DNA of 64,000 bases from Desulfovibrio psychrotolerans (GTDB taxonomy: Bacteria > Desulfobacterota > Desulfovibrionia > Desulfovibrionales > Desulfovibrionaceae): the NCBI RefSeq assembly GCF_013340305.1, contig NZ_BLVP01000006.1, forward strand, positions 1 through 64,000, written 5' to 3'. A program made the translations under genes and the position numbers. Under the pieces are notes generated by a model. The model did no database searches and was not told the DNA's origin. It worked only from the letters and a program-made list of their open reading frames with translations. Of this stretch, positions 1-64,000 are shown piece after piece; the stretch's first letter is position 1, and every line of letters begins with the position of its first letter.

Positions 1-110
1 ATCTGTATCTAATGGTTCCAACCGAAGCCGGAACCACGCTAGCTGATAACTTTTCTGTCCAACTCGCTATTTAATTGTCAAGGAACCTTATCTCACCACA
101 CCTCAGCGGT
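1..110 (-). other. rRNA operon leader or spacer-like sequence (partial)
   Basis: Read on the minus strand, positions 87-76 give GGTTCCTTGACA followed by an AT-rich stretch. This resembles the boxA antitermination element found ahead of 16S and 23S rRNA genes. A perfect 6-bp-arm hairpin (GGTTCC/GGAACC) lies at 14-35. If the reading is right, an rRNA gene begins beyond the left edge and is transcribed leftward. No rRNA body is visible in the window, so this is inference from the boxA-like motif and context. Confidence 0.4.
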
Positions 111-159
111 GCGGGCGCGCACTCCGGCAGGGCATTCCCTGCTGCAAGCGCGAGAAGGC

Positions 160-188
160 GTTTTGCCTGATTCCCCGCTACCTGTCAA
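160..188 (-). promoter_or_regulatory. candidate rRNA-type promoter with UP-like tract
   Basis: On the minus strand TTGACA (188-183) is followed after 17 bp by CAAAAC (165-160). It is preceded by an A-rich stretch (about 190-205) resembling an UP element, and a GC-rich discriminator follows. The -10 match is poor. The call rests mainly on the strong -35, the UP-like tract and the boxA-like leader downstream. Confidence 0.3.
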
Positions 189-325
189 CCACTTTTATTT
201 TTATTCCAGCGATTGTTCCGGGCAGCCTGTTGCTTTTTTCGCCCCGCCCTTTCCACTCTCGTTTTCAGGCATCTTGTTGAGATACTTGGAAAGCGTTGTT
301 CGGGCAGTCCGTCGAAGCGAGAGCG

Positions 326-354
326 GTTCTATGCAAAAGCACCCCGTGCGTCAA
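326..354 (-). promoter_or_regulatory. second candidate promoter toward the left edge
   Basis: On the minus strand TTGACG (354-349), a 17-bp spacer and TAGAAC (331-326) form a plausible sigma70 promoter, upstream of the one at 160-188. Tandem promoters are common ahead of rRNA operons. The alternative is that it is a chance match. No coding sequence supported by codon use was seen between 1 and 462. Confidence 0.25.
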
Positions 355-427
355 CAGCTTTTTTCCTGTTTCCTCGCAAAACACCATAACACACTCAAAA
401 TGCAATGCTTTTTTCTTAAGACATAAC

Positions 428-456
428 GCTGCGGGAGGCCCGAAGCCCCCCGCAGC
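428..456 (-). terminator. hairpin downstream of trpB
   Basis: A GC-rich hairpin (GCTGCGGG paired with CCCGCAGC around a GC-rich centre) lies just after the trpB stop codon. The tail on the minus strand is only weakly T-rich, so it may be a Rho-assisted end or an RNA-stability hairpin. Confidence 0.4.
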
Positions 457-462
457 ACCCAA

Positions 463-1695
463 TCATCGTTTCAGCATGGCAGGAGGAACCACAGTCCCTT
501 CTGTAACCATAGATTCCACCTGTGCCACATCCTTATCGCCCCGGCCGGAGAGGTTCACCAATATGATACTCTCTCTGCCCAGCGTGGGAGCAAGGCGAAT
601 GGCATGAGCCAAGGCGTGCGAAGATTCCAGCGCAGGGATAATCCCCTCCATGCGCGAAAGCATGAAGAAGGCGTCCATGGCCTCGGCATCGCTTGCATGC
701 ACGTACTCGGCCCGCCCTGCATCCTTGAGGAATGCGTGCTCCGGGCCCACGCTGGGATAGTCCAGCCCTGCCGAAATGGAATAGACCTCTGCCGGTTCTC
801 CCTGCGGGTCTTTGAGCATGTAGGAGCGGAATCCGTGCATCACTCCCGGCTCGCCAAGGCACAGCGTGGCCGCATGCTGGCCATATTCAAGCCCGCGCCC
901 GGAGGGTTCCACTCCCACCAGCTTCACCCCCGGTTCATCAATAAAATCTGCAAACAGGCCTATGGCATTGGAGCCGCCGCCCACGCAGGCTACGCAGTAG
1001 TCCGGCAGACGCCCCTCTGCCTCGCGCATCTGCCGTTTGGCCTCACGCCCCACCACCGACTGAAATTCACGCACGATAGCAGGATACGGATGCGGCCCCA
1101 CGGCGGAACCCAGCAGGTAGAACGTTTCTTCCGCATCCTGCACCCATGCGCCCAGCGCTTCGTCCACGGCTTCCTTCAACGTTTTCTGCCCGCTCTGGGC
1201 GGCCACAACCTTGGCTCCCATCATCTGCATGCGGAACACGTTCAGCTTCTGCCGCTCCACATCCACGGCCCCCATATAGATGGTGCATTCCATGCCCATA
1301 AGCGCCGCCGTGGCCGCCGTGGCAACCCCGTGCTGACCGGCTCCCGTCTCGGCAATGATCTTCTTTTTGCCCATGCGCTTCGCAAGCAGTATCTGCCCGA
1401 TGGTGTTGTTCACCTTGTGCGCGCCAAGGTGGTTCAGGTCTTCCCGCTTGAGATATATCTTGGCACCGCCCAGTGCTTTTGTAAGGTTGGAGCACAGATA
1501 CACCGGCGTTTCGCGTCCCGAAAAATGCTTGAGATAGTAATTGAATTCCCTGAGGAACTCCGGGTCGTTCCGATATGTTTCAAACGCCTGCGCCAGCGTA
1601 TCCAGAATGGGCTTGAGCGGTTCGGGCACATACTGCCCGCCGTACTGGCCAAAGAACCCTGCGGCGTCCGGCATAGCGGGGGATACGGTAGTCAT
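463..1695 (-). CDS. trpB: tryptophan synthase beta chain
   Basis: TrpB condenses indole with L-serine to tryptophan, using pyridoxal phosphate. The 410-residue product has the full family pattern: an N-terminal [11 protein letters not shown] segment, the PLP lysine in HKVNNTIGQ (Lys94), the ETGAGQHG motif, and the glycine-rich phosphate loop GGGSNAIG. The start at 1695 is chosen because AAGGAG lies 9 bp upstream on the minus strand and family similarity begins soon after; a longer frame would run into the attenuator. No other trp gene lies beside it in the window, so it is a single-gene unit here. It is preceded by its own trp leader (1784-1968) and probably obtains TrpA and the rest of the pathway from elsewhere. 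Confidence 0.97.
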
Positions 1696-1783
1696 GGGGC
1701 TAACTCCTTTTGATGATCCAGCGTTGTTGACGATGCGGATGAAAGATGGTCCGTTCTCCGATACCCGGGCAGACAGCCGGCCA

Positions 1784-1820
1784 CAAAAAAACCGCGGCCA
1801 GTTGTGACTGCCGCGGTTTA
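1784..1820 (-). terminator. trp attenuator (3:4 terminator hairpin)
   Basis: On the minus strand the arms AAACCGCGG (1819-1811) and CCGCGGTTT (1797-1789) form a perfect 9-bp stem with a 13-nt loop, followed by a run of T (1791-1785). It sits between the leader peptide and trpB. It is therefore an intrinsic terminator inside the leader transcript, the classical attenuation position. Confidence 0.85.
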
Positions 1821-1864
1821 CTCTTTTTCCGTTGCTGCTTCGCCCAGCGCGAAACAAAACGCTT

Positions 1865-1886
1865 CCACGGCACTGTTACCAGTGCC
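1865..1886 (-). promoter_or_regulatory. trp leader pause hairpin and antiterminator strand
   Basis: GGCACTG-GTAA-CAGTGCC (1886-1869) is a perfect 1:2 hairpin that spans the Trp codons and stop of the leader peptide. Its 3' part, TGCCGTGG (1872-1865), can pair over 8 bp, with one G-U, with CCGCGGCA (1816-1809) of the terminator. Stalling at the Trp codons would free strand 2 to form the 2:3 antiterminator. The alternative structures are read directly from the sequence; their operation is inferred from known trp leaders. Confidence 0.8.
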
Positions 1887-1932
1887 ACCACCAATTGCGA
1901 AGAGAAAGGGTGTTACCAAAAGCGTTTTTCAT
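1876..1932 (-). CDS. trpL: trp operon leader peptide
   Basis: This 18-codon frame encodes MKNAFGNTLSLRNWWWHW, with four Trp codons among the last five positions, and ends in TAA within the pause hairpin. Tandem Trp codons followed by mutually exclusive hairpins and a terminator are diagnostic of a trp attenuator leader. No Shine-Dalgarno is visible ahead of the ATG. The promoter -10 ends only 7 bp upstream, so the message may be leaderless or nearly so. The peptide's role is to sense charged tRNA-Trp by ribosome stalling, not to act as a protein. Confidence 0.88.
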   Translation of the reverse strand: MKNAFGNTLSLRNWWWHW

Positions 1933-1939
1933 GAAGGCG

Positions 1940-1968
1940 ATACTGTACGAAACAGCAGTCCTTGTCAA
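1940..1968 (-). promoter_or_regulatory. sigma70 promoter of trpL-trpB
   Basis: On the minus strand TTGACA (1968-1963), an exact 17-bp spacer and CAGTAT (1945-1940) make a strong sigma70 promoter. The expected start lies at about 1933, next to the trpL ATG at 1932. No clear TrpR operator is seen over it. Confidence 0.7.
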
Positions 1969-1980
1969 GAAAGCCGGCAC

Positions 1981-2372
1981 TTCATGAACCGCAAGCAGAA
2001 CCCCCATCCGCACTTTTTACGAGGCTAACCATCTGAATTGCCATATAGACATCGCAAGCGCCTTGCTCTGAGCAGTGAGACGCGCCCAAGCCGCAAACAC
2101 ATTCCGTGCCTGCTTCGCCCCTTTCCCCGCCTGCAGAATATTGCAGAATTGTAAAAAAGGCATTACAACACTCTCCGCTGTCTGTGAGCACCCACTGCGA
2201 CACCCCTTTTGCACGGCACAAAGACTGCCAAAGGACGTATTCCCCGGTGCACACAGGACAACGTCACCGCCTGCTGGCCACGGCGTTGCCCTGCAGGCTC
2301 CCATGGCAAGGACAAGGCGCCCGCACCACGCGCCGCACATACAACCCGTTCGCTTCAAGGAGTTACCCGCCC
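1981..2372 (+). promoter_or_regulatory. intergenic region upstream of the TRAP operon with inverted repeat
   Basis: No convincing gene lies in this 392-bp gap. TTGTAA-N8-TTACAA at 2149-2168 is a perfect 6-bp inverted repeat about 200 bp ahead of dctP. It resembles the half-sites of CRP/FNR-family or Rex-type regulators, but the spacing fits none of them well. A Shine-Dalgarno AAGGAG (2357-2362) precedes dctP. The promoter itself was not identified. Confidence 0.3.
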
Positions 2373-3458
2373 ATGAACAGATTCGCCTCTCTCGCGCTTG
2401 CAGTCCTCATCCTTGCCTTTTTCGCGCTTCCTGCCCTTGCCGGGACCAAAGGCGACTACAAGCCGGAATACAAGCTCAGCGTGGTTCCCGGTCCCACCTC
2501 CGGCTGGGGACTTTCTGCCACCTATTTTGCCGATCTGGTCGCCCAACGCACGGAAGGGCGCATTGTCATCAAGCCCTATTTCGGCAGTCAGCTTCTGGCG
2601 GGTAAGCAGACGTCCGAATTCCTTATGGTACGCAACGGGGCCATAGATTTCGCCCTTGCCTCCACCATCAACTGGTCTCCGCAGGTAAAGGAGCTGAACC
2701 TGACCGCCCTGCCCTTCATGCTCGCTGCGGAACCGGACCGCTACAAGGCACTGGACGCCATTGAAACCGGTGCATCCGGCAAGATGATGATCGAGGCCAT
2801 AGAGGGCAAGGGCGTGAAGATCATCGGCTGGGGAGAAAACGGCTTCCGCGAACTGACCAACAGCAAGCGCCCCGTTTCTGCCCCCGAAGATATGAAAGAC
2901 CTGAAGATACGAGTGGTGGGCAGCCCCATCTTCATAGACACCTTCCGCGCACTGGGAGCCAACCCGGTGAACATGAACTGGGCAGAAGCCACCACCGGCT
3001 TTCAGCAGGGCGTGGTGGACGGACAGGAGAACCCGGTGAACGGCATCTGCATTCCCGTTAAAATCTGGACCTACCACACCTATCTCACCGACTGGAACTA
3101 CATTGTAGACCCGCTTCTTCTGGGCGTTAACCCCAAGGTATGGTCCTCCTTCAGCCCTGAGGACCAGCAGATTCTGCTGGAATGCGCGCAGCTGGCAGAA
3201 CGCTACGGCAAGGCTATTGCCCGCGTGGGCATGGATAACGGCGAATCGCTCGCCTATTTGCAGGAGATAGGCATGGCACCGGAAGTGGCCGACCCGTTCG
3301 CCTTTCTGGCTGAGAAGGGTATGACGGTAATCAGACTCACCCCTGAACAGTCCAAGGCGTTCCATGACGCCACTGCGCCGGTGCGCGCAAACTGGATACC
3401 GCAGATTGGTGAAGGGCTTGTGCAGGCCGCAGAGGCCGATATGGCTTCCGTTCGCTGA
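2373..3458 (+). CDS. dctP: TRAP transporter solute-binding protein (DctP family)
   Basis: This is the periplasmic binding protein of a tripartite ATP-independent periplasmic transporter, which captures a carboxylate-type substrate and hands it to the DctQM membrane subunits. The 361-residue product starts with a clear Sec signal peptide (about residues 1-23, cleavage after ALA). It carries DctP-family features, including the conserved asparagine/proline-rich segment near QQGVVDGQENP. The start at 2373 is chosen for the AAGGAG 10 bp upstream and the signal peptide. dctQ and dctM follow on the same strand, which confirms the system type. The substrate cannot be read from the sequence. Confidence 0.93.
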   Translation: MNRFASLALAVLILAFFALPALAGTKGDYKPEYKLSVVPGPTSGWGLSATYFADLVAQRTEGRIVIKPYFGSQLLAGKQTSEFLMVRNGAIDFALASTINWSPQVKELNLTALPFMLAAEPDRYKALDAIETGASGKMMIEAIEGKGVKIIGWGENGFRELTNSKRPVSAPEDMKDLKIRVVGSPIFIDTFRALGANPVNMNWAEATTGFQQGVVDGQENPVNGICIPVKIWTYHTYLTDWNYIVDPLLLGVNPKVWSSFSPEDQQILLECAQLAERYGKAIARVGMDNGESLAYLQEIGMAPEVADPFAFLAEKGMTVIRLTPEQSKAFHDATAPVRANWIPQIGEGLVQAAEADMASVR

Positions 3459-3464
3459 CCTGCT

Positions 3465-3524
3465 GCCCAAAGACTGCCCGCCCAAAGACTGCATACCTGA
3501 AGACTGTATAACGGAAGACTGCAT
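3465..3524 (+). repeat. four tandem 15-bp repeats between dctP and dctQ
   Basis: Units begin at 3465, 3480, 3495 and 3510. They share the core AAGACTG with flanking changes that increase along the array. They lie just after the dctP stop codon and do not form a hairpin or a coding sequence with obvious meaning. Confidence 0.8.
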
Positions 3525-3622
3525 GGCGGCGTGGGCTGTACAGACCGGACCGCGCCGCCATGCTCTGAAAATGCCGAACCGCACCGCTCCCGTTTTTTAC
3601 TTGGTATCGCCGCCGGCGTCAT

Positions 3623-3662
3623 AACCGGCATCACTGCCTTCATCACAACCGGCATCACTGCC
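3623..3662 (+). repeat. direct 16-bp duplication upstream of dctQ
   Basis: AACCGGCATCACTGCC occurs at 3623-3638 and again at 3647-3662 (24-bp period). It is in frame with dctQ and would read as a hydrophobic GITA-rich segment if translation began upstream of the chosen start. Confidence 0.8.
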
Positions 3663-3689
3663 GTGATAGCTGCCGAGGAAACCCGAGCC

Positions 3690-4160
3690 ATGTTCAAATT
3701 CATATGGGATCGTTTCGAGGAACTGCTGGGCTCACTCCTGCTCTTCGTCATGGTAGCCATTGCCTTTGCCAACGTCGTCACCCGCTACTGCATCAAAATG
3801 TCTCTTTCATGGACGGAAGAGATCACCGTAAACCTGTTCGTATGGGTAGTTCTTCTCGGCACAGCTTATGCCTTTCGCAAAGACAACCATCTGAGCGTCA
3901 CCCTGCTGCACGATGCCATGCCGCCATGGGCGCAACGGGCCTGCCGTGCGTTCTCGCTCATCGTATGCGTCGGTTTCTTTGCCGCCCTGTGCTGGCTGGG
4001 CATGGTGGAAGTGCGCGACGAGATGGATCTGGAGGTCATCACCGAGTCGCTTGCCATTCCGGTATGGTGGTACACTGTGGCAACCCCCGCCTTCTCGCTG
4101 CTCATCATCGTGCGCATTCTGGAACGCGCATGGCAAGACCTGCGTAACGGCAGGCTGTAG
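3690..4160 (+). CDS. dctQ: TRAP transporter small membrane subunit (DctQ family)
   Basis: DctQ is the four-helix membrane subunit of the TRAP transporter and partners with DctM. The 156-residue product has four hydrophobic helices and the family motif around SWTEEITVNLFVW in the second helix region. The start at 3690 is supported by GAGGA about 10 bp upstream. The same frame stays open upstream to about 3531 and encodes a hydrophobic GITA-repeat segment, so a longer N-terminus cannot be excluded. The gene lies between dctP (gap with repeats) and dctM (9-bp gap), as expected for one operon. Confidence 0.9.
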   Translation: MFKFIWDRFEELLGSLLLFVMVAIAFANVVTRYCIKMSLSWTEEITVNLFVWVVLLGTAYAFRKDNHLSVTLLHDAMPPWAQRACRAFSLIVCVGFFAALCWLGMVEVRDEMDLEVITESLAIPVWWYTVATPAFSLLIIVRILERAWQDLRNGRL

Positions 4161-4169
4161 GGGGCAAGC

Positions 4170-5477
4170 ATGGAATCACTCATACAAGACCCCGCCCTGT
4201 GGGCCGTGCTGCTTTTTGTTACCCCGCTCCTGCTGCGCGTGCCCATTGCCGTGGCCCTTGGCGGGGCGGCGCTGGCCGTGGCCTATCGCTGGGACCTAGG
4301 ATACGAGATGCTCTCGTACAACATCTACGCCGGAGTGGCCAAGTTCCCGCTGCTGGCCATCCCCTTCTTCATTCTCGCGGGCATTATCATGGAACGGGCG
4401 GGCATTGCCGCACGCATTGTGGACCTGATGAAGGCGCTTGTTGGGTCCATGACGGGCGGTTTGGGTATTGCCACGGTGGCAGTGGCCACCTTCTGGGGCG
4501 CAGTAAGCGGCTCCGGGCCTGCCACGGTGGCTGCGCTGGGACTCATACTCATTCCGGGCATGGCGTGCGCGGGATATGACAAGCGGTTCGCCACGGCGGT
4601 GGTTTCCGTCACGTCCGGGCTGGCTATTGTCATTCCGCCCAGCATCGCCTTTATCGTTTACGGGGGTGTTGCCAACGTCTCTGTGCCCGCCCTGTTTGCG
4701 GCAGGATTCATCCCCGGCATTCTGGTGGCCCTGTGCCTTGCCGGGTCGGTATGGCTCACAAGCTGGCGGCACGGCTACCGGGGCAGCTGCGGGCCGGGAG
4801 AAGAACCGGCGCGCGTATGGCCTGCGCTCCGCCGCGCCTTCTGGGGCGTGATGACTCCGGTGATCATCCTCGGCGGTATATACGGCGGCGTATTCACTCC
4901 CACGGAGGCAGCGGCCGTGGCCGTATTCTACGGATTATTCGTGGGCGTTTTCGTCTACCGGACCATCCGGTCCGTGAGGGAACTCTTTGAGATTTTCGCC
5001 GCCACGATGCACGGCACTGCCGTGGTGATGATTGTTGTCACCTGCGCGGGGCTGTTCTCATGGGTGGGGGCGACAGTGGGACTTGTGGAAAAAGGTTCCG
5101 CCGTGCTGCTTGGTGCTTCAGACAGCCAATGGGTCATCCTGTTCATGATCAATGCCATTCTGCTGCTGGCGGGCATGGTACTGGATGCCATTTCCATCTA
5201 TTACGTCTTTCTGCCCGTCATGCTGCCGCTTATCCACCACTTCGGGTGGGACCCCATATGGTTCGGGGTGATGATGACGGTGAACCTCGCCGTGGGTCAG
5301 GTAACGCCGCCCGTGGCAGTGAACCTGTACGTAGGCGCGAACATCAGCGGCCTTACCATGGAAGAAATTGCCAGACCGGCTCTGCCGCTTATCTTTGCCG
5401 CGCTTATCGCGCTGGCTTTCATCGTGGCGTTTCCGGACCTCTCCACCTTCCTGCCGCGGCTTCTGGGGCTTGAATGA
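4170..5477 (+). CDS. dctM: TRAP transporter large permease (DctM family)
   Basis: DctM is the ion-coupled permease of the TRAP system. The 435-residue product has about 12 hydrophobic segments. It shows the DctM pattern of a re-entrant glycine-rich stretch (GAVSGSGPATVAALG) and a C-terminal MMTVNLAVGQVTPPVAVNLY segment. The length is typical for the family. It starts 9 bp after dctQ with a GGGGG Shine-Dalgarno, so it is co-transcribed. No partner regulator gene is adjacent. Confidence 0.95.
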   Translation: MESLIQDPALWAVLLFVTPLLLRVPIAVALGGAALAVAYRWDLGYEMLSYNIYAGVAKFPLLAIPFFILAGIIMERAGIAARIVDLMKALVGSMTGGLGIATVAVATFWGAVSGSGPATVAALGLILIPGMACAGYDKRFATAVVSVTSGLAIVIPPSIAFIVYGGVANVSVPALFAAGFIPGILVALCLAGSVWLTSWRHGYRGSCGPGEEPARVWPALRRAFWGVMTPVIILGGIYGGVFTPTEAAAVAVFYGLFVGVFVYRTIRSVRELFEIFAATMHGTAVVMIVVTCAGLFSWVGATVGLVEKGSAVLLGASDSQWVILFMINAILLLAGMVLDAISIYYVFLPVMLPLIHHFGWDPIWFGVMMTVNLAVGQVTPPVAVNLYVGANISGLTMEEIARPALPLIFAALIALAFIVAFPDLSTFLPRLLGLE

Positions 5478-5501
5478 TAGCCACCTTCCTGTAACGACAA
5501 A

Positions 5502-5530
5502 AGCCGTCCCGGCTCTGCACCGGGGCGGCT
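5502..5530 (-). terminator. intrinsic terminator of the HD gene
   Basis: An 11-bp stem with one mismatch (AGCCGCCCCGG/CCGGGACGGCT on the minus strand) is followed by TTTTG. It overlaps the stop codon of the leftward HD gene and lies between two convergent genes. Confidence 0.65.
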
Positions 5531-6539
5531 ACTTCGGCCCGACTCTGCGCCGCAGCAGTTCTTCGTAGCATGCGGGGTTTTCGCGGCAGGCATTGGCAAG
5601 GTCGCTTATATACCGGATGTTGGCCTCAATGGACGTGGCGTACAGGTCTTCGTCCCGGCCCCAGCGTTCCCTGAAGTGGCTGCGCATATGCGTATACAGC
5701 CCCTTAAGGCCGCCTTCCAGCCGCTTCTTGGCCACGTTGGTATAGAATGTTTCGGTCTGCATGATAAGCTCCTGCTCGGACGAAAAGCCGGGCAGCTTGG
5801 CTTCCTCGAATTCCTGAAACAGCAGGTGCAGCTTTTCCAGATAGGTGCGGTCCGCCATCTGCGCCAGCAGATCGGCCGCACCCACAATGCACCCGAGCAC
5901 ACTGTCTCCATCAACGGAAAAGGCGATGTTCTCCGGCGGCAGACTCAGGATGGTACAGCGGATCATGTCTGCGCAGGAACGGATGTCTGCCTCGCCGTAC
6001 CCGTGCGAGGCCAGATAGCGCTCCATGAATACAATGCTGCGCTGTTCGTGCCCGACCGTATACTTGGCCCCCGTGCCTTCCGTATCGCCTTCTTCCTGAA
6101 TCATGCCCGTGTCATGAAAGTAAGCCGCCATGACGCAGAGTAAAAAATCGCGCTCCGAAAGACGCAGAACTCCGTCCAGTACGCACCCATGCAGCAGCCG
6201 CGCCGTGGCCAGCACCACCGAGCAGGTGTGTTCCAGATTGTGATATTTTGTCGTACTGCGCCTGTAGCCGGGAAAACGGCCGCTGAACAGACGCACTATG
6301 TCTTCGTGCAGGGCGGTCAGAGGCTGTTCGCACCCGCCCAGCGAGAGCAGCGAGGCCACAAGGGCCACCTCTTCCAGCACCCGTGCGTTATCCTTGGGGT
6401 CCACCAGATCATAGAGATGCTTGTCGTCCGTGCCGTTGCAGACATACTGCTGCCGGGTGTTGCCCTCTCCCGAAGCATTCTGGCGGGTGTTCCCCTGTCC
6501 CGGCTGACAGGCCTGTTGGGACTCTCGGTTTTTTTCCAT
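5529..6539 (-). CDS. HD-domain phosphohydrolase, cyclic-nucleotide PDE-like
   Basis: The 336-residue protein has a metal-binding HD core with YHNLEHT (His100, Asn101, His104) and FHDTGM (His142-Asp143), about 40 residues apart. This HN-x-x-H ... HD layout resembles class I 3',5'-cyclic nucleotide phosphodiesterases more than the HD-GYP or HDIG types. It has no signal peptide or membrane helix and no sensory domain. The first 40 residues are low-complexity with a repeated GNTRQ element and are probably unstructured. GGAG precedes the ATG at 6539. It stands alone, with hypE upstream on the same strand after a repeat-rich gap. The substrate is unknown; cyclic nucleotide hydrolysis is a hypothesis. 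Confidence 0.7.
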   Translation of the reverse strand: MEKNRESQQACQPGQGNTRQNASGEGNTRQQYVCNGTDDKHLYDLVDPKDNARVLEEVALVASLLSLGGCEQPLTALHEDIVRLFSGRFPGYRRSTTKYHNLEHTCSVVLATARLLHGCVLDGVLRLSERDFLLCVMAAYFHDTGMIQEEGDTEGTGAKYTVGHEQRSIVFMERYLASHGYGEADIRSCADMIRCTILSLPPENIAFSVDGDSVLGCIVGAADLLAQMADRTYLEKLHLLFQEFEEAKLPGFSSEQELIMQTETFYTNVAKKRLEGGLKGLYTHMRSHFRERWGRDEDLYATSIEANIRYISDLANACRENPACYEELLRRRVGPK

Positions 6540-6580
6540 ATCCGCTCCGCTTATTCCCCGCCTATTTCCGCAATTCTGGC

Positions 6581-6640
6581 ATGCTCACGCATGTAACCGC
6601 ATGTGACCCCATGTAACCGCGTGTGACCTCAGTGACCGTG
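6581..6640 (+). repeat. 10-bp tandem array upstream of the HD gene
   Basis: Six 10-bp units begin at 6581, 6591, 6601, 6611, 6621 and 6631. The consensus is close to ATGTAACCGC / GTGTGACC. It lies 40-100 bp upstream of the leftward HD gene, where promoter control would act, and exactly matches one helical turn per unit. No known regulator site is recognised. Confidence 0.8.
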
Positions 6641-6685
6641 CTTATACCAAAACAAGGCCCGTGCTGTCAGCACAGAGGCGCAACA

Positions 6686-7735
6686 TCAGCAGATGCGCGG
6701 CAACTGCTCACCTTCCAGCATGCCCAGCAGCCTGTGCCCGCCCAGGGGCGTTTCCAGCACCACCTGCCCGGCCTTGCCCGGCCCGTCTGCCGCATCGCGC
6801 ACGGTGCCCACCTGCACCGCGTTCTCCCCGTAGGGCATGGAGCGCATCAACTCCAGCGCAGCCTGCGCCTTTTCCTGCGGCAAAATGCAGATAAGCTTGC
6901 CCTCGTTGGCAAGATACAAAGGGTCCAGACCAAGGAACGAGCAACCGTTCCGCACGGACTCACGCACGGGGACATCGGCTTCCCGCATGTGAATGACCAC
7001 GCCGGACTGCCCCGCTATCTCGTTGAGTGTGGTAGCCAGCCCGCCCCGTGTGGGGTCGCGCAGCACATGGATATCGCCCACCTGCGTTACCAGCGCCTCC
7101 ACCATGTGGTTCAGCGGGGCGGAGTCGCTGCGGATATCCGTGGAAAAATTCAGCCCTTCGCGGCCGGAGAGCACCGTCAGCCCATGGTCGCCCATGGTGC
7201 CGGAAACAAGCACCGCATCGCCGGGACGGGCGCAGTTGCCCGCAGGGGCCGGGTCGGCAATAATCTCGCCCAGCCCCGTGGTGTTGATAAACACCTTGTC
7301 CACCGCACCGCGCGGCACCACCTTGGTGTCGCCGGTAACGATAACCACCCCCGCTTCGCTGGCTGCCGCGGCCATGGAGACCACAATACGCTCCAGCGTC
7401 TCCATGGGCAGCCCTTCTTCCAGAATGAACCCGCAGGAAAGGTATCTGGGACGCGCGCCCATCATGGCCACATCATTCACCGTGCCGTGCACGGCAAGGG
7501 TGCCTATGTCGCCGCCGGGAAAGAACAGCGGGTCCACGGTGTAGCTGTCCGTGCTCATGGAAATGGGACCGCACATGTCCAGCCGTGCCGCATCATTCAT
7601 GGCGTTAAGGATAGGGTTGTCGAAATGCCTGAAGAACAGGTTGCCGATGAGACGGCTGGAAGCGTGCCCGCCGCTGCCGTGGTCCAGGAGAAGTGTCTTT
7701 TCAGAAAGGGTATCTGCAAGGGGAGATTTGCTCAT
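6686..7735 (-). CDS. hypE: hydrogenase maturation protein HypE
   Basis: HypE dehydrates a thiocarbamoyl group on its C-terminal cysteine to a thiocyanate, supplying cyanide ligands for the Fe(CN)2CO unit of [NiFe] hydrogenases. The 349-residue protein is a PurM/AIR-synthetase-like ATPase. It starts with the DHGSGG motif, has ATP-site motifs such as TGDTKVV and DPTRGG, and ends in the invariant PRIC (Cys349). The start is set at 7735 (MSKSP); an in-frame ATG at 7744 is possible because neither has a strong Shine-Dalgarno. It follows hypD on the same strand with a 181-bp gap. A weak hairpin with a T-rich tail at 6661-6673 could end the unit. Confidence 0.96.
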   Translation of the reverse strand: MSKSPLADTLSEKTLLLDHGSGGHASSRLIGNLFFRHFDNPILNAMNDAARLDMCGPISMSTDSYTVDPLFFPGGDIGTLAVHGTVNDVAMMGARPRYLSCGFILEEGLPMETLERIVVSMAAAASEAGVVIVTGDTKVVPRGAVDKVFINTTGLGEIIADPAPAGNCARPGDAVLVSGTMGDHGLTVLSGREGLNFSTDIRSDSAPLNHMVEALVTQVGDIHVLRDPTRGGLATTLNEIAGQSGVVIHMREADVPVRESVRNGCSFLGLDPLYLANEGKLICILPQEKAQAALELMRSMPYGENAVQVGTVRDAADGPGKAGQVVLETPLGGHRLLGMLEGEQLPRIC

Positions 7736-7916
7736 GATGACCATGCCTGTCTTGCCAGACCGCTTAAGGGGATGCGCGTTGCAGCGGCGTCCGGTCTCCG
7801 CAGCCCGTGCGCCCGTACAGATTCGTCCGTACAGATCCTGGGCTTGCAGGTTCCGGGCGATTGCGCACCTGCGCAGCAACACCGTTACCGGCCTGATGAA
7901 ATGTTTTTACAGCACG

Positions 7917-9002
7917 TTATACCGAATATTTGTAGTAGGCGGCGCAACTGCCCTCGGTGGAGACCATGCACGGCCCCACGGGCTTTGCCGGGGTACAGCC
8001 CTTGCCGAAGAGCGGACAGTCCACAGGCTGCATCTTGCCCTTCAGCACCTCACCGCACTTGCAGCCGGGAGTGGGCGGGGCTTCCTGCACCGTCACGCCA
8101 AGGGCCTGCAACGCGTCGAACGACGCATAGTCCTCGCGGAACACCAGCCCGCTTTCCGGAATGCGGCCCACGCCGCGCCACAGGGCATCTGCGGTTTCAA
8201 AAACGCCGAACATCACCTCGCGCGCCCGCGCATTGCCCGAATCGGCAACAGCGCGCCTGTACTGGTTCACAATGCGGTAATCGCCGGATTTACGCTGCTC
8301 CACCATGATGAGCAGCGATTCCAGAATATCCACAGGGTCAAACCCCGTAATCACACCGGGCGTGCCGTATTTTCCCGCCACGAACTGATACGGTTCCAGC
8401 CCCAGCACGGTGGACACGTGCCCCGGAAGAAGAAAGCTGTCAATGGCGCATTCCGGGTCGTCCAGCAGTACGCGAAGCGCAGGGGGAACCAGCTTGTGAA
8501 AACAGAGCACCTTGAAATTGCGCAACCCCTGCGCCTTGGCCATCATCACCGTGCCCGCCACCGTGGGAGCCGTGGTCTCAAAGCCCACCCCGAGAAACAC
8601 CACGGTGTCTCCGGGATTCTTTGCGGCAAGCTGCAACGCATCCACGGGGGAATACACAATCTCCACCCGTGCGCCCTCTGCCTGCGCCAGCTTGAGATTA
8701 CGCCCCTTGGGGCCGGGTACGCGCATCAGGTCGCCGAAGGTGGCAAGGATAATGCCCTCGCGCCCCGCAAGATCCAGAAACGCCGCCACCTCGCTCTCGT
8801 GGGTCACGCACACGGGGCAGCCCGGACCGGAAAGATGGGTTATGCCCTCAGGCAGCAGCGGACGCAGCCCGCTCTGAAAAATGGCAACGGTGTGGGTGCC
8901 GCACACTTCCATGAACCGCAAGGGGCGGTCCAGTTCCTCATGGAGACGGGCAAGAAGACCTTTACAAAGGGCAGGGTCCCTGAAGGAATCAGCTATATTC
9001 AC
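7917..9002 (-). CDS. hypD: hydrogenase maturation protein HypD
   Basis: HypD is the iron-sulfur scaffold on which, with HypC, the Fe(CN)2CO centre of [NiFe] hydrogenase is built. The 361-residue product has the diagnostic MEVCGTHT motif (Cys34), the GPGCPVCVT redox cysteines, and the C-terminal [4Fe-4S] cysteines in CKCGEVL, CPLFGKGC and GPCMVS. The start is a GTG at 9002 with AGGAAGGG 5 bp upstream; family similarity begins there, so upstream extensions are rejected. hypE follows. hypA, hypB, hypC and hypF are not in the window. Confidence 0.96.
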   Translation of the reverse strand: MNIADSFRDPALCKGLLARLHEELDRPLRFMEVCGTHTVAIFQSGLRPLLPEGITHLSGPGCPVCVTHESEVAAFLDLAGREGIILATFGDLMRVPGPKGRNLKLAQAEGARVEIVYSPVDALQLAAKNPGDTVVFLGVGFETTAPTVAGTVMMAKAQGLRNFKVLCFHKLVPPALRVLLDDPECAIDSFLLPGHVSTVLGLEPYQFVAGKYGTPGVITGFDPVDILESLLIMVEQRKSGDYRIVNQYRRAVADSGNARAREVMFGVFETADALWRGVGRIPESGLVFREDYASFDALQALGVTVQEAPPTPGCKCGEVLKGKMQPVDCPLFGKGCTPAKPVGPCMVSTEGSCAAYYKYSV

Positions 9003-9226
9003 AACGCCCTTCCTTGGTGCTGCTGGGTGAAAACGAACGGATGAAACCCGCAGGGCTGTGCGGAGCAAGCCCCTTTGACCATTCACTGTGCTACGCGCCA
9101 CGCGCAACCGTGTCAACGGGGCCACCGTTGCCTGAGCCTTCAAACAGCTTTGCAATTTTTTCCGGCACTTGCTAAAGCCAAAGGGCATACGGTACTCACA
9201 ACCATGCCACACGCACAGGATTTTGC

Positions 9227-9871
9227 ATGAACCGCCATCCACGCACGCCGCGTCCGGCCCTTTATCATGACAGCACTCCGCCCCTGCGCTTTGCCAACAG
9301 CCCGCAGTGGCAGGTGCCTGATGCTGCCTGCTGCCGCAGCCTGTGGAACAAATACGCCATGCCAGACCACATCCGCCACCACAGCGAGCATGTGGCCGCT
9401 GTAGCGGAGTTTGTGGCGCGCACCGGTGCGGATATGGGCCTTGCCGTCCACGTACCGAGCGTCATTGCCTGCGCCCTGCTGCACGACATTGCCAAATCCT
9501 ACACCATCGTCCACGGGGGCAACCATTCACAGCTGGGGGCCAGCATTGTCATGCAGGAATGCGGCAACCCCCATGTGGCGCAGGGCGTGCTGCACCATGT
9601 ACACTGGCCGTGGCAGCTGGACGTGGACGCATGGTTTCTGCCGCTGTGCATCATCTACGCGGACAAACGCGTCATGCATGACCGCGTGGTGGCCCTTGAC
9701 GAACGGTTCGACGATCTGAACGTGCGCTACGGCAAAACGGAACGCATCCGCCAGCGCATCCATGAATCCTATGTTCAGTCGGTTGCCATAGAAACAGCTT
9801 TCAGCAGAAGAATGGGGACACCTCTTCATGCGTATTCTCTTGATAGCGGGCGGATGGTCCAGCGAACGTGA
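9227..9871 (+). CDS. HDIG-type metal-dependent phosphohydrolase
   Basis: The 214-residue cytoplasmic protein has the HD-domain ligands HH (51-52) followed by ALLHDIAKS (His86-Asp87) and a later HHVHW. This makes it an HD/HDIG hydrolase of unknown substrate, possibly a nucleotide or phosphate ester. It has no partner domain. It ends 44 bp inside ddl in another frame, so the two genes are translationally linked and transcribed together with waaA. AGGA lies about 6 bp ahead of the ATG. Its position suggests a role connected with cell-envelope precursor metabolism, which is inference only. Confidence 0.8.
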
Positions 9872-10751
9872 CGTTTCCCTGTCCGGTGCCCGCGGCATAG
9901 AAAAAGCCCTGCTCACGCTCGGCCACACCGCTACCCGGTTCGACCCCGCCACCTCGATGGACGGCCTTCTGGAGGCCGCCTGCGCCCACGACTTCGCCTT
10001 CATAAACCTGCACGGCTCTCCCGGAGAGGACGGACTGGTACAGGCCATGCTGGACGCCGCAGGCTGCCCGTATCAGGGGTCCGGCCCCGCCGGTTCCTTT
10101 CTTGCGCTGAACAAAGCCGTGGCCAAGCAGATATTTGTGCGCCACGGCCTGCCCACGCCGCCGTGGGTGTTCCTGCCCTCGCACCCGGCCCCCGGCTGGC
10201 AGCCCGACCTTGCTTACCCCCTGTTCGTCAAATCCAATGTGGGCGGTTCCAGCCTAGGACTCTCCCGGGTGGATGATCCTTCGCAACTGCCCGCCGCGCT
10301 GGACGCCGTGTTCGCCATGGGCGACGAGGCCATTGTGGAACCCGCCGTCACCGGCGTGGAAGTCACCTGCGGAGTGCTGGGGGATGAAGCCCTGCCCCCC
10401 GTCCTTATCCTGCCGGAAAGCGGCGCAGGCTTTTTCGACTACAAAGCCAAATACACCCCCGGTGCGGCGCGGGAGATTTGCCCTGCCCCCATTGCGCCGG
10501 AAGCCACGGAACAAGTAATGCATATGGCCATGGTCGCGCACCGTGCACTGGGCCTTGCGGGTTACAGCCGGGCGGACTTCATCCTCGGGCCTGACGGGGA
10601 ACTGCACCTGCTGGAGGTGAACACCCTGCCGGGCATGACCGAAACAAGCCTGCTGCCGCAGGAAGCAGCGGCCATAGGGCTGAACTTCGAGGCGCTCATA
10701 GACCGCCTCATAACCTTGGGCCTTGAGGCCTTCCGGGAGAAGACGGCATGA
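9828..10751 (+). CDS. ddl: D-alanine--D-alanine ligase
   Basis: Ddl joins two D-alanines using ATP to make the dipeptide for peptidoglycan precursors. The 307-residue protein has the ATP-grasp layout: an N-terminal substrate loop ([14 protein letters not shown]), the HGSPGEDG motif, the [13 protein letters not shown]-binding loop and the C-terminal metal-binding segment [15 protein letters not shown]. The length is typical. The start at 9828 lies within the end of the HD gene, and the end overlaps the waaA start by 4 bp (ATGA). The three genes form a tight cluster. Confidence 0.96.
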
Positions 10752-12028
10752 GCGCACTGGCAAACACCCTGCTTCTCAAGGCATACGGGGCACTCTGGAC
10801 CATTGCCCGCCCTGTTCTGCGCCGCCACGCGCGGCTGCGCAACGGGCTTGAGCAGCGCATGGTGCCCGCCGACTGGGCTGTAAAGACGGATATCTGGATT
10901 CAGGCCGCTTCCGGCGGCGAAGCCTATCTGGTGTGGGAGTTGCTCAGGCACCTGCCGGAAGACAACGACCACGCCCTGCTGCTCACTTCCTGCACGGCGC
11001 AGGGGGTGGAAGTGCTGGAAAAGGCGCACCGCTGGTGCCGTGAAATGCGCCCCCGGCTCAGCCTGCAGATACGCTACTTCCCCTTTGACCAGCCCGCGCT
11101 TATGCAAAAAGCCCTGCGCATGACCTCTCCCCGCGTTGTCGCCCTCATGGAAACCGAACTCTGGCCGGGGCTTCTGGCGGCGTGCAAGAACAATCGCGTG
11201 CCCGTTGCCGTGCTGAATGCCCGCATGAACACCCGCAGCCTTGCGGGCTACCTTGCCACACACTCGCTATGGCGTTCCCTGCGCCCGGACACCGTGCTTG
11301 CCATATCCGAGGCAGACGCCCGCCGCTTTGCCGCGCTGTTCGGAGAACAGGGTGTGCATGTCATGCACAACATGAAGTTTGACCGGGTAACCCCGCCAGC
11401 AGACGAAACGCAGGGAGAGGAAGCCAATCCCCTGCTGGACACGGTCATCAAAGCGGGCACGCCCCTCGCCACCTTCGGCTCCGTGCGGGAGGAAGAAGAG
11501 CAGGACGTGCTACACATCATCCGCCGTCTGCGTGAGGCGCGCCCCAAAACCAGCATAGCCCTCATCCCGCGCCACATAGAGCGGGTTATTCCGTGGGAAG
11601 CAACCCTGCGCAACGCCGGAATGGAAGCGGTGCGCCGCAGCACGCTGGATGCTCCCGCCGCGCCCGGCAGCCTTATCCTGTGGGACGAATTCGGCGAACT
11701 GAACCACGTTTACGCGCTTTCCCGCGCCGTTTTCGTGGGCGGCAGTCTGGCACCGCTGGGCGGACAGAATTTTCTGGAACCGCTGGCGCACGGCATTCAG
11801 CCCGTCATCGGCCCCTCATACAGGAACTTCGCGTGGGCGCAGGACCTGATCACGGAACGCATGGTGCATGTTATGCCCGATGCCGATGCCGTATTCGACC
11901 AGTTGCTCCGCAATCTCAAACGCCCCGCCCCGCGCGACAAAGTGCGGGAGCAGTTCACCCTCTGGCTGCACGACAGGCAGGGAGGCTCACAGTCCGCCGT
12001 ACAGGCGCTTCTGTCTCTCCTGCAGTAG
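10748..12028 (+). CDS. waaA: 3-deoxy-D-manno-octulosonic acid (Kdo) transferase
   Basis: WaaA adds Kdo from CMP-Kdo to the lipid A precursor at the inner face of the cytoplasmic membrane. The 426-residue GT-B enzyme has an N-terminal hydrophobic anchor. It carries the catalytic glutamate in ASGGEAYLV (Glu58) and the family motif METELWPGL, then a C-terminal nucleotide-sugar domain with [15 protein letters not shown]. It starts at the ATGA overlap with ddl. The presence of ddl and waaA together marks an envelope-synthesis cluster of a Gram-negative cell. Confidence 0.94.
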
Positions 12029-12304
12029 CCGCCAGCCTGCGCTGCCTGCCCGAAATGGCTGCCGTATGAGTCTTGCATGGGGCGGTATATGCCTGCGGGT
12101 ATGCCCGGCAGATACGTCAGCGGTCATGTATGCCTGCAGATTGCTTTTTGTAGTCCCGCAGAAAAGCATATCGGGGGGCAAACCTTGCCTCCCCCCTGCC
12201 GAACACGTCTTAACACGCTGTTTTAGCTATTAAAAAAGCATTATTCCCGCTTTTTGCATCTTCGGAAACAATCCGGCAGCTTCTGCCGTTTCAGGAGGTG
12301 TTTC

Positions 12305-12607
12305 ATGCAGATTACCGAAAAACGACATGCAGACCCTTTCAGCAAGCTGGAAGAGATGCTCCGGCAGGGCGATGATGTAACCCGCAGAAAATTGGCGGAA
12401 AAGGGTGCATCTGGAGCCATGCAGGAAGGCTTTGCCACACAGGACGCTCAGGCGGCACATGCGGGCGGCATATTGCCCCCCATGGCAGCGGATGAGGCAG
12501 ACCGCGCATACGGGGCAGCCATGGACCTGCTGGGTGGCAACACCGACAGCGGCCTTGCGCAGCACGCGCTGGACCCGGACCGGGTGGCAGCCCTGCTGGG
12601 CCTGTAG
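12305..12607 (+). CDS. small uncharacterised protein
   Basis: A 100-residue hydrophilic, acidic protein with no signal peptide, cysteines or recognised domain. It is rich in alanine and predicted helix. The start at 12305 is chosen because AGGAGG lies 8 bp upstream, and a CGGCAG-CTT-CTGCCG hairpin (12274-12288) stands just ahead of the Shine-Dalgarno. A longer frame to 12254 lacks a ribosome site. A GC-rich hairpin near 12174-12196 may end the waaA transcript, which would make this a separate unit. The function is unknown. Confidence 0.65.
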   Translation: MQITEKRHADPFSKLEEMLRQGDDVTRRKLAEKGASGAMQEGFATQDAQAAHAGGILPPMAADEADRAYGAAMDLLGGNTDSGLAQHALDPDRVAALLGL

Positions 12608-12686
12608 ACGGGGCGAGAAAGGGCCCGGAACGGCCCCGGAAGGCCCTGCGGCCGGATAAAGACGGGGACGGCAGGAGGGCGGCGGG

Positions 12687-13328
12687 CTATTTGAGTCCGA
12701 ACTCTGCTTCCAGCTTTCTGGCAGCGGGAATGTTGCCGCTTTCTTCCAGCGACCGCACCAATAGTGTTGCGGAAAGTTTGGGATTGCGCTCCACCTTCAC
12801 GGCGCGCTTCAGGTATTTGGAGGCCATGCGCGGTTGCTTGGCCGCAAGGCAGGCTTCGCCCATCAGGCGGAAGAGGCTGTGTTCGTCCACATACAGGTCC
12901 GCAGCTTCCTGAAAGGCTCCGTCCGCGTCCTGCACCTTGCCCGCCTCAAGCAGCTTTCGTCCGTAGCCCAGCAGCTTGTCCAGCTTCTGCTTGCGCTCCA
13001 GCGTCTGGGTATAGGTCTCCCGCTCCTGTGCCTGCCGTACAAGGCGCACCATCTGCACCAGCGCGCTGTGCAACGGCTTTTCAAATCCGGGCTTGTAGGC
13101 AATTCCTTTGGGGAAGCAGGCTTTCAGTTCGTCCGTGCGGTTGAGCAAGGCCACCATTTCCCGCAGGGCACTTTCTACGGCCAGCTTATCCGGCCCGGTC
13201 ACCGTGCCGCCCTGCACAACAAACAGCGCGGCGGCAATCTCTTCCACCGCCCGCAGCACCTCGTGCCGCTGAAAATATGCTTTTGCCCGCGCCATGTGCG
13301 TCTTCGCGGCGCGCCCTCCGGAATCCAT
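12687..13328 (-). CDS. uncharacterised protein with C-terminal TPR-like helices
   Basis: The 213-residue soluble protein is almost wholly helical. Its C-terminal half (about residues 120-213) reads as TPR-like pairs (LLEAGKVQDADGAFQEAADLY, CLAAKQPRMASKYLKRAVKV), suggesting protein binding. The N-terminal half is not recognised. It converges with the small gene at 12305 and is divergent from the ferredoxin gene. No enzyme motif is present. Confidence 0.65.
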   Translation of the reverse strand: MDSGGRAAKTHMARAKAYFQRHEVLRAVEEIAAALFVVQGGTVTGPDKLAVESALREMVALLNRTDELKACFPKGIAYKPGFEKPLHSALVQMVRLVRQAQERETYTQTLERKQKLDKLLGYGRKLLEAGKVQDADGAFQEAADLYVDEHSLFRLMGEACLAAKQPRMASKYLKRAVKVERNPKLSATLLVRSLEESGNIPAARKLEAEFGLK

Positions 13329-13545
13329 ACCGCCTACCCCTGCTACCTCTGTTTGAACCGGTGTGAGAATGGAAATCTCTCTTGCCCAAAAACCGATTTA
13401 GTGATTACCGTTTTTCGGGGCAATTCTCGAACTGTGGCCGGACGATGAACCGTATCCCAAGCCCCGCCGGGTATCCCGCATTTGCTGGCTGCCCGCGCGA
13501 ACCGAAACCAACGGGCATGCCCGCATGCCCCAACAGGAGGACCCC

Positions 13546-13740
13546 ATGGCCAAGGAACTTGTCATTGATGCAAACGAGTGTATCGCCTGTGAATCTTGTG
13601 TGGAACTTTGCCCCGAAGCGTTCAAGATGTCCAGCGGCGATGAGTATGCGGAAGTGATAGACCTCCACTCCAAGGCCGCCTGCGTGACCAATGCCATAGA
13701 TACCTGCCCCGTGCAGTGTATCTCATGGCAGGACGCTTAG
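13546..13740 (+). CDS. ferredoxin, [4Fe-4S], Desulfovibrio type
   Basis: The 64-residue cytoplasmic electron carrier has CIACESC (Cys12, 15, 18) and a remote DTCP (Cys54) as ligands of one [4Fe-4S] cluster. Cys22, Cys46 and Cys58 also occur. The second cluster motif is incomplete, as in Desulfovibrio ferredoxins I. The extra cysteines resemble those ferredoxins that carry a disulfide or convert between 3Fe and 4Fe forms. AGGAGG lies 5 bp ahead of the ATG and a strong terminator follows, so it is a single-gene unit. Likely partners are pyruvate:ferredoxin oxidoreductase and hydrogenases, by family knowledge. Confidence 0.95.
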   Translation: MAKELVIDANECIACESCVELCPEAFKMSSGDEYAEVIDLHSKAACVTNAIDTCPVQCISWQDA

Positions 13741-13757
13741 CGCCCTGTGCCGAAAAT

Positions 13758-13787
13758 AGGCCGTTCCCCTCACAGGCGGAACGGCCT
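13758..13787. terminator. bidirectional intrinsic terminator
   Basis: A perfect 10-bp stem (AGGCCGTTCC/GGAACGGCCT) is followed by TTGCTTTTC on the plus strand and by ATTTTC on the minus strand. It separates ferredoxin from the convergent metal permease gene. Confidence 0.88.
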
Positions 13788-13823
13788 TTGCTTTTCTCCG
13801 CAACCCCTTTGCCGCTACGCCTT

Positions 13824-15041
13824 TCAGCATGAGAGCGAAGCCAGCATGAGCCCGCCCACCAACGCTATGCACGCGGCTCCGGTCACAGAAAGCAGGCCGT
13901 AGAGCACCGTGAGTTTTCGCGGTCCGCGCCCGGCCACGTAGACCAGCGTGCTGCGCGAGGCCATGCTCAGCACACCGAACAGCGATGTGGTAAGCCCCAT
14001 GCCCAACGCCAGCGCGAACATGGCGGCAATTCCGGTAGCCGGGATATTCAGGCTGAGCGAAAACGCCAGCACCAGTGCCGCGCCGGGGCAGGGCACCAGC
14101 CCCGCGAGCACGGAAACGGAAAGCAGGCTGCCGTAAGAATTCTTTTGCGAATCCGGTGTACCGGCCCTGCCAGTCGAAACGGGCGAAACGGGCGAAGCGG
14201 GTGCGGCGGATACGGAGGGTGCTGCGGTGCAGCATATTCTGGCAGAAAGCCTGCCGCTGGCCAGTTCGTACAGCGCATGGCAGACCATGAACACGCCTAT
14301 GGCCAGCACAAGGCTGTAGCTCACCCGCTGCAATACGCACCCTGCCTCGTCAAAGGCGTGCGACCCGGCACCAGCCCCCCATGCGCCAAAGCCCCATTGC
14401 AGGGCAAACACCAGCACCACGGCGGAAAGCACATGCACAAAGGTCATCACATGGCCCATAACCATGCCGCGCATCACGCTTCCGCGCCTGCCCAGAAAGT
14501 AGGCAAACACCACGGACTTGCCGTGCCCCGGCCCGAGGGCGTGAATCACCCCGTACAGGAAGGAGAGCCCGAGGAACATCCAGAATGAGCGTCCACCGGG
14601 ATTCTGGGCGATATCGCGTCCCAGCGAGGTAAGGGTGACGCGCAGGTCCTTCTGCACGGCTGTTATGGTGCGCATGAACCGCGTATACAGCGTGGCGGTC
14701 AGCCCTGCCCGCGACTCCCCTGAACCGGCAGCTACGGCAGATTCTGCCGCTCCAGGCGAAGGTTCGCGGGTGGTTTCCCGTGCGGCAGGCTGCATTGCAT
14801 CCTGTTCAGGAGCCTGCTCAGACGCCTGTTCTGAAGCCTGCTCTGAAGCCTGCTCTGAAGCCTGTTCTGAAACCTGTTCAGCAGGCGGTGCAGCCCGTCT
14901 GCCCCCTCCGGTAAAAGGGTTGGCACCGGCCTCGGAAACCAGCCTCAGCCCGCCGTGGTCGGACAAGGAAAACGTCCCCGGCCATACGGACAGGACAAGG
15001 ACACAAAGCAGAAAAACGCACTGTATATGAAGACGCTGCAT
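13824..15041 (-). CDS. NicO-family nickel/cobalt (RcnA-like) membrane transporter
   Basis: The roughly 405-residue membrane protein starts with a hydrophobic export segment, then a low-complexity SEQA-rich linker, then about six helices. Metal-permease motifs are visible: HALGPGHGKSVV, GHVMTFVH, and VLAGLVPCPGAALVLAFSL. These are typical of the NicO/RcnA group, which moves Ni2+ or Co2+. A histidine-poor loop (about residues 260-290) separates two helix sets. A GTG at 15068 is an alternative start; 15041 is chosen because the signal-like segment follows directly. The DUF1007 gene precedes it on the same strand, a pairing known for this family. Whether it imports or exports is not decidable here; hypDE nearby makes nickel traffic plausible. 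Confidence 0.82.
   Translation of the reverse strand: MQRLHIQCVFLLCVLVLSVWPGTFSLSDHGGLRLVSEAGANPFTGGGRRAAPPAEQVSEQASEQASEQASEQASEQAPEQDAMQPAARETTREPSPGAAESAVAAGSGESRAGLTATLYTRFMRTITAVQKDLRVTLTSLGRDIAQNPGGRSFWMFLGLSFLYGVIHALGPGHGKSVVFAYFLGRRGSVMRGMVMGHVMTFVHVLSAVVLVFALQWGFGAWGAGAGSHAFDEAGCVLQRVSYSLVLAIGVFMVCHALYELASGRLSARICCTAAPSVSAAPASPVSPVSTGRAGTPDSQKNSYGSLLSVSVLAGLVPCPGAALVLAFSLSLNIPATGIAAMFALALGMGLTTSLFGVLSMASRSTLVYVAGRGPRKLTVLYGLLSVTGAACIALVGGLMLASLSC
14812..14883 (-). repeat. 12-bp in-frame repeat in the NicO-like gene
   Basis: Six 12-bp units (consensus GCCTGCTCTGAA on the plus strand) encode the SEQA repeats of the periplasmic linker. Because the unit is a multiple of three, copy-number change would not shift the frame. 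Confidence 0.9.
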
Positions 15042-15107
15042 GGCTCGCTGATCTTTTTGAAATGTCACGTATTGGCTGTCCGGCAGACGTGTATTGCAGG
15101 CCGCCTG

Positions 15108-15818
15108 CTAAAACACAATGCGGGCTGCCATGGGTATGACCTGCCCGCCGTAAAAGGCCAGTTCCGGCGCATCTTCAAACGCAAACTCCGCGCCGTCCGG
15201 TTCTCCCGACAGGCGCACGCCGCTCTCATAGGTCTGAAAATCCGTGTAGTAGCTCGGGTCATAGACAGCCACAAGCACCCGCGACCCGCGCGGCACCGCA
15301 AGCGGCGCGAAGAAGGTATATGTCAGCACGCCATCTGCGTAAGTGACCACAAAATCATGCACGGCAGTGACCGGGACGGTGGTTCCGTTCACCATGATGT
15401 ACAGGAAAAACCGCTCCTCGGCCAGAAAGCCCGCAATATCCTCCCGCTGCGCCTCCCATTCTTCGCGGGTGAGCACGCCGTCGCCGTTGGGGTCCAGGTC
15501 CGCAAGGTACTGCATGCTCGCCATGGGGTCGAACTTCCACGTCACGCGTATGCCGCTCATCCCCTGTGCGTCAAAGACAACATCCATGGTGTTGTCCACA
15601 AACACATGCGGATGCGCATGCGCCGCAACCGGAAGCAGAACGGCAAGCAACCATGCCGCAAGACAGGCGCGCAGAACACGGCGTATGCTCCGGCTGGCCA
15701 CAGGTGCTTCCCGATATGCTTCCCGATATGCTTTCAAGGGAGCTTCCCAATATGCTTGCAACGTCAGTCCCATTTTTTTCGTATTCCCGTGCCGCTCCGG
15801 CATGCTGCGGTCTGCCAA
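15108..15818 (-). CDS. DUF1007 family periplasmic protein
   Basis: The protein of up to 236 residues has a signal peptide (RRVLRACLAAWLLAVLL ... AHA) followed at once by HPHVFVD, the hallmark of DUF1007 proteins that accompany NicO-type metal permeases. An EF-hand-like DPNGDGVLTREEWE sits in the middle. The start is uncertain. A TTG at 15818 has a GGGGG Shine-Dalgarno, an ATG at 15773 does not, and the segment before the signal peptide is made of 12-bp duplications. It lies just upstream of the permease with no terminator between, so the two are co-transcribed. Confidence 0.8.
   Translation of the reverse strand: MADRSMPERHGNTKKMGLTLQAYWEAPLKAYREAYREAPVASRSIRRVLRACLAAWLLAVLLPVAAHAHPHVFVDNTMDVVFDAQGMSGIRVTWKFDPMASMQYLADLDPNGDGVLTREEWEAQREDIAGFLAEERFFLYIMVNGTTVPVTAVHDFVVTYADGVLTYTFFAPLAVPRGSRVLVAVYDPSYYTDFQTYESGVRLSGEPDGAEFAFEDAPELAFYGGQVIPMAARIVF
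15706..15753 (-). repeat. 12-bp repeats at the 5' end of the DUF1007 gene
   Basis: Four units (consensus GCTTCCCGATAT on the plus strand) begin at 15706, 15718, 15730 and 15742. They encode the AYREAYREA-like segment ahead of the signal peptide, so the N-terminus of this protein looks newly expanded. Confidence 0.85.
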
Positions 15819-16030
15819 AGGGTACCCCCTTTTCCCAGAACATTCCGGGTCCGCAGGACATTCCGGCCCGCAGCATCTCCCTTTCTCAAGGAATCACAGG
15901 CGGAACTTGGCAAGGATGCCCACCGGGGTAGCATGGGAATTCCCTTCCCAGCTTCGCCGGCAGCCTTACGCCTGCGCCGGAGGATACTTCCTAGCAGGAG
16001 TCCGGGCGGGAAGAAAGTTTGAAAATAGAG

Positions 16031-16058
16031 TTGACAATGATTTTCATTTTCATGTAAT
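16031..16058 (+). promoter_or_regulatory. promoter with overlapping Fur box
   Basis: TTGACA (16031-16036), a 16-bp spacer and TGTAAT (16053-16058) form a sigma70 promoter. The 19 bp at 16033-16051 match the classical Fur box at 15 of 19 positions and cover the spacer. Iron-loaded Fur bound there would block RNA polymerase. The first gene downstream starts at 16160. Confidence 0.75.
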
Positions 16059-16159
16059 GCTGAACACACGGTGCAGGAAGACAGGGCCGGGAATGCAGTG
16101 CCGGGCCATATTGGGGCGGATTATCCGCCACAACCACAAGGAACAAACAGGAGCATACC

Positions 16160-16435
16160 ATGTGCGCAACGTTGGTCGGAGGAATGGACAGGCTGAAGAG
16201 GGAGTACATTAATGCCGCCAAGGCAAACGGCGTGGAGCTTAAGGTCTTCACGGGCAAGGAAAACTGCATATCCGAAAAAATGGGGCAGACCGAGCTGGTT
16301 ATCGTGTTCACCAACAAGGTTTCTCACGCCGCCCGCAAAGAAGTGATGCACTATGCCAAATCCCGCAACATACCCGTGCGCCTTGTGCACAACTGCGGCG
16401 TTTCTTCCCTGCGCCAGAACCTTGCAACCAACTAG
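16160..16435 (+). CDS. DUF2325 protein, probably iron-regulated
   Basis: This 91-residue protein begins MCATLVGG, continues with a Rossmann-like core (ELVIVFTNKVSHAARKEV), and ends with a conserved VRLVHNCGVSSLR segment. Together these are the DUF2325 pattern with Cys/His residues that could bind metal or haem. The Fur box at 16033-16051 lies directly upstream and AGGAG precedes the ATG, so expression is probably raised under iron starvation. It is followed by a small TPR gene. I recall that a small Fur-controlled two-gene operon of this kind (called genYZ) was proposed for Desulfovibrio by comparative genomics; I could not check this. Confidence 0.85.
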   Translation: MCATLVGGMDRLKREYINAAKANGVELKVFTGKENCISEKMGQTELVIVFTNKVSHAARKEVMHYAKSRNIPVRLVHNCGVSSLRQNLATN

Positions 16436-16485
16436 AATACCCCAGCCCGCAAACGGCAACCGGGCAGCAGCCCAAGGAGGACACC

Positions 16486-16824
16486 ATGTGTGCCGCAAAG
16501 GAAATTGGAGCCCTGAACAAAAATGGCATGCAGGCCCTTACGCAGGGGAACTACGGCAATGCTGAATTTATGCTGCATCAGGCCCTGCGCAAAGCAACCG
16601 GACTGGGGGCGGAAGCCTACACAGCCAAGATTCAGAACAATCTGGGACTTGTTCTTGCCGCGCAGGGCAAACAGCGCGAGGCGGCAGAGCTCTTTGCCAA
16701 TGCCCTTGTCGCCATAGAGCGCAAAATTGGCTGTGAAAACAGCCTGTACAGATCTGTGCTGCGCAATCTGCAGGCAACCGGGCACGGAAGTCTTATCTCC
16801 GGCTGTTCGCAGGCAGCTGCATAG
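16486..16824 (+). CDS. small TPR-repeat protein
   Basis: The 112-residue soluble protein carries about two tetratricopeptide repeats (ALTQGNYGNAEFMLHQAL; GLVLAAQGKQREAAELFANAL) and starts MCAAKEIG. It is preceded by AAGGAGG and lies 50 bp after the DUF2325 gene with no terminator between, so it belongs to the same Fur-controlled unit. TPR proteins act as adaptors. Its partner may be the DUF2325 protein, but this is inference. Confidence 0.8.
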   Translation: MCAAKEIGALNKNGMQALTQGNYGNAEFMLHQALRKATGLGAEAYTAKIQNNLGLVLAAQGKQREAAELFANALVAIERKIGCENSLYRSVLRNLQATGHGSLISGCSQAAA

Positions 16825-17112
16825 CAGCCACCGGCAACAGGATGGGCATGCTCCGGCCTCCCCAATCTTCCATCCTCCGTCCTCTATTCCCCCCCGCAGT
16901 GCACAACGGCTTGCCGTGCGCCCTGTGGCGAATGCGCGCAGCCCCCGCACTGAAGCCTGATCATGGGATTTTTCAAGTAATAATTCCCTTTACGGGCACC
17001 TCCATGTACAGTAAAAAAGCATGCAGCATCCGACGCCCGCGCCGAACACATTACCCGGCTGCGCGGCAACCCGGCACATCCTGTACGAATGGAACGCAAG
17101 GAGCCCGCAAAT

Positions 17113-17577
17113 ATGAGTACCGGCATTGAGGTTGCCAAACCCTTTATCGCCGCCACGGTTAACGTGCTGTCCACCATGGCCGGCATAACCCCCATCCCCG
17201 GCAAGCCGTATGTAAAACAAAACAACATGGCGCAGGGCGATGTTTCCGCCGTCATCGGTATCACAGGATACAAAAACGGCAGCATTTCCGTCACATTTAC
17301 CAAAAAATGCGCCATTGCCCTCGTCAAGGGCATGCTGGGCGATGACATTCAGGACGTGCTGCAGGATACCAAGGACGCCGTGGGCGAGGTGACCAACATG
17401 ATTTCCGGCCAAGCCCGCGCGGGACTTGCGGAAATGGGCATGGTCTTTCAGGGGTCCACCCCCTCGGTCATCATGGGCGACAACCATTCCATAACCCACA
17501 TCACCAAAAGCCCTATCATGGCCATTCCCTTTTCCACGCCCAACGGAGACTTCACCGTCGAATTCTGTTTCGAGTAG
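17113..17577 (+). CDS. cheX: CheX-like chemotaxis phosphatase
   Basis: CheX proteins dephosphorylate CheY-type receivers. The 154-residue product has the CheX/CheC phosphatase signature on one helix (DAVGEVTNMISGQARAGL, with the Glu and Asn of ExxN) and the alternating beta segments of this fold. AAGGAG lies 10 bp ahead of the ATG at 17113; the upstream in-frame start at 17089 lacks this. It precedes a HEAT-receiver protein by 56 bp, a likely partner because that protein has a phosphorylatable receiver. Confidence 0.85.
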   Translation: MSTGIEVAKPFIAATVNVLSTMAGITPIPGKPYVKQNNMAQGDVSAVIGITGYKNGSISVTFTKKCAIALVKGMLGDDIQDVLQDTKDAVGEVTNMISGQARAGLAEMGMVFQGSTPSVIMGDNHSITHITKSPIMAIPFSTPNGDFTVEFCFE

Positions 17578-17588
17578 CCCCCCCCCCC
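17578..17588 (+). repeat. homopolymer of eleven C
   Basis: An unbroken run of 11 C follows the cheX stop codon directly, upstream of the HEAT-REC gene. Such tracts can vary in length by slippage. Here it lies in the spacer, where it would change spacing and not reading frame. Confidence 0.95.
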
Positions 17589-17633
17589 ACGAACCCGTGT
17601 CCCGTTCCGGTGCTCACCGCAGGGAGGTCATAG

Positions 17634-19289
17634 ATGGCGCTGGCAGATTCCTTTCGCTCTATGGATTTTCTTGAACAGGCAACGGCGTTGCAGGCGCTGC
17701 AAGCCCTTCCCGCCGCTGAAGCCCTTGCCGAAATTACGCCCCTGTTTCTTGCCCCCACAGGCGACGCGGCAGCCGATTCCATGGTGCGCAACGCCCTGCG
17801 GGCCATTTTGCGCAGCAACCCCGCCGCCGTACTGAACGGTCTGACTGCGGACCAGCCACCCATGGCCGACCTCTGCCGCGACATGGCGGCGGAAATGCGC
17901 CTTGAAGCCGCTGTTCCCCATCTTATTCACGCTGCCGCAAGCGTTGCGGGCTCCCGCGACATGGACGGCCTGCGGACCATTCTGGGCATACTCGGCCGGA
18001 TAGGCAGCCCGCAGTCGCTGCCCGCCTTCCGCGCTCACATGGACAACCCGGACCCGGTGACCGCCGCCCTGTGTATTCAGCATCTGGGAGCACTGGGAGA
18101 TGCCTCAAGCCTGCCCGCTCTTGCTGCCGCCATCTCCGCCGCCAACGCAGAAGACCGCTACGAAACCTGCGACATAACCACATGGAAGGCCATAGAGGCC
18201 ATTGGTGAAATAGGCCGTGCCGGAACTCCCGCTGCCATTGCCGTGCTGGCACGGTTCATCCACCACCGCAACCCCACGGCCCGCCGTATCGTTCTGGAAA
18301 CACTGGTCCGCTGCGGCGAAGACGCCATTGCCCACGTTGGGCCCGCCCTGCTTGACCCGGACACGGATACCCGCATTATGGCCGCCAACGCCCTGCGGGA
18401 CATAGCGCACAAGGCTGCTGCCGAACCTTTGGTGCGTGCACTGGAGAAGGGTGCCGCCGTGGATGCCAATGTGGGATTTGCCATTTACGAAGCACTGGGA
18501 CACACGCCCGGCATGAAAAGCCTGGTCGCCCTGACCGAGGCACTGCCCAAGGAGCACGAACCCAGCACCCTTATGGCCATTGTACAGGCACTGGAAACGC
18601 AGGCTTCGCCCGCCGTGGGCAAACGATTCAATGAAATAGTCACCGACCGTCTTTCCGCGCAGGATGCGCAGGCCCAGCGGATTCTCTCTGCGGTCATTGC
18701 CGTGCGCGCCACAGGCCTTTTTCCGCACCTGTACGCCGACCCGGTGGTGGGTCGCATTCTTGTGGGGCTTATCCTCAAAACCAGCGACCCGGAAGCTCTG
18801 CGGAGTTTTGCGGAAATCCTGCGCCAGTGCCCGCAGCCGCAGGCGGAGAAAGACGCGCAGACCCTGCTGGCCGCCCTGCCTGCAACAGAAACGTCCGACC
18901 GTCCCAGACTGCTCGCAGTGGACGATTCCAACGCCATGCGCAACTTCTACCGCACCCACGGCGCGGCCATGGGATTTGACGTTACGCTCGCGGAACATGG
19001 CCAGCATGCGCTGGACATTGTGGAATCTGCCAGCGGGGCATCTTTGACCTTTGCCATTGTGGTGGTGGACATGAACATGCCTGTCATGGACGGCATCCAG
19101 TTTACGGAAAAACTGCGTGCCATGCCCGAATACGCCAGCACACCTGTGCTTATGGCCACCACGGAATCGGGCCGTTCACAGGCATCTCTGGCCCGCAAAA
19201 GCGGCGTTACCGCCTTTCTCCCCAAGCCCTTCACACCGGAAATGCTGCAATCCAAGATAGGCAAACTGCTGGAGCGGGCCGGACACTGA
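17634..19289 (+). CDS. HEAT-repeat protein with C-terminal receiver domain
   Basis: The 551-residue cytoplasmic protein has HEAT/ARM-like helical pairs over about residues 1-410, then a CheY-type receiver. The receiver shows an acidic pocket at LLAVDDS, the phosphoacceptor aspartate in VVVDMNMPVMDG, the switch threonine in MATTES and the lysine in FLPKPF. HEAT arrays are protein-binding scaffolds, so phosphorylation may control docking and not DNA binding; there is no output domain. GGGAGG lies upstream of the ATG. It follows cheX on the same strand, which supports a CheX-receiver pair. No cheA is in the window. Confidence 0.85.
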   Translation: MALADSFRSMDFLEQATALQALQALPAAEALAEITPLFLAPTGDAAADSMVRNALRAILRSNPAAVLNGLTADQPPMADLCRDMAAEMRLEAAVPHLIHAAASVAGSRDMDGLRTILGILGRIGSPQSLPAFRAHMDNPDPVTAALCIQHLGALGDASSLPALAAAISAANAEDRYETCDITTWKAIEAIGEIGRAGTPAAIAVLARFIHHRNPTARRIVLETLVRCGEDAIAHVGPALLDPDTDTRIMAANALRDIAHKAAAEPLVRALEKGAAVDANVGFAIYEALGHTPGMKSLVALTEALPKEHEPSTLMAIVQALETQASPAVGKRFNEIVTDRLSAQDAQAQRILSAVIAVRATGLFPHLYADPVVGRILVGLILKTSDPEALRSFAEILRQCPQPQAEKDAQTLLAALPATETSDRPRLLAVDDSNAMRNFYRTHGAAMGFDVTLAEHGQHALDIVESASGASLTFAIVVVDMNMPVMDGIQFTEKLRAMPEYASTPVLMATTESGRSQASLARKSGVTAFLPKPFTPEMLQSKIGKLLERAGH

Positions 19290-19621
19290 CGCGATTCAGG
19301 CGTTACGCATGCGTCCCACTTTGTATCCCACTGTCGCGTCCCACTGTCGCGTTCCCCTGCTGCTTTCTTCTGTCGCGTCCCGCCGGCGTGTTCTCCTGAC
19401 ACCTTCTCCTGCTGCGCTCCATCACCGCAACAGGCAAACTAGAAGCGGCACGGCATCACATACGGCTGACGCTGTCGTATCACGCTGAAATCGTAAGCTC
19501 ATTTCCTTGCAAAGTGTATCTTTCCGTTGACAACCCTCTTCAAACCTCCTAGTCATGAAAACGAAATTCATTTTCGTTTACTCGTTCTCTTTTCCGTCCC
19601 GTTAACAGCAGTGAGGCTCAC
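19290..19621 (+). promoter_or_regulatory. promoter region of the HD-GYP gene with Fur-like palindrome
   Basis: The first half holds imperfect 13-bp repeats (CCCACTGTCGCGT at 19327-19339 and 19340-19352, with a decayed copy before). TTGACA at 19527-19532 with TAGTCA at 19550-19555 (17-bp spacer) is a candidate promoter. Right after it, AAACGAAA-N5-TTTCGTTT (19559-19579) is a perfect 8-bp inverted repeat with GAAA/TTTC half-sites like those of Fur-family operators. Nothing else is seen in this gap. Confidence 0.55.
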
Positions 19622-20422
19622 ATGAAGCTCGCCAGCCGGGCCACCGCACTTTGTACCCCGCATGTTCTCCCGGAACCTACCCACTGCCCCGGTCCGCAGA
19701 AGGCCTGCCCCGGAAACAGGGTTCTTACCGGACATGACCCGGTAAGCCGATCGCTGCATCAGTTCGCGGAATCCCTCGGCAATGCCATAGATGCCAAGGA
19801 CCCGCACACAAGCTGCCATTCGGAAGAAGTGGCCGTGATTGCACAGGCCATAGGGCAGAAGCTGGGGTTGCGCTGCCACGATGCAGACATACTGCACATA
19901 GCGGGGCACCTGCACGACATAGGCAAGATAGGTGTGCCGGACTGCGTGCTGCAAAAACAGGGCAGCCTGACGGAGGAAGAGTGGCTGCTGGTGCGCCAGC
20001 ATCCGGTCATCGGGGCCAACATTGTGCGGCCCGTGCAGGCATTTTCAGACATGACGGGCATACGCGCCATGATCCTGCACCACCACGAGCGGTATGACGG
20101 CACAGGCTATCCGCACGGGCTTGCGGGCGATTCCATCCCCTTGGGCGCGCGCATCATCGCCGTGGCGGATTCGCTTTCTGCCATGCTGCAGAACCGCCCA
20201 TACCGGCCCTGCATGGCCTTTGAACAGGCGGTGGAAGAGGTGCGCGCCTGCGCCGGTGCACAGTTTGACCCCATGATCGTGCGGGCCTTTCTTGGTGCCC
20301 GCAACACCATTCAGGACCTTGTGACCATGCTCAAGGAATCCGATGCCTGCGAATGCGCCGCTCCCTTTTCTGCCGTGGCAAACACCGCCGAAACGCAGGG
20401 CAGTCTTACCCGCATAAAATGA
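19622..20422 (+). CDS. HD-GYP domain protein (probable c-di-GMP phosphodiesterase)
   Basis: HD-GYP domains hydrolyse cyclic di-GMP. The 266-residue protein has the ordered motifs: a first histidine, GHLHDIGKIGVP (His98-Asp99), QHPVIGA, and HHHERYDGTGYPHGL, then IIAVADSLSAM. The first 45 residues are cysteine/proline-rich and unassigned, and there is no receiver or membrane sensor. A Fur-like palindrome lies 43 bp upstream of the ATG. I recall that an HD-domain gene (hdd) was proposed as a member of the Desulfovibrio Fur regulon. A strong terminator follows, so it is monocistronic. Confidence 0.88.
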   Translation: MKLASRATALCTPHVLPEPTHCPGPQKACPGNRVLTGHDPVSRSLHQFAESLGNAIDAKDPHTSCHSEEVAVIAQAIGQKLGLRCHDADILHIAGHLHDIGKIGVPDCVLQKQGSLTEEEWLLVRQHPVIGANIVRPVQAFSDMTGIRAMILHHHERYDGTGYPHGLAGDSIPLGARIIAVADSLSAMLQNRPYRPCMAFEQAVEEVRACAGAQFDPMIVRAFLGARNTIQDLVTMLKESDACECAAPFSAVANTAETQGSLTRIK

Positions 20423-20423
20423 A

Positions 20424-20448
20424 AAAAGCCGGGAGAGTCCCGGCTTTT
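20424..20448. terminator. bidirectional intrinsic terminator
   Basis: An 11-bp perfect stem (AAAAGCCGGGA/TCCCGGCTTTT) with a 3-nt loop carries T-runs on both strands. It ends the HD-GYP gene and the convergent response-regulator gene. Confidence 0.92.
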
Positions 20449-20476
20449 GGTTACTGACAATAGTAGCTGTATGCGG

Positions 20477-21856
20477 CTAATGCCCGGTAATCTGGTATTT
20501 CTTCAGCTTGTACTGAAGCAGGCTCTTGGAGATGTTCAGCATCTCCGCCGCCTTTACCTGCACGAAATCTGAACGGACCAGCGCGCGCCGGATAAGCGCG
20601 GCCTCAATCTTTTCCAGAGTCTCGCCCAGATCCAGCTTAACGGGCAGCAGGTCCACCGCGCTCTTGAGCTGGGTTTCCTCGTCACGGATTTCCTGCGGCA
20701 GGTCTTCCACGGTGATCATCTCGTGCGAGGCAAGCACCATGCACCGCTCCACCACGTTTTCCAACTGCCGGATATTGCCGGGCCACTCGTAGCCCGTCAT
20801 GTAGTCCATGGCTTCTGTGCTGAACGCCCTGCGCTCCACATTCTGCTCACGCACCACCTTATCCGCAAAATGCGTGGCAAGCAGGGGAATATCTTCCCGG
20901 CGCTCCCGCAGCGGCGGCAACTGGATATGCACCACGTTCAGGCGGTAATAGAGGTCTTCGCGGAAATTGCCCTTTTGCACCTCTTCCATCAAATCTTTGT
21001 TGGTGGCGGTGACGACGCGGATATCCACCTCCACCTCTTCGCCACCGCCTACGCGCTCTATCTTGCGTTCCTGCAAAACGCGCAGCAGCTTTACCTGAAT
21101 ATCCTGCGAAAGTTCGCCTATCTCGTCCAGAAACAGGGTTCCGCCGTGGGCAAGCTCGAAGCGTCCCCGCTTCATGGCCACGGCCCCGGTAAACGAGCCT
21201 TTTTCGTGTCCGAAAAGTTCGCTTTCCAGCACGCCGGGGTTGAGCGCCATGCAGTTTACGCTGATGAACGGGCCGTCCTTGCGGGGCGAGGAAAAATGGA
21301 TGGCCCGCGCCACAAGCTCCTTGCCCGTGCCCGATTCTCCTGTGATAAGCACCGTGGACTTGCTGGGGGCCGCACGGTCCACCATGGCCAGCACGTCCTT
21401 TATGGCCCGGCTTCTGCCGATAATCTGCTTGAGCCCGTAGCGTTCTTCCAGATTGGCATGCAGCAGCCTGTAGCGGCGGTGCGCCTTGGCCAGTTCGGAC
21501 GCATTCTGCACCGCAAGCAGCAGTTCATCGTTGGAGAAGGGTTTGGTGATATAGTCAAACGCGCCCGTGCGCATGACCTCCACGGCACTTTCTATGGTGC
21601 CGAAGGCGGTCATGATGAGCACCGGCGTCTGGGGATAGTTCTTTTTCACGTGGGCCAGCACGTCCGCCCCGGTCAGCTTGGGCATCTTCATGTCGGTGAT
21701 CACCACGTCCACTTCCGATTCTTCCAGAAACGCAAGTCCGGTCTCGGGATCGTTCAGCGCGGTCACCTTGTAGCCCGCATCGCTGAGCAGAGCCTCCAGC
21801 ACCAGCAGGTAGTTCTTCTCGTCATCAAGGACGAGCAGATGGGAATGGTCACTCAT
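20477..21856 (-). CDS. sigma54-dependent response regulator (NtrC family)
   Basis: The 459-residue transcription activator has a receiver (acidic pair at 11-12, phosphoacceptor Asp55 in ITDMKMP, lysine in YITKPF). Next is an AAA+ domain with Walker A GESGTGKE, the sigma54-contact loop GSFTGA (a variant of GAFTGA), Walker B GGTLFLDEIGE and an arginine-finger region. It ends with a Fis-type helix-turn-helix (QVKAAEMLNISKSLLQYKLKKY). It starts 4 bp after the sensor kinase stop, so the two form a cognate pair. AAGGA lies upstream of the ATG at 21856. The target promoters are unknown; none with a sigma54 consensus was identified in the window. Confidence 0.95.
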   Translation of the reverse strand: MSDHSHLLVLDDEKNYLLVLEALLSDAGYKVTALNDPETGLAFLEESEVDVVITDMKMPKLTGADVLAHVKKNYPQTPVLIMTAFGTIESAVEVMRTGAFDYITKPFSNDELLLAVQNASELAKAHRRYRLLHANLEERYGLKQIIGRSRAIKDVLAMVDRAAPSKSTVLITGESGTGKELVARAIHFSSPRKDGPFISVNCMALNPGVLESELFGHEKGSFTGAVAMKRGRFELAHGGTLFLDEIGELSQDIQVKLLRVLQERKIERVGGGEEVEVDIRVVTATNKDLMEEVQKGNFREDLYYRLNVVHIQLPPLRERREDIPLLATHFADKVVREQNVERRAFSTEAMDYMTGYEWPGNIRQLENVVERCMVLASHEMITVEDLPQEIRDEETQLKSAVDLLPVKLDLGETLEKIEAALIRRALVRSDFVQVKAAEMLNISKSLLQYKLKKYQITGH

Positions 21857-21860
21857 GGGT

Positions 21861-23351
21861 TCAGTCTTTCCTTGCACTCTTTTCGGCAGGCAGGCGCACA
21901 CGCACTATGGCGCCGCCCTCTTCCGCGTTGGAGAGGAACATGTCGCCGCCGTGGCTGGTGATAATGCTGTTTACTATGGCCAGCCCCAGCCCGGTGCCGT
22001 CATCCTTTGTGGTGAAAAACGGGTCCAGCATCTTGTCCAGATTGGCCATATCGAAGCCGCACCCGGAGTCTGTAAAGGTTACCAGCACGTCTGCGCCGTG
22101 CACACCGCCCACAATGCGGATGCGCCCCTTGCCGGTTATGGCCTGCAGCGCGTTGGTTATGATGTTGTAAAAGGCGCGGTAGAGCAAGTCTTTGTCGCCA
22201 AGGACAAACAGCCCCTGCACGTATCCGCGCTCCACCTCCACCTCGTGCCGGGAAAGCTCGCCCTCCAGAAAGCCGAGGGCCTGATCCAGCACCAGCGCCA
22301 CATCCACCAGATTTTTGCTGGGCACCTTGGGCCGTGCGTAATCCAGAAATTCCTGCACGGTCTTGGAAAGCCTTTTGGCCTCGTCATGGATGGCGGACAG
22401 TATCTTCTGCGTTAACGTATCTGTATTGGGGCGTTTGAGCAGCAGCTCCGCGCTGGAAGAGATTATTCCCAGCGGATTGCGTATTTCGTGGGCAATGGAT
22501 GAAACCACCCTGCCCATGCTGGCGAGTTTTTCGCTCTGGTGCAGTTCGCGCTCCAGCCGTTCCTTCTCCTGCATGCGCTCGGAAAGAACCCGTTCTGACC
22601 GGCGGATAAAGGTGACCAGCAGAACGAACAGCAGCAGCGAAGAGACCATGGACGTGCCCACGATGAGCCATTGCAGGCTCACCACCTCCGCATAGTCCGC
22701 CGTTATGTCCTGCGTTACCTCCAGCACGGCTATGACCGGCTGCTCTCGCTCGTCGGTGATTTCCTGCAACCCCAGCATTACCCCGCCGTCATCTTCGCGC
22801 ACGAGTATGGCCCGGTGCCTGTCGCGCAGGGGGAAGGTGGTGCGCAGAATGAAGGAACGCGGCGGCATGTCAAAGTCGAACATGGCCTCTAGCGGGGTGA
22901 GCGAGGATTCTATTTCAAAGCTGTGCACCTTTTCGCTCAGGGCGCGGGAGACAGCCAGCCCGGCATGGGCTGTGCTGCCCAGGTCTTCTTTGTTCAGCGC
23001 ATAGACCACGGCCTTGGACGTATCGTACAGGCGCATGCTGTCTACCTGCAACCCGTGCACCACGCTCTGCACCACCTGATCCAGCCGCTCGTATTGCTCC
23101 GTATTATGCAGGTTGATGGGACCAAGGCCCAGCCGGTGAGGCTGGAAAAACCTGCGGTATATCTGATGATTCAGGTTTTCCGCCAGCAGCGTGGCAAACT
23201 CCTTCTGCTTTTGCAGCAGCGAGGTGCGCGCCGAGTTGCTGATAATGACCGATAACCCGAGACTGGAAATCAGAATGAGGATCAGGGATGTCCACGAGAG
23301 AAACTTGGCAAATCCGAGCGGTGCCTGATCCGTTGACTGTTTGTGGGACAA
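21861..23351 (-). CDS. membrane sensor histidine kinase
   Basis: The 496-residue sensor has a transmembrane helix at about 17-38, a periplasmic domain of about 190 residues, a second helix at about 228-249, a coiled linker, a HisKA domain with the phosphorylated histidine in AHEIRNPLG (His288), and an HATPase domain (NIITNALQA, DSGCGF, TGLGLAI). The start is set at a TTG (23351) one base after the pgi stop. A CAGGAG Shine-Dalgarno lies inside the end of pgi, which implies translational coupling; longer frames would overlap pgi in another frame. It phosphorylates the regulator that follows. The signal is unknown. Confidence 0.92.
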   Translation of the reverse strand: MSHKQSTDQAPLGFAKFLSWTSLILILISSLGLSVIISNSARTSLLQKQKEFATLLAENLNHQIYRRFFQPHRLGLGPINLHNTEQYERLDQVVQSVVHGLQVDSMRLYDTSKAVVYALNKEDLGSTAHAGLAVSRALSEKVHSFEIESSLTPLEAMFDFDMPPRSFILRTTFPLRDRHRAILVREDDGGVMLGLQEITDEREQPVIAVLEVTQDITADYAEVVSLQWLIVGTSMVSSLLLFVLLVTFIRRSERVLSERMQEKERLERELHQSEKLASMGRVVSSIAHEIRNPLGIISSSAELLLKRPNTDTLTQKILSAIHDEAKRLSKTVQEFLDYARPKVPSKNLVDVALVLDQALGFLEGELSRHEVEVERGYVQGLFVLGDKDLLYRAFYNIITNALQAITGKGRIRIVGGVHGADVLVTFTDSGCGFDMANLDKMLDPFFTTKDDGTGLGLAIVNSIITSHGGDMFLSNAEEGGAIVRVRLPAEKSARKD

Positions 23352-23352
23352 G

Positions 23353-24723
23353 CTAGAACTCCTGCTGTTCCGGGACGCGCGCGAGGAAGGCTTCCATATC
23401 TGCCGATTCCTCATCGTAGCCCGAAGCGCCGAGGCGGGCGTTGGCAAGCCGCTTGCCAAGCTCCACGGCGGGCTGGTCGAGGGGGTTTATATCCAGCAGC
23501 CAGCCGGTGAGCACGGTGGCGATGCCCAGAAGCGCCATAAGCCTGCCCGCAGCTTCTTCCCCGGTGCTGCCCATGCACATTTCCACAATCGGAGTACCGG
23601 CCTTGTACAGCGCCATCTGGGTTCCCAGACCCTCTGCCTGCAGCAGGTCACCGAAGTGCGCCCCGCGCAGATACGCCCATTCTTCCGGCAGGTCCGGCCC
23701 GAACTGCCGCCCCTTGGACAGGCTGGGCGAACTGAGCAGCAGGCACGCCTTGTCCCGCGGACCATCCAGAAACATCTGCTGCGTGGAATGCTGGTCGGTC
23801 ACGCCCACGGCAGGCAACGGCATGGAGCCTTTGCCTTCCTTGCCCAGACTCTCTGCCCAGAGCTGCGTGAACCAGAAGCCGAACTGCGCCCACAACGGAA
23901 TGTAGGAAAAGAAAATAAGCTGGGTGTAGCCGCGCTCCATGAGCGTGCGGTTCCACACCGCCAGCTTCCATGCGGGGTGCGTCTCCAGCGTTTTGACGCC
24001 CGCGCCCGGAGCGTACAGGGGAGCGCCCACGGCAAGTGCGCCGCGCAGGAGCGCCTTCCAGTCCATATCCAGAAAGGCGGCCGGGACCATGCCCACGGCG
24101 GAAAGCACGGAATATCTGCCGCCCAGATGGTCGGGTACGGGCAGGGACGCAAGCCCGAGCACGTCGGCTTCCTGCCGCAGATAGCCCTTGGCGACGTCGG
24201 TGATGACCATGACGTGTTTTTTCCACGCATCGCCCAGCGACTCGCGCAGCCACTGGCGGGCCAGAAAATACTGCGAGAGGGTTTCTATGGTGCCGCCGGA
24301 CTTGGAAATAACCACCACAATCGTCTTTTCAGGGGGAAGCAGTTCAAACCACGCATCCAGCGTGTCGGCGTCCACATTATCGGCAATCCAGAGGCTGCGC
24401 CCGGCGTGTTCCGGCCTGTCCTGCTGCGGATAAAAGGCCTTTTGCAGGGCGCGGGCGCCCAGCGCGGAACCGCCTATGCCCAGCAACAACATGTGCCGGA
24501 ACGACTGCAGCCACGGCGTGTAGGCTTCCAGCGAGGTTTCCAGCTCCTCCCGGAAGGGCATGTTGATGAACGGCAGCCGCCCCGCCGTTATTTCGGAAAT
24601 CAGCCGCGTGGACATGTCTCCGCGGCGCACCTCGTACGGCATGGAATCGCCGGAGGCTACGCGTCCGTTCCACGCGCCGGTCCAGTCAAGCGTATTGGGA
24701 ATTATCGAGCCTGCGGTCTTCAT
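23353..24723 (-). CDS. pgi: glucose-6-phosphate isomerase
   Basis: Pgi interconverts glucose 6-phosphate and fructose 6-phosphate in glycolysis and gluconeogenesis. The 456-residue protein has the family motifs LGIGGSALGA, the serine-rich phosphate loop ISKSGGTIET, and the catalytic segment GGRYSVLSAVG. Its length matches the bacterial short type. It begins an apparent operon with the sensor kinase and response regulator, the kinase starting 1 bp after the pgi stop. Coupling sugar-phosphate metabolism with a two-component system is unusual and may concern exopolysaccharide or storage carbon. That interpretation is inference. Confidence 0.95.
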   Translation of the reverse strand: MKTAGSIIPNTLDWTGAWNGRVASGDSMPYEVRRGDMSTRLISEITAGRLPFINMPFREELETSLEAYTPWLQSFRHMLLLGIGGSALGARALQKAFYPQQDRPEHAGRSLWIADNVDADTLDAWFELLPPEKTIVVVISKSGGTIETLSQYFLARQWLRESLGDAWKKHVMVITDVAKGYLRQEADVLGLASLPVPDHLGGRYSVLSAVGMVPAAFLDMDWKALLRGALAVGAPLYAPGAGVKTLETHPAWKLAVWNRTLMERGYTQLIFFSYIPLWAQFGFWFTQLWAESLGKEGKGSMPLPAVGVTDQHSTQQMFLDGPRDKACLLLSSPSLSKGRQFGPDLPEEWAYLRGAHFGDLLQAEGLGTQMALYKAGTPIVEMCMGSTGEEAAGRLMALLGIATVLTGWLLDINPLDQPAVELGKRLANARLGASGYDEESADMEAFLARVPEQQEF

Positions 24724-24863
24724 GGGCTTATCTCCTTGCGTTTACGGCCACCGGCCATGCGCCTCGCGCCCCCGCCCCGGCACCACCGGCAGTGGGCCGC
24801 ACAGAGGGACACACAGAGGGACGGACATACAGGCACCCTACCGCATTTCCCTTCCGACTGCAC

Positions 24864-26036
24864 CTATTTGAAAAGCACCTTCGCAATCTTATCCAGCGCA
24901 GAGGTGAGGGTTGCCTCATCCACGGCGTAGGAAATGCGGATACAGTTGTCATCGCCAAAAGCCGCCCCCGGCACGAGGGCAACGCCCGCTTCTTCCAGCA
25001 GGGCAGTGCACAGGGTGGCGGAATCGGGAATGGCCTTGGTGTAGTGGCGGTGCACATCGGGGAAGATGTAGAACGCCCCTTCAGGCACCGGGCACACCAC
25101 CTCCGGCCAGCTGCCCACAATCTTCAGGGCAAGGTCGCGGCGCGCGCGGAAGGCGGCGCGCATCTCGTCCACCACGGCAAACCCGCCCGAAAGAGCGGCC
25201 ACAGCCCCTTTCTGCGCAAAGGTGCACACGTTGGACGTGGACTGTCCCTGAATCTTGGTCATGGCCTTGATGAGGTCGGCATGGGCAAGCACGTAGCCGA
25301 TGCGCCAGCCGGTCATGGCAAAGCTTTTGGCAAGGCCGTTCACCACGCAGACCTGCTCGGGATAGCGGGTCCACCATGAACACAGGGAAACGTGTTCCGC
25401 CGGGGCATATACCAGCTGGTCGTAAATTTCGTCGGAGATGATGAACAGGCCCTTTTCTATGGCCCAGCCGGCAATGGCGTCCATCTGCGCCTTGTTATAG
25501 GCGGCTCCCGTGGGATTGGAGGGCGAGTTCAGCAGCAGCACGCGGGTTTTTTCCGTGCGGTGCGCCTCCAGCTGCTCCACCGTAACCTTGAAGGCGGCAT
25601 CCGCCGTGGCGGGCACCACCACGGGCACGCCCTCGGCAAGCTGCACCATGGGCGGATAGCTGACCCAGTAGGGGCCGGGAATGAGCACCTCGTCACCGGG
25701 GTTGAGCAATGCCTGAAAAAGATTGTATAAGGCCTGCTTGCCGCCGTTGGTGACCATGGTATTCTCCATGGCGGCATAGGCGTTGTAGAAGGTGTTGAAA
25801 TACGCGGCAACCGCTTCGCGCAGGTCCGGCAGGCCCGGAACGGCGGCATAGCGGGTAAAACCGTCGTCTATGGCCTTTTTACATGCCTCGCGCACATACT
25901 CTGGTGTGGGGAAGTCCGGCTCGCCCACGGCAAGACTGACAATCTCCTTCCCCTGTGCCTTCAGTTCCAGCGCCTTGGCGTTTACGGCCAGCGTGGCCGA
26001 AGGCTTGAGCTGCTTCAAACGGTCCGAAATGTTCAT
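24864..26036 (-). CDS. class I aspartate/aromatic aminotransferase
   Basis: A PLP-dependent aminotransferase of 390 residues, most like bacterial type Ib aspartate aminotransferases. Visible motifs are VGEPDFPTP, TNGGKQAL, NSPSNPTG, the DEIY aspartate-tyrosine pair, and the PLP lysine in NGLAKSFAMTGWRIGY. The start at 26036 is chosen because GAGGA lies 6 bp upstream. Substrate preference (aspartate, tyrosine or alanine) cannot be fixed by eye. It is divergent from sfsA and lies 140 bp upstream of pgi on the same strand. Confidence 0.92.
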   Translation of the reverse strand: MNISDRLKQLKPSATLAVNAKALELKAQGKEIVSLAVGEPDFPTPEYVREACKKAIDDGFTRYAAVPGLPDLREAVAAYFNTFYNAYAAMENTMVTNGGKQALYNLFQALLNPGDEVLIPGPYWVSYPPMVQLAEGVPVVVPATADAAFKVTVEQLEAHRTEKTRVLLLNSPSNPTGAAYNKAQMDAIAGWAIEKGLFIISDEIYDQLVYAPAEHVSLCSWWTRYPEQVCVVNGLAKSFAMTGWRIGYVLAHADLIKAMTKIQGQSTSNVCTFAQKGAVAALSGGFAVVDEMRAAFRARRDLALKIVGSWPEVVCPVPEGAFYIFPDVHRHYTKAIPDSATLCTALLEEAGVALVPGAAFGDDNCIRISYAVDEATLTSALDKIAKVLFK

Positions 26037-26179
26037 GCGCATTCCTCTTTGTACGGATTGTCGGTCATGGGCTTTCCGCGAAGTATCAATTTGGTCTGCA
26101 TCTGTAAACAGTTGAAAGTGCGGGTGAAGATACGCCACACTGAACGGCGTTCCAATCCCCCGATTACAAAGGATTTAGC

Positions 26180-26944
26180 ATGACCGCAAAACCGCTCATT
26201 CCCTTTCCGCAGGGCTGCATCACCGGAGCGTTTGTCCGGCGCGTCAAGCGGTTCAGCGTGGAGATAGTGCACAATGGCCGGTCGGAATGGGTGCATTCCA
26301 ATAATTCCGGTTCCATGATGGGATTGCTGCGCCCCGGCGCGCCCGTGCTCGCCTCGCCCGCCGCCAACCCGGACCGCAAGCTCAGATGGACGCAGGAGGC
26401 CGTGCGCATGCGCGACTGGTCGGGCGATTTTTGGGTGGGGGTGAACACCGCCACGCCCAACAGGCTGCTGGAAGCCGCCTTTCATGCGGGATTGCTCCCG
26501 TGGGCGGCGGGCTATACGCACCTGCGGCGCGAGGCCAGGTTCGGAGAAAGCCGTCTGGACGCCTGCCTTACCGCAGACCCGCAAAACCCGGCACAGGGGG
26601 ATGGGGGCGGAGAAACAACGCTGCCGCCCCTCTGGGTGGAGTGTAAGAATGTTACCATGGTGGAAGACGATGTGGCCTGCTTCCCGGACGCGGCCACGGA
26701 ACGCGGGCAGAAGCACATACGGGAGATGATGGGGCTTGTGGAGCAGGGGTTCCGGGCCGCGTTTTTCTATCTGGTGCAACGGGCGGACGGCTCCTGCTTC
26801 GGCCCTGCGGACTTCATCGACCCCGCCTATGCCGACCTGTTCTGGCAGGCGCTGGACGCGGGCGTGGAGGTATATCCCCACCGCGCGGTGGTCACGGAGC
26901 AGGGAATATTTCTGGGCGAGATGCTCCCTGTCCGGGCAAAATAA
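26180..26944 (+). CDS. sfsA: SfsA family nuclease-like protein
   Basis: The 254-residue protein carries the SfsA pattern: an N-terminal OB-like beta domain ([26 protein letters not shown]) and a C-terminal PD-(D/E)xK-like core with [10 protein letters not shown] and [16 protein letters not shown]. SfsA was first linked to sugar-fermentation control in E. coli, and the fold suggests nucleic-acid binding or cleavage. An insertion of about 15 residues ([15 protein letters not shown]) sits before the core. It is a single gene divergent from the aminotransferase, with AAAGGA upstream of the ATG. Confidence 0.93.
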
Positions 26945-26946
26945 TG

Positions 26947-26979
26947 CCAAGATAAGGCCAAAGTAAGGCCAAGGTAAGG
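26947..26979 (+). repeat. three 11-bp tandem repeats after sfsA
   Basis: Units CCAAGATAAGG, CCAAAGTAAGG and CCAAGGTAAGG follow the sfsA stop codon directly. A decayed continuation (CAGGCAAGG, GTAAAGTAAGG) reaches about 27020. Confidence 0.85.
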
Positions 26980-27053
26980 CGCAGGCAAGGGAGAGGAAGA
27001 CACAGGCAGGGTAAAGTAAGGCGACCTTAGACGGCGGTAACGTGGTCGCAGGC

Positions 27054-28406
27054 CTACTTTACCACATACGTGGTTTCCTGATTGCCCAGCACCATGCGCT
27101 CTGCCCATTCCACACCCTGCATGACGGAATGGTCCATGTTTGCGGCCTCGTACTGCCAGCCGCCGAAGCGTCCGCGCGAGTAGATGTCGCGGCTCTCCAG
27201 CCACGGTTGCAGTACGCGCAGGGCGGGGTCGCGCTCCAGCGTGGGCACGGGGTACCCGTACTCCAGTTCGCAGGACCAGCGCGAGAGGATGTTGTCCCGG
27301 TCCTTTTCGTCCATCAGCGCTGTGTTCACCAGTCCCTGCACGGTGGATTCCATGAGCTGCGACAGGTCTTCCTTCTTGTGGCGGGAGTAGGATATTTCGC
27401 ACATCAGCGCACGCGAGGCACCGGGTTTGGCGGCGTTATTGGGCGAATAGTTGTGGAAGTTGGTCACGCGGTAGAACGGCGCGTTATCTTCCGGGAAATA
27501 CATCCAGCAGGTGGGGTCGTCGCGCATGCCGTCCACGCCCACCCCCGCCACGAACACGGAGTTGTGCGCCAGCCTGCCCGCCGCCTCGCGCAATTCCCCG
27601 TTGGGGGTGTTCAGGCTTTGCAGCACGAACTGGTCCAGCGGGCCGGTATTGAGAAGATATTCGTAGGTAATGCGTTCACCCTGCGATGTTTCCGCCACCT
27701 TGGCTTGGGCGTCTACGGCAACCACCTCGGTATTGCGGCGCACCATGTCGCCCAGACGGTCGCCCAGACGGGTGAATATCTCTCCCGTGCCGCCGAACAG
27801 CGGAAAACGGAAGACATTGTTGGGGCCCCAGCTCTTGTTATCCAGTTCCAGAATCAGGTTTTTGAGCACCATCTCAAGATTCACCACGGAGACGCGTTCG
27901 CCTATCCAGTGATAAGCCATCATCTCCGCCGGGGTGGCCCATACCTTGAAATTGTACGGGACCATGAAATATTTGGCGATGCCCGCCCCGAACACCACGT
28001 CCATCCATTCGCGGAAGTTGGCGGGCTGCTTCTCCGGTCTTCTGCCGGGGAGCATGGCTTCCACTATCTCCCATTGCACCTCGCGCGGCAGATGGCGCAG
28101 GTTGTTCTGGAAGGGATAGGGCACCCAGCGTTCCAGCATGCGCACCATGGCGATGCGCTGGTGCTCCAGATAGGCATCGCCCAGCAGGTCCTCTATGAGC
28201 CTGTCGAAATACGCATAGTGCGAAAAGACCACGTGCCCGCCCAGATCCCAGGTAAACCCTGCGGAATCCTTGAAGCTGGCTGCAAGCCCGCCCGTGTAGG
28301 CATTTTTTTCCAGCAGCAGCACGCTGGTTTCGCCCAGCTCCCGCAGCCTGTGCCCTGCACCCAGCCCTGTGGGTCCGGCCCCTATGATCAGATATTTGAC
28401 ATGCAT
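27054..28406 (-). CDS. FAD-dependent oxidoreductase, UDP-galactopyranose-mutase-like
   Basis: The 450-residue flavoprotein has an N-terminal Rossmann motif (YLIIGAGPTGLGAGHRL), an FAD ribose/diphosphate segment (EKNAYTGGLAASF) and a conserved DLGGHV. This is the arrangement in protoporphyrinogen-oxidase/UGM-like amine oxidoreductases. The segment FGGTGEIFTRLGDRL and the C-terminal GRFGGWQYE with MDHSVMQG resemble the UGM-like group often found in surface-sugar loci. The glycosyltransferase gene just upstream (95-bp gap, same strand) supports a role in glycan synthesis. The actual substrate is not known. Confidence 0.82.
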   Translation of the reverse strand: MHVKYLIIGAGPTGLGAGHRLRELGETSVLLLEKNAYTGGLAASFKDSAGFTWDLGGHVVFSHYAYFDRLIEDLLGDAYLEHQRIAMVRMLERWVPYPFQNNLRHLPREVQWEIVEAMLPGRRPEKQPANFREWMDVVFGAGIAKYFMVPYNFKVWATPAEMMAYHWIGERVSVVNLEMVLKNLILELDNKSWGPNNVFRFPLFGGTGEIFTRLGDRLGDMVRRNTEVVAVDAQAKVAETSQGERITYEYLLNTGPLDQFVLQSLNTPNGELREAAGRLAHNSVFVAGVGVDGMRDDPTCWMYFPEDNAPFYRVTNFHNYSPNNAAKPGASRALMCEISYSRHKKEDLSQLMESTVQGLVNTALMDEKDRDNILSRWSCELEYGYPVPTLERDPALRVLQPWLESRDIYSRGRFGGWQYEAANMDHSVMQGVEWAERMVLGNQETTYVVK

Positions 28407-28501
28407 GCCGCGCCGCCTCCGGTGTGGAAAAAGTTCTTGTCCCGCCGCAGCCCGCGCCGCACGGGGGTGCCTGCCCTGCTCCGCAACGATGCGCCGTGGC
28501 G

Positions 28502-30322
28502 CTACTCCGGCGGCAGGGAATCCAGCACACTGGCCTTGGCAAGCAAATCCTGTTCCAGCAGCGCAGACTCCGCCCGCATGATGGCCTCTATGCGGTCACG
28601 CCCATAGGCGGCGTGCAGCTTGAACTTATTGCCCATGCCGTTACCGTATTGCGCGGCGGACATGCCCACCGCCTTGCCCGTGCGCTTGAGGTGGCGCACC
28701 GCAAGGAACCCCGTGTAGGCGCAGTGCCTGCCCTGCACCGCCATGCGCAGGTCGTGCTCCAGATCATCATACTGCGAGGGCGAGTAGAACAGTGAAAAAT
28801 CTCCGCCCGCCGCAAGGTCCGCCGCGCGGAAGAGGTGGCAGCACCCGGTCACGGACACACAGGGGCGGATGTAGTCGAACCGTCCGGTATCCGACACCTG
28901 CGCGTGGATATCCTTTACATTGAAGGGCACGGCAAGGGCGTGGGCAAGGCTGAACGCCGCTTCCACCTCTTCTTCCGTGCCGCTCTTGATGGTCAGATGC
29001 AGATCGGCGGACTGCACCACGTGCGGGGCATGCTGGTCCAGAATTTTGCCGCCCCATACGGAAGCCTGCGGGCAGACATGCACCGCGCGCGCCATGTGCC
29101 CCAGCCAGTCGGGCGGCAGCATGGCATCGTCATCCAGATAGGCAATAAAATCAGCCTGCGCCATTTCCGGCAGGTTTTTAAGCCAGTTGCGTGCAGCAGG
29201 CGCGCCCACGTTCACCGGCAGGTGAATTGCCTGCATGCGCCCGCCCAGCCGGTCCGCCCACGCGGTTATCACGTCACCTGTGCCGTCTGTGCTGCCGTTG
29301 TTCAATGCCACGATGCGCCATAGCCCGGAGGCGGAAGGCGCAAGGCATTCCAAGGCGGCGTTCAGGTCGTCCGCCTTGTTCCACGAATACAGCAACGCCG
29401 CCACCCGGCCCAGTTGCGCGCCATCCTGCGGCCTGTCGTTTTCCTGCACAGAGTCGTGCAGCCGCATGAGCGCGTTCACGTTCCAGGGGCGCAACACCAG
29501 TATGCGACGCCACAGCGTATGCGCCCCCTCACGCTCCCCTGCCTTCCACAGGCAGTGGGCCAGCCTGTCCGCCAGCAGCAACGGCCCACCGGGCACCATG
29601 GACAGCAGGGAGTCTGCGGCTTCCCTCTCCGCCAGACAACGGGCCGCAGCCCCGGCGGCATGGTGCGCCTCCGCTTCCTCACTCACAGCGGCTGCGGCGC
29701 ACAGCCCCACGGCGGTCACGCCTTCCTGCGCCGCGCGGGCAAACAGATGCAGCACCGCATCATGCCGCCCCATGGCGGTGAGCACATGGGTGAGCACCCC
29801 CATGCGCAACTGCGCACATTCGACCAGCGGTTCCGGCCAGTGGTCACGCACATGCTCCAGCACCCACGGAAGATCGCCCGACAACTCCCCCACCGCCAGA
29901 ACCTGCTGCAACCAGTAGGCGTTGGCGGTGTCCTTTGCCCGCTCGCCGTCCAGATAGCTCCGTATCCTGCCGTAATCGGCCTGCTGCGCCAGCCGCTGAT
30001 AGTATCGCTGGTTCTCCGGCCTGTTGAAACAGGCCGCCAGCCGCAGCAGCGTGGCCTTGGCAGACATGCTCAGCCACGGCATCTGACTGTCCAGCGAGAG
30101 CAGCTGGTGGGCAAAATCCCCGTTCAGCGGGTCATCTTCCCACGCTGCCAGCAGCAGGTCGCGCCCCGCCATGAACAGGGTGGCGTCCACCCCCTGCCCG
30201 TCGCCGTGCTCTCCGCCCAGTGCCCGCGCGGCAAGCCGCATGCAGCGGAACGACCCCACCGTGCCCGGCAGCAGTGCCGTTCGGAACCATGCGGGCAGCC
30301 CGCGCCAATACTGTTGCAACAT
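28502..30322 (-). CDS. family 2 glycosyltransferase with N-terminal helical repeats
   Basis: The 606-residue protein has an alanine- and leucine-rich helical N-terminal part (about residues 1-330, TPR-like: VECAQLRMGVLTHVL, LWKAGEREGAHTLWRRIL). A GT-A glycosyltransferase domain follows, with the nucleotide-sugar start VAALLYSWNKADDL, LNNGSTDGT and the metal-binding motif AYLDDDAML. CAGGAG lies 6 bp ahead of the ATG at 30322, which fixes the start; the frame stays open further upstream only antisense to dgt. It is co-transcribed with the UGM-like gene. TPR-GT2 fusions often modify proteins or build surface glycans. Confidence 0.85.
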   Translation of the reverse strand: MLQQYWRGLPAWFRTALLPGTVGSFRCMRLAARALGGEHGDGQGVDATLFMAGRDLLLAAWEDDPLNGDFAHQLLSLDSQMPWLSMSAKATLLRLAACFNRPENQRYYQRLAQQADYGRIRSYLDGERAKDTANAYWLQQVLAVGELSGDLPWVLEHVRDHWPEPLVECAQLRMGVLTHVLTAMGRHDAVLHLFARAAQEGVTAVGLCAAAAVSEEAEAHHAAGAAARCLAEREAADSLLSMVPGGPLLLADRLAHCLWKAGEREGAHTLWRRILVLRPWNVNALMRLHDSVQENDRPQDGAQLGRVAALLYSWNKADDLNAALECLAPSASGLWRIVALNNGSTDGTGDVITAWADRLGGRMQAIHLPVNVGAPAARNWLKNLPEMAQADFIAYLDDDAMLPPDWLGHMARAVHVCPQASVWGGKILDQHAPHVVQSADLHLTIKSGTEEEVEAAFSLAHALAVPFNVKDIHAQVSDTGRFDYIRPCVSVTGCCHLFRAADLAAGGDFSLFYSPSQYDDLEHDLRMAVQGRHCAYTGFLAVRHLKRTGKAVGMSAAQYGNGMGNKFKLHAAYGRDRIEAIMRAESALLEQDLLAKASVLDSLPPE

Positions 30323-30370
30323 GCGTAACTCCTGAAGTATGCAACACCCTGAAGATTCTGGAACGGTACC

Positions 30371-30450
30371 CGGGTACATCCGGTAACACCCGATAACGGG
30401 CGGTACACCCGGAAACAGACGGATACAGACGGATACCAGCGGATACGTTT
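30371..30450 (+). repeat. 10-bp tandem array between the glycosyltransferase and dgt
   Basis: CGG recurs about every 10 bp from 30371 to 30450. The last four units (30411, 30421, 30431, 30441) read GGAAACAGAC, GGATACAGAC, GGATACCAGC, GGATACGTTT, and the earlier ones are more decayed. The array fills the divergent promoter gap between two genes. Confidence 0.8.
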
Positions 30451-30562
30451 GGACCACCCCCGGCACCACGCAGCCGCCCCGGATGACCGGATACGTTTTC
30501 TGATACGTTACAATTCGCCGTTCAGGCAAGGAACGCGGGCGTATTCCCGCACAAGGAGCCAC

Positions 30563-32146
30563 ATGAGCAGCATGGACTGGGAGCGACTTCTTTCCACCGC
30601 CCGTCTGGGACAGACCAGAAAGACCCCCAAGGAAGGCCGCACGGATTTTAACACCGACCATGACCGCATCGTCTTTTCCTCCGCCTTCCGACGCCTGCAG
30701 GACAAGACACAGGTATTTCCGCTGGCGGAGACAGACTACGTGCGCACCCGCCTGACCCACAGTCTGGAGGCTTCCAACATTGGCCGCACCTTGGGCACAC
30801 TGGCGGGACGCCGCATTCTTGCCCGCCTGCGCGGTGACAACACGAACGAATGCACGGAAGACAGCGGGCACGGCACTGCGGGCAGTCCTTCGCGGCGGCT
30901 TGCCGATGGCACTGCCGATGGCGCAGGCGTGAATGCATCCCTTGCAGGCTCTTCGGGTTCCTTTGCGACCGACCGGCATGGCCTGTCCGGTGATAATGGC
31001 CCGTCCGGTCATAACGGCCTGCATAGCCTGACAGAAGACGACTTCGGCGCCGTGGTGGCCACCGCAGCGCTGGCGCACGACATGGGCAATCCGCCTTTCG
31101 GGCACAGCGGCGAGGACGCTATCCGCGAATGGTTCCTCTCCCACCCTACGGGTCAGGAAATTATCGGCCAGTTACCGGAAGCCTGCCGCGCCGATCTTCT
31201 CTACTTTGAGGGCAACGCGCAGGGGTTCCGCATTCTGAACCGGCTGCAGTTTCCGGACCGGGCATACGGGATGCGCCTGACCTGCGCGGTGCTGGGCGCG
31301 TTTATGAAGTACCCGTGCGATGCCTCTGTCATGGACAGCGGGCAGAATGCCGGGGGACGGTATACAAAATTCGGCCTGTTCCGGGCGGAGAAGGATAGCT
31401 TCGCGCAGGCGGCGGAAGAACTGGGACTGATAGCCCTGCGGCCTGACGGGTCACGTTGTACTGGGCCAGACGGCACCGGACAGACCCCATTGGCCGCATG
31501 GGCCCGGCATCCCCTCGCCTACCTCGTGGAGGCAGCCGATGATATCTGCTACTCCATTGCCGACGTGGAGGACGGCTTCCGGCGCGGACGCGTGACGTAT
31601 GACGAAGTACGCGACCTGCTCTGCCCCCTCATCGCACCGGAAAACAACTGGTGGGAGCGCTCACTGGAAGCCATGCGTCAACCTACCGAGCAGGTGGAAT
31701 TTCTCCGCGCTGTTGCCATGGGCGGCGTGGTGCGGAGCGCTGTGGACTGCTTTATGGAGCACGAAGACGCTCTGCTGCGCGGCGAACACCTGAAAAAGGG
31801 ACTTACCCGGCACATGGCGCTGGCGACTCCCTTTGCGCGGCTGGGCGAGGTGAACTACGCCAAGGTCTATCAGGACCCGCAGGTGGTGGAGATAGAGGCT
31901 GCCGGCTACGAGGTGATGGACAGATTGCTCACTGCCTTCGGCGGTGCCGTGTTCAGACGTTATAACGGCCGCATGACCACACGGGATACAACCGTTGTCA
32001 AACTTTTCCCCGCCATCCGCCATGCGGCACAGGACAGTTTGTACGAACACATGCTGGAAGTTACCGACTTTGTTTCCGGCATGACCGACACCTCTGCCGT
32101 AAGCCTGTACAAGAAGCTCTCCGGCATGACGCTGGGCAGGGGGTAG
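30563..32146 (+). CDS. dgt: deoxyguanosinetriphosphate triphosphohydrolase (dGTPase)
   Basis: Dgt hydrolyses dGTP to deoxyguanosine and triphosphate. The 527-residue protein has the HD-domain ligands in TRLTHSLEASNIG and AHDMGNPPFGHSGE, then EAADDICYSIADVEDG. The start at 30563 follows AAGGAG by 4 bp. Between the first and second motif lies an extra low-complexity insert of about 75 residues (about residues 93-165, with SGDNGPSGHNG-like repeats) that other dGTPases lack or have much shorter. The enzyme core around it is intact, so the insert is probably a surface loop. Confidence 0.93.
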   Translation: MSSMDWERLLSTARLGQTRKTPKEGRTDFNTDHDRIVFSSAFRRLQDKTQVFPLAETDYVRTRLTHSLEASNIGRTLGTLAGRRILARLRGDNTNECTEDSGHGTAGSPSRRLADGTADGAGVNASLAGSSGSFATDRHGLSGDNGPSGHNGLHSLTEDDFGAVVATAALAHDMGNPPFGHSGEDAIREWFLSHPTGQEIIGQLPEACRADLLYFEGNAQGFRILNRLQFPDRAYGMRLTCAVLGAFMKYPCDASVMDSGQNAGGRYTKFGLFRAEKDSFAQAAEELGLIALRPDGSRCTGPDGTGQTPLAAWARHPLAYLVEAADDICYSIADVEDGFRRGRVTYDEVRDLLCPLIAPENNWWERSLEAMRQPTEQVEFLRAVAMGGVVRSAVDCFMEHEDALLRGEHLKKGLTRHMALATPFARLGEVNYAKVYQDPQVVEIEAAGYEVMDRLLTAFGGAVFRRYNGRMTTRDTTVVKLFPAIRHAAQDSLYEHMLEVTDFVSGMTDTSAVSLYKKLSGMTLGRG

Positions 32147-32309
32147 GCTGCGGCTGACGACTCAGGAGACAGCAGTGCCCGAATAGCGTGCGGGTATTTC
32201 CCTGTTGTCGGAGGGAGTTCCCTGTACAACAGGAGTGATAGCTCCCGGTTATGCGCATTCACCACGAGTTATCGCTCTTGAAAGATCGCTAACATATCTG
32301 GATAAAAGA

Positions 32310-32341
32310 AAAGCCCCGCTGCGCAAAGGCAACGGGGCTTT
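32310..32341 (-). terminator. intrinsic terminator of thrC
   Basis: The stem AAAGCCCCG/CGGGGCTTT is followed on the minus strand by CTTTTCTTTTATCC. It lies after thrC and also faces the convergent dgt gene. Confidence 0.82.
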
Positions 32342-32370
32342 GGTCATTCTATCGTGCACTTGGAGAAGGA

Positions 32371-33822
32371 CTATTTTCCCTGCAATCCCAGCCGCTCCGC
32401 AATGGCCTTTGCGGCAGCCAGCGTGAATTCGGTGGGAGAAAGGCGGTCTTTGTCCGCCGCATCCAGCAGCAGTTCCGGCCTGTTGGCGAGCGACATATCC
32501 GGCACCACGCCGTATTCGGGCGGAAAGGCGTTGCTGAAATACATATCCTGAAACCCGGCAAACTTCATGGCATGGGCGGTGGCATCCAGCACGGCGCTCT
32601 GCCCTTCTGCCATAAGCCCCAGCTCCAGCGCGCGTTTGAGGCCAGCAAAGCATTCGCCGCCCTGCGTGCAGGCAATGTGCCCGTGGCGGTTCACCTCTAT
32701 CATGCCGTCCATGATCTGCTGTTCCGTGACCTGCAACACCTGAAACGCGCCGCGGCCGCCTATGGCCTCGAACTGTTCTGCAAAGTGCCGCACGCGCGGG
32801 AAGGACACCGGGTTGCCTATCATGGCTGCCTGCGCCACGGAAGGCGTGACCGTGACCGGCCTGTATTCCCGCTCCGCAGGGTCATCTACGCTGTAATAGC
32901 GGTAGACGGGGTCCGCATGGTGCGACTGCACACCGAAGACACGGGGCAACGCGGGGATGATGCCCAGCCTGTGCAGCTTGAGGAACCCGCCCATGACGGC
33001 GGTTATGTTGCCCGCGTTGCCAATGGGCACAAACACGCATTTGTCCGCCACATCCCAGTTATACCACTGGGCAATTTCAAAGGCATAGGATTCCTGCCCC
33101 AGAATGCGCCAGCTGTTCTTGGAATTCAGCAGGGCCACGCGGTAGTGTTCCGCCAGATGCTCCACCACCTTCATGCAGTCGTCGAACACGCCGGGCACTT
33201 CCAGCACGGTGGCACCGGATCCCAGCGGCTGCGAAAGCTGCTGCGGCGTGACCTTGCCGTGGGGCAGCAGCACCACGGACTTGAGGGGCGCGCCCACGTA
33301 GGAGGCATACAGCGCGGCAGCGGCAGAGGTATCTCCCGTTGAAGCGCACACGGTGAGCACATCGTCCCATCCGTGCCTGCGCACCAGAGCCTTGAGGTAG
33401 GAAAAGGCGCACGCCATGCCCCGGTCTTTGAAGGAGGCGCTGGGGTTCTGCCCGTCATTCTTGTAGGCGAACCGCACCCCCGTCTTTTCCGCCAGATGCG
33501 GGCTGGCTTCCACTATGGGGGTGTTGCCCTCTCCGAGGTAGACGATATCCTCTTCTTCCAGCACGGGGGCCATAAGCTCGTAGAAACGGAATATGCCGCG
33601 CAGGGCCGTATTGCGCGAAGCGGCCCGCTCATCGAAAATCTGCTGCCACTCATCGCCGGGGGTTTCTGCCAGCCTGTCAAAGGCAAGGTTATCCAGCAGA
33701 AACACGCCGCCGCACGTGGGGCAGGTGTACAAAAGTTCATCCACGCCGTGGCGCGAACCGCAGCCAAGGCAGAAATATTCCATGTTTCCCCGGTAGCGGG
33801 GAAATACATCTGCGTTTCGCAT
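32371..33822 (-). CDS. thrC: threonine synthase
   Basis: ThrC converts O-phosphohomoserine to threonine with pyridoxal phosphate. The 483-residue protein has an N-terminal zinc-ribbon-like segment (Cys18, 21, 34, 37), the PLP lysine in SASFKDRGM (Lys132) and the phosphate-binding segment PIGNAGNITA, and ends with ERLGLQGK. The ATG at 33822 shares its A with the plsY stop (TAATG), so translation is coupled. An internal Met14 (MEYFCLGCG) is an alternative start. It is the last gene of the RNB nuclease-plsY-thrC unit. Confidence 0.94.
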   Translation of the reverse strand: MRNADVFPRYRGNMEYFCLGCGSRHGVDELLYTCPTCGGVFLLDNLAFDRLAETPGDEWQQIFDERAASRNTALRGIFRFYELMAPVLEEEDIVYLGEGNTPIVEASPHLAEKTGVRFAYKNDGQNPSASFKDRGMACAFSYLKALVRRHGWDDVLTVCASTGDTSAAAALYASYVGAPLKSVVLLPHGKVTPQQLSQPLGSGATVLEVPGVFDDCMKVVEHLAEHYRVALLNSKNSWRILGQESYAFEIAQWYNWDVADKCVFVPIGNAGNITAVMGGFLKLHRLGIIPALPRVFGVQSHHADPVYRYYSVDDPAEREYRPVTVTPSVAQAAMIGNPVSFPRVRHFAEQFEAIGGRGAFQVLQVTEQQIMDGMIEVNRHGHIACTQGGECFAGLKRALELGLMAEGQSAVLDATAHAMKFAGFQDMYFSNAFPPEYGVVPDMSLANRPELLLDAADKDRLSPTEFTLAAAKAIAERLGLQGK

Positions 33823-34427
33823 TATGCCGCTTCCTCATGCTTTTTCTTTTGCCAGGACTTTTCCTCGCCGCGTGCCAGCCGCGCAATGTTTTCGCGGTGG
33901 GTCCAGTACACCAGCGCCATTACGCCCAGCGCAAGGGGAATATATGCCCAGCAGCCGGTGATGAGCAGTGCCGCAGGCATAATGGTTACCAGAGTGAGCG
34001 AGCCAAGGGAAACGTAGCCCGTGCGCCAGATGACCAGCAGACACACCAGCGCCGAAGCAAGCAGGCTGGAAAACGCCAGCGGGATGAACACGCCGATGGT
34101 GGTGGCCACAGCCTTGCCGCCCTTGAAGTCCAGAAACATGGAGTACACATGCCCCAGCAGCGCAGCCAGCGCGACCAGCGAAAGGAACAGCGGGCTGGTG
34201 CTTACCAGCATGCCCGCCCACACAGGCACCACGCCCTTGAGCAGGTCCAGCACCAGCGTCAGCATGCCGTAGCGGGTACCGCACAGCCTTGCCACGTTGG
34301 TGGCTCCCACGTTGCCGCTGCCGCCGTTGCGCGGGTCCACACCGCAGGCGGCCTTGGCCACCAGCAGGCCGAAGGGAACGGAACCTATCATGTACGCGAT
34401 GAGGAGCCACAAAAGTATACCCAGCAT
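33822..34427 (-). CDS. plsY: acyl-phosphate:glycerol-3-phosphate acyltransferase
   Basis: PlsY makes lysophosphatidic acid from acyl-phosphate and glycerol 3-phosphate at the inner membrane. The 201-residue protein has about five helices and the three family motifs: [29 protein letters not shown] and [20 protein letters not shown] precedes the ATG at 34427. It lies 8 bp after the RNB nuclease gene and overlaps thrC by one base. Confidence 0.96.
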
Positions 34428-34435
34428 AACCTCTC

Positions 34436-36514
34436 CTATTCTTCTTCCATCACATCAAGGATCTGTATCTCGTTTTCCAGCGGATGCACCTTGCCCAGCC
34501 GCACGCGCAGCCGCTGGCCGGGATACACCTTGTCGCCGAACGACTTGCGCCTGCCCCGCACGAAAATCTGCTCGCGCGGCAGCGAAACGGTGACGAACAT
34601 GTCATTATCTTCCGTTACCACGGCGTTCCACCACTCCTTGTCGCCCCGCTGGCGGAAATACAGTAGCTTCCAGTAACGCGGACGGAACCGCTGTATCTGC
34701 CCCACGGCATCCAGCCGGGCACCCAGCACGGGCAGCATGGCGGCAAGGGCTTCCCGCGTCCACAAGGGCGCGCCTTCGCGCACATAATGCAGCACCTGCG
34801 CCACGTTCATCAGGTCCGGGTAACGGCGCAGCGGAGACGTGACCGGGCTGTACGCCTCTACCCCTATGCCCCGGTGCGGCTTGGGGGCGGGTTCCAGCAA
34901 GGCGGAGGAGAGCGACTTGACCACACGGGCAATATCCTGCGGCGCGCTCCAGATACCCGCATACTCCTTGGGCACCGCCACATCCTGCGTGCGGTGCAGC
35001 AGGGGCACATCCCGTTCCCGCGCCCACAGCGCAAGACCGGAATTGGCCAGAATCATCATTTCGCTCACCAGCAGCATGGACCGGGGCACTTCTTCCGCGT
35101 CGTGGATTTCCACCCGCACGTCAGCCCCTTCGCCGCTGAGCACCACCTTGGGGTCGTTGCGGTCTATAATCACCGCCCCGTTGCGCACCCGGCGGGCGAT
35201 GAGCACATCTGCAAGCTCCATGGCACAAAGAATCTGTTCCCTGTGCGCAGCAGCGGGCGTTGCTTCCCCGCCTCCGGCGATAACCGCCTCGCAGTCCACA
35301 TAGGTAAGGTTGCCTGCAAGGCGCACCCACTGCATGGAAGGCGCGCACCGCTTAGTCTCGCCCTCTGCGGAAAGTTCCATATCCAGCACCATGGCAGGGC
35401 GCACCTCGCCCCCCATAAGGCTGAAAAAGTCCGTGCCCAGCGCGGTGGGCAGCATATTGCCGTTGCCCTCCGGCAGATACACGCTGGTGGCACGCCGCAG
35501 CACTTCGCGGTCCAGCGGTCCTTCAAAGGGCCATTCCAGCGCGGGGCAGGCAATGGCGATGCGCAGACGCCAGCCCCCGTCCTCTCTGCGCGCAATGGCA
35601 AAGGCATCGTCAATGTCGCGCGTGGAGGCGGAATCTATGGAAATATACCCGTACCCGTCCGGTTCGCCGCACAGGTCACGCACCTTGCGTTGCAGGGATT
35701 CCACCTCTTCCGCGTGGGGTGCTGCCCAAGCCTCTGTGCAGTCGTAGCCTGCGCGGTCCAGCCAGAAATTGTGGTGCGGCGGAACCAGCCCCCACGCCTG
35801 CGCCAGCCGCAGCGGCATGTGCGGGTCTTCCGGCAGCCCTTTTGTGAGCAGCTTCCAGACCTGCTCAACATCGTGGTTATCCGGGTCTGCCATGCGCCCG
35901 AGGATAACGTCCCTGAACCGCTCCCGCAGTTCGCCTTCCGGCTGCCTGCCCAGCGGTTTGCCGCGTGACGCCGACTCCCACAGGGACTGGAAGAATTCCT
36001 GCCCAGCGGTCACCAGCATCTCGCGTTCTTCGCGCTTGCGCTCTTCCACCATGCGCGATTCCACACGCTCTGCGGAATAGATCTCAAAGTCCGGCGGCTG
36101 AAACCGGAAGTGTGTCTTGCACGCAAGCAGGGCATGCCCCAGTGCGGCCACATCGTCCACATGAGGCTGTTCCCACAGCAGTTCGGCAAACCACTCCACA
36201 GAGGCTTTATCCACCTCGCCCTGCGCCAGTTCCCACAGTTCCAGCGCGGCTATTTCCGCCTCGCGGGCCTCGCGCCGCCTGTGGTGGTCATCCAGAATGT
36301 CGCCTATCTGCTGCCGGGAATGCTCGCCGGAATACTGCGGTCCTGCCCACGGCAGGATACGCGCCGTTGCCAGCTTCATTTCCCGCTTGTTCAGGGTGAA
36401 CAGCCGCAGCTTGCCGGATTGTTCTTCCAGCACCCACGCCACCTGCGCCTTGTTGCCGTGCATGAACTCCACAACGCAGCCGGGACCGGGATACCGGACC
36501 AGAGAAGATGCCAT
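34436..36514 (-). CDS. RNB-family exoribonuclease (RNase II/R-like)
   Basis: The 692-residue protein has an N-terminal nucleic-acid-binding part (about 1-270), then the catalytic RNB domain with the metal-binding aspartates in [11 protein letters not shown], conserved [12 protein letters not shown], and SPLRRYPDL. It ends in an S1-like beta domain ([23 protein letters not shown]). This matches 3'-to-5' hydrolytic RNases, though the N-terminus is unlike E. coli RNase R, so no gene symbol is given. The start is at 36514 (MASSLVRYP) after GCAGG. It leads a unit with plsY and thrC. Confidence 0.88.
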
Positions 36515-36694
36515 ACTGCCTGCTTTATGTTCTCCGTACGCTGCGCACATGCTGCCCGTACGGAATGATTACACCCGGATTATTGCCGCCTGAACGGTGC
36601 CTGCCGCTGTCCGCCGGACAGGGCATGGGACAACACACGAGGCAGCCCCGCCCCGCCTTTTCCCGCATGTTGCAGAAAACGCAGAGGCACGCGC

Positions 36695-37993
36695 TTAATG
36701 CTTAAAGGACCGCTGGCCCGTAAACACCATGGCCACCTGCGGGCTGGCTTCGTTCACAGCCTGAATCACCTCATGGTCGCGCATGGAGCCGCCGGGCTGG
36801 GCAATGGCGGAAACGCCGTGCGCCAGTGCCGCATCCACGCCGTCGCGGAAGGGGAAAAAGCCGTCCGAAACCATGGCCGTTCCTGGCAGACCACCCCTGG
36901 CAGCGCGGGTGCGGGCGTCTATGTCCGCAAGGGCTTCTGCCAATGCAGGGTCTGTGGCGGCCTTTTGCTTCATCTCGTACAGCGACAGGTTATGCTCGGT
37001 AAAGGCCAGCATGTCCGCATACTTGGTGTAGGCCTTGTGCACGGTCAGTTCCACGCAGCCCACGCGGTCCTGCTCGCCCGTGCCGATGGAAACCGTGGCA
37101 CCGCCGCGCGCAAAGATAATGGAGTTGGAGGTAACGCCGGACTCCACCGCCCACGCGAAGAGCAGGTCGTCTGCCTCTTCCGGGGTGGGTTTGCGCGCCG
37201 CCACCTGCACGCCGTTTTTGTCCGCCGTGGCGGGCAGAAAATCATCTACGGTGAGGATGCGGTTGCGGAACGACTGCTGGATGATGATGCCGCCGTCTGT
37301 CAGGCATTTGAAATCAAGGAACGGCTCGCTCACCAGTTCCTCAAGCCGCGCCATGCCGGGAATGTGCAGAATGCGCAGGTTCTTGCGCTTCTTGAGGATA
37401 TCTACCACGCCCTCTTCAAAATCCGGGGCGGCCACCACCTCAAAATACACGCTGTTCACCAGTTCTGCGGCGGCCTTATCCATGGGCCGGTTCACCACCA
37501 CCGCGCCGCCGAAGGCGGCAATGCGGTCGCTGCGGTAGGCCTTGTCCAGCGCGTCGGCAACGCCCTTGGCGGACCATGCCGCGCCGCACGGATTGTTGTG
37601 CTTGAGAATAAGTGCGGCGGGTTTGGCGGTCAGGTACTGCAGCATGTTTATGCCGTTGTCCACGTCCGTGAGGTTGGTCTTGCCCGGATGCTTGCCCGCC
37701 TGAATCATATGCTCTTCGGTCAGGGCGGAAACAAGCCCCTTGCCCGCGCCGCGGAAGCTCACGCCGCCGAGGGTCAGTCCGCCTTCAGCCAGTTCATACA
37801 GGGCGGCCGGCTGATCGGGGTTTTCGCCGTAGCGCAGCCCCTTTTCCTCGCCGTCAATGGTCCATACCCGCTTGCGGTACACCAGTTCCCGGTCGCCGAG
37901 ACGGACGGTCATTTCCGCCGGAAACGGATCGCCGAGAATGGTCTTGTACATATTTTTCAGCCCGTTGGACACGCTGCTCACCTTGTCGCTCAT
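36695..37993 (-). CDS. purH: AICAR transformylase (PurH C-terminal type, no cyclohydrolase domain)
   Basis: This enzyme formylates AICAR in purine synthesis. The 432-residue product has RYGENPDQPAALY, the catalytic LKHNNPCGAA (Lys-His), FGGAVVVNRP, and the C-terminal AIAQPGGSMRDHEVIQA ... FTGQRSFKH. Normal bifunctional PurH is about 520 residues and begins with an IMP cyclohydrolase (MGS-fold) domain. Here that domain is absent, replaced by about 70 unrelated residues. IMP cyclohydrolase must therefore be encoded elsewhere. The ATG at 37993 has GGGGAGAG upstream. A terminator-like hairpin at 38127-38151 stands 134 bp upstream on the same strand. Confidence 0.9.
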   Translation of the reverse strand: MSDKVSSVSNGLKNMYKTILGDPFPAEMTVRLGDRELVYRKRVWTIDGEEKGLRYGENPDQPAALYELAEGGLTLGGVSFRGAGKGLVSALTEEHMIQAGKHPGKTNLTDVDNGINMLQYLTAKPAALILKHNNPCGAAWSAKGVADALDKAYRSDRIAAFGGAVVVNRPMDKAAAELVNSVYFEVVAAPDFEEGVVDILKKRKNLRILHIPGMARLEELVSEPFLDFKCLTDGGIIIQQSFRNRILTVDDFLPATADKNGVQVAARKPTPEEADDLLFAWAVESGVTSNSIIFARGGATVSIGTGEQDRVGCVELTVHKAYTKYADMLAFTEHNLSLYEMKQKAATDPALAEALADIDARTRAARGGLPGTAMVSDGFFPFRDGVDAALAHGVSAIAQPGGSMRDHEVIQAVNEASPQVAMVFTGQRSFKH

Positions 37994-38126
37994 GCGGATT
38001 CTCTCCCCTGTGTGAAATATTCTTGCCCACGCAACGGCAAGGCGCAAGAAAGTAGCACACACCCCGCCGACGGGCAATTTTCATTTGAAGCCCTTCGCCG
38101 ATTGTCGTAGCGTTGAAAAACAGAAC

Positions 38127-38151
38127 GGGGGCGGTGCCAAGCACCCCCCCC
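38127..38151 (-). terminator. terminator-like hairpin in the purH upstream region
   Basis: GGGGGTGGTGC-like arms (11 bp with one mismatch, 3-nt loop) are followed on the minus strand by GTTCTGTTTTTC. It may end the mltF transcript coming from the right, or act as an attenuator in a purH leader. No leader peptide or known riboswitch core was recognised. Confidence 0.55.
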
Positions 38152-38224
38152 GCTCCCGTTGCCAAAACAGCTGAATTACATAATCACATAGCGGCTTCCC
38201 GGCGGGAAGCCAGGAGATACGACC

Positions 38225-38605
38225 ATGGAACGCGCACTACGCAAACTCGCCGCCCAGCTCAACGCCTACGACGAAGCGTCTCTCATGAACCTGTGGGAGC
38301 ACTACGCCAAAGAGGTGGAGCACTTCGAACCCACCAAACGGTGGGAAGAGTCGGCCCTTATCTTTTCGTTCATTCAGGCGGTGCGCTGGAAAAACCAGCT
38401 CTTTAACCACCATTGGGCGGAAAATTCCCGTCCGGATGCCACGGGGCTTCCGCCGCAGTCATCCTTTACCCTGCTGGAAGACCTTTCCGCAGGCGGCAAA
38501 GTGCGCGATGCGCAGGCATCGCTAGATGACGGCGGGCCAGCCGGAGGGGATGGCGCTCACAAGCGGGCCAAGGTACTCAGCTTCCGGCCGAGAGAGACTG
38601 ACTAA
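38225..38605 (+). CDS. small uncharacterised protein
   Basis: A 126-residue hydrophilic protein rich in Trp and His in the middle (EHYAKEVEHFEPTKRWEES, AVRWKNQLFNHHWAE), with no signal peptide or known domain. AGGAG lies 8 bp ahead of the ATG. Its last 84 bp overlap the end of the convergent mltF-like gene. This part is less conserved in character (Gly/Asp-rich), so the true C-terminal half may matter less. I do not recognise the family. Confidence 0.68.
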   Translation: MERALRKLAAQLNAYDEASLMNLWEHYAKEVEHFEPTKRWEESALIFSFIQAVRWKNQLFNHHWAENSRPDATGLPPQSSFTLLEDLSAGGKVRDAQASLDDGGPAGGDGAHKRAKVLSFRPRETD

Positions 38606-39964
38606 CCCGTGCATGATGTAATAGTAGTAGCGGATGCTTTCCACAAAGGCCACGGCCTCGTACCCTCTGGTGTAGCCGTGCTTGGTCTGTGAGTAGTATT
38701 TCTGCCACGCCAGCAGAGGCAGCACCTTTTTCAGTTCGTGCCACGTGCTGCCCGTGCCACCCATGGATTTGGACAGGGCAATGGCATCGTACACGTGGCC
38801 CAGCCCCTGATTGTAGCTGGCAAGGGTGAAGAACCAGCGGTCCCACGGTTCCAGTTCCATCGGCTCAAAGGCGTCCCACAGCATCTTCAGATACCGTGCG
38901 CCGCCGTCTATGGCCTGCACAGGGTCCAGCCTGTCCACGCCCAGAACGCGCGCCGTGTTCTGGGTAAGCTGCATCAGGCCGCGCACGCCGGTCTTGCTGG
39001 TGGCGTCCGCAACAAAGCGCGATTCCTGATAGATGACGGCGGTGAGCAGCAGCGGATCGATGCCGTTTTTGCGCCCGTGCTTCAGGATGGTATCGTGGTA
39101 GCGGGGCAGGGCACTCTGCAGGGCGCGGGTTAAGCTCTGCACATCGTAGTAGTCCACATCTTCGGGCAGAAACCCGAAATACTTTTCATGCAGCACGGCA
39201 AGCCTGCTGTCGCCTTCCCGTTCTTCCCAGAACCGGGAAAGGTCGGCATGCAGTTCGCTGTTGGCCGAACGCCAGAACCAGCGGTAGCTCACCTCTTTGC
39301 CCATGGACCTGGCAGGCTTGACCCCCAGAAAAAACGGCTGCCACAGGCTGTAGCTCCAGTCATCCACCAGAGCGAAACGGGCGCGGTCTTCGTTCAGCGT
39401 GTCCAGCACGGGAGAGACGCGCACGCCCTCCACCTTGTCTGTCCACGGTTCACAGTCCAGCCCCTGCCCTTCCTCCTGCAGCGAATCGGTGAGGTAGTGC
39501 TGCTCGGTGGTGAGGATGGGGTTTTCGCACATATCCTGCTCATTGCGCAGGGTGTAGCGTTTGGTGCTGTGCACCAGCACGGGACGGGACGTGGCATAGA
39601 CAGGCCCCGCCACCACCGGGCTTTCCAGCGATTCCGGTTCCACGCCGCCCACGCCGACCACAAGGTCCACCTCGCCGGAATGCAGGGCCTCCCACGCTTC
39701 GGCGGGGGTCTGCACTTCTATCATTTCCAGCAAATAGCCCCGCCCTTCGGCAAACAGAGCCAGCAGTTCATGCTCAAATCCGGGACCGTAGGGGGAAATG
39801 GTGGTGGACACACGCTCCATTCTGGGAGCCGCCACCCGCAGCAGGGGCACGCCGTCCACATGGGTGGGACGGGGGGCTTCCCACAGGATAAGCCCACACT
39901 GGGCCGCTATGAGGAGTATCAGAGTTGCCCACTCACGCGGGCGGATCATCGTTCGGGTCTTCAT
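38522..39964 (-). CDS. mltF: MltF-like membrane-bound lytic transglycosylase
   Basis: The 480-residue envelope protein begins with a membrane anchor or signal segment (ATLILLIAAQCGLIL). Next is a periplasmic solute-binding-like domain (about 45-270; PYGPGFEHELLALFA, VDLVVGVG). It ends with an SLT lysozyme domain having the catalytic glutamate in YQESRFVADATSKTGVRGLMQL and the ASYNQG motif. This is the MltF arrangement, which cuts peptidoglycan glycan strands. AAGGA lies about 10 bp upstream of the ATG at 39964. The gene converges with, and overlaps, the small gene at 38225. Confidence 0.9.
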   Translation of the reverse strand: MKTRTMIRPREWATLILLIAAQCGLILWEAPRPTHVDGVPLLRVAAPRMERVSTTISPYGPGFEHELLALFAEGRGYLLEMIEVQTPAEAWEALHSGEVDLVVGVGGVEPESLESPVVAGPVYATSRPVLVHSTKRYTLRNEQDMCENPILTTEQHYLTDSLQEEGQGLDCEPWTDKVEGVRVSPVLDTLNEDRARFALVDDWSYSLWQPFFLGVKPARSMGKEVSYRWFWRSANSELHADLSRFWEEREGDSRLAVLHEKYFGFLPEDVDYYDVQSLTRALQSALPRYHDTILKHGRKNGIDPLLLTAVIYQESRFVADATSKTGVRGLMQLTQNTARVLGVDRLDPVQAIDGGARYLKMLWDAFEPMELEPWDRWFFTLASYNQGLGHVYDAIALSKSMGGTGSTWHELKKVLPLLAWQKYYSQTKHGYTRGYEAVAFVESIRYYYYIMHGLVSLSRPEAEYLGPLVSAIPSGWPAVI

Positions 39965-40123
39965 CGTTTCGTGTTCCTTTGGCGTCCACGTAACCATCCT
40001 GTCAGGAAAGGAAAGGGGGACGAGACGTCAGGTGATACCGCAACGAATGAAAAGGCTCGGAAAGAATATGATTTTGAGGAGGGAACAGATTGACGTTGTC
40101 CGTATCTGTATATTAAGAGATGA

Positions 40124-41473
<1,350 letters not shown>

Positions 41474-41492
41474 CAGCGGCGGGATGCAGGAG

Positions 41493-41547
41493 ACCGGTTT
41501 TACACCGGTTCAATACCGGTTCAATACCGGCGTAACATCGGCTTAAC
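41493..41547 (+). repeat. five 11-bp tandem repeats after purA
   Basis: Units at 41493, 41504, 41515, 41526 and 41537 have the consensus ACCGGTTCAAT, and the second and third are identical. They lie 20 bp after the purA stop and about 100 bp ahead of holB. The core ACCGGTT is itself palindromic, so small alternative hairpins are possible. Confidence 0.9.
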
Positions 41548-41648
41548 CGGCCGCAGGCATGCGTGAAGACCTGATTACTGCACTGCAGCACTGATGGCTG
41601 CCACCGTACCCCGCCGGTAAGCGGCAGAAAAACAGCATCGGAAAGACC

Positions 41649-42656
41649 ATGGTTTCACAGGACGGCACTGCGGCCCCTGCCGCATCGCACACCAAAACCG
41701 CCGCGACTCAATCCGGCGGCGTCCGCACCGATATGACCGACATACTGGCCCCCGCCCTTGCCTCCCGTCAGGCAAGGGTGCGGGGCTTTCTGCACCGTCT
41801 GACAGATTCCCCGCCGCAGGTGCTTCTCATGGAAGGCGGCACGGCGGATGAACGCGAGGCCATGAGCCTGTACTGGGCCGCCCTGCTTAACTGCACCCTG
41901 CCCACGCAGCGCCCCTGCCTTGCCTGCACGGCCTGCGCCCAGATGATAGCGCGCCAGCACCGCGACATGTTCTTTCTGGACGGTCGCGAAGGTTCCATAA
42001 AAATTGACAATGTGCGTGCCGTACGCGCCGTGTTGGGCGAACCACCCCGCGACGACGGGCAACGCATGGTCATCCTTGCAGAGGCGCAGGCACTGGGCAA
42101 CGAGGCGGCAAACGCCCTGCTCAAGTCGCTGGAGGAGCCGCGCCCCGGCACCAGCTTTGTCCTGCTGGCACCCCAGCGGGAACGCCTGCTGCCTACCCTT
42201 GTCTCGCGCAGCTGGGTGCTTACCCTTGCATGGCCGCAGCCTTTTCCGCAACACGCGGACCAGTCAGACGCCATGTCGTCCGCAGCCTCTTCCGACGCCG
42301 GGGAAACAGAAAGCGAACTGGCGGCTGTGCTGACGGAATGGACCGACGCCCTGGCCCGTTTCGCCGTGGAAGGCACCGGCTGGTTTCAGCGTACCTCGTC
42401 CAAAGGCTCGCTGGACAACCTGCTCGGCCAGCACATTATCGCCCGCTGCCAGCGCGAGCTTGCCGCAGCCATAATCGGCCACCCCCGGTCGGCCCTTGCG
42501 CGCCTCCTTGCGGACATGGGACCGGCCCGGCAGCGCAAGCTGGACGAGGTGCTGGCCGAATGTCAGGAGAGCCTTGCCTTCAATGTGAACCCCGCCCTTG
42601 TCATGGACTGGCTGGCCACGCGCCTTACACTTCTCGCGCCCCGGCAAGCACGCTGA
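41649..42656 (+). CDS. holB: DNA polymerase III delta' subunit (clamp loader)
   Basis: The 335-residue AAA+-type protein has the zinc cysteines CTLPTQRPCLACTAC, then RHRDMFFLDG, the arm segment GSIKIDNVRAVRAVL and the conserved EAQALGNEAANALLKSLEEPRPGT, then LVSRSW. The Walker A position (LMEGGTADERE) lacks the P-loop, as is normal for delta'. It helps load the sliding clamp. The start at 41649 has GGAAAG nearby; MTDILAP at 41733 is an alternative and would remove a low-complexity N-terminus. Confidence 0.88.
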   Translation: MVSQDGTAAPAASHTKTAATQSGGVRTDMTDILAPALASRQARVRGFLHRLTDSPPQVLLMEGGTADEREAMSLYWAALLNCTLPTQRPCLACTACAQMIARQHRDMFFLDGREGSIKIDNVRAVRAVLGEPPRDDGQRMVILAEAQALGNEAANALLKSLEEPRPGTSFVLLAPQRERLLPTLVSRSWVLTLAWPQPFPQHADQSDAMSSAASSDAGETESELAAVLTEWTDALARFAVEGTGWFQRTSSKGSLDNLLGQHIIARCQRELAAAIIGHPRSALARLLADMGPARQRKLDEVLAECQESLAFNVNPALVMDWLATRLTLLAPRQAR

Positions 42657-42987
42657 CCCATTCTTCTTTCCCATGCCGCCACCGCACATGGCCGGCAGGT
42701 CAGCAACCGCTTCCAGGCCGCTTTTCTGTTGCCTCTCTTCTGTGCCGGATGTATCATCGGGAAGACTGGCCACTCGCCCGTCTATTCGTTGTGGACGCGT
42801 GTGACCGCCAATGAGGCCATGCTGTGCATGGTCGTGCGTGCATACTCCGGGCACACACCTTCAGCGTATGAAAAAACACGGCAGGCAAGGGTGTTCGGGA
42901 ACCATACGACGGCCCGGCCACGCTGACGGCCCCTGCCCGGAAAACCGGCGTACACCGCAGAAAGAACTTTGCAGCAACAGGTTCCGC
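42657..42987 (+). other. intergenic region, no feature seen
   Basis: This 331-bp gap between holB and the double-receiver gene contains only short frames without ribosome sites or plausible protein character. No repeat array, strong hairpin or promoter with good spacing was found. Confidence 0.5.
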
Positions 42988-43800
42988 ATGACCAACACCA
43001 TATCCATGGCTGACGCTCCCAGAACGGTGCTCATCATCGAGGACTCGCACGTCCAGTCCAAGATCATCTCCAAGCAGATTCTGGCGCTCACCCAATTCGA
43101 CACCACCGTAGCCAACTCCATGGAAGATGCCCGGGTTTTGCTGGAAAGCTCGCGTGAGCGTTTTTTCGTTGCCCTCATCGATCTGAATCTGCCGGATGCC
43201 CCGGACGGCGAAGCCGTGGACCTGTGCCTTGAGCACGGCGTCCCTTCTGTGGTGCTTACCGCCACCTTCAATGAAAACATCCGCAAGCGGTTTCTTGAAC
43301 GCAGCGTGGTGGACTATTTCTTCAAAGGGTCCATTCAGGACATGGACCCCATGGTGCATAGTCTGGAGCGCATTTTCCGCAACCAGTTCGTCAAGGCACT
43401 GGTGGTGGACGATTCGCGCATGGCCCTGCAACACCTGCGGCACCTCATGGAGATTCAGCGGTATCAGGTACTGGAGGCCTCAGACGGGGTGCAGGCCCTT
43501 GCCGTTTTGCAGGAAAACCCGGACATCTCGCTCATCATCACGGACTACAACATGCCCAACATGGACGGGTTTGAACTCGTGCGCAACGTACGCGCCCGCT
43601 ACAAGGCTGACCGCGTGGCCATAATAGGCGTTTCCGCCGCCGGGTCCGGCACCCTTTCCGCCCAGTTCCTGAAAAACGGCGCCAACGACTTTATCACCAA
43701 ACCCTTTGAGGCCGAAGAGTTCTACTGGCGGGTCAACCAGACTGCGGGCATGCTGGACATCATTGCCGGGCTGAGCGCCTCACGCAACGCCAACGACTGA
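42988..43800 (+). CDS. tandem receiver-domain response regulator
   Basis: The 270-residue protein is two CheY-like receivers in a row with no output domain. The first has LIIEDS, Asp65 in ALIDLNLPD, a switch threonine in LTATFN and Lys in FFKGS. The second has LVVDDS, Asp186 in IITDYNMPN, SAAG and Lys in ITKPF. Both acidic pockets are complete, so both could be phosphorylated. Such proteins may relay phosphate or act in chemotaxis-like circuits, and the CheX at 17113 could be an opponent. ATG at 43006 (MADAPRT) is an alternative start. Confidence 0.88.
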   Translation: MTNTISMADAPRTVLIIEDSHVQSKIISKQILALTQFDTTVANSMEDARVLLESSRERFFVALIDLNLPDAPDGEAVDLCLEHGVPSVVLTATFNENIRKRFLERSVVDYFFKGSIQDMDPMVHSLERIFRNQFVKALVVDDSRMALQHLRHLMEIQRYQVLEASDGVQALAVLQENPDISLIITDYNMPNMDGFELVRNVRARYKADRVAIIGVSAAGSGTLSAQFLKNGANDFITKPFEAEEFYWRVNQTAGMLDIIAGLSASRNAND

Positions 43801-43810
43801 GGCTACCTGC

Positions 43811-45367
43811 ATGCATCCCGGACGCGCCATATCCACCGGTCTCATAGGTTCCATAGGGCGCCCAGGGAACTCAGGCGCCCCAGGGAACGCAGTCAACTCG
43901 GGGAGCATCGGGCGCATAGCGCAGGCGCAGGACAGAAAGACGCTCCTTTCCGCGCCGGGAGCAGACAACGCAGCCCAAGGCAGCACGCCAGACGCAGCCA
44001 CCGGCCCCAGAACCCCTGTGCTCTACTGGATGCACCGGGAACACCGCGCCTATGACAACTGGGCACTGCTGCACGCCCTGCACGAAGCTGACCGCCTTAA
44101 CGCCCCCTGCGCCGTGGTCTACGCGCTGGCACCTTCCTTCCTTGGGGCAGGGGCACGTCAGTTCGGCTTTCTGCTACGCGGACTGGAAGCAACCGCCGCA
44201 ACCTTAACCGGACACGGCATTCCCTTCATCCTGCTCCGCCAAAGCCCGGAAGCGGCCATTCCGGAATACGCCCGTGCAGTGGGTGCTTCGCTCATCGTCA
44301 CCGACTTTGATACCCTGCGCCTGAAGCGGCACTGGCTAGACAGCGTGCGCGCCGCTGCCCCCTGCCCCGTGACCGAGGTGGACGGACGCAACGTGGTGCC
44401 CTGCCTTGCCGTCTCCGGCAAGCGGGAATATGCCGCCCGCACCCTGCGCCCGAAGATCCACAGGCTGCTGGACGAATTTCTGGATGACTTTCCTGCGCTG
44501 CACGCGCCCGCCGCCCCGTGGCCCTTTGCCGTGCCGGCAACGGACTGGAACGCCCTGCGCCATGCCGCCTGCGCGGACGCCGACGTGCCGGAGGTGCCGC
44601 CGCCGTTCGGCCCAGCGCCCGGTGAGGAGGCCGCCCTGCATACGCTGCGCACCTTTCTGTCGCAGCGCCTGCCCCTTTACGCCCAGCGCAACGACCCCAA
44701 CGCAGATGCCCTGTCGCGCCTTTCGCCCTATCTGCATTTCGGGATGCTTTCTGCACAGCGCGCCGTGCTGGAAACCCTTGCCCATGCCCGGACAGGTGAA
44801 GGCAGCCGCATACCGGCAGAGGCGCGGGAAGCCTTTCTGGAAGAGCTGGTCGTGCGGCGCGAGTTGGCGGACAATTTTTGCCTGCACACGCCGCAGTACG
44901 ACAGCGTGGAAGCCTTTCCCGACTGGGCGCGCGCAACGCTGGACAAGCACAGGGAAGACCCGCGCGAACACGCCTACGACCTGCCCGCACTGGAAAACGC
45001 ACGCACGCACGACCCGCTGTGGAACGCGGCGCAGACGCAGATGCGCCGCACCGGCACCATGCACGGCTACCTGCGCATGTACTGGGCCAAGAAAATTCTG
45101 GAATGGAGCGGCACGCCGGAAGACGCCATGCAGCATGCCGTTTTTCTGAATGACCGCTACTTTCTGGACGGGCGCGATGCCAACGGCTACACAGGGATAG
45201 CATGGGCATTGGGCGGCGTGCATGACCGCCCGTGGCAGGAACGTGCCATCTTCGGCACTGTGCGGTACATGAACTACGCTGGCGCGTGCCGCAAGTTCGA
45301 CGTGCCCGGCTACGTTCGCCGGATGCAGGAAACGGAATCCCTCATGCGCATGCAGGGGTTGTTCTGA
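43811..45367 (+). CDS. phr: class II CPD photolyase
   Basis: A light-driven enzyme that splits cyclobutane pyrimidine dimers with FADH-. The 518-residue protein matches class II photolyases: YWMHREHRAYDNWAL, LEELVVRRELADNFC, and LNDRYFLDGRDANGYTGIAWALGGVHDRPW ... RYMNYAGACRKFDV. A Gly/Ser/Ala-rich extension of about 70 residues precedes the core and contains short repeats (GSIGRPGNSGAPGN). It may be an unstructured addition, or the start may be internal; no internal ATG occurs before the core. It follows the receiver gene by 10 bp. A photolyase in a sulfate reducer suggests exposure to light. Confidence 0.93.
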   Translation: MHPGRAISTGLIGSIGRPGNSGAPGNAVNSGSIGRIAQAQDRKTLLSAPGADNAAQGSTPDAATGPRTPVLYWMHREHRAYDNWALLHALHEADRLNAPCAVVYALAPSFLGAGARQFGFLLRGLEATAATLTGHGIPFILLRQSPEAAIPEYARAVGASLIVTDFDTLRLKRHWLDSVRAAAPCPVTEVDGRNVVPCLAVSGKREYAARTLRPKIHRLLDEFLDDFPALHAPAAPWPFAVPATDWNALRHAACADADVPEVPPPFGPAPGEEAALHTLRTFLSQRLPLYAQRNDPNADALSRLSPYLHFGMLSAQRAVLETLAHARTGEGSRIPAEAREAFLEELVVRRELADNFCLHTPQYDSVEAFPDWARATLDKHREDPREHAYDLPALENARTHDPLWNAAQTQMRRTGTMHGYLRMYWAKKILEWSGTPEDAMQHAVFLNDRYFLDGRDANGYTGIAWALGGVHDRPWQERAIFGTVRYMNYAGACRKFDVPGYVRRMQETESLMRMQGLF

Positions 45368-45436
45368 TTCTCTCCCTGCGATGACCGGGCTGCAGCAGGT
45401 TTCTCTGGCAAGCCGGAGGACTCGGGCGGATCAGGG

Positions 45437-45715
45437 CTAAGAGGGGGAGTTGGGACGCTCAAGCAGCGCAAAGGGGATGGTCTGCTGCATTCCCGCAAGA
45501 TATTCCCGCATTTCCCGTTCCTGATGGGGAGAAAATACCACCTTGAGCACGGCGGCGTATTTGTCCACCACGGTGGCATAGCCAAGGTTATCCTGCGCTT
45601 CCAGCAGAAAGCGGAACATGCCTATATGCTCCGGCGCAAGCCGCACATACAGCAGCGAGGACCACTGCGGCGCGGACAGCGGCGGACGGGGTTTGCGGGG
45701 TCTGGGTTTGGCCAT
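45437..45715 (-). CDS. small protein, probably DUF4911 family
   Basis: The 92-residue protein has a basic proline-rich start (MAKPRPRKPRPPLS), then LLYVRLAPEHIGMFRFLLEAQDNLGYATVVD and a helical end. This resembles DUF4911, a small alpha/beta family of unknown role common in Deltaproteobacteria. AGGAAAGGA precedes the ATG at 45715. It converges with the photolyase gene, with no terminator visible between them. Confidence 0.68.
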   Translation of the reverse strand: MAKPRPRKPRPPLSAPQWSSLLYVRLAPEHIGMFRFLLEAQDNLGYATVVDKYAAVLKVVFSPHQEREMREYLAGMQQTIPFALLERPNSPS

Positions 45716-45760
45716 ATATTCCTTTCCTGATTGTTCGCCCCGCTTTGCCCCGATGCCGCC

Positions 45761-45810
45761 CCGTTGTCAACCGTTGTCAGCAGTCGTCAGCAGCCGTCTG
45801 CAGCCGTCAC
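45761..45810 (+). repeat. 10-bp tandem array A upstream of the ABC ATPase gene
   Basis: Five units (CCGTTGTCAA, CCGTTGTCAG, CAGTCGTCAG, CAGCCGTCTG, CAGCCGTCAC) run from 45761 to 45810, changing gradually along the array. It lies just upstream of the DUF4911 start on the opposite strand. Confidence 0.88.
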
Positions 45811-45890
45811 CTGTACACCTCCTGAAGGCGAGGCCCCGTACTGGCGTCTGGCGAAGCGGGCCGGGTTCTGCTATCATGACGCAACCGATT

Positions 45891-46010
45891 ACAATCTCGG
45901 TCACAACCGGAGACAGCCGGAGACAACCGGACACTGGCGGACACTGACGGACACAACTGGTCGCGATTGGACTCGATTAGACACAACTGGACGCGACCGG
46001 ACGCAAATTG
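45891..46010 (+). repeat. 10-bp tandem array B upstream of the ABC ATPase gene
   Basis: About eleven to twelve 10-bp units with consensus near ACACAACCGG fill 45891-46010 and become more divergent to the right. With array A they occupy much of the 381-bp gap (45716-46096) between DUF4911 and the ABC ATPase gene. No protein-coding signal or known regulator box was recognised in that gap. Confidence 0.9.
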
Positions 46011-46096
46011 GCCGCAGCAGGTTGCGGCAGCCTGTATGCCTGTTTTCTGACCAGCCCGGGCCATACCCACGGCATAAGGCGGGACAGACCCGCTCC

Positions 46097-47143
46097 ATGC
46101 CGCAAGGACAAACAAACCGCGCAAGGGAGCTGCCTATCCACCCGTTTCTCGAAATACGTAATGTCTCTCGCACGTTCCGGGTGCGCCAGCCCCTGTTCTC
46201 CAGCGCGCCCTCCCTGCTGCGGGCGGTGGACAACGTGAGCCTTTCCCTGTGCCGGGGGCAGACGCTGGGGCTTGTGGGCGAAAGCGGCTGCGGCAAATCC
46301 ACTCTTGCCCGCATGGTGGTGCGGCTGCTTGCTCCCTCTTCCGGCGATATTCTGCTGGACGGGCAATCTGTCTTTCACGGCAGCGCAGAATTCATTCAAT
46401 CGCTTCCCGGCAGGGTGCAGATGGTCTTTCAGGACCCTGTATCGTCCCTCAACCCCCGCCGCAGCGTGGGCAGATCCATTCAGGAGGTGCTGGATATCCA
46501 TAAAGAGGGCACCCGCTCCGAACGCCGTGAACGGGTGGAGCACCTGCTGGAACAGGTGGGATTACGCGCAGAGCACTACACCCGGTACCCGCACGAATTT
46601 TCCGGCGGTCAGCGGCAGCGTGTGGCAGTTGCCCGTGCGCTGATCATGCGCCCCGACCTTGTGGTCTGCGACGAGCCTGTTTCGTCACTGGATGTTTCTG
46701 TGCAGGCACAGGTGCTGAACCTGCTGGATGAGATGCAGCAACGGCTGAACCTTACCTACCTGTTCATTTCGCATGACCTTGCCGTGGTCGGGCATGTCAG
46801 CGACCACATTGCGGTCATGTATCTGGGCAGGCTCATGGAGCATGCCCCCAAGGATGCCCTTTTTGCCGCACCGCTGCACCCGTACACACGCGCCCTGCTC
46901 AGTGCCGTGCCCGTTGCCCGCGTGCGGGAGCGCAAGGCGTATCAACGCTTGCCCAGCGATCCGGCTGGCAATTTGGCTGTCGATTTGGCAGGCGATTTGC
47001 CCAGCCCCCTCGCCCCACCGCCCGGCTGCCCTTTTAACCCCCGCTGCCCGGAGTGTATGCCGGTGTGCCGCACCGACGCCCCCCCGTGGATACAGCCGCA
47101 GGCAGGCCACTCGGTCTGCTGCCACCTGTACACCCAACCATGA
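46097..47143 (+). CDS. peptide-type ABC transporter ATPase (OppF/DppF-like)
   Basis: The 348-residue ATPase has Walker A GESGCGKST (about 61-69), the signature FSGGQRQRV, Walker B LVVCDEPVSSLD, the H-loop FISHDLAVV and the C-terminal oligopeptide extension GCPFNPRCPECMPVC. This is typical of OppF/DppF partners for di- or oligopeptides or nickel. No permease, binding protein or OppD partner is adjacent, so it is an orphan here. Near its C-terminus a 12-bp repeat encodes NLAVDLAGDL. The start at 46097 follows a weak GGGACAG; the frame is open further upstream through the repeat array, which is not coding in character. Confidence 0.88.
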   Translation: MPQGQTNRARELPIHPFLEIRNVSRTFRVRQPLFSSAPSLLRAVDNVSLSLCRGQTLGLVGESGCGKSTLARMVVRLLAPSSGDILLDGQSVFHGSAEFIQSLPGRVQMVFQDPVSSLNPRRSVGRSIQEVLDIHKEGTRSERRERVEHLLEQVGLRAEHYTRYPHEFSGGQRQRVAVARALIMRPDLVVCDEPVSSLDVSVQAQVLNLLDEMQQRLNLTYLFISHDLAVVGHVSDHIAVMYLGRLMEHAPKDALFAAPLHPYTRALLSAVPVARVRERKAYQRLPSDPAGNLAVDLAGDLPSPLAPPPGCPFNPRCPECMPVCRTDAPPWIQPQAGHSVCCHLYTQP

Positions 47144-47268
47144 CGCCCCCCGCTGCGCATGGCCGACCAGACCGGGAGATTGTGAAATTGTGTACTTGAC
47201 GGGTGCGGTCCCAATGACCATAGTTACCCGGCCCCAGAGCAAAACAGGAAAGACAAGGAGTTCCGTCC

Positions 47269-47766
47269 ATGGCCGCCACCGAATTTGGAAAAGCCGTAGA
47301 AACCATCAGCGAAGTCATGATGTTTGAGAACTGGCTGCGCTTCTACTTTATTGCGGAAGAAGACGACAAGCTCTACATACGCGTTCCCGAGCAGGGACTT
47401 ATGCGCATCCGCGAAAACCACCCCGCCCTGTTCTCTCTTGTTGAGGAGATGAACGGCAAGGAGGTTACGCCTCAGGTCTCCCGCACCGCCGTGTGCAACC
47501 ACATTTCCAGCGAAGTGGAAGGAAGTTCCATTCAGATGGGTATGGGCGGACGCGTGTTCGACAGCCAGACCTTTCAGTTTGAAATGCACCTCTTCGGCAC
47601 ATGGGTGCAGTCGCATGAGGAGCAGCTCGACAAAGGCTTCCTTGATTTCAACACATGGAAAAGCCTGTTCGCCGATTGGAAAAAGTCCGACAAGGTTCGC
47701 GAACACATAGAAGAACTGCGCGGTGCCATGACCCGTTCCAGTACGGATTGCACCACCCAGCAGTAG
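47269..47766 (+). CDS. uncharacterised conserved-looking protein
   Basis: The 165-residue soluble protein is acidic, with mixed helix and strand (FENWLRFYFIAEEDDKLYIRVP; FQFEMHLFGTWVQSHEEQLDKGF). AAGGAG precedes the ATG and a strong terminator follows, so it is a well-defined single-gene unit. I do not recognise a domain, and no catalytic motif, signal peptide or membrane segment is present. Confidence 0.75.
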   Translation: MAATEFGKAVETISEVMMFENWLRFYFIAEEDDKLYIRVPEQGLMRIRENHPALFSLVEEMNGKEVTPQVSRTAVCNHISSEVEGSSIQMGMGGRVFDSQTFQFEMHLFGTWVQSHEEQLDKGFLDFNTWKSLFADWKKSDKVREHIEELRGAMTRSSTDCTTQQ

Positions 47767-47790
47767 GCTTTTTGCCGTTCACAGCTCGTA

Positions 47791-47822
47791 AAAAGGCCGC
47801 TCCCGTTTGGGGGCGGCCTTTT
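47791..47822 (+). terminator. intrinsic terminator
   Basis: A 14-bp stem (AAAAGGCCGCTCCC with GGGGGCGGCCTTTT, one G-T) and TTTTACTTT tail follow the gene at 47269. Confidence 0.9.
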
Positions 47823-47951
47823 ACTTTGCCCCATCTGCCAGACATGTTCTGCCCATTTGCCGGATGTGGCGGCGAAAGCATGGCAACGGCCACAAAGTCC
47901 CCTGCGTGGGAGGAGGCTTCTCGTCCGGTCAGTCCGGAGGCCACAAACGCA

Positions 47952-47979
47952 AGAGACCCCCGCTTGCGCGGGGGTCTCT
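47952..47979 (-). terminator. terminator of pal
   Basis: The stem AGAGACCCCCGC/GCGGGGGTCTCT lies 23 bp after the pal stop on the minus strand, followed by TTGCGTTTG. The tail is modest, but the 12-bp stem is strong. Confidence 0.75.
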
Positions 47980-48001
47980 GCCAAACAAATCCTATGCAGT
48001 A

Positions 48002-48535
48002 CTACTTGATGATCTTGAATTCGCCGCGGCGGTTCTGCGACCACACGGCTTCTCCGGTGCCCGTCACAGCAGGACGCTCTTCACCGAAGGAAACAACTTC
48101 GATCTGACCGGCGTCAACGCCCAGCACCATCAGGTATTCCTTGACGGTACGTGCGCGGCGTTCGCCCAGCGCGAGGTTGTATTCAGCAGTGCCACGCTCA
48201 TCGCAATGTCCTTCCACCAGCACGCGGAGCTGGGGGAACTTCTTCAGGATTTCGGCCTTTTCCTTCAGCTGGTCGCGGTATTCTGCCTTGATGTCGAACT
48301 TGTCGAAATCAAAGAGTACCTTGCTGTCGGTGATGACCATACGGGCCTTGCTCAGGGCTTCTGCGAGTTCCTGCTCGGCGCTCATGCCGGAGTAAGCGGA
48401 CTCAACGGGAGCCTGTTCGTAAGTGGCGGTTTCTGCCTCGGGGGTTGCGGCGACCTGCTTCTTGGCACAGCCAAAGCTCATAGCCAAAACCAAAACCATA
48501 AACAGTGCCAGCCCGAAACGTTTCATAGTGCGCAT
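48002..48535 (-). CDS. pal: peptidoglycan-associated lipoprotein (OmpA-like)
   Basis: Pal is the outer-membrane lipoprotein of the Tol-Pal system and binds peptidoglycan. The 177-residue protein has a signal peptide ending in SFGC (lipidated Cys near residue 23). It also carries an OmpA domain with KVLFDFDKFDIKAEYR, VEGHCDERGTAEYNLALGERRA (peptidoglycan binding) and the C-terminal NRRGEFKI. AGGAGG lies 7 bp upstream of the ATG at 48535. It follows tolB after 248 bp, with its own promoter at 48666-48693. Confidence 0.95.
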   Translation of the reverse strand: MRTMKRFGLALFMVLVLAMSFGCAKKQVAATPEAETATYEQAPVESAYSGMSAEQELAEALSKARMVITDSKVLFDFDKFDIKAEYRDQLKEKAEILKKFPQLRVLVEGHCDERGTAEYNLALGERRARTVKEYLMVLGVDAGQIEVVSFGEERPAVTGTGEAVWSQNRRGEFKIIK

Positions 48536-48665
48536 TGAAAATCCTCCTAATGCTCTGTACAAATCTCTTTTTAGCGGACACACAATTTGGTCAGCCTCAT
48601 TCCCTTGTTCTTATCATGAATGGGGCGGTCTTTAAAGAACCACCCCAAGCACGGAACGCGAGAAT

Positions 48666-48693
48666 ATCCTAGCCTGTGCGTAAAAATTGTCAA
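48666..48693 (-). promoter_or_regulatory. sigma70 promoter of pal
   Basis: On the minus strand TTGACA (48693-48688), a 16-bp spacer and TAGGAT (48671-48666) lie 130 bp upstream of pal. Downstream, at 48622-48646, a long hairpin around TCTTTAAAGA with GGGG/CCCC arms would fold in the 5' untranslated RNA. So pal can be made independently of tolQRAB. Confidence 0.65.
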
Positions 48694-48783
48694 GATGAAT
48701 CGCATGGGTTATCAATGGGTTCCCCCCACCTCGTGCCATCTTGTCAAGATTCTACGCCACTGGCGTGACAATAACATTATTTT

Positions 48784-50118
48784 CTAATCAGGCACCAGAC
48801 CCCACGAAGGCATGGTCGCCTCGCCGTCTCCGGTGGGTACCTGACGCGGTTCCCCGCCGTGACGCGTGGTGAGGTATACCTTGTATTGACCTGATCTGCT
48901 TGAAGAAAATGCCAGAAAATAGCCGTCTGGAGCAAAGGCAGGCATCTCGTCATTGCCGGGGCCAAAGCTTACCTGCTTTTCCCTGCCCGTAACCAGATCT
49001 TTGACGAAAATGCGGTGCCCGCCGTCCAGCATGCGCGAAAAAGCTACCAGTTCCCCGTCCGGAGAGATGGAGGGAGTGGTGTTATATTTGCCTTCGGTGG
49101 TTATGCGATCATCACTGCCTGTGGCAAGGTTCTTCAGGAAAATGTGCGGGTTGCCCCTGCGACTGGACACATACGCCATCTTTGTGCCCGAGGCGTCAAA
49201 CGATGGCGAAACATCTATGGCCCAGTTCTCCACCAGTGCCTTTTCCTTCTGGAAAATGTGGTTAAGCAGGTAGATATCCGGGTTTCCGCCGGAGGCAAGG
49301 CTTACCGCCACCTTGTTGTTGGGCAAGAAGGTGGGGCCGATAATGGTGTTACCCGGGAACTTGATATGCTGCACACGGCGTGTCAGGCGGTCCCACACAC
49401 CAAGAGAATGGTACCTGTCGCCTATATGGCTGAAGATAACGTAGCGGCCGTCCGGCGACCATGAGGGCGAGAGGCTGAGGCCCGGCAGCTTGGTGAGCTG
49501 ACGCAGGTCTCTGCCCGTGGGATGCACGGACCATATATCCTTCTGCGTCTTGCCCGCCTTTTTCACGAACGCCAAGGTGGAGAGAAAAAAGTCGCCCCTT
49601 CCGGTCAGTGCCTTCATGAAATCCGCGCAGAACCTGTCTGCCACGCGGGGCAGCATGTCCTTGGAAATGTCAAAGTAAGCCTTGCCCAGCACCAGCTTGC
49701 CGGAAAACGCCTCGAACACCCGAAGCTCCACTGAGGGCAGCTTGCCGGGGGCGGGCGTGGGCCATGCCTGCGTTATGACAAGGTCTACCCCCGCCAGCTG
49801 GTAGCGGCGCAGATCAATATCCGGTGCCTTGAATCCTGCCGGGGTATTGCCTCCCAGAATGGTGGAGCCTTCCACCACCTTGATGAAGGGCAGAAAATAC
49901 ATGTTCCTGTCAATAAGCGACTTCAGTTCCGGCCCTTCCGCAGGCGAGGCCGTTACCGCACCGGCGGGCGTGCTGCCCAGCGGGGCGGTGGTGACCAGAT
50001 TCAGGGCGCCTTGACCGGGTCCGTAAATATCCACCTCAATGGAACGGGCACCCGCCTGCATGGCAGGAAAGACAAGTGCCACGACGGAAAGGAGAAAAAG
50101 CGTTCTGATTGTTTTCAT
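48784..50118 (-). CDS. tolB: Tol-Pal system periplasmic protein TolB
   Basis: TolB is the periplasmic partner linking TolA and Pal during cell constriction. The 444-residue protein has a signal peptide (about 1-24), an N-terminal alpha/beta domain (VDIYGPGQGALNLV) and a six-bladed beta-propeller with repeated SPDG motifs (SPSWSPDGRYVIF, TPSISPDGELVAF, MPAFAPDGYFLAF). It lies 57 bp after tolA on the same strand. Confidence 0.94.
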   Translation of the reverse strand: MKTIRTLFLLSVVALVFPAMQAGARSIEVDIYGPGQGALNLVTTAPLGSTPAGAVTASPAEGPELKSLIDRNMYFLPFIKVVEGSTILGGNTPAGFKAPDIDLRRYQLAGVDLVITQAWPTPAPGKLPSVELRVFEAFSGKLVLGKAYFDISKDMLPRVADRFCADFMKALTGRGDFFLSTLAFVKKAGKTQKDIWSVHPTGRDLRQLTKLPGLSLSPSWSPDGRYVIFSHIGDRYHSLGVWDRLTRRVQHIKFPGNTIIGPTFLPNNKVAVSLASGGNPDIYLLNHIFQKEKALVENWAIDVSPSFDASGTKMAYVSSRRGNPHIFLKNLATGSDDRITTEGKYNTTPSISPDGELVAFSRMLDGGHRIFVKDLVTGREKQVSFGPGNDEMPAFAPDGYFLAFSSSRSGQYKVYLTTRHGGEPRQVPTGDGEATMPSWGLVPD

Positions 50119-50175
50119 GCGTATTCTCTTGACGCGGCGGTAGTCCCGCCCGCTGCTGCCGTGCCGGTTGCCCGG

Positions 50176-51147
50176 CTACTCATGGCTGTTGAAGGTGATA
50201 ACTATAGAACTGATATCCGGCGTTGGCGGCTTGGGCAACTGTTTGGTGTCCGAAACCGCGCGCAGGGCCGAACCGTCAAAGTCCGGCCTGCCCGACGAGG
50301 TAACCACAGAGGCATCCATGATAGTGCCGTCCGGAGAGAGCACTATGCGCACACGCGTGACGAATTCGTCTCTGGTGGCCATCTGCGGAAATCGCCAGTT
50401 CTTTTTCACAAGGTTTTGCACGGCAATGGCGTAGAGGTCTTCTATGCTGCCTATCACGCCTTCGGTGGGCGGCCCTTCCAGTCCTTCCTCGCCTATGCCT
50501 TCCAGTGCGTCACCCAGTCCGGGGCTGGCTTCCACGGCTGCCTGCAATGCGGCCAGTTCCTGGCTCAGCGTCTGCTGCCCCGACTGTTCCTTTGATTGGG
50601 CAGACTTCTTCACTTCCTTGCTCGTATCCGCCAGTGCCGCCTTCAGGATATCCTCGGGAGAAGGTTGCGGGGGCTTTTTGGGCTCCTGCTTTTTGGGTTC
50701 CGGCTTGGCATCCTTCTTCGGCTCCGCTTTAGGTTCCGGCTTAGGCTCGGGCTTGGGTTCCGGCTTCTTCTCCGGTTCCTTTTCCTCACGCGGCTTGGGA
50801 GGCTCCGGCACCACAGCCTCCTTCTTGGGGCTTATGGGCGTGGCATCCGGCTTGGGCACGGGCACCGGTTCCGGCTTGGGGGCAGCAACGGGGGCCGGTG
50901 CGGGCGGCGGGGGCGGCGCAGGGGCCGGTTCCGGCTTGGGCGCGGGGGCCGGAGCCGGTTTTTGGGCAGCGGGCTTGACCGCCGGGGCGGATTTTCCCGC
51001 CGCCGGTTTGCCCGCAATAGCCACCAGCCGCACCTGCTGAACGGGCATATCAAGCCGCACCTTGGGTGAAGAGGCGGGCCAGAAGACCGCCAGCAACACT
51101 ATACTGAGGTGCAGGCACAAAGAGAGCAGCGTACTCAATAACCGCAT
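50176..51147 (-). CDS. tolA: Tol-Pal system protein TolA (TonB-like C-terminus)
   Basis: TolA is the inner-membrane protein that spans the periplasm and contacts TolB and Pal. The 323-residue product has one N-terminal helix (LSLCLHLSIVLLAVFW). A very long Pro/Lys/Glu/Ala linker follows (about 45-170; repeated PEPKPEPK), then a TolA/TonB-type C-terminal domain (VKKNWRFPQMATRDEFVTRVRIVLSPDGTI). The linker is TonB-like and not the alanine-lysine helix of E. coli TolA. Position between tolR and tolB decides the name. Confidence 0.9.
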   Translation of the reverse strand: MRLLSTLLSLCLHLSIVLLAVFWPASSPKVRLDMPVQQVRLVAIAGKPAAGKSAPAVKPAAQKPAPAPAPKPEPAPAPPPPPAPAPVAAPKPEPVPVPKPDATPISPKKEAVVPEPPKPREEKEPEKKPEPKPEPKPEPKAEPKKDAKPEPKKQEPKKPPQPSPEDILKAALADTSKEVKKSAQSKEQSGQQTLSQELAALQAAVEASPGLGDALEGIGEEGLEGPPTEGVIGSIEDLYAIAVQNLVKKNWRFPQMATRDEFVTRVRIVLSPDGTIMDASVVTSSGRPDFDGSALRAVSDTKQLPKPPTPDISSIVITFNSHE

Positions 51148-51159
51148 GGGGGTATGCGC

Positions 51160-51591
51160 CTACTTCTTCTTAGTGGTTGGTTCGTCATCCGGCTGCTCGG
51201 CCACAATGCCCAGATTGACTATGCCTGCGCCCTTGATACGGCCCATCACTTCCACCACAACGCCATATGGCACCTCGCGGTCGGCGCGCAGGAAAAGCTG
51301 CTTGTTCTGTTCCTTCACCATACGCTGAAGGTGGCCTTCCATATCTTCCAACGTCAGGGCATATTCATCCAGAAACATGGCTCCATCGCGCCGGATGGTC
51401 AGTACCAGGTGGTCGCTGTCTGTCGGCAGCACTTCCACCGTCTGTGTCTGCGGCAGGTCCACCTCCAGCCCCTGTGTCATGAGGGGGGCGGTAACCATGA
51501 AGATGATGAGCAGCACCAGCATAACGTCCACAAAGGGCGTTACGTTGATTTCGGACACAAATCCCTTGCCACTACCCATAGAAACGCCCAT
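51160..51591 (-). CDS. tolR: Tol-Pal system protein TolR (ExbD family)
   Basis: TolR forms the proton channel with TolQ that energises TolA. The 143-residue protein has one transmembrane helix with the channel aspartate (EINVTPFVDVMLVLLIIFMV) and a periplasmic domain. It ends in a lysine-rich KKK. AGGAG lies 6 bp upstream of the ATG at 51591, just after the tolQ stop. Confidence 0.94.
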   Translation of the reverse strand: MGVSMGSGKGFVSEINVTPFVDVMLVLLIIFMVTAPLMTQGLEVDLPQTQTVEVLPTDSDHLVLTIRRDGAMFLDEYALTLEDMEGHLQRMVKEQNKQLFLRADREVPYGVVVEVMGRIKGAGIVNLGIVAEQPDDEPTTKKK

Positions 51592-51600
51592 GGACTTCTC

Positions 51601-52311
51601 CTACTTCTTGTCGCCCGAAAGGCGGGCCACGGTGGTTGAAGCCGGGCGGGTTGCACCCAGTTCGCGCTGCACGCGGTTGAGGAACGCTCCGGCAAAGTTA
51701 ACCAGCTGCACCTCAATGCCGTTGAGCATGCCCAGAAACATATTGTAGCCCACGGTGGCGGGAATAGCCACGCCAAGGCCGATGGCAGTGGCAACCAATG
51801 CCTCGGATATACCGGGAGCCACCACCGCCAGCGAGGCGGTTTTCATCTGCCCAATGGCATGGAACGAATGCATGATGCCCCACACCGTGCCGAACAGCCC
51901 GATGAACGGAGCGGCGTTGGCCGTGGTGGCCAGAAACGCAAGGGAAGATCCCATACGCGAACTCTGCATGCTCACGCCCTGTCTGAGGGCACGGCGCACG
52001 TTGTCTGCAAGAATATCGGTGTTGCTGCCCATCTCGCGCAGCCGGTTGTATTCGGCCACGCCCTCCTGCGCCACGAGATACACGGGGGAGGTGACGTCGC
52101 TGCCCAAAGCCTGCACGGCCTCGCGCAGGTCTTTGGCACGCTGAAAATTTTCCAGTCCTTCTGAGGCTTTGCGCTTGGCTGCGCTGAGCTGGAACCACTT
52201 CTGGATCATCAGGGACCAGCTCATTACCGACATGCAGACCAGCAGAAGAAGCACGAATTTTACCACAAGAGTGGCCTGCCAAAGCAGCATCAGAACATTG
52301 GTATCGCCCAT
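51601..52311 (-). CDS. tolQ: Tol-Pal system protein TolQ (MotA/ExbB family)
   Basis: TolQ is the motor subunit that uses the proton gradient with TolR. The 236-residue protein has three helices: one near residues 12-34, then the pair typified by PFIGLFGTVWGIMHSF and LVATAIGLGVAIPATVGYN. The start at 52311 has GGAG about 8 bp upstream. A large hairpin at 52345-52380 lies in the leader, just ahead of the Shine-Dalgarno. It leads the tolQRAB unit. Confidence 0.95.
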   Translation of the reverse strand: MGDTNVLMLLWQATLVVKFVLLLLVCMSVMSWSLMIQKWFQLSAAKRKASEGLENFQRAKDLREAVQALGSDVTSPVYLVAQEGVAEYNRLREMGSNTDILADNVRRALRQGVSMQSSRMGSSLAFLATTANAAPFIGLFGTVWGIMHSFHAIGQMKTASLAVVAPGISEALVATAIGLGVAIPATVGYNMFLGMLNGIEVQLVNFAGAFLNRVQRELGATRPASTTVARLSGDKK

Positions 52312-52344
52312 CAAGTCACTCCAGATTCGTTTGATTGACGGTCT

Positions 52345-52380
52345 CCGCACCGGGTTGTCATGTCTGAAACCCCGGTGCGG
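52345..52380 (-). promoter_or_regulatory. leader hairpin ahead of tolQ
   Basis: A perfect 10-bp stem (CCGCACCGGG/CCCGGTGCGG) with a 16-nt loop lies 34 bp upstream of the tolQ start. There is no T-run, so it is not a terminator. It could affect RNA stability or ribosome access. Confidence 0.5.
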
Positions 52381-52537
52381 GCCGGATATGGCGGGGGTTG
52401 TATCCCAAAACGTGTACGGCATAAAGCGGGATTAGGGGGTGCAACCCCGGCAAACCATTGGTTTACGCACACCCATGCCCGCGGAGGTGGATGCCGCGCC
52501 ACTTTTGCGGGAAAAAAATTTTTTCATGTCTGGCGGA

Positions 52538-52561
52538 AAACCCTTCTCACGAGAAGAGTTT
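52538..52561 (-). terminator. terminator of the efflux adaptor gene
   Basis: On the minus strand AAACTCTTCTC-GT-GAGAAGGGTTT, with one mismatch, runs into TTTTCC. It lies about 210 bp after the adaptor stop codon, within the 458-bp gap 52312-52769. Nearby, AATGAGG-CTTAC-CCTCATT (52576-52594) is a perfect 7-bp inverted repeat of unknown role. No gene was seen in this gap. Confidence 0.55.
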
Positions 52562-52769
52562 CACCGCATTGCGAATGAGGCTTACCCTCATTTCGCCGGA
52601 TAAACAACAGCCGCCAACGGGCCCAACATTAAAAGAGACTGCCTGCTGCGTTGCTGCGGAAGGCAGAAATATTCGCAGGTGCCTGATGATACGATCCCTG
52701 CAAAACAGGCACGGACATTCTCCGGGCCGTGCAGCGCAGCTTCTGTGAACGGCCCGGCAGTTCCTGCGG

Positions 52770-53870
52770 CTAACGCCCTTCCGTCACCCGCTGCCCGGGC
52801 CGCAGACGCTCGTTGCCCTTCACCACCACAGCCGCACCTTCAGAGAGTCCGGTGCCGCTCACAGCCACCTCGGAACCCAGCCATGCATCCACCGTCACGT
52901 GCACCGCATGGGCTTCTCCCTGCTGCACGATCCACACCACGGTCTGCCCCTGCGAAACGGTTACGGCATCCCGCGGCACCAGCACGGCGTCCGCTTCTGC
53001 CCCGGCAGGCAGGCGCACTCTGGCCTCCATGCCCTGTGCCAGATGCTTACCGTTTTTCAGCCGCACCCGCACGGGAAAGGTTCGGGTGGAAACATCGCCC
53101 TGCGGAATCACCGCCGTGACGGTGGCGGGGTAATCCGTGCCGCCCACGGCGGCAACCACATCCTGTCCCGGCCGCACAAAGCCCATAACAGACTGCGGCA
53201 CTTCCACCATTGCCTCCACATAGGCATTGTGCGCCACGGTGGCAACCACTGTGCCCGGTGCCACCCACTCGCCCCGGCTGGCGCTCCGCTGCAGCACCAC
53301 GCCTTCAAACGGGGCGCGCACGGTGCTCTTGGCAATCTCCAGCCGCAGGCGTTCTGCCTCTGCCTTGGATGCGTGAGCCTTCTGCTGCAGTCCCTGCATA
53401 CGCAGCCGCGCCTCGTCAAATTCTTTTTCCGAAACCGATTTGGAGCGGTAGAGTGTGTCCATGCGGGCAAATTCCAACCGCGCACTCTCAAGGTCCGTCA
53501 GGGTCTGCGCGTGCTGTGCCGAAGCAGACTCCAACGCCTTGGTCAACAGGTCGGTATCCAGCACCACCATAACATGTCCGGCGCTCAGAGAATCCCCTTC
53601 CTCAAAGGCTATCCGCTCCACCCTGCCTGCCACGGAGGCAGCCACCTCGGATACTTCGGGAAACCGAATGGTCCCGATGAACACGTTTTGCAGAGCGGCC
53701 TTGCCCAGCCGCGCCTGCGCCGTAACCACCGGAGAAGGCGGCGGCCCCTGCGGCGCGTCCGATGCCTTTGCGGTTCCCGCCATGGTTACTGCTGCGCCCC
53801 ACCATACTGCCACCGCGAAGGCGCACAGCCCTGCGCAACGGGTAAAGCGCGTACATAAATCTCCGGGCAT
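52770..53870 (-). CDS. RND-type efflux periplasmic adaptor (membrane fusion protein)
   Basis: The 366-residue exported protein has a signal peptide (FAVAVWWGAAVTMAGTA region). It then shows a lipoyl/barrel-sandwich split around a coiled-coil hairpin (LESASAQHAQTLTDLESARLEFARM ... KAEAERLRLEIAKS), STVRAPFEGVV and a beta-barrel (VMGFVRPGQDVVAAV). This is the HlyD/AcrA adaptor layout. AAGGAG lies 6 bp ahead of the ATG. No RND pump or ABC pump is adjacent. A TolC-like gene lies 2.4 kb away beyond a small insert and could be its outer-membrane partner. Confidence 0.9.
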   Translation of the reverse strand: MPGDLCTRFTRCAGLCAFAVAVWWGAAVTMAGTAKASDAPQGPPPSPVVTAQARLGKAALQNVFIGTIRFPEVSEVAASVAGRVERIAFEEGDSLSAGHVMVVLDTDLLTKALESASAQHAQTLTDLESARLEFARMDTLYRSKSVSEKEFDEARLRMQGLQQKAHASKAEAERLRLEIAKSTVRAPFEGVVLQRSASRGEWVAPGTVVATVAHNAYVEAMVEVPQSVMGFVRPGQDVVAAVGGTDYPATVTAVIPQGDVSTRTFPVRVRLKNGKHLAQGMEARVRLPAGAEADAVLVPRDAVTVSQGQTVVWIVQQGEAHAVHVTVDAWLGSEVAVSGTGLSEGAAVVVKGNERLRPGQRVTEGR

Positions 53871-54000
53871 GGCAAACTCCTTACTCTTGGAATGTCACTC
53901 GCCCGAGCATGGCACAACCTGCACCATCCTGCGGGGCTCGACCTCTGTGTACCCCAAATATTACCGGAACGAAACAGCAACACGCACGGCAGGGCCGTAA

Positions 54001-54240
54001 CTATGGGAGCGCACGCACAACAGGCAGGCACAGGAACCGGCTTTGCGGACGTTCTTCCCGGAAGGCTTGCCGAAAACGACGGGCAGCACATGCCCCCTTG
54101 AATGCCATCCCCCTGCCGGACTGCTTGTCTTGGTATTCCTCGGAGATGTGAGAAACGGCGAAGGCAAGAAGCGGGTAATTGGCAACATCTGCCGACCGGG
54201 GATATTCAGTGTGTGATTCCCGGCCATGGACGACCCTCAT
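54001..54240 (-). CDS. possible small protein with strong ribosome site
   Basis: A 79-codon frame on the minus strand begins at an ATG with AAGGAGGGGG about 9 bp upstream. The product has no recognised domain, signal or helix pattern and its C-terminal half is Arg-rich. It is divergent from the antitoxin gene. The Shine-Dalgarno is the main support; it may be a remnant or chance. Confidence 0.28.
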   Translation of the reverse strand: MRVVHGRESHTEYPRSADVANYPLLAFAVSHISEEYQDKQSGRGMAFKGACAARRFRQAFREERPQSRFLCLPVVRALP

Positions 54241-54273
54241 GACGATAGCCCCCTCCTTTACAGCCCGCACTTC

Positions 54274-54292
54274 GTAGCATATTGTAGCTACA
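54274..54292 (+). promoter_or_regulatory. probable autoregulatory operator of the toxin-antitoxin pair
   Basis: TGTAGCTACA (54283-54292) is a perfect 10-bp palindrome. A further GTAGC lies at 54274-54278, 10 bp upstream in direct repeat. It sits immediately before the antitoxin Shine-Dalgarno, where ribbon-helix-helix antitoxins normally bind. Confidence 0.55.
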
Positions 54293-54305
54293 AAGGAGAT
54301 TCGCC

Positions 54306-54590
54306 ATGCAGGAAACGATACGCGCACGGGTTGATTCTCAGCTCAAGGAACAATTCGAGGCAGCCGCCAAGAGCCATGGGCAAAACGCCAGCAAACTCTT
54401 ACGCGATTTCATGTCCGACTACGTGCGCAGGCACAGGGAGCAGCAGACCCGGCGCGAGGAAACGCTTCAGGCCATAGAGAGCATTGAAGCGGGCCGCTTC
54501 GTTGCCGGAGATGACGTTTTCGCATGGATGGATACGTGGGGCACTGATTCTGCTCCCGCCATTCTGAAGGGCGCACCGGAATGCAAATAA
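54306..54590 (+). CDS. ribbon-helix-helix antitoxin
   Basis: The 94-residue protein starts ETIRARVDSQLKEQFEAAAKSHG, an RHH (MetJ/Arc/RelB-type) DNA-binding fold with one strand and two helices. Its C-terminal tail (about 60-94) would wrap the toxin. AAAGGAG lies upstream of the ATG. It overlaps the toxin gene by 10 bp, the usual order of type II systems. It should repress its own promoter through the operator at 54274-54292. Confidence 0.88.
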   Translation: MQETIRARVDSQLKEQFEAAAKSHGQNASKLLRDFMSDYVRRHREQQTRREETLQAIESIEAGRFVAGDDVFAWMDTWGTDSAPAILKGAPECK

Positions 54591-54850
54591 GATTTTCCCC
54601 GGAGTCCGTGGAAGACCTGAAACGCCTTTACGAGTTCGTTGCCGAGCACGACATAGACGCAGCCCGGACTATCGCCCTTAACCTGAAATCAGCCATCAAC
54701 CGCTTCGCGGGCTTCTCCCACATAGGGCATCCGCTGGAAGACTTGGAAGGCGTGCGGGAATTTGTTTTCGGGCGGTATGCCATCCGCTATCTGGCAAAAG
54801 GTGAGGTGGTGTATGTGTTGCGGGTGTGGCATGGGAAGGAGGAGAGGTAG
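54581..54850 (+). CDS. RelE/ParE family toxin
   Basis: The 89-residue basic protein has the RelE/ParE layout: QIRFSPESVEDLKRLYEFV, two helices, IGHPLEDLEGVREFVFGRYAIRYLAKGEVVYVLRVWHGKEER. The GRYAIRY ... VLRVWHGKE end is typical of ParE/RelE toxins. Whether it poisons gyrase or cleaves mRNA cannot be decided here. It starts inside the antitoxin gene (10-bp overlap), so expression is coupled. Confidence 0.9.
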   Translation: MQIRFSPESVEDLKRLYEFVAEHDIDAARTIALNLKSAINRFAGFSHIGHPLEDLEGVREFVFGRYAIRYLAKGEVVYVLRVWHGKEER

Positions 54851-54920
54851 CGCGGATTCTGCATGCTGTATCTGCTTATGGGGGCGGGGCGGGAGATTGC
54901 TGCTTTTCAGGAGCGTTATT

Positions 54921-54933
54921 GGGGGGGGGGGGG
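54921..54933 (+). repeat. homopolymer of thirteen G
   Basis: An unbroken G13 run lies between the toxin gene and the AbiV-like gene, about 110 bp ahead of the latter. A promoter-like TTGTTA-N17-TAAATC (54970-54998) stands 37 bp downstream of it. Runs of this length are prone to length change during replication. Confidence 0.95.
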
Positions 54934-55041
54934 ACCTAACTAGCAGATGCCTCCATGAAGAAACTTCCGTTGTTATCACTGCTAAGGTGAGTTAAATCTG
55001 AATTAATCTTCGCGCATAGCGCTCACCGTCGGGAGGTAGCA

Positions 55042-55311
55042 ATGACCAGTTTCCCACCCTTTGATGACCAAATCGCTGCAAACTTAAGAAATACAAGCCG
55101 GCTGTGTTACAACAATGGAAACAACCTGTTAGTTGAATCTAATATTTTATATGATCACGAACACTATGCAAGATCAGTTTCCCTAGCAATACTTTCTGAA
55201 GAAGAATTTGCCAAATCCATGATATTGGAGATTTGTTCCCAAAATCAAAGATGGGATAAAGAGATATACGATGGTATAAAAAGGCATGAAAAAAACAAGC
55301 CATGGCGGTAG
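55042..55311 (+). CDS. AbiV-like abortive-infection protein, N-terminal part
   Basis: The 89-residue product contains NNLLVESNILYDHEHYARSVSLAILSEEEFAKSMILE. This matches the helical AbiV-family signature: a helix with aromatic-Ala-Arg, then an Ala-Ile-rich helix ending in EE..K. Such proteins block phage development in known cases. GGGAGG precedes the ATG. The sequence is visibly AT-rich, with AAA, TTA and ATA codons unlike its neighbours, a sign of transfer. The frame ends early (TAG at 55309-55311) after a heptamer A-AAA-AAC that lies in frame near 55289-55296. The following gene overlaps it by 10 bp, so the two may be one protein joined by a -1 shift. Confidence 0.7.
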   Translation: MTSFPPFDDQIAANLRNTSRLCYNNGNNLLVESNILYDHEHYARSVSLAILSEEEFAKSMILEICSQNQRWDKEIYDGIKRHEKNKPWR

Positions 55312-55985
55312 CTATGAAAAATTTAACATGGCAATTTATACGCCACGCATCAGAATCTTATTTAACATTTTCTAATTATCATTTCAATATCCAGCAATCT
55401 GTCAGAAGTAATTTTGAAAAAATAAAAAAAGATTATCTTGTTAAGAAAAAAAGAGATATTCGCAAGCAAAGAGCACAATTTGTTTCACTTGACAGATATG
55501 GATTACCATCAAATACACCAGAATCATTTACCAAGAAGGAAGCTCAGTCCGATATCGACAGCGCTGTTAGATTCCGAGCCTGCCTTGAGCTCGTATATGG
55601 AGAACGCTCCCCTCACGACCCTCTCTTCCGTACTCTAACCACTTTAAATTACTCGCACCAAGATGGCACGGTACTGAATCATGAGTCTGGAGTAACTATA
55701 AAAATGGAACCATTCGCTTGGATTGAGACTGGCTGCCAACCTGATAGAATCAGCATGAACCCGCACATAATATTGCCCAAGCTACCTTCTATTAACCCTG
55801 CCATGCTAGATGACAAGCAAAAATCAGACCTCGCCAAGATATACAAGACTTACGATTTTCCTTCCCAAATACGATCTGAGATGAGCAAGCTCGGGCTCAA
55901 GAAAACTGAATACCTTGATGAAGTCGAAGAATTAATTGATGCTTATGCAATCACCGACATTCAACAGACATCCAATGACAACTAA
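55302..55985 (+). CDS. AbiV-like protein, C-terminal part (or separate partner)
   Basis: The 227-residue product is AT-rich in codon use, mostly helical in the first third, with no recognised catalytic motif. Its start ATG overlaps the stop of the previous gene (ATGGCGGTAG) and lacks its own Shine-Dalgarno. In its -1 relation to the preceding frame, slippage at the A7 run would give a single protein of about 310 residues reading on through QAMAVAMKN. It may equally be a natural second gene or the remnant of one broken by a single-base change. A terminator-like hairpin follows. Confidence 0.55.
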   Translation: MAVAMKNLTWQFIRHASESYLTFSNYHFNIQQSVRSNFEKIKKDYLVKKKRDIRKQRAQFVSLDRYGLPSNTPESFTKKEAQSDIDSAVRFRACLELVYGERSPHDPLFRTLTTLNYSHQDGTVLNHESGVTIKMEPFAWIETGCQPDRISMNPHIILPKLPSINPAMLDDKQKSDLAKIYKTYDFPSQIRSEMSKLGLKKTEYLDEVEELIDAYAITDIQQTSNDN

Positions 55986-55987
55986 AA

Positions 55988-56017
55988 AAGCGGTTACGTC
56001 TTTCGACCTAACCGCTT
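55988..56017 (-). terminator. terminator-like hairpin at the right edge of the insert
   Basis: AAGCGGTTA/TAACCGCTT (9-bp perfect stem, 12-nt loop) is followed on the minus strand by TTTTTTAG. It would stop leftward transcription; on the plus strand the tail is A-rich. No minus-strand gene is recognised upstream of it except the tRNA-like stretch at 56027-56065. Confidence 0.65.
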
Positions 56018-56026
56018 AAATTCGCT

Positions 56027-56065
56027 TGATTGAGATGAAAGGGGTTGAACCCACTACCTCTCGAA
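56027..56065 (-). other. tRNA 3'-end-like remnant, possible attachment site
   Basis: Read on the minus strand, TTCGAGAGGTAGTGGGTTCAA continues into a stretch like the 3' half of a tRNA (GGTTCAA T-loop), but the T-stem has mismatches and the tail is not CCA. It borders the AT-rich insert on the right, as attachment-site scars of integrating elements do. No integrase gene is present and no matching direct repeat was found on the left. Confidence 0.3.
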
Positions 56066-56281
56066 TACCATGCAGGCACGCCTCATGCGCACATCGCAAG
56101 GCGGCGCGTACGCCGACAGCATACCGCCGCTTTCTTAAGAACCGTTAAGTGTTTCCCGCGCTTGATACCGGAGCGGAAAGGTATTACAGGAATGGGAGTA
56201 GCTACCATACCCGTGTTCACCATCGGCTCATGTCACTCCCCGCCAACGCGGAAGGCATGATGCCACCAAGGAGTTTTTCAT

Positions 56282-57610
56282 ATGTACGCAGCCGCCCGCA
56301 GGCGAATATTCATCCCCCTTCTGTTGCTCGCTCTGGCCCTGCCCGTCAGTGCCCATGCCGAAATGACCTACGACCTTGAGGCCACTGTCCGCAAGGCGCT
56401 TGCTGACAACCCGAGCATAGAGGCATCCCGCGCCACCGCTCTGGGTGCGGAAGAGGGCCGCAAGGCCGCACGGGGCGCGTTCGGCCCCAGCCTGAGTTCC
56501 ACCTACAGCTACACATACAACGACCACAAGAAAAACACCCGGCAGAATCCCATCTCTGACGACGACTACTACACGCTCACCGCGTCCGTCACGCAGCCGG
56601 TGTTTACCGGGTTCAACCTGCTTTCCACCTACCAGAAGGCGGAACTGACCAAGGAAAGTGCCGAGCTGGCTAAAAATCTCACCGAGCTCAGCCTCATCCT
56701 GAACGTGCAGGAGAACTTTATTAACCTGCTCGTGGCGCGCGAGAACGTACGCAGCGCACAGGCCACCGTAGACCGCCTTGCCTCGCAGTTGCAGGTAACG
56801 CAAGCCTATTACGATGTTGGCCTGCAGCCCCGCATAGACGTGCTGCGCGCCGAAGTGCAGCTTTCTGATGCGGAAAACTCGCAGCTTCAGGCCCAGAACG
56901 CGCTGGAGACACAGCACGCGCGCCTGAACACCCTGCTCAACCTGCCCCTTGAGGCCGATGTGGACTACAAGGGCGAACTTACGTTCATTCCCACGCCTCT
57001 GGATCTGGAATCCAGCCTTGACGTGGCCGCCTCCAACCGCCCCGACCTGCTCATTGCGCGCAAGGCCGTGGAGATTGCCGCAAAGGATCTGAAGATTCGC
57101 GAGAGCGACTTCTATCCGCATGCCTCCGCATCCTTCAACTGGTCCAGGATGGGCGACCACCCCAGGGTGGACGGAAGCGAATTTGCCTCTACCGAGTTCA
57201 GCAGCTGGTACGCCAAGGGAACCGTTTCATGGGAACTGTTCTCGTGGGGAACCACCTACTACGCCACCCAGCAGGCCAAGCAGACCATAGCCCAGCTTAA
57301 GGCGGAAGAAGCCAACACATGGCAGGAAGCGCTGTACGAGATTAAGTCGCGCCACCTGAGCATAGGCGAAGCGGCCAAGCGCATAAAGGTTGCGCAGAAG
57401 ACCGTGGATTCCGCGCAGGAAGCCTACCGCATGGCCCTTGCACGGTATCAGGCACAGGTGGGCACGAACAACGACGTGCTGGACGCTCAGGCAGACCTCT
57501 CCTCCGCAGAGGCTTCGCTGACCAAGGCGCAGGGCGACTACATGATCTCTATCGCCCGCCTGTACAACGCCGTGGGCGAAAAGAACCCCGGCCTGAACGG
57601 CAATCCCTAG
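56282..57610 (+). CDS. TolC-family outer-membrane efflux protein
   Basis: The 442-residue protein has a signal peptide (about 1-26, ending AHA). Two internally similar halves follow, of coiled helices and short strands, characteristic of TolC/OEP proteins (LTASVTQPVFTGFNLLSTY ... GTVSWELFSWGTTYYATQQAKQ). It forms a trimeric outer-membrane channel for an adaptor-pump complex. AAGGAG lies 8 bp ahead of the ATG. No pump gene is adjacent; the adaptor at 52770 is the nearest candidate partner. The upstream region contains GTAGCTAC (56198-56205), the same 8-bp palindrome seen in the toxin-antitoxin operator. A strong terminator follows. Confidence 0.92.
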   Translation: MYAAARRRIFIPLLLLALALPVSAHAEMTYDLEATVRKALADNPSIEASRATALGAEEGRKAARGAFGPSLSSTYSYTYNDHKKNTRQNPISDDDYYTLTASVTQPVFTGFNLLSTYQKAELTKESAELAKNLTELSLILNVQENFINLLVARENVRSAQATVDRLASQLQVTQAYYDVGLQPRIDVLRAEVQLSDAENSQLQAQNALETQHARLNTLLNLPLEADVDYKGELTFIPTPLDLESSLDVAASNRPDLLIARKAVEIAAKDLKIRESDFYPHASASFNWSRMGDHPRVDGSEFASTEFSSWYAKGTVSWELFSWGTTYYATQQAKQTIAQLKAEEANTWQEALYEIKSRHLSIGEAAKRIKVAQKTVDSAQEAYRMALARYQAQVGTNNDVLDAQADLSSAEASLTKAQGDYMISIARLYNAVGEKNPGLNGNP

Positions 57611-57634
57611 CCTTTTCTTTCCTCCCGAAAAATC

Positions 57635-57666
57635 AGAGGCCGGGCAGCGTGTGCTGCCCGGCCTCT
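57635..57666. terminator. bidirectional intrinsic terminator
   Basis: A 14-bp perfect stem (AGAGGCCGGGCAGC/GCTGCCCGGCCTCT) with a 4-nt loop has TCTCTTTTATTT on the plus strand and GATTTTTC on the minus strand. It ends the TolC-like gene and eno. Confidence 0.93.
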
Positions 57667-57688
57667 TCTCTTTTATTTCCGTAAGGGC

Positions 57689-59056
<1,368 letters not shown>

Positions 59057-59842
59057 TTATTGTCCTGTTCCGCTTTCCGTATATAAAAGCCGCAGGCCTT
59101 CCAGCAACAGGTCCGGCCTGACATGGTCAAAACACGTGGCCACACGGGCGATGGACACGGCGAATCCGCCCGTTGCCACCACCTCCATGGGGCCTTCCAG
59201 CACGGTGCGCAACCGCACGCACACGCCTTCGGTCATGGAAGCAAAGCCGAAAATGAAGCCGTGGTTCAGGCTGGTTGAGGTACACCGCCCCACCACGGGC
59301 ATGTCTTCCGCCACTTCCAGACTTATGCGCGGCAGCTTGGCCGTGCGCGATGCCAGCGCCCCCGCAGAGGACTTTACCCCCGGACAGATCAGTCCGCCGA
59401 GGTAGGCGTTGTCCTGCACGCAGTCAAAGGTTGTGGCCGTTCCGTAATCCACGGAAACGAGCGAGCGAGGCCCCGGATAGAGCCTGCGCGCGGCATACGC
59501 CGCCACAAGGCGGTCTGCCCCCACCTGCTCCGGATGAGTATATCTGTTTTCCAGCGGCACGGGAATATCTCCCGGGGCAAGCAGCAGTTTTTTTCCGAAA
59601 TACCGGGAGCATGCCTCCCGCATAAGCGGGTCCAGACTGGGCACCACCGAACTGCCCACGCACGCCTCCACCTGCTCCGGCGCTACCCCCGCGTGACGCA
59701 GGGCATCCAGCAGCCGCAGCCCCATGGAGTCCGCAGTCTGATCCTGATCAGTGGGCAGCACGTACGAAGTCTGCACACCCGCTGCCGTGGCAAGCCCCAT
59801 CTTCACGTTGGTGTTGCCTATATCAAACAGAAGTATTGTCAT
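59057..59842 (-). CDS. coaX: type III pantothenate kinase
   Basis: CoaX phosphorylates pantothenate, the first step of coenzyme A synthesis. The 261-residue protein has the ASKHA-type phosphate motif LLFDIGNTNVKMGL at the N-terminus, the substrate segment NRYTHPEQVGADRLVAAYAA, VDYGTATTFDCV and GGLICPGV. Its length is typical of CoaX. It lies upstream of eno and probably shares its transcript. Confidence 0.95.
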   Translation of the reverse strand: MTILLFDIGNTNVKMGLATAAGVQTSYVLPTDQDQTADSMGLRLLDALRHAGVAPEQVEACVGSSVVPSLDPLMREACSRYFGKKLLLAPGDIPVPLENRYTHPEQVGADRLVAAYAARRLYPGPRSLVSVDYGTATTFDCVQDNAYLGGLICPGVKSSAGALASRTAKLPRISLEVAEDMPVVGRCTSTSLNHGFIFGFASMTEGVCVRLRTVLEGPMEVVATGGFAVSIARVATCFDHVRPDLLLEGLRLLYTESGTGQ

Positions 59843-60147
59843 GGCATCCCGTCTTTGGGCTCACGCGACCGGTCATCTTGCCGCCGCGCGTGAACCGCCG
59901 CCTTGGTGCACAAAGCGTGAACCGTATCTGCCCACCGGCGCAATGATTAAACACCACACCGTACCAAGAAAACCGGGCAGCGCATAGCCGCCATTTGCCG
60001 CCTTGCGCATAGCCCGCAACCGGGCGGCATGCAGCGGCACCTATCCTCTTTGGCGTGAAATGACAAGCAGATGCGCAGATATACTTGCGCAAATGTACAC
60101 AACCACTTACAAGGGGTATGTTCCATTACCTTGACAAAGGAGTCACC
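59843..60147. other. divergent intergenic region, no gene seen
   Basis: This 305-bp gap separates coaX (leftward) and the cytochrome operon (rightward). A TTGCGCAA palindrome at about 60087-60094 and a poor promoter match nearby are visible. No repeat array or terminator was found. The promoter of the cytochrome genes is not identified. Confidence 0.4.
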
Positions 60148-61239
60148 ATGTCGCCTGCCGGACTCATTCCTCCGCCTGATGCCATACCTGTCAGTTGGGG
60201 ATGGCTGGAATCGCTGCTGGTTCTCACGTTTACTGCCCACATACTGCTCATGAACGCGGTTGCGGGCGGGGCCTTTGTCTGCGCCGTACGCTCCCTGAGC
60301 TACCGCTCGGACGCTGCGGTACGTGAGCTTTCCCACGCGCTGCCCACACTGTTCGCCCTTACGGTGAACTTCGGGGTGGCACCGCTCCTGTTCGCGCAGA
60401 TGCTGTACGGGCAGTTCTTCTACACCAGTTCCGTGCTCATGGCGGCATACTGGCTCTCTGTGGTCTTTCTCGCCATCGCCGCCTATTACGGCATGTATCT
60501 CTTCCAGTATAAATATGATGCATGGACGCACAGCCGCTGGCTTATTGCCATGGTCTGCGCCGTGCTGCTGTTCATGGGCTTTATCTTTTCCAACAACATG
60601 ACCATGATGCTTCGCCCGGAGGCATGGCTGGCCTATTTCGGCACGCCGGAAAACCCCGCAGGCGGCACCATGGGCGGCACCATGCTCAACCTTGGCGACC
60701 CCGCGCTGCTGCCCCGCTATCTGCATTTTATGGTGGCCGCGCTGGCCGTGGGGGGCCTTACGCTGGCCCTGCTGTTCGACCACCGCCTGCGCAGGGGCAC
60801 CGTAACGCCGGATGAAGCCGGCCGCCATATCCGCTTCGGCATGATGTGGTTTACCGTGGGCACCGCCTCACAACTGCTGGTGGGCAGCGCGTTCCTCGGT
60901 TCTCTGCCGCTGGAAATCCGGCAGCTCTTTCTGGGTGCCTCCACCTTCCATACCGGAGCCTTCGCCATTGCGCTGGTCTGCGTGGCCATAACCCTGCACT
61001 ACAGCGTGCGCAACCGCGTTTTACCCACCGCCGTGGCACTGGCCTGCACCGTGCTGGCCATGTCTGTGGTGCGCGCACTGGTCCGCGCAGCCTATCTGGC
61101 TCCCTACTTCTCGGTGCGCGACCTGCCCGTGCAGCCGGACTACTCCCCCATGGTGCTGTTCGCGGTCATTCTGGCGGCGGGCCTGTGGTGCATCTGGTTC
61201 ATGGTCCGGCTGGCGTTCCGCCGGAACAAGGAGGAATAG
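60148..61239 (+). CDS. CydA-like integral membrane subunit (cytochrome bd-type fold)
   Basis: The 363-residue protein has about nine transmembrane helices and no signal peptide. Helix 1 carries TFTAHILLMNAVAGGAF, matching the haem-ligand histidine helix of CydA. The next pair (NFGVAPLLFAQMLYGQFFY; VLMAAYWLSVVFLAI) matches CydA helices 2-3. Full CydA features such as the Q-loop are missing. AAAGGAG precedes the ATG at 60148. It is followed after one base by a CydA-like/multihaem protein, so the two should form a membrane complex. A role as haem b-carrying quinol-reactive subunit is inference. Confidence 0.72.
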   Translation: MSPAGLIPPPDAIPVSWGWLESLLVLTFTAHILLMNAVAGGAFVCAVRSLSYRSDAAVRELSHALPTLFALTVNFGVAPLLFAQMLYGQFFYTSSVLMAAYWLSVVFLAIAAYYGMYLFQYKYDAWTHSRWLIAMVCAVLLFMGFIFSNNMTMMLRPEAWLAYFGTPENPAGGTMGGTMLNLGDPALLPRYLHFMVAALAVGGLTLALLFDHRLRRGTVTPDEAGRHIRFGMMWFTVGTASQLLVGSAFLGSLPLEIRQLFLGASTFHTGAFAIALVCVAITLHYSVRNRVLPTAVALACTVLAMSVVRALVRAAYLAPYFSVRDLPVQPDYSPMVLFAVILAAGLWCIWFMVRLAFRRNKEE

Positions 61240-61240
61240 C

Positions 61241-63889
61241 ATGGATTATCCGATCTGGTGGATTCCCGCTCTCTCCGGCGGCTTTATCATCGCCGTCATG
61301 GCCGTCTTCCATGTGTTCATCGCCCACTTTGCCGTGGGCGGCGGCCTGTTCCTCGTGCTTACGGAACACAAGGCCTACCGCGAAAACAGTCCGGCCATCC
61401 TGAACTACGTGAAACGCCACACCAAATTCTTTCTGCTGCTGACCATGGTGGCGGGCGGCATGACGGGCGTGGGCATCTGGTTCACCATTGGCCTGCTCTC
61501 CCCGGCCGCCACTTCCACGCTGGTACACAGCTTCGGGTTCGGCTGGGCCATAGAATGGGTCTTTTTCCTGTGCGAGATAGTGGCGCTTCTGCTCTACCAT
61601 TACCGCTTCAACCAGATGAACCGGCGTGACCACCTTGTGCTGGGCTGGTTCTATTTCCTTTTTGCCTTCCTTTCGCTGTTCGTCATCAACGGCATAATCA
61701 CCATGATGCTCACCCCCGGCCAGTGGCTGCACACAGGCCGCTTCTGGGACGGATTCTTCAATCCCACCTTCTGGCCTTCGCTGTTTCTGCGCGGTTCCAT
61801 CTGTCTTATGGGCGCGGGCCTGTTTGCGCTGGTCACCGCCATCCGCATACAAGAACCCCATGACCGCGAAAGCATGGTCCGCTACGCCGTGCGCTGGATA
61901 GCCGTGCCCTTTCTCATCATGGTGCCTTCCGGCCTGTGGTATGTCTTTGCCCTACCGGAGCCGCAGTTCAGCATGGTGGTGCAAAAGTCGGCGCAAACCC
62001 CGCAACTGGTGCGCCTGTTCTATCCCATCACCATTGCCATCATCCTCGGCGGGCTGCTGGTTGTCCGGATGCGCGCCCGCGTGCTGCGCACCGGGCTGGT
62101 GTGGGTGCTGGTGCTCACCGGGCTGGTCCACATAGGCACCTTTGAATGGATACGCGAGGCGGGCCGCCGCCCCTATCTCATCCACGGGCACACGTGGTCC
62201 AACTCGGTCAAGGTAGCGGAAACGGAGCGTATCCGCGAGGAAGGCGCGCTCAGCGTGGCCCGCTGGGTCACCCTGCGCACCGTCACCCCGGAGAACATGG
62301 TGGACGCGGGCAAGGAACTCTACCGCCTGCAGTGTCTTGCCTGTCACAGCATCGGCGGGCCCATGCTCTCGGCAGATACCCGCACAGCCGCCCTCACCCA
62401 ATACGGGCTGGAGGCGCAACTGGCCGGACAGGGCCGCCTGCGCACCTTTATGCCCCCCTTCATGGGCACCGATGAAGAACGCATGGCTCTGGCCGCCTAC
62501 ATCACCGAGACCATACACAAGCGCGATCCTTCCGGCCCCGCCATTGCCCCGCAGGCCATGGCCACGCTGCTGCCCGGCTTTAACAGGCACGAGGCGGAAT
62601 ATGTGCTGGTGGCATGGGCCACCATGGGCATGACCACCTTAGCGGACAACTTTGAGCACTTTACCATGCAGGCTCCCGGCATGACCGTGCGTGCCCAGCT
62701 GGTACGCCGGGGCGATTCGCCGGAGCTGGTTACAGAGGATGTAACGCTCACGTACAGCATGGAAAAAGGCTTTGCAGACCCAGCAGCCCATGTGCGGTTC
62801 TGGGATGTGGCCAAGGCCCAGTTCGGGACGGATGTGCCCAGAAACACCGGCATTGCCCCCGGCGGTATGCCCGGTGCTCCCATAGAGGGGCCGTTTGCCG
62901 TGGACGAGGGCCGCCGCCTGTTCGAGGTGAACGGTCTTGCCGCCATGCCCTACAATGACGACGGCTCCGTGAATCCCTACCCGCTGGTCACCGTGGAGGC
63001 GCGCGATGCCTCCGGCGAACTGCTGGCATCCACCCGCGTGCCCCTGCCTGTTTCCACGGAGTGGGGCTGCCGCAACTGCCATGACGGCGAATGGCGCGTG
63101 CAGGGCAAAACGGGCATGTCTGACCTGACCGCGCGCAATATCCTTGCCGCGCACGACAAGATAAGCCGCTCAGACCTTGTGGCCCGCGCCGCTTCCGGCA
63201 ACCCGGTGCTCTGTCAGAGCTGCCACGGCTCCGCCAAGCTCGGTACCGCAGGGCAGGAAGAGCTCATCGGCTTCTCCGCCGCCGTGCACGGCTGGCACGC
63301 CAACTATCTGGGCGAAAAGGACGACCGCAGCTGCAAGAGCTGCCACCCCGCCGCCCGCAATTCCATCACGCAGGGTATGCGCGGCGTGCACGCGGCCAAG
63401 GGGCTTACCTGCATGAACTGCCACGGCACGCTGGAAGACCATGCCCTTGGCCTGCTCAAAAGGGAAAAGGAAGAAGGCAAACAAGGGGCGGACAAGCTCA
63501 TGACCTACCTTATCCCCCGCAGGGCTGCCTCGCTGGATGAGGTCATGGCCCGCACCGCGTGGACCAGTGAGCCGGACTGCATGGCCTGCCACGACTTCTT
63601 CACCACGCCGGGGGCGGATGCCTCTGCCGCCCACCAGTGGACAGCCGATCCTTCCCAACTGTACAGCGAAAAGCAGGACGACATGGCCGCCATGATGTGT
63701 CAGGCCTGCCACGGCCCCACCCACGGCCTGTATCCGGCGGAAAACGCCTACGGCAAAGAACGCAACAACATCATCCCCCTGCAGTACCAGAACCTTGCCG
63801 GACCTCTGGGCAGGGGAGACAACTGCATATGCCACACGCGCGAGATGACCATGTACGAATCCGCGCACCATCCCATAATTCCCAAATAG
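61241..63889 (+). CDS. CydA-like membrane protein fused to c-type cytochrome domains
   Basis: The 882-residue protein has three parts. Residues about 1-330 form roughly eight helices with CydA-like motifs (FHVFIAHFAVGGG; GGMTGVGIWFTIGL; FGFGWAIEWVFFLCEI). Residues about 340-470 form a class I cytochrome c domain with CLACH (Cys365) and a likely Met ligand in FMPPFMG. Residues about 600-882 form a multihaem domain with CxxCH at Cys610, 658, 698, 724, 780 and 820, plus a CxCH at Cys862. Seven canonical c haems are thus predicted on the periplasmic side. It starts 1 bp after its partner and ends at a strong terminator. The likely role is quinol oxidation with electron transfer to periplasmic cytochromes. 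The family is not one I can name. Confidence 0.8.
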   Translation: MDYPIWWIPALSGGFIIAVMAVFHVFIAHFAVGGGLFLVLTEHKAYRENSPAILNYVKRHTKFFLLLTMVAGGMTGVGIWFTIGLLSPAATSTLVHSFGFGWAIEWVFFLCEIVALLLYHYRFNQMNRRDHLVLGWFYFLFAFLSLFVINGIITMMLTPGQWLHTGRFWDGFFNPTFWPSLFLRGSICLMGAGLFALVTAIRIQEPHDRESMVRYAVRWIAVPFLIMVPSGLWYVFALPEPQFSMVVQKSAQTPQLVRLFYPITIAIILGGLLVVRMRARVLRTGLVWVLVLTGLVHIGTFEWIREAGRRPYLIHGHTWSNSVKVAETERIREEGALSVARWVTLRTVTPENMVDAGKELYRLQCLACHSIGGPMLSADTRTAALTQYGLEAQLAGQGRLRTFMPPFMGTDEERMALAAYITETIHKRDPSGPAIAPQAMATLLPGFNRHEAEYVLVAWATMGMTTLADNFEHFTMQAPGMTVRAQLVRRGDSPELVTEDVTLTYSMEKGFADPAAHVRFWDVAKAQFGTDVPRNTGIAPGGMPGAPIEGPFAVDEGRRLFEVNGLAAMPYNDDGSVNPYPLVTVEARDASGELLASTRVPLPVSTEWGCRNCHDGEWRVQGKTGMSDLTARNILAAHDKISRSDLVARAASGNPVLCQSCHGSAKLGTAGQEELIGFSAAVHGWHANYLGEKDDRSCKSCHPAARNSITQGMRGVHAAKGLTCMNCHGTLEDHALGLLKREKEEGKQGADKLMTYLIPRRAASLDEVMARTAWTSEPDCMACHDFFTTPGADASAAHQWTADPSQLYSEKQDDMAAMMCQACHGPTHGLYPAENAYGKERNNIIPLQYQNLAGPLGRGDNCICHTREMTMYESAHHPIIPK

Positions 63890-63900
63890 CAACGTCTGTT

Positions 63901-63930
63901 CGGGCCGCGCGGCATCTGCCGCGCGGCCCG
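63901..63930 (+). terminator. intrinsic terminator of the cytochrome operon
   Basis: A 13-bp perfect stem (CGGGCCGCGCGGC/GCCGCGCGGCCCG) with a 4-nt loop is followed by GCTTCTTTCTG. It lies 11 bp after the stop codon. The last 70 bases of the window hold nothing recognisable. Confidence 0.88.
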
Positions 63931-64000
63931 GCTTCTTTCTGAACCACTCCACGCTTCAGCTCACATTCCGCCTCACGCTCCGCCTCCTCCTGCACGGCGA

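Follow-up and report, generated by a model that had tools for sequence, protein, structure and literature searches.

Organization of the trpB locus

The window analysed here is a 64-kb stretch of DNA at the start of contig C6, in a genome of 3.79 Mb distributed over 47 contigs. Its minus strand carries a stand-alone trpB gene preceded by a short leader, which occupies the space between trpB and plus-strand genes (first ATG at ~2373) that, named from their sequence, look like those of a TRAP-type transporter. The parts of the leader and the gene itself are as follows.

1963..1968, minus strand: -35 box TTGACA, read directly
1947-1942, minus strand: alternative -10 candidate TACAGT at a spacing of 15, read directly
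1940..1945, minus strand: weak -10 candidate CAGTAT at a spacing of 17, read directly; the -10 elements of relatives are poor too
1876..1932, minus strand: leader peptide ORF MKNAFGNTLSLRNWWWHW*, predicted to be leaderless
1885..1893, minus strand: putative sensor of three consecutive Trp codons, with a fourth Trp codon at 1881-1879
1869..1886, minus strand: pause hairpin 1:2, GGCACTG-GTAA-CAGTGCC, 7 bp, from folding
1865..1872, minus strand: antiterminator strand (region 2) UGCCGUGG, pairing with 1816-1809
1816-1809, minus strand: antiterminator partner CCGCGGCA, inside the terminator, forming eight pairs with UGCCGUGG, one of them G-U
1789..1819, minus strand: terminator hairpin 3:4
1785..1791, minus strand: terminator T-run of seven T, its first bases shared with the terminator 3' arm
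463..1695, minus strand: solo trpB (TIGR00263), 410 aa from the ATG at 1695, with a Shine-Dalgarno sequence AGGAG at 1708-1704

The leader ORF opens with an ATG at 1932-1930 and ends, after 18 codons, with a TAA at 1878-1876; in its product, Trp occupies four of the last five positions, which can be read directly from 1932-1876 and agrees with the preliminary description. No Shine-Dalgarno sequence was seen before the ATG at 1932, and the antiterminator strand starts at the fourth base past the leader stop codon. A 464-codon ORF running from a TTG at 1857 through the terminator into trpB was set aside as a chance opening; the Shine-Dalgarno sequence belongs to the ATG at 1695.

The TrpB of the window matches the TIGR00263 trpB model with 603.2 bits, against a curated cut-off of 392.45. 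The genome possesses one other trpB at C10:35967-37121, which is 51% identical and adjoins the single trpA of the genome. The remaining trp genes, trpEGDCFA, are on this different contig, in the order aroA, tyrA, trpE, trpG, trpD, trpC, trpF, trpB, trpA (names assigned from protein sequences, with trpE, trpB and trpA checked). With the other copy inside the C10 trp operon, the trpB of the window is an extra, stand-alone one. The flanks of 145 solo trpB loci (125 + 20), searched mostly over 800-900 nt per side, up to 3 kb for some and less at contig ends, yielded no trpA, trpC or trpF, while all three were found in locus L004, which served as the positive control. The earlier proposal that the attenuator serves a single trpB gene is supported by these flanks.

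Folding of the leader and database scans

When folded, the leader RNA as a whole gave z = -3.1 against shuffled sequences, and the pause, antiterminator and terminator elements proposed for it were all present. The pause hairpin over the Trp codons (1886-1869) has seven perfect base pairs and a folding energy of -13.6 kcal/mol, and one of 200 dinucleotide shuffles folds equally well. The terminator, described beforehand as a 9-bp stem with a T-run, does carry the T-run (1791-1785), but its stem folds as 10 bp and 3 bp around a bulged G (-19.0 kcal/mol), a value matched by none of 200 shuffles. The proposed 8-bp antiterminator is likewise found, with eight pairs including one G-U between 1872-1865 and 1816-1809; taken alone in the window, this pairing is not significant (p = 0.11, composition shuffle of the leader), and its support therefore comes from relatives.

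The promoter had been called strong. This holds for the -35 box at 1968-1963; the -10 element is poor, and a scan for the sigma-70 consensus listed no promoter at the leader. A terminator scan likewise did not list the leader terminator at 1819-1789. The covariance model of the Rfam trp leader, whose number is RF00513 in the accessible part of PMC3766115, gave no match at E ≤ 1 in positions 1-4200 of the window, so the leader would work like a trp leader and yet lies outside the Rfam trp-leader sequence family. Assignment of the leader to a known riboswitch or to another Rfam family was rejected: the sole match at E ≤ 1 was a sub-threshold DnaX element (E 0.66) over the terminator.

Conservation of the leader in the Desulfovibrionales

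Some trpB match was present in 290 of the 297 genomes of the order, and at least 132 of the 297, a lower bound counted among the matches listed, contain a solo-class trpB (identity ≥ 61%). The upstream regions of 130 of these 132 loci were compared, G222 (at a contig edge) and G278 being left out, as were loci L009-L023, which partly repeat genomes already in the set. A Trp-codon leader precedes trpB at 88 of the 130 loci: 71 among the first 110, 10 among the last 20, and 7 (L220 and six loci of genus g9) in which it lies at a greater distance from trpB. In the other 81 of the 130 loci, the short ORF with neighbouring Trp codons, WW or WWW, starts 90-260 nt before trpB. The count includes L174, which has a WW ORF without promoter and without terminator. 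By genus, the leader is found at 86/90 loci outside g3 versus 2/40 within g3; the window belongs to genus g1. The two g3 leaders are those of L206 (G233) and L389 (G260). Separately, in the four g9 loci viewed out of six (L161, L162, L164 and L168), the Trp-Trp leader and the pause hairpin are kept, and no T-run occurs at the expected place.

A terminator accompanies 67 of the 71 leaders from the first 110 loci, and in 38 of those 67 the antiterminator scores p < 0.05 against shuffles. A rule-defined hairpin was available for 66 of the 71 leaders, 60 of them distinct; after L206, L225 and L227 were set aside for hairpins that are not sequence-homologous, an alignment of 57 distinct rows was obtained. 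In this alignment, the paired cells amount to 298/326 for the pause hairpin, 394/456 for the antiterminator and 444/453 for the terminator. One position of the pause hairpin shows six standard pair types (GC, GT, TA, CG, AT and TG). Only 15/57 rows retain the antiterminator pair at the outer end, which makes seven pairs the safer figure. In 14 rows of genus g13, the pair CCGCGGC/GCCGUGG is replaced by CCGCGAC/GUCGCGG and the terminator 3' arm changes too; the change of the shared arm from CCGCGGC to CCGCGAC is accompanied by changes in both of its pairing partners. This compensated change may represent one event, the 14 rows being related, and L114, also of g13, retains the common form of the arm. 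L206 shows the same architecture built from unrelated antiterminator and terminator letters (p = 0.000).

Outside its WWW end, the peptide varies freely among genera; what recurs together in relatives is the leader ORF, the position of the -35 box, the pause hairpin, the antiterminator and the terminator, and these elements, their geometry and their conservation are matters of direct observation. The pattern TTGACA-ATG-TGGTGG occurs in the window's own genome at the window locus (twice) and at three other places. It might be supposed that a promoter and a terminator were left over from another gene and that the Trp-rich ORF arose by chance, as the modest scores of individual pairings and the absence of the leader from most g3 loci would allow. 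However, a short ORF with neighbouring Trp codons recurs at 86/90 loci outside g3, and promoter distance and hairpins are conserved among the analysed loci, which makes such a coincidence extremely improbable.

Promoter spacing and the predicted leaderless start

In 58/71 leaders, an exact TTGACA starts 35-39 nt ahead of the ATG, and this hexamer occurs only twice in 17,356 bases further upstream of the leaders. In 57/66 cases, the best -10 candidate has its end 6-10 nt ahead of the ATG, a distance that would put +1 on the ATG or immediately beside it. These candidates match TATAAT at three of six positions in 36/66 cases, at four of six in 15 and at fewer in 15. A Shine-Dalgarno-like motif was detected at 1/71 leader ATGs versus 63/71 near the trpB start, where the searched stretch was four times wider (52 bases versus 13). 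The earlier remark that the leader lacks a Shine-Dalgarno sequence thus extends from the window to 70/71 leaders. From the fixed TTGACA-ATG distance and the missing Shine-Dalgarno motif, it is predicted that the mRNA of the leader peptide is leaderless, with a transcript starting at the AUG. Alternatively, the attenuator could be real and its RNA start further upstream, giving the leader peptide a normal 5' untranslated region. The poor -10 element, which leaves the true promoter uncertain, speaks for such a start; it is nevertheless unlikely, as it explains neither the 35-39 nt spacing of TTGACA (58/71) nor the lack of a Shine-Dalgarno-like motif (70/71).

Proposed mechanism of trpB attenuation

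Based on the arrangement and conservation of these elements, the leader is very probably a trp transcription attenuator of the ribosome-mediated type, with the stand-alone trpB as its one target gene. RNA polymerase would start at or next to the leader ATG, and the ribosome would load onto a leaderless mRNA. Given the usual ribosome footprint, a ribosome on the first Trp codons would expose 1872-1865, and a ribosome at the stop codon would cover it, as in classical attenuation. When charged tRNA-Trp is ample, the ribosome could reach the UAA and cover region 2, the 3:4 hairpin could then form and transcription would end at ~1785. When charged tRNA-Trp is scarce, the ribosome may stall on the UGGUGGUGG run, leaving 1872-1865 free to pair with 1816-1809, and the polymerase would proceed into trpB.

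The chief product could instead be a trans-acting one, either the terminated RNA of ~150 nt or the peptide, as has been described for rnTrpL and peTrpL of Sinorhizobium; in favour of this, the terminated RNA, predicted to be leaderless, is similar to rnTrpL as presented in the available text of PMC7298713. A conserved function of the peptide is not suggested by its free variation between genera outside the WWW end, and a chief role in trans is considered highly unlikely.

Origin and possible role of the solo trpB

In a tree of 64 proteins, all 30 solo TrpBs fall into one clade (support 100/98), together with four from betaproteobacterial or proteobacterial metagenome bins. This clade branches among TrpBs of Bacillota, a nearness that stems partly from choice, the Bacillota rows having been taken as the query's best matches. 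The order's 13 other TrpBs, which were picked by lower identity to the query and for which the operon was seen in L007 only, fall outside it. A recent duplication of trpB is ruled out by this separation. The solo trpB was probably acquired horizontally, and an old acquisition would be the simplest reading of the tree.

The four metagenome proteins, L018-L021, come from bins labelled Burkholderiales, Betaproteobacteria or Proteobacteria; the leader is absent from these loci, and their position inside the Desulfovibrionales solo clade reflects either transfer or mis-binning. At G213:C10:124298-134939, a stretch of ~11 kb holds tyrA and both trpB genes, of which the solo one is encoded on the opposite strand.

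The product of trpB would make tryptophan from indole and serine. From this reaction of the TrpB family, the likely role of the solo enzyme would be indole salvage or the supply of extra TrpB when tryptophan is short.

A putative second attenuator at the tyrA-trpE junction

In the trp operon of the same genome, tyrA, a full-size prephenate dehydrogenase gene, ends in ...VERALWWWRENSNTGGVRQ, and a strong terminator lies between its stop codon and trpE. In this region, which runs from the tyrA 3' end to trpE (L004 ~2279-2390, in G000:C10), the last tyrA codons contain Trp-Trp-Trp and an antiterminator strand; 12 bases, GGGAGGAGUGCG, within these final codons (~L004:2305-2316) are able to form pairs with the terminator sequence CGCGUUCCUCCC. 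A second attenuator could operate here without a leader gene, the end of tyrA carrying Trp-Trp-Trp as well as, in several of the genera, a part of the antiterminator.

A survey of the order covered 136 tyrA loci, of which 127 were usable, the other nine being duplicates, wrong-segment fragments or tails without Trp. Where WWW lies near the TyrA end and trpE follows at least 60 nt downstream, a terminator is present at 91/94 loci, and 81/94 also have an antiterminator with p ≤ 0.05. At the 10 loci with WWW and no trpE found in the flank, four have a terminator and one an antiterminator pair; the seven loci with no WWW and a gap to trpE of at least 60 nt yielded three and two, respectively, and the three loci with neither WWW nor such a gap yielded one and none. 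Overlap or near contact of tyrA with trpE is seen at 13 loci, which stand outside these terminator counts; four of them have WWW. No WW was found in the last 45 residues of the 21 best-matching TyrA proteins from outside the order (L342-L362).

The letters of the antiterminator differ widely by genus (GGGAGAAGUGC/GCACUUCUUCC, GGGGUGCGGC/GCCGCACCCC and others), and for g13 and a large part of g7 this strand is located outside the gene, immediately behind the tyrA stop codon. Several g3 TyrAs keep WWW without trpE in the flank, which speaks against a purely regulatory reading: the tail could have some importance for the enzyme itself, and a structural role is the chief competing explanation.

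The last codons of full-size TyrA may thus serve as a trp leader peptide. It is likely, on balance, that tryptophan synthesis in the Desulfovibrionales is under two separate attenuators, namely the leaderless leader before the solo trpB and the C-terminal Trp-Trp-Trp of TyrA, where the ribosome finishing TyrA would act as the tryptophan sensor that gates trpEGDCFBA. If this is true, the C-terminus of an enzyme is kept partly for regulating the next genes. The junction offers a testable second layer, in which the trp operon would have its leader peptide in the C-terminal Trp codons of a biosynthetic enzyme, and it is a bigger surprise than the attenuator of the window.

A different feature was observed in g7, where the space from the tyrA terminator to trpE holds a conserved 25-codon ORF in which codon 5 is an in-frame TGA in 14/14 copies (L308, L309, L310, L312, L316, L317, L318, L320, L321, L322, L325, L328, L329 and L333). 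Its product follows the pattern M-x-x-T-TGA-[KR]-x-x-E-N-x-K-K-x-K-G-W-[QE]-V-I-P-R-P-Y-[HN], the exact form of which was found in 9/297 genomes, all of g7. Many silent changes past the TGA, judged by eye, suggest readthrough, and there is weak support for a hairpin able to serve selenocysteine insertion.

Comparison with known attenuation systems

According to the accessible part of a 2005 survey (PMC1173090), the supraoperon of D. vulgaris ends with aroF > tyrA > trp operon, and a database-predicted attenuator lies ahead of the first gene of the whole aro-tyrA-trp supraoperon; Trp codons in tyrA are not mentioned in that part. The available portions of two regulon surveys (PMC5343134 and PMC3766115) and of a 2004 delta-proteobacterial study (PMC545781) do not mention the attenuators described here either. 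Among the matches listed in the open-access literature, neither the trpB nor the tyrA-trpE attenuator was found in print.

The trpL leader of E. coli is the classic ribosome-mediated attenuator and controls trpEDCBA. The leader of the window is similar to it in its tandem-Trp leader peptide, its 1:2 pause, its 2:3 antiterminator and its 3:4 terminator followed by a U-run. In contrast to E. coli trpL, it controls one stand-alone trpB, has no Shine-Dalgarno sequence and does not match the Rfam trp leader. Classical trp attenuation is conserved in a sulfate-reducing order, where it is aimed at a lone trpB and is leaderless by prediction. Attenuation at rph-pyrE of E. coli senses UTP by means of the coupling of transcription and translation. 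The attenuator proposed for tyrA-trpE, though not that of the window's trpB, resembles rph-pyrE in that an upstream full-size gene is used as the translated leader, and differs from it in its Trp codons and in the presence of a strand for antitermination.

That an attenuator should serve one gene alone was regarded as unusual in the preliminary description; the target is indeed one gene, but the arrangement is less odd in view of Sinorhizobium meliloti, in which, of three trp operons, trpE(G) alone is attenuated and the rnTrpL RNA starts with the ATG of trpL, as given in the accessible text of PMC7298713. Given this precedent, neither a leaderless start nor a single-gene target is new. As far as that text describes it, trpLE(G) shares with the window one attenuated target and an RNA that starts at the leader ATG, a start that is predicted here. 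The target in Sinorhizobium, trpE(G), is the first step of the pathway, whereas the leader of the window, which belongs to a different phylum and has a different sequence, precedes the gene for the last step, trpB.
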